Below the pieces are notes generated by a model, which was given only the letters and a program-made list of their open reading frames with translations, did not search any database and had not been told where the DNA came from. From Candidatus Fermentibacterales bacterium (GTDB taxonomy: Bacteria > Fermentibacterota > Fermentibacteria > Fermentibacterales > JAFGKQ01), in the NCBI GenBank assembly GCA_016928495.1, contig JAFGKQ010000148.1, positions 1-10,437 of the forward strand: 10,437 nt of DNA, written 5' to 3'. Shown here piece after piece: positions 1 to 10,437 of the stretch. The translations under genes were made by a program, and so were the position numbers. The stretch's first letter is position 1; the number at the start of each line of letters is the position of its first letter.

Positions 1-1
1 C

Positions 2-226
2 TCCGAGTCCCAGCTCGCCAACACCTACTACATGAAGTTCGCATGCTACGTGAGGATGGAGAGGGATGAGGAGGCTCTCGAGGCCATTCTCGACGCCATA
101 GAGCAGGACCCCGACAACGCCGACTACTACGAGTTCCTCGCCAGCGCCTACAGCAACCTCAACCGCAGGGGGGAGGCTGTCGAGGCCATGGAGATGGCCG
201 AGAGGCTGCGGAGCCAGCAGCAGTAG
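2..226 (+). CDS. TPR-repeat protein, C-terminal fragment (5' end outside window)
   Basis: The frame is open from the left edge of the window, so only the last 74 residues are seen; the first in-frame ATG, at 32, is probably internal. The visible part has about two tetratricopeptide units of paired amphipathic helices. The clearer one runs from 'ADYYEFLASAYSNLNRRGEA' to 'VEAMEMAERLR', with the usual small and aromatic residues (Y, A, Y, A). The unit before it ends in 'AIEQDPDN', the common TPR turn. TPR arrays are protein-interaction scaffolds, and nothing here shows the partner. The chain ends in a polar 'RSQQQ' tail at a TAG stop. The gene converges on the minus-strand lipoprotein gene that ends at 275, leaving 48 nt between stops with no clear T-tract terminator. 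The TPR call is firm; the function is unknown. Confidence 0.75.
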   Translation, partial: SESQLANTYYMKFACYVRMERDEEALEAILDAIEQDPDNADYYEFLASAYSNLNRRGEAVEAMEMAERLRSQQQ

Positions 227-274
227 CTCGATCAGTCCGCTGCAGCCGGCCGGCCTGTGGGTTTCTGGTGCGTC

Positions 275-1132
275 TCAGCTCCGGCTGACCGCTCGCGTCA
301 GCAAGGACGGGCTGGTGACGCTGATGGCGGGGATGCCGGCATATTCCTCCCCCATCCAGGGCAGTCCGAGCAGCATCCTGCAGGTCGAGAGAAGGCCCTC
401 CGTGGTCAGCCCCAGGAGCGGATGACCGGGGTCCGGAACGATGTCCGGGCCCGTCATGAGCACCCATGCCCTGTCCCCTTCCCCTTTTCCCGGGGCTATC
501 AGGACGAGGTTGAGGGCAGCATCACCACTGGCTGCAAGCTCCTGCCATGGTTCCAGGGCCCTGAGGAACTCGGCCTCGGAGAGGGCATGAAGCCTGACCA
601 GGCTCAGCTCCGGCATGTACTTGACGAGGAGCCCGACCAGGGAAGCCTGCCGCCCCGATTCGAGAGACAGGTCGAACGCCGGGCCGGTGACCTCGCTCAG
701 GAGAGCAGGCGGCTCGCACATGACCAGCCCGGAGTCGCCCCGTCCGAACTGCACGCTCATGATCTCGCCGGGGTCCGGGGCGCTGGTCGGGTCCAGCTCC
801 ACACCACTGGTCATGATCAGAAGACCTCGCTCCATCGCGGAGCCTGCCAGGAGCCTCTGGATGTCCCGACCATCGAGCCCCGATGGGGAGAGAACCGTGG
901 CGGCGGCCCGGGGACCAGACGCGGCCGCCAGCTCGTCCATAATGGTTCGTGACTGGCTGCTACCCTCCACGAGCAGCACGAGAAGAGGCGTAGCCTCCCA
1001 ATCTGCCGGGGCTCCCGGAGCCGTGCCCGATGCGGCTCCCTCTCCTCCACAGCCCGTGCCCAGGGTCGAGAGCGCGCACAGAGCTGCCAGGACCGCTGCA
1101 AGAGAGGTCCTCCCGTTCGATCCTGAGAGCAT
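275..1132 (-). CDS. Putative exported lipoprotein of unknown function
   Basis: This encodes 285 residues. The ATG at 1132 is preferred because a GGAG sits 5 nt upstream and a hydrophobic signal segment follows directly (about residues 10-25), ending 'LGTGC' with Cys28 as the likely lipidated residue. The lipobox is imperfect, with Gly rather than Leu at -3. A Gly/Ala/Pro-rich linker (29-46) leads to a compact domain starting 'TPLLVLLVEG' (48-57). I do not recognise the family. The first strand and the C-terminal 'GLTTEGLLSTCRMLLGLP' (241-258) loosely recall the first strand and the 'TT.diaPTil.lLGlp' end of alkaline-phosphatase/sulfatase-fold enzymes. However, the metal-binding Asp positions are not evident, so any such relation would be to an inactive form. 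The start lies 2 nt after the stop of the pseudo-protease gene, so the two are probably translationally coupled. The frame stays open upstream to 1363, but that part overlaps the neighbouring coding region and has no signal sequence. Confidence 0.7.
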   Translation of the reverse strand: MLSGSNGRTSLAAVLAALCALSTLGTGCGGEGAASGTAPGAPADWEATPLLVLLVEGSSQSRTIMDELAAASGPRAAATVLSPSGLDGRDIQRLLAGSAMERGLLIMTSGVELDPTSAPDPGEIMSVQFGRGDSGLVMCEPPALLSEVTGPAFDLSLESGRQASLVGLLVKYMPELSLVRLHALSEAEFLRALEPWQELAASGDAALNLVLIAPGKGEGDRAWVLMTGPDIVPDPGHPLLGLTTEGLLSTCRMLLGLPWMGEEYAGIPAISVTSPSLLTRAVSRS

Positions 1133-1134
1133 TG

Positions 1135-2685
1135 CTACTCCGTTACGGTAAGTCTGGCCGTGGCTCCCCCGCTTCCGGACCAGAGAAGGAGCATGTACGA
1201 GCCTGGCGCGATGCCCTCGACCGGGATCGCGAGCGAATGCTCTCCGGCATCGCACCACCCGTCGTAGAGAAGCCCGATCATCCTGCCGGAGAGATCGAAG
1301 AGCACCAGCCTGACGCTGTCGGCCTGCGGCAGATCGAACAGAGCGCTGGCGCTGCTTCCGCACGGGTTGCCCGTCACGCTTAGAGACACCTGCGCCGGAC
1401 CGGGCTGCTCACCGGATCCCAGAACCTGATCCACGCTGAAATCGTAGGTGTGATCCGGGCCGCCTGACTCCGCCACGCCGGGGAAGAACACGGCGTAGTC
1501 CCAGCCATCCGGATCGACGGACACGCCGAGGGTGCAGGCGGGGGCGGAAGGCTCGTAGAGATACAGCTCGCTGCTGCCCGACGTGTCCCACAGTATCACC
1601 CCGAGGATCCAGCAGACGTCATCGCTGCCGTCGAAGTCGAATCTGAGCCAGCCGCTCTGGCAGGCCCGGAGGTCGACCCTGATCCAGTGAATCCCCCAGC
1701 TCTCAGGCGGATGGGGACCCTGATCACCGGCGTAGGGCAGCGACGTCACGTCGTGGTCGGGGAAGACGTAGGGGCCGGGCGTCCAGCCCGCTGCCTCGTC
1801 GTCCCAGGTCTCCCCGTCATGCCAGTTGGGTCCCGTGAACCACCTCCAGCAGCCGTACTCCGCGAAGGCTCGCCCGAGGGTCATTTCGTGACCGCCGAAC
1901 ACGTCCGCGAGCGCTTCGGAGAGGTTCTGCCCCCAGGCATCCGCGCAGCTCTCCCAGACCTCCCTGACAGCGGATTCCCCCAGCCTCAGGGAGATGTACC
2001 TGGGCCAGATGCAACCGCCGAGGCAGTAGCCGGGAGGACCTGCGGCCATGCAGTCGAGCCAGGGCTTCCTCAGGGGGTTGTCCCCCTCATGGAGGTAGTT
2101 CCAGTAGTCGTCGACCGAGTCGAAGACCATGTCCTCCATCCAGGTGGCGCAGTTCTCCATGAACCAGACAGGCTCGTCCACGTCGTAGGCCATCTGAACG
2201 GCGTTCTGGAAGTAGTGTGCGATCGCGACCCTGGCGATGTCCTGCTCCAGGCCGCTGCTCAGCACGATGAAGCTTGCTCGGTCGTTGCTGGGGGTCGCCG
2301 GATCCCGGGGCTCCCCGGCGTACGAGCAGTAGCCGCGGCCGGTAGCAGCCATGACGTAGATGTCGTAGCTGTCGTCTCCGCCGCCCCCCTGGTCGGAGGG
2401 CGGCTCCAGATAGCCCATCTGTCCGCACTGGACCGCCAGAGCCGAGTCGGCAGCCTCGGCCAGCAGGTCCACGTAGGACTGGCTGGTGGAATCGGCCCCG
2501 CTGTGGGTCCAGTGAACCGTGAAGAACCCGCTGCCGGAAGCAGTAGTGCTCTCCGGCCCGCTGAGGGTGGGACGAGCCAGCGTTCCGGCAGCGCTGGCCC
2601 CTGCCGGAGCCCACCGCGCAGCTTCCGGAGGTCCGGAGACGGCAATGGCCAGGGCTGCCAGCAGCGTGACGGCGGCAGTCCTCAT
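1135..2685 (-). CDS. Secreted MXAN_6640-like metalloprotease paralogue with degenerate active site (pseudo-protease)
   Basis: This encodes 516 residues with a signal peptide (about 1-20). The start has a strong GGGAGG 5 nt upstream. It aligns along most of its length with the next gene upstream: 'ARPTLSGPE' (37-45), 'EPPSDQGGGGD' (94-104), 'SYDIY' (106-110), 'GEPRDPATPSND' (124-135), 'WFMENCATWMED' (174-185), 'YGCWRWFTGP' (277-286), and a C-terminal T9SS/FlgD-Ig-like domain (about 436-516, 'VLFDLSGRMIG'). The zinc motif is gone: where the paralogue has HEFQH, this protein reads HYFQN (157-161, bases 2203-2217), so catalytic Glu and the second His ligand are replaced by Tyr and Asn. The candidate third ligand, Glu177, remains. 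It also lacks the roughly 75-residue pro-region. It has no internal stop or frameshift and has kept its export features, so it looks like a maintained non-catalytic protein (binding, decoy or inhibitor role) rather than a decaying pseudogene. That role is inference. It carries about a dozen Cys, suggesting disulfides. Confidence 0.87.
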   Translation of the reverse strand: MRTAAVTLLAALAIAVSGPPEAARWAPAGASAAGTLARPTLSGPESTTASGSGFFTVHWTHSGADSTSQSYVDLLAEAADSALAVQCGQMGYLEPPSDQGGGGDDSYDIYVMAATGRGYCSYAGEPRDPATPSNDRASFIVLSSGLEQDIARVAIAHYFQNAVQMAYDVDEPVWFMENCATWMEDMVFDSVDDYWNYLHEGDNPLRKPWLDCMAAGPPGYCLGGCIWPRYISLRLGESAVREVWESCADAWGQNLSEALADVFGGHEMTLGRAFAEYGCWRWFTGPNWHDGETWDDEAAGWTPGPYVFPDHDVTSLPYAGDQGPHPPESWGIHWIRVDLRACQSGWLRFDFDGSDDVCWILGVILWDTSGSSELYLYEPSAPACTLGVSVDPDGWDYAVFFPGVAESGGPDHTYDFSVDQVLGSGEQPGPAQVSLSVTGNPCGSSASALFDLPQADSVRLVLFDLSGRMIGLLYDGWCDAGEHSLAIPVEGIAPGSYMLLLWSGSGGATARLTVTE

Positions 2686-3814
2686 CCCCTCCTCCCTTCG
2701 CGGCAGTTCAGTCTCCCGCCGGGTACGGGGAGGGCCGGAAGCGCGCTTCCGGCCCTCCAGCCCGGTACCGGCGGGATCGCCGGATTCCGTCTAGTTCAGT
2801 ACGACTCTGCTCGTGGCTGCTCCGCCCGGCGCGAACAGCCTCAGGAAGTAGGTCCCGCTGGAGAGGCCCTCGGCCCCCCAGACCACGCTGTGCTGACCCT
2901 GATCGAGCTGGCCCGAGTAGATGCTCTCGACCAGGCGACCGGTCAGGTCGAAGACGCTGAGGGTCGTCCAGCCCGACTGGGGCAGGTAGATCTCGACGGC
3001 TTGGCCGGCGGTCATCGGGTTGGCCGCCGGAGCCAGAGAGACGGCCGCGGGGCTTTCGCCCTCCTCCACGCCGGTCTGGTAGGTGATGTTCGCAACGTAG
3101 TCCTGGTCGATGGAGGTCTGGGTGACGGCCTGGACCACGAAGACCACCTCGTCGTAGCCCGTCGTCTCGACTCCGACCGAAAAGGTCGCCGGGACCTCGG
3201 TGACGTTCCAGTACTGGTACATCTCGTCGCCGCTGTCCTTGGTGCGGATAGCCCCGATCACGAAGTCCATGTAGTCGCGGCCGTCGAAGTCGAAGGTTAT
3301 CCAGCCCTGGTAGCTCGAGACGTCCACCTTGATCCAGTGGTGGCCCCTGGTCTCCGGGGGATAGACGCCCTGGTCGCCGCTCCAGGGGAGACTGGTGACG
3401 TTGTGGTAGTAGAAGATGTAGGGACCGGGGGTCCAGAGGGAGGCCTCATCGTAGTCGTAGTGCTCATCGTCGGCTTGGGGCCCCGTGAACCAGCGCCAGT
3501 AGGCGTACTCGGCCACCCACTCGGCCAGGCTCATGCCGTAGTGGTCGGCCGTAGCGTCCAGTGCCTCCCAGGTGTTCTGGGTGGTCACTGCCGCCATCTC
3601 CTCCCAGGTCATCCTGACGGAAGCCTGGCCCGCGCACCTGTTCTGTATGTACATGGGCCACGGAGTGGCGCCGTACCAGTACATGGGACCGGAATCGATT
3701 CTCCACCATGGCTTGCGGAGGCAGTTGTCTCCGGAGTGGAGGTGGTCCGTATAGGTGTTGTAGTCGTCCCAGCACTCGTTCTCCATCCAGGTGGCGCAGT
3801 TCTCCATGAACCAG
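2134..3814. repeat. 34-nt exact repeat shared by the two protease paralogues (2134-2167 and 3781-3814)
   Basis: The two copies, at 2134-2167 and 3781-3814, are identical base for base and in the same orientation. Both fall in codons for the 'WFMENCATWME' segment just downstream of the zinc-binding helix. They are part of the coding sequences, not a mobile element. The identity reflects the shared ancestry of the two genes; recent gene conversion or strong codon preference could also contribute. Coordinates span the pair, and the region between the copies is unique sequence. Confidence 0.85.
2715..2775. repeat. Nested inverted repeat with a perfect 30-nt palindrome (2729-2758)
   Basis: Bases 2729-2758 are a perfect palindrome: a 13-bp GC-rich stem, GGAGGGCCGGAAG with its complement, closed by a CGCG loop. 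Flanking it, cccgccgg (2715-2722) pairs with ccggcggg (2768-2775), with further short pairing (tac/gta) inside, so most of the 61 nt can fold into one long interrupted hairpin. It occupies most of the 105-nt gap between the metalloprotease stop (2791) and the pseudo-protease start (2685). In minus-strand transcripts it would be an intercistronic hairpin. There is no T-run after it, so it is not a classical intrinsic terminator. It could act in mRNA stabilisation, attenuation or processing, or be a dispersed palindromic repeat. Confidence 0.85.
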
Positions 3815-4518
3815 GTCAACTCGGCCTTGTCGTAGCCCATCTGGATCGCGTGCTGGAACTCGTGCGAGCAGGTGCCGCTCATCAGCTCCTGGCCGTAGGA
3901 CTGGTTGTTGCTCATGGCGATGTGGCTGGCCGAGTCGTTCTCGGGAGTCGTCGGGTCGCCCGGCTCGCCGGAAGAGGAGGTGTAGCCCAGGGTGCCGCCC
4001 GTGAGCTGCAAGATGTAGATGTCGTACTTCTCGTCTCCACCGAGGCCGAGGTCCGAGGGCGGCTCGTCCCAGCCCATGTCGTCGCACTCGTGCTCCCAGG
4101 ACCAGTCGAAGCCGTCGCCCAGGAACTGGGCCCAGGCCAGCGTGGTGGCGTCGACGCCCGAGGTGGTGTAGTGGACCTTGAAGTTGCCCCCGGGGGTGTC
4201 GTAGGTGTACTCCGGGCCGCTGAGCGAGGGCCTGGCGAGAAGACTGACTATCTCGGCGCGGACCTCCGCGCTGACATCGTCCAGAAGCAGCTCTGCCTCG
4301 TGGATCGCGGGGGTGCCGCAAGGGTCGCTGATCGCACCTTCGGTCAGCCCCGAGGGCAGACGATCGGGCGCAAGAACGCTGTAGACACAGTAGAGAGCGT
4401 AGTCATCGACGCTGAGGTCGCCCGCCTGTCGTGCCTCCATTATCCTGCCGAGGACGGTGTCCCCGGCGGCAGGCAGCGCGATCAGCGCGACGGCAAGCAG
4501 AAAGAACGCAAGACGCAT
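2791..4518 (-). CDS. Secreted zinc metalloprotease, MXAN_6640-like, with C-terminal T9SS/FlgD-Ig-like domain
   Basis: This encodes 575 residues. The ATG at 4518 is chosen over one 27 codons upstream because AAGGAG lies 5 nt before it and it opens straight into a signal peptide (1-19, 'MRLAFFLLAVALIALPAAG'). A pro-region-like segment follows (about 20-95) with 'YCVYSVLAPDRLP' and 'CGTP'. The catalytic domain starts near 'ARPSLSGPE' (95-103) and 'GGNFKVHYTTSG' (110-121). The gluzincin-type motif HEFQH is at 219-223 (bases 3850-3864), with Glu239 in 'WFMENCATWMEN' a candidate third zinc ligand. After 'YWRWFTGP' (340-347) comes a beta-rich region, then a C-terminal domain (about 495-575, 'VFDLTGRLVESIYSGQ' and 'SGTYFLRLF') of the T9SS type-A sorting / FlgD-Ig kind. 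The predicted product is exported and probably surface-attached or released. Substrate is unknown. The family match rests on motif order and recall, not a search. Confidence 0.87.
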   Translation of the reverse strand: MRLAFFLLAVALIALPAAGDTVLGRIMEARQAGDLSVDDYALYCVYSVLAPDRLPSGLTEGAISDPCGTPAIHEAELLLDDVSAEVRAEIVSLLARPSLSGPEYTYDTPGGNFKVHYTTSGVDATTLAWAQFLGDGFDWSWEHECDDMGWDEPPSDLGLGGDEKYDIYILQLTGGTLGYTSSSGEPGDPTTPENDSASHIAMSNNQSYGQELMSGTCSHEFQHAIQMGYDKAELTWFMENCATWMENECWDDYNTYTDHLHSGDNCLRKPWWRIDSGPMYWYGATPWPMYIQNRCAGQASVRMTWEEMAAVTTQNTWEALDATADHYGMSLAEWVAEYAYWRWFTGPQADDEHYDYDEASLWTPGPYIFYYHNVTSLPWSGDQGVYPPETRGHHWIKVDVSSYQGWITFDFDGRDYMDFVIGAIRTKDSGDEMYQYWNVTEVPATFSVGVETTGYDEVVFVVQAVTQTSIDQDYVANITYQTGVEEGESPAAVSLAPAANPMTAGQAVEIYLPQSGWTTLSVFDLTGRLVESIYSGQLDQGQHSVVWGAEGLSSGTYFLRLFAPGGAATSRVVLN

Positions 4519-4542
4519 GATCACTCCTTCCATCTGACTATG

Positions 4543-4551
4543 ACAATACCA
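4543..4551 (-). promoter_or_regulatory. Possible extended -10 box for the metalloprotease gene
   Basis: Read on the minus strand this is TGGTATTGT, a TGn-type extended -10 with TATTGT matching four of six consensus positions. It would start transcription about 18 nt before the AUG at 4518, just upstream of the AAGGAG ribosome site. No good -35 hexamer is visible at the usual spacing, so this is a weak call. Confidence 0.25.
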
Positions 4552-4602
4552 GAATACACCACTGCCACCACGATCCGTCTCCACGGAACCGGCAAGCATC
4601 TC

Positions 4603-4614
4603 TGATATCTATCA
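4603..4614. repeat. Short dyad TGATATCTATCA, possible operator
   Basis: Two 5-nt inverted half-sites, TGATA and TATCA, are separated by TC, between divergent genes. Twelve-base dyads occur by chance, and no regulator is encoded nearby, so only the symmetry is certain. Confidence 0.3.
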
Positions 4615-4760
4615 CCCGAACCAATCTAAGCCCGCGTAGCAAACAAGTCCATACGATCGCTCGTGGATCCGTGTGGGCGCCTTGCTGCGCGGTGCGCTCC
4701 GGAACATACTCGGCAGCGAGCTTTGCCTATGAGAACGAGCATCGACGGGAACGGAGCCTC

Positions 4761-6176
4761 ATGCGTATCACCTTCCATGGCGCCGCGAGGTCTGTCACCG
4801 GGTCCCGGCACCTGATCGAGGCAGCCGGCAGCAAGATCCTGCTCGACTGCGGGCTCTTCCAGGGCCACAGAGCCGAGGCCGACGCCGGCAACAGGTCTTT
4901 CGGCTTCGATCCCGGGGATCTCGACGTAATGGTGCTCTCACACGCGCACATCGACCACTCGGGCAACATCCCGAATCTCGTGAAGCAGGGGTTCGAGGGT
5001 CTCGTGGTAAGCACCTTCGCCACGAGGGACCTCGCCGCCATAATGCTGCCGGACAGCGCGCATATCCAGAAGCAGGACGCGGACTACCTGAACCGCAGGA
5101 ACGAGAGGAGGGGTGAGCCCCCGGTAGAGCCTCTGTATGACATCTCCGATGTCACGGAGGCCCTGGAGCACTTCGTCTCCATCCCCTACAACAGGCCCTA
5201 CCCTCTCATCGAGGGTGTGACCATGCGCTTTCTCGAGGCCGGGCACATACTGGGGTCGGCCCAGGTGGAGCTCACCATCACCGAAGGTCACGCAACGACT
5301 ACTCTCCTGTTCTCCGGCGATCTCGGCCGCTTCGACAGGCCGATACTCCGCGACCCCGACCTCCGATCGAGGCCGGACGTCCTCCTGATGGAGAGCACCT
5401 ACGGCGACAGGAGGCACGAGCCCGGCGAATCCGCCGAGGAGAGGCTCCGGGACGTCATAACCAGGGTCGCGGGCAGAGGCGGGAAGCTCATCGTCCCTGC
5501 CTTCAGCGTCGGCAGGACCCAGGCCCTCCTGTTCCACCTGCAGCGCCTCTTCTCCTCCGGAGGGATACCCGAGATCCCGGTGTTCGTCGACTCCCCGCTC
5601 TCTTTCGACGCTACCGAGGTCTACAGGCTTCATCCCGAATGCTTCGACGAGGAGACCAGGCTGCTCCTCGAGGGTCCGGAAACCCCCTTCCGCTTCCACA
5701 ACCTGAGGTTCACCCAGAGCGTCTCGGACTCCATGGAGCTCAACGAGACGCCCGGTCCGGCCGTGATCATCTCGGCGTCGGGCATGTGCGAGGCGGGCCG
5801 GATTCTCCACCATCTCAAGAACAACGTCGGGGACGAGCGCAACATGATCCTGATCGTGGGGTTCATGGCCGAGCACACCCTGGGCAGGGCACTGGCCGAG
5901 GGCAGACGGGAGGTCAGGATCTTCGGGGAGGCCTACGAGAGGAGAGCGGAGGTGGCCAGCATCGACGGCTTCAGCGCACACGCCGATGCCGACGAGCTCG
6001 AGAGCTACGCGCGGAAGACCGGCTCCGGCGCAAGGCGCGTGATCCTGGTTCATGGTGAGGAGCAGCAGTGCGAGGCACTGGCGCGCAGGCTGCGAGCGGC
6101 CGGCTTCGCCGTGGTGGACGTGCCGGCACAGGGGGACACGATCGAGATCGCCCCTCGAGGCCCGGGTGGAACATAG
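4761..6176 (+). CDS. MBL-fold beta-CASP RNA-processing-type nuclease (COG1236/CPSF73-like)
   Basis: This encodes 471 residues. The ATG at 4761 is chosen because the family begins directly with 'MRITFHGAARSVTGS' and a GGAG lies 4 nt upstream; the frame is open 30 codons further up without family-like sequence. Metallo-beta-lactamase motifs run in order: 'LLDCGLFQG' (Asp29 in this motif), HAHIDH (61-66), His161 in 'GHILGSA', and Asp187 in 'SGDLG'. The beta-CASP motifs are also present: A at Glu211 in 'ESTYGDR', B at His407 in 'FSAHAD', and C at His431 in 'LVHGE'. The two-zinc site therefore looks complete. Proteins of this group cleave or trim RNA as endo- or exonucleases; bacterial members of this exact type are little characterised. 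There is no KH or long C-terminal extension, unlike archaeal aCPSF1 or RNase J. It is probably cytoplasmic. It appears monocistronic, since a promoter follows immediately after its stop. Confidence 0.93.
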   Translation: MRITFHGAARSVTGSRHLIEAAGSKILLDCGLFQGHRAEADAGNRSFGFDPGDLDVMVLSHAHIDHSGNIPNLVKQGFEGLVVSTFATRDLAAIMLPDSAHIQKQDADYLNRRNERRGEPPVEPLYDISDVTEALEHFVSIPYNRPYPLIEGVTMRFLEAGHILGSAQVELTITEGHATTTLLFSGDLGRFDRPILRDPDLRSRPDVLLMESTYGDRRHEPGESAEERLRDVITRVAGRGGKLIVPAFSVGRTQALLFHLQRLFSSGGIPEIPVFVDSPLSFDATEVYRLHPECFDEETRLLLEGPETPFRFHNLRFTQSVSDSMELNETPGPAVIISASGMCEAGRILHHLKNNVGDERNMILIVGFMAEHTLGRALAEGRREVRIFGEAYERRAEVASIDGFSAHADADELESYARKTGSGARRVILVHGEEQQCEALARRLRAAGFAVVDVPAQGDTIEIAPRGPGGT

Positions 6177-6188
6177 CGGTTTCCTTTT

Positions 6189-6197
6189 TGCTATAAT
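6189..6197 (+). promoter_or_regulatory. Consensus extended -10 promoter for the barrel/Kdo operon
   Basis: The bases TGCTATAAT form a perfect TATAAT (6192-6197) with the TGn extension, 12 nt after the nuclease stop, in an A/T-rich patch (6180-6197) that stands out from the GC-rich surroundings. No good -35 lies at 16-18 nt, which is typical of extended -10 promoters. Transcription would start near 6204, leaving a leader of roughly 78 nt before the AUG at 6282. It would drive the outer-membrane gene and probably the kds genes behind it. Confidence 0.6.
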
Positions 6198-6220
6198 CGC
6201 GCGAGCAGTCGTGAAGTGAG

Positions 6221-6238
6221 ACGGTCCGGCGGGACCGT
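6221..6238 (+). other. Leader hairpin with a possible competing fold
   Basis: ACGGTCC (6221-6227) pairs perfectly with GGACCGT (6232-6238) around a GGCG tetraloop. The right arm's GGGACC (6231-6236) is also complementary to GGTCCC at 6254-6259, so two mutually exclusive helices are possible, the first being stronger. No T-run follows either, so a terminator is unlikely. The position, between the promoter and a start codon with a poor ribosome site, would suit translational control or mRNA stabilisation. The pairing is seen; the role is inference. Confidence 0.45.
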
Positions 6239-6281
6239 GGCCGAATGCGCCCGGGTCCCCTGCCATGGTGGTTGAAAAGCA

Positions 6282-7394
6282 ATGTGCTCCCTTATCTCCT
6301 TGTCCATGATTGTGCTGGGCCTCTCCGGAGGAGTCGCGAGCTGGGATGGATACCCGGAGTACAGGTCTCCACCCGGAGGCCTGGGCGGAGAGCTTCTGCC
6401 CGTGTCCGCCCGCGCCTTCGGAATGGGCGGTACCTGCGTAGGCATTCCCGATACCACGGGGGTCTGCGTTCTGAACCCGGCGGCATCGGCCTGGTGCCGC
6501 AGGACCGGCGTGAGCTTCGAGGCGCGCTGGGTGGAGAGCGACGATCCGGCATGGGACAACGAGAGCGGCTTCCCGTTCTCTTCCGTGGTGATGCCCTTCT
6601 CGGACAGGGTGAACCTGCTGGGTTGCCTTGCCGGAAGGTCCAGCGTGCTCGAGACCGCCCATCGCTCGGGCACGGACGACATAGGCGACTGGCGCGGGAG
6701 GTTCACCTGGGACGGCGGCCTCAACGAGGGCTTCGCGGGCATATCCGTCAGAGCCGCGTCATGGCTGGGCCTCTCGCTCGGGAGCAGGTTCACCTTCGGC
6801 AAGGTCAGGACGAGCGCCACCATTTCCACTGAGACCTCCGAGAGCCTGCTTCCCGTCAATACCGAGTGGGTGGACGAGGCGCTCTTCGAGCCCGCCTGGG
6901 GGATGACGTTCGGCGCGATGATCAGGTCAGGGCCCTTCTCGGCCGGGCTCTCGGTCACCACCGACAGGAGCGGCACTCTCAGGCTGAACAGGGACTACGC
7001 AGGCTCCAGCAGCGGCTCGCTCAGCGAGGTGTACGACATTCCGGGCGAGGTGGACGTCGGGGCCTCCGTGCGTCCGCTTGCGCCTCTGCTGCTCTCGGCC
7101 GACTACCATCTCCGCAAGAGCATGAGCGTGTTCGACTCCAGGGTGGAGGAGGGTGAGATCCTGGGCCTCGGCGCGGAGGCGCTCGTGAGCCGCTCGCTTT
7201 CCCTGAGAGCCGGGTACTCCGCGATGTCCGGCCTGTGGCGCGACGGGGCAGCGAGGTACACGCTGGGAGGCAGCTACGTGTTCGGCGGCAGGAGCTGCAG
7301 ACTCGATGCCGCCTACGGCTACGAGACCTGGGATGAAAGCCGGAGCGAGCAGACCCTGGTGATATGCCTCTGGGCCGGCGAGAGGTGGCTCTGA
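6282..7394 (+). CDS. Outer-membrane beta-barrel protein, PorV/FadL-like
   Basis: This encodes 370 residues. An in-frame TGA two codons upstream makes the ATG at 6282 the earliest ATG start; its ribosome site is weak (GGTGG about 10 nt upstream). A signal peptide is likely at about 1-20 ('LISLSMIVLGLSGGVAS'), although it lacks the usual N-terminal Lys/Arg. The diagnostic stretch is 'ARAFGMGGTCVGIPDTTG' (43-60) and then 'LNPAASA' (64-70), which is the 'RA.GMGGA.va..dd....NPA.la' hallmark of PorV/PorQ/FadL-type barrels. The remainder is alternating beta-strand sequence with Gly, Ser, Tyr and Trp, ending 'LVICLWAGERWL'. PorV-type proteins escort T9SS cargo at the outer membrane, and FadL types move hydrophobic solutes; which applies is not decided by sequence. 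It is probably the first gene of the operon and ends 29 nt before the chosen kdsB start. Confidence 0.75.
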   Translation: MCSLISLSMIVLGLSGGVASWDGYPEYRSPPGGLGGELLPVSARAFGMGGTCVGIPDTTGVCVLNPAASAWCRRTGVSFEARWVESDDPAWDNESGFPFSSVVMPFSDRVNLLGCLAGRSSVLETAHRSGTDDIGDWRGRFTWDGGLNEGFAGISVRAASWLGLSLGSRFTFGKVRTSATISTETSESLLPVNTEWVDEALFEPAWGMTFGAMIRSGPFSAGLSVTTDRSGTLRLNRDYAGSSSGSLSEVYDIPGEVDVGASVRPLAPLLLSADYHLRKSMSVFDSRVEEGEILGLGAEALVSRSLSLRAGYSAMSGLWRDGAARYTLGGSYVFGGRSCRLDAAYGYETWDESRSEQTLVICLWAGERWL

Positions 7395-7423
7395 TCCCTG
7401 CTTCCGCGGGCCGCGCCGGTGTC

Positions 7424-8116
7424 ATGGCCATCCTGCCTGCAAGGATGGAGTCGACCAGGCTTCCCGGGAAACCGCTGCTTGCCATAGCCGGCAGGCCCCT
7501 CATCCTGCACGTGGCCGCCGCGTGCCGCTCGGCAGGCCTGGAGAGGGTCTTCGTTGCCACCGACAGCAGTGAGATAGCCCGGGTCGTCGAGGCAGGCGGC
7601 TTCAGCGCCGTGCTGACCGGCCCCGCCTCGAGCGGTACCGAGAGGGTCCACCTGGCCTGGGAGCTGCTCGGAAGCCCGCGGGTCTTGGTTCTGAACGTGC
7701 AGGGCGACGAGCCCATGGTCTCCGCCACCTGGGTGGATGCCGTCCTCTCGCGTCCTCCCTCGGAAGCCTCCGTCACTACGCTGGCGCGCAGGATCGGCAG
7801 GGATGAGGCCCTGGATCCCAACAGGGTGAAGGTCGTCCTGGACGCCGCCGGCCGCGCTCTCTACTTCTCCCGGTGCCCGATCCCCCACGGCGGCGATTTC
7901 CACTGGGAGCACGTGGGCTTATACTGCTTCAGCCCGGAGTCGCTCCGCAGGGCCTCGTCCCTGAGCCCGGGCGTTCTCTCGCGGAGCGAGAGGCTCGAGC
8001 AACTGGGCTGGATGGAGGACGGCATGAGCATCGAGGTGGTCACGGGGAGCTTCGAGGGCACGGGGGTGGACACGCCCGGGGACCTCGAGGCGATGAGGAA
8101 GCTCCTGGAACGATGA
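7424..8116 (+). CDS. kdsB: 3-deoxy-manno-octulosonate cytidylyltransferase (CMP-Kdo synthetase)
   Basis: KdsB transfers CMP from CTP to Kdo to give CMP-Kdo, the donor for the LPS inner core. The 230-residue product starts 'MAILPARMESTRLPGKPL', the nucleotide-binding signature, followed by 'ATDSSEIARVVEAGG' (45-59), 'SSGTERV' (69-75), 'NVQGDEP' (91-97; Asp95 likely binds Mg), 'ALYFSRCPIP' (145-154), 'LEQLGW' (191-196) and 'GTGVDTPGDLE' (212-222). It is slightly shorter than the E. coli enzyme (about 248), mainly through a shorter loop after 'PIP'. The start is uncertain. The ATG at 7424 matches the family N-terminus but has no visible Shine-Dalgarno; an in-frame GTG at 7385 and ATG at 7364, both overlapping the barrel gene, would extend the first strand. 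Its stop overlaps the kdsA start (ATGA). Confidence 0.93.
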   Translation: MAILPARMESTRLPGKPLLAIAGRPLILHVAAACRSAGLERVFVATDSSEIARVVEAGGFSAVLTGPASSGTERVHLAWELLGSPRVLVLNVQGDEPMVSATWVDAVLSRPPSEASVTTLARRIGRDEALDPNRVKVVLDAAGRALYFSRCPIPHGGDFHWEHVGLYCFSPESLRRASSLSPGVLSRSERLEQLGWMEDGMSIEVVTGSFEGTGVDTPGDLEAMRKLLER

Positions 8117-8892
8117 GACCCCTGTTCATCATCGGGCCCTGCGCGCTCGAGTCACGGGAAGTTGCCTTCGCGGTCGCCTCTTCGCTCCGGTGTCTCTTCG
8201 GCGGCGACGGGGCCCGGGATGCGGAGGTGGTCTTCAAGGGCTCCTTCACGAAGGACAACAGGATGGCGGCAGCCTCCTACAGAGGGCCGGGCATCTCCGA
8301 AGGGCTGGCCCTGCTCAGGTCCGTCAGGGAGGAGTTCGGCCTGCGAGTGCTCACGGACGTCCATGAGAGCGCACAGGTCGAGCTGGTTGCGGAGTCCGTG
8401 GATGTCCTCCAGATTCCGGCCTTCCTCTGCAGACAGACGTCTCTGCTCGAGGCGGCGGGCTCTGCCGGGCTTCCCGTGAACGTCAAGAAGGGTCAGTTCA
8501 TGGCGCCGGACGACATGGCGGGTGCCGTGGAGAAGCTCTGCTCCGCCGGTTGTCCCGAGGTCTGGCTGACGGAGAGGGGCAGCTTCTTCGGCTACCACGA
8601 CCTTGTCGTTGACCTCCGCTCTCTCAGCGTGATGAGGGGCATGGCCGACAGGGTGGTGCTCGATGTCACGCATTCGCTTCAGCTTCCCGGCGCGCTAGGG
8701 TCCTGCAGCGGCGGCAGGCCCGCACTGTCCGTGAACCTGGCCCGTGCCGGAGCGGCCTGGGGAACAGACGGCATCTTCCTCGAGACCCATCCCGATCCGT
8801 CCTCCGCTCTGTGCGATGCCTCCTCGATGGTCCCGCTCGGCAGGTTGGAGGATTTGGTCGACTCCGTCCTGAGGCACTGGGAGGGCGCCTGA
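8113..8892 (+). CDS. kdsA: 3-deoxy-8-phosphooctulonate synthase (Kdo-8-phosphate synthase), metal-dependent type
   Basis: KdsA condenses arabinose-5-phosphate with phosphoenolpyruvate to form Kdo-8-phosphate in the cytoplasm. The 259-residue product shows 'GPCALES' (8-14), 'FKGSFTKDNR' (41-50), 'SYRGPGISEG' (55-64), 'LTDVHE' (80-85), 'QIPAFLCRQT' (100-109), 'NVKKGQFMAP' (123-132), 'LTERGSFFGY' (152-161), 'DVTHSLQ' (184-190) and 'ETHPDPSSALCDASS' (224-238). The candidate metal ligands Cys10, His187, Glu224 and Asp235 match the metal-dependent Aquifex aeolicus enzyme (Cys11, His185, Glu222, Asp233), including the 37- and 11-residue spacings. The E. coli metal-independent type has Asn at the Cys position. 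The usual 'DG' after the last ligand is 'DA' here. The start is fixed by the 4-nt ATGA overlap with kdsB and by the family N-terminus; the stop shares one base with the kdsC start. Confidence 0.95.
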   Translation: MRPLFIIGPCALESREVAFAVASSLRCLFGGDGARDAEVVFKGSFTKDNRMAAASYRGPGISEGLALLRSVREEFGLRVLTDVHESAQVELVAESVDVLQIPAFLCRQTSLLEAAGSAGLPVNVKKGQFMAPDDMAGAVEKLCSAGCPEVWLTERGSFFGYHDLVVDLRSLSVMRGMADRVVLDVTHSLQLPGALGSCSGGRPALSVNLARAGAAWGTDGIFLETHPDPSSALCDASSMVPLGRLEDLVDSVLRHWEGA

Positions 8893-9386
8893 TGGAGGGG
8901 GACGCGCTCTCCTCCGTTCGCCTGATCGCCCTCGACGTGGACGGCGTGATGACCGACGGCCGCCTGACCTATGGCCCCGACGGCGTCCATGTCAGCTTCT
9001 CCGCCAGGGACGGGGCCGGCATAATGAGCGCGATCGGGGCAGGACTCGAGATTGCCCTGGTCTCGTTCAGGGACTTCCCTGCAGTCAGGCGCAGGGCGAG
9101 TGATCTGGGGATCGATCTGCTGGCCCTGGGCTGCGACGACAAGGCGGAGGCGGTCCGCAGGCTCGCCTCGCACCTCGGCCTGGCCATGGGCCAGGTGCTG
9201 TTCATGGGGGACGACGACCGGGATATCCCGGCCATCGAGATCTCCGGGATCGGCGCCTGTCCGGCAGACGCGCACTCCCGCGTGAGAGAGCGGTGTGACA
9301 TCGTGAGCAGCCTGCCTGGCGGATGCGGCGCCGTGAGGGAGGTCATCGACATGGTTCTCGAGGCAGGGAGCAGAGGTGGCGACTAG
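8892..9386 (+). CDS. kdsC: 3-deoxy-D-manno-octulosonate 8-phosphate phosphatase (HAD family)
   Basis: KdsC hydrolyses Kdo-8-phosphate to Kdo and phosphate. The 164-residue product is the compact, cap-less HAD type that normally forms tetramers. Motif I is 'DVDGVMTDG' (15-23; nucleophile Asp15, acid/base Asp17), the substrate-side 'ARDGAGI' is at 38-44, Lys84 in 'DDKAEAV' is the motif III lysine, and motif IV is 'GDDDRD' (106-111). The C-terminal 'ADAHSRV' (125-131) and 'PGGCGAVREV' (142-151) are specific to KdsC. Motif II is unusual: 'LVSFRDFPAVRRRA' has VSFR where most family members have (I/V)TGR or SGR, so the Ser is kept but the Gly is Phe. The start at 8892 shares its A with the kdsA stop (TGATG), and the reading frame overlaps kdsD by 11 nt. 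Confidence 0.93.
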   Translation: MEGDALSSVRLIALDVDGVMTDGRLTYGPDGVHVSFSARDGAGIMSAIGAGLEIALVSFRDFPAVRRRASDLGIDLLALGCDDKAEAVRRLASHLGLAMGQVLFMGDDDRDIPAIEISGIGACPADAHSRVRERCDIVSSLPGGCGAVREVIDMVLEAGSRGGD

Positions 9387-10353
9387 CATCAGCCCTCGGG
9401 ACGAAGCGCGAAGGGTCCTCGCCACCGAGGCCAGGTGGATCGAGGAGCTCGTTCCCATGATCGGCGAGTCCTTCGACAGGGCCGTTGATGTACTGGCCTC
9501 CGCCAGGGGGAAGATAGTCGTCTGCGGCATGGGCAAATCCGGGCACGTGGCCAGGAAGATCGCCGGCACCATGACGGGCACCGGAAGCCCGGCCTACTTC
9601 CTCCACCCCGCCGAGGGGGCGCATGGCGAGCTCGGCATAGTCGCAAGGGGAGACGTTGCCCTCATCCTGTCCAAGAGCGGAGAGACGCCGGAAGTCGCGG
9701 CCATTCTCCCGACGCTGCGCAGGCTCGAGATCCCGGTGGTGGCGGTAACCTGTGTGCAGGACTCCCTCCTGGGGAGGGCTGCCGACGTCACGCTTCTGCT
9801 TCCGGACCTGCCGGAGGCCTGTCCTCACGACCTGACGCCCACCGCCAGCACGACCGCGATGATGGCCCTCGGTGACGCTCTGGCGATGTCGATGCTGCGG
9901 ATGAAGGACTTCTCTCCCGAGGACTTCGCCGAGGTTCACCCCGGAGGCAGCCTGGGACGCAAGCTGCTGCTCAAGGTGGGTGATCTGATGGCGGGTCCTC
10001 CTCTTCCTCTGCTCGGCCCGGCCTCACCTCTCAGCGAGGCCATAGTCAGCATGACCGCGCACAGGGGGGTCTGCCTGATGTGCGGAGGCGAGAGCGGAAC
10101 AGGCCCCCTCGAGGGCATCTTCGTCTACGGCGATCTGGGCAGGCTGATGAAGAACCGGGTGGATGTGCTCGAGCTGACCCTGGAGGAGGTTGCCATCAGA
10201 GAGCCCGCCACTGCGTTCGAGGAGGAGCTCGCCTCGGTTGCCCTCAGCCGCATGGAGACGCTGGGCGTCACCTGCCTGGTGGTGGTGGACGGCGCCGGCA
10301 GGCCCACGGGCCTTCTCTACCTTCACGACGTGATGCGGGCCGGTGTGAGATGA
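9376..10353 (+). CDS. kdsD: D-arabinose-5-phosphate isomerase (KpsF/GutQ family), SIS + CBS pair
   Basis: KdsD interconverts ribulose-5-phosphate and arabinose-5-phosphate, the first committed step to Kdo. It encodes 325 residues, close to E. coli KdsD (328), and starts at a GTG (9376) with AGGGAG upstream; the start overlaps the end of kdsC by 11 nt. The N-terminal SIS domain (about 35-180) has 'GMGKSGHVARKIAGT' (51-65), 'HPAEGAHGELG' (77-87), 'LSKSGETPE' (98-106) and 'HPGGSLGRKL' (188-197). Lys54, Glu106, Glu147 and His188 fall at a constant offset of five from the E. coli catalytic set as I recall it (Lys59, Glu111, Glu152, His193). Two CBS motifs follow (about 200-325), starting 'KVGDLMAG' and ending 'GRPTGLLYLHDVMRAG'. 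In homologues the CBS pair is thought to be regulatory. The stop overlaps the next ATG (ATGA). Confidence 0.95.
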   Translation: MATSISPRDEARRVLATEARWIEELVPMIGESFDRAVDVLASARGKIVVCGMGKSGHVARKIAGTMTGTGSPAYFLHPAEGAHGELGIVARGDVALILSKSGETPEVAAILPTLRRLEIPVVAVTCVQDSLLGRAADVTLLLPDLPEACPHDLTPTASTTAMMALGDALAMSMLRMKDFSPEDFAEVHPGGSLGRKLLLKVGDLMAGPPLPLLGPASPLSEAIVSMTAHRGVCLMCGGESGTGPLEGIFVYGDLGRLMKNRVDVLELTLEEVAIREPATAFEEELASVALSRMETLGVTCLVVVDGAGRPTGLLYLHDVMRAGVR

Positions 10354-10437
10354 GCCTCCGGTTCCCGGTTCCCGGCCCGGCTGCGGCCCTTCTGGCCTCC
10401 CTGGCTCTTGGCGGCTGCGGATCGGACGGCCTCATGA
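10350..10437 (+). CDS. Start of a lipoprotein gene, possibly LptC (3' end outside window)
   Basis: An ATG overlaps the kdsD stop as ATGA and opens a frame that runs off the window. The visible 29 residues are a short basic start 'MSLRFPVPG', a hydrophobic stretch 'AAALLASLALGG' and Cys23 in a good lipobox ('LGGC'), followed by 'GSDGLM'. It is therefore an exported lipoprotein. In many Gram-negative genomes the gene after kdsC/kdsD is lptC, which hands LPS from the inner-membrane LptBFG complex to LptA, and several non-proteobacterial LptC proteins carry a lipobox. The LptC call rests on position alone, since no LptC domain sequence is visible. Confidence 0.6.
   Translation, partial: MSLRFPVPGPAAALLASLALGGCGSDGLM

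Follow-up and report, generated by a model that had tools for sequence, protein, structure and literature searches.

Does a gene that has lost the catalytic motif of its protease family, and that stands next to an intact paralogue, still encode a working protein, and what would such a protein do? The question is raised by a window of 10,437 nucleotides (the whole stretch of DNA analysed) from the metagenome assembly of a Candidatus Fermentibacterales bacterium (G000; 2.3 Mb, 81% complete, 337 contigs). Two genes of the MXAN_6640 family lie there in tandem, here called A (upstream) and P (downstream):

1135-2685, minus strand: P, pseudo-protease gene of 516 aa, orthologue of the downstream gene at a conserved locus
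2203-2217, minus strand: degenerate zinc/catalytic motif of P, HYFQN
2134-2166, minus strand: WFMENCATWME, retained in P
2791-4518, minus strand: A, intact paralogue of 575 aa, with HEFQH at 3850-3864 and the third-ligand Glu at 3802-3804

The codons at 2203-2217, read on the minus strand, are CAC TAC TTC CAG AAC. Together with the codons of A at 3850-3864 they confirmed the contrast between HYFQN in P and HEFQH in its neighbour made in the preliminary description, and WFMENCATWME after the motif was, as also described there, the same in both proteins. The first Glu of this stretch (codon 2155-2157) was invariant in the alignment, and from gluzincin anatomy we take it to be the third zinc ligand. 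The change from E to Y needs two base changes (GAG>TAC) and that from H to N one (CAC>AAC), a minimum of three, so that a single sequencing error is no explanation. HExxH was kept in 143 aligned members of the whole family and absent from four; for this reason, and given the number of base changes, the loss in P is by its sequence not a matter of chance. P passed the NF045524 profile (MXAN_6640_HExxH) with 147.2 bits against a cut-off of 140, and failed its HExxH criterion, making it a homologue and not a protease by motif. A reached 138 bits when scored alone and 140.0 in the genome scan. In HExxH peptidases, hydrolysis needs both the general base and the His ligands. Since P has lost the general base and carries a substitution at one of the two His ligands, it is very unlikely to be hydrolytic.

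The motif was not the only loss, and the features below concern the two ends of the proteins:

2571-2685, minus strand: signal peptide of P, joined by a short linker directly to LARPTLSGPE, with the propeptide-like N-terminal region missing
4231-4458, minus strand: helical N-terminal region of A, the putative pro-region, with a near-invariant CGT at 4312-4320
1135-1398, minus strand: C-terminal sorting-type domain of P, which matches a further C-terminal domain encoded in this genome at 43% identity (E 8.6e-16)

In relatives, ~65-75 residues separate the signal peptide from LARPxLSGPE, the start of the protease domain, and carry the near-invariant CGT, which is SGT in many. This N-terminal region (~65 residues) was entirely missing from P, and the earlier statement that only catalytic residues had been lost was thus wrong. 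It was present in 40 of the 41 other copies of the order that can be judged, a count that leaves out one fragment and one masked copy of the 43. The AlphaFold monomer model of A was poor (pLDDT 48, from three input sequences); the N-terminal region was the best-scoring part of this low-confidence model, a helical stretch with pLDDT 70-85. A search of solved structures found no true relative when A was the sole query; when a profile was used, the matches were confined to FlgD-like and gingipain C-terminal domains. We infer that the N-terminal region is probably a propeptide.

With respect to export, the frame of P was open over 516 codons without a stop, began like a signal peptide and was preceded by a purine-rich ribosome site (ggaggagggg), all in agreement with the preliminary description. 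Its C-terminus was of the sorting type by homology, as claimed, but did not reach the TIGR04183 model (no match at E up to 1), which A passed (8.4e-8). The T9SS type A sorting-domain model had 52 matches in the genome, which also encodes a SprA translocon (417 bits, neighbours in frame). Surface display of P appears likely.

We compared the locus among 42 genomes of the order, namely G000, the sole one of its family, and 41 others. Two further features of the window belong to this comparison:

275-1132, minus strand: lipoprotein-like gene, starting 2 bases past the stop of P and conserved in this position in many relatives
2714-2776, no strand: strong hairpin of nested inverted repeats in the gap between A and P, with a perfect 15+15 repeat at 2729-2758

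Across the order the locus was conserved. It comprises kdsD-kdsC-kdsA-kdsB, an outer-membrane-protein-like gene and a beta-CASP metallo-beta-lactamase and, running divergently from these, a single MXAN_6640 gene or a pair of them, after which the lipoprotein-like gene often stands. The downstream gene stood alone in many genomes of the family f2, and both genes were present in f3 and several f2 genomes. The tree separated an upstream from a downstream clade; A was the first branch of the former (100/98), and P grouped with the f3 orthologues in the latter (99/99). All 43 other copies in the order, of the upstream and downstream types alike, kept HExxH, and the HYFQN-type loss, sought in all 42 genomes, was found only in G000. 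HExxH is therefore, as far as can be seen from these copies, ancestral, and the loss in P derived and private to the G000 lineage. Two earlier expectations found no support in this comparison: that HYFQN members make up a conserved clade alongside HEFQH members, the single branch that carries the motif being markedly accelerated, and that an active and an inactive partner constitute a conserved system. A scan of genome contigs gave one distant Eisenbacteria relative only. We also considered that P might have converted A, since A and P have WFMEN and 34 identical bases in common while other upstream copies read WFKEN; gene conversion was rejected as unnecessary, because A branches first in its clade and may keep the ancestral residue.

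Is P still under constraint, or is it a redundant copy early in decay, with its active site recently lost and the rest not yet broken? A GY94-type codon model with branch-specific omega (12 sequences, 475 codons) gave 0.052 overall, 0.022 for the A branch and 0.049 (0.03-0.12) for the P branch, the last being an average over a long, nearly saturated branch of the one genome of its family, time before the loss included. Fixing the P-branch omega at 0.12, 0.20 and 1 gave 2dlnL of 3.9, 11.9 and 73, so omega = 1 was rejected. Synonymous change was near saturation (t_syn ~2.6 per codon), and the branch times of P and A agreed (2.70 and 2.45), as expected within one genome. The P-branch average mixes time before and after the loss; purifying selection may have continued after it. 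P kept 50 of the 56 order-invariant columns. Of its six departures, two were the catalytic E and the second H, one fell at the boundary of the pro-region and three lay elsewhere; for both catalytic positions to fall among five departures of 55 the hypergeometric probability is 0.007. At the protein level P had the longest branch in the order (1.36 vs 0.41 for A; domain-only end branches 0.55 vs 0.24), which indicates from the sequences that constraint is weakened or shifted. Over most of its branch P is thus, on the codon evidence, constrained and faster-evolving than A.

Early decay would agree with this longest branch, with a loss unique to G000 among the genomes of the order, and with one gene being dispensable, since a single copy suffices in most f2 genomes. 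If all of the excess over A were neutral, however, 2-4 stops would be expected, and P has none and no frameshift (probability of none 0.015-0.13, a rough figure); likewise 5-10 hits in non-catalytic invariant columns would be expected and ~3-4 were seen, again in rough figures. The missing stops argue against a long neutral decay, while a short recent neutral phase would be compatible with the data, and the two separate substitutions together with the loss of the N-terminal region point to an older change. We consider early decay rather unlikely.

Losses elsewhere in the family suggest what P may have become. Among 137 assessable members, 133 had HExxH and four did not: P, L150 in G185 (NVLSL), and one member each in G189 (HHFNQ) and G327 (HHVHQ). 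HHVHQ was also found in a third genome, G385, and the tree of the members needs three independent catalytic losses. The HHxxQ loss was common to these three genomes from two genera of the family f151, with NG86 dN/dS of 0.15-0.17 (approximate, at synonymous distances of 1.6-2.8) and a nearly identical core CQYAYSANE(L/F)GAWMEQ. An inactive form can thus, to judge by these sequences, be maintained in the MXAN_6640 family. In the HHxxQ clade (L186, L189 and L204) the dead active site is hyperconserved and a fibronectin-like stretch stands at the C-terminus; this clade is better suited than P to a test of maintained function. The third independent loss, in L150, came with a change of the third-ligand Glu of WWME to Gln; the protein is cut by the contig end, and its C-terminal part resembles PQQ-type propeller repeats.

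The N-terminal region was detected in none of the four degenerate members vs 97 of the 133 active ones (Fisher 0.0065, uncorrected for phylogeny), some of the 36 active members without it being truncated or just below threshold. This co-loss rests on three events, with one exception, L096:3740-5377 in G015, where most of the region was lost and HEFQH kept. A strict cysteine switch via CGT was weakened as a candidate, as many active members read SGTPA.

We favour, with moderate confidence, the explanation that P is a genuine, still-constrained pseudo-metalloprotease that is exported and binds in its old cleft without cutting. On this view P descends from the downstream member of an old tandem pair: E>Y removed the general base and H>N the second zinc ligand, the propeptide-like N-terminal region disappeared, and the signal peptide, the conserved core and the C-terminal sorting-type domain were kept. 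Hydrolysis at the locus would fall to A. P, exported to the cell surface, would hold a peptide or protein uncut in the former substrate cleft; it may present this substrate to either A or the cell, or protect A against inhibitors. Such a binding role appears the most likely one, as it fits a possible peptide-holding cleft, the export features and the constraint. P is by these features a real and probably functional pseudo-protease; that it has acquired a new function, an adaptive claim, is possible.

Whether P would do this together with A is the least supported step, and we regard such a partnership as improbable. One form of it, a sub-case of the favoured explanation, makes P a non-catalytic subunit or regulator complexed with A, like alpha-MPP or the inactive bacterial M16B partners. 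The adjacent co-directional genes, the same likely export class and the conserved locus would suit a complex, and tandem M16B pairs in bacteria are a precedent (PMC12731061). Yet the pair usually consists of two intact copies in the order, which implies no ancestral heteromer with a dead subunit, and the hairpin sits between the two genes. Further, neither the HHxxQ (f151) nor the NVLSL (G185) members had an active copy next to them in the stretches read; this makes a pair-specific role less likely and favours binding. Pairing with an active copy is thus, on present sequences, not a general rule among the pseudo lineages, and a complex of A and P seems doubtful. The earlier picture of a catalytically dead, constrained and export-competent-looking paralogue beside an intact one stands; its suggestion of a regulator or chaperone of the active protease is what these lineages weaken. 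A sequencing or assembly artefact is very improbable: the motif comes from one assembly of 337 contigs and the sole genome of its family, but at least three coordinated base changes without a frameshift, syntenic flanks on one contig and the independently missing N-terminal region stand against it.

Pseudopeptidases are best known from eukaryotes. The inactive ADAMs, AEBP1 and CPXM2 resemble P in having the general base and zinc ligands replaced and the fold kept: ADAM29 reads HHLGH, and AEBP1 has Tyr at the general-base position and Asn at one ligand position (PMC11266112). Known metallopeptidase pseudoenzymes serve as regulators, as scaffolds or in protein-protein interactions (PMC11266112). 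P differs in coming from a bacterial, uncharacterised family, and whereas the ADAM pseudo-peptidases are shown with a prodomain (PMC11266112), P is without the N-terminal region. Alpha-MPP and the bacterial M16B pairs TTHA1264/TTHA1265 and SPH2681/SPH2682 are inverted HxxEH clamshell peptidases and proven heterodimers; as in A and P, the partners are paralogous, one is without the zinc motif, and the bacterial genes are neighbours (PMC12731061). A and P, in contrast, are ancestrally an intact-intact pair, and a complex of the two would be putative. Within the NF045524 family, P has the same architecture of signal peptide and sorting-type domain, and lacks the family-naming HExxH and the N-terminal region. 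A literature search for MXAN_6640 gave no paper naming it in the library covered. If the favoured explanation is true, P would be a maintained exported bacterial pseudopeptidase in an uncharacterised family with at least three independent origins of such forms and joint absence of the N-terminal region, a natural experiment on the role of that region and on how a protease cleft can be reused without catalysis on the surface of bacteria. A more far-reaching reading, which we hold to be unlikely, is that MXAN_6640 proteins repeatedly become propeptide-less dead surface binders, that the co-loss marks the N-terminal region as a zymogen propeptide with the CGT cysteine possibly as switch, and that P works with A.

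The lipoprotein-like gene at 275-1132 had 24-30% identity to its counterparts after the pair in relatives, and a Pfam search gave no match. The hairpin between A and P was without a T run, had an RNA fold of -60.8 kcal/mol (z -2.8) and a core that occurred once in the genome; it possibly attenuates or protects the A-P transcript. Near the cleft region, at 1990-2070 on the minus strand (DCMAAGPPGYCLGGC), P had extra cysteines that relatives mostly do not have, a possible new disulfide or site.
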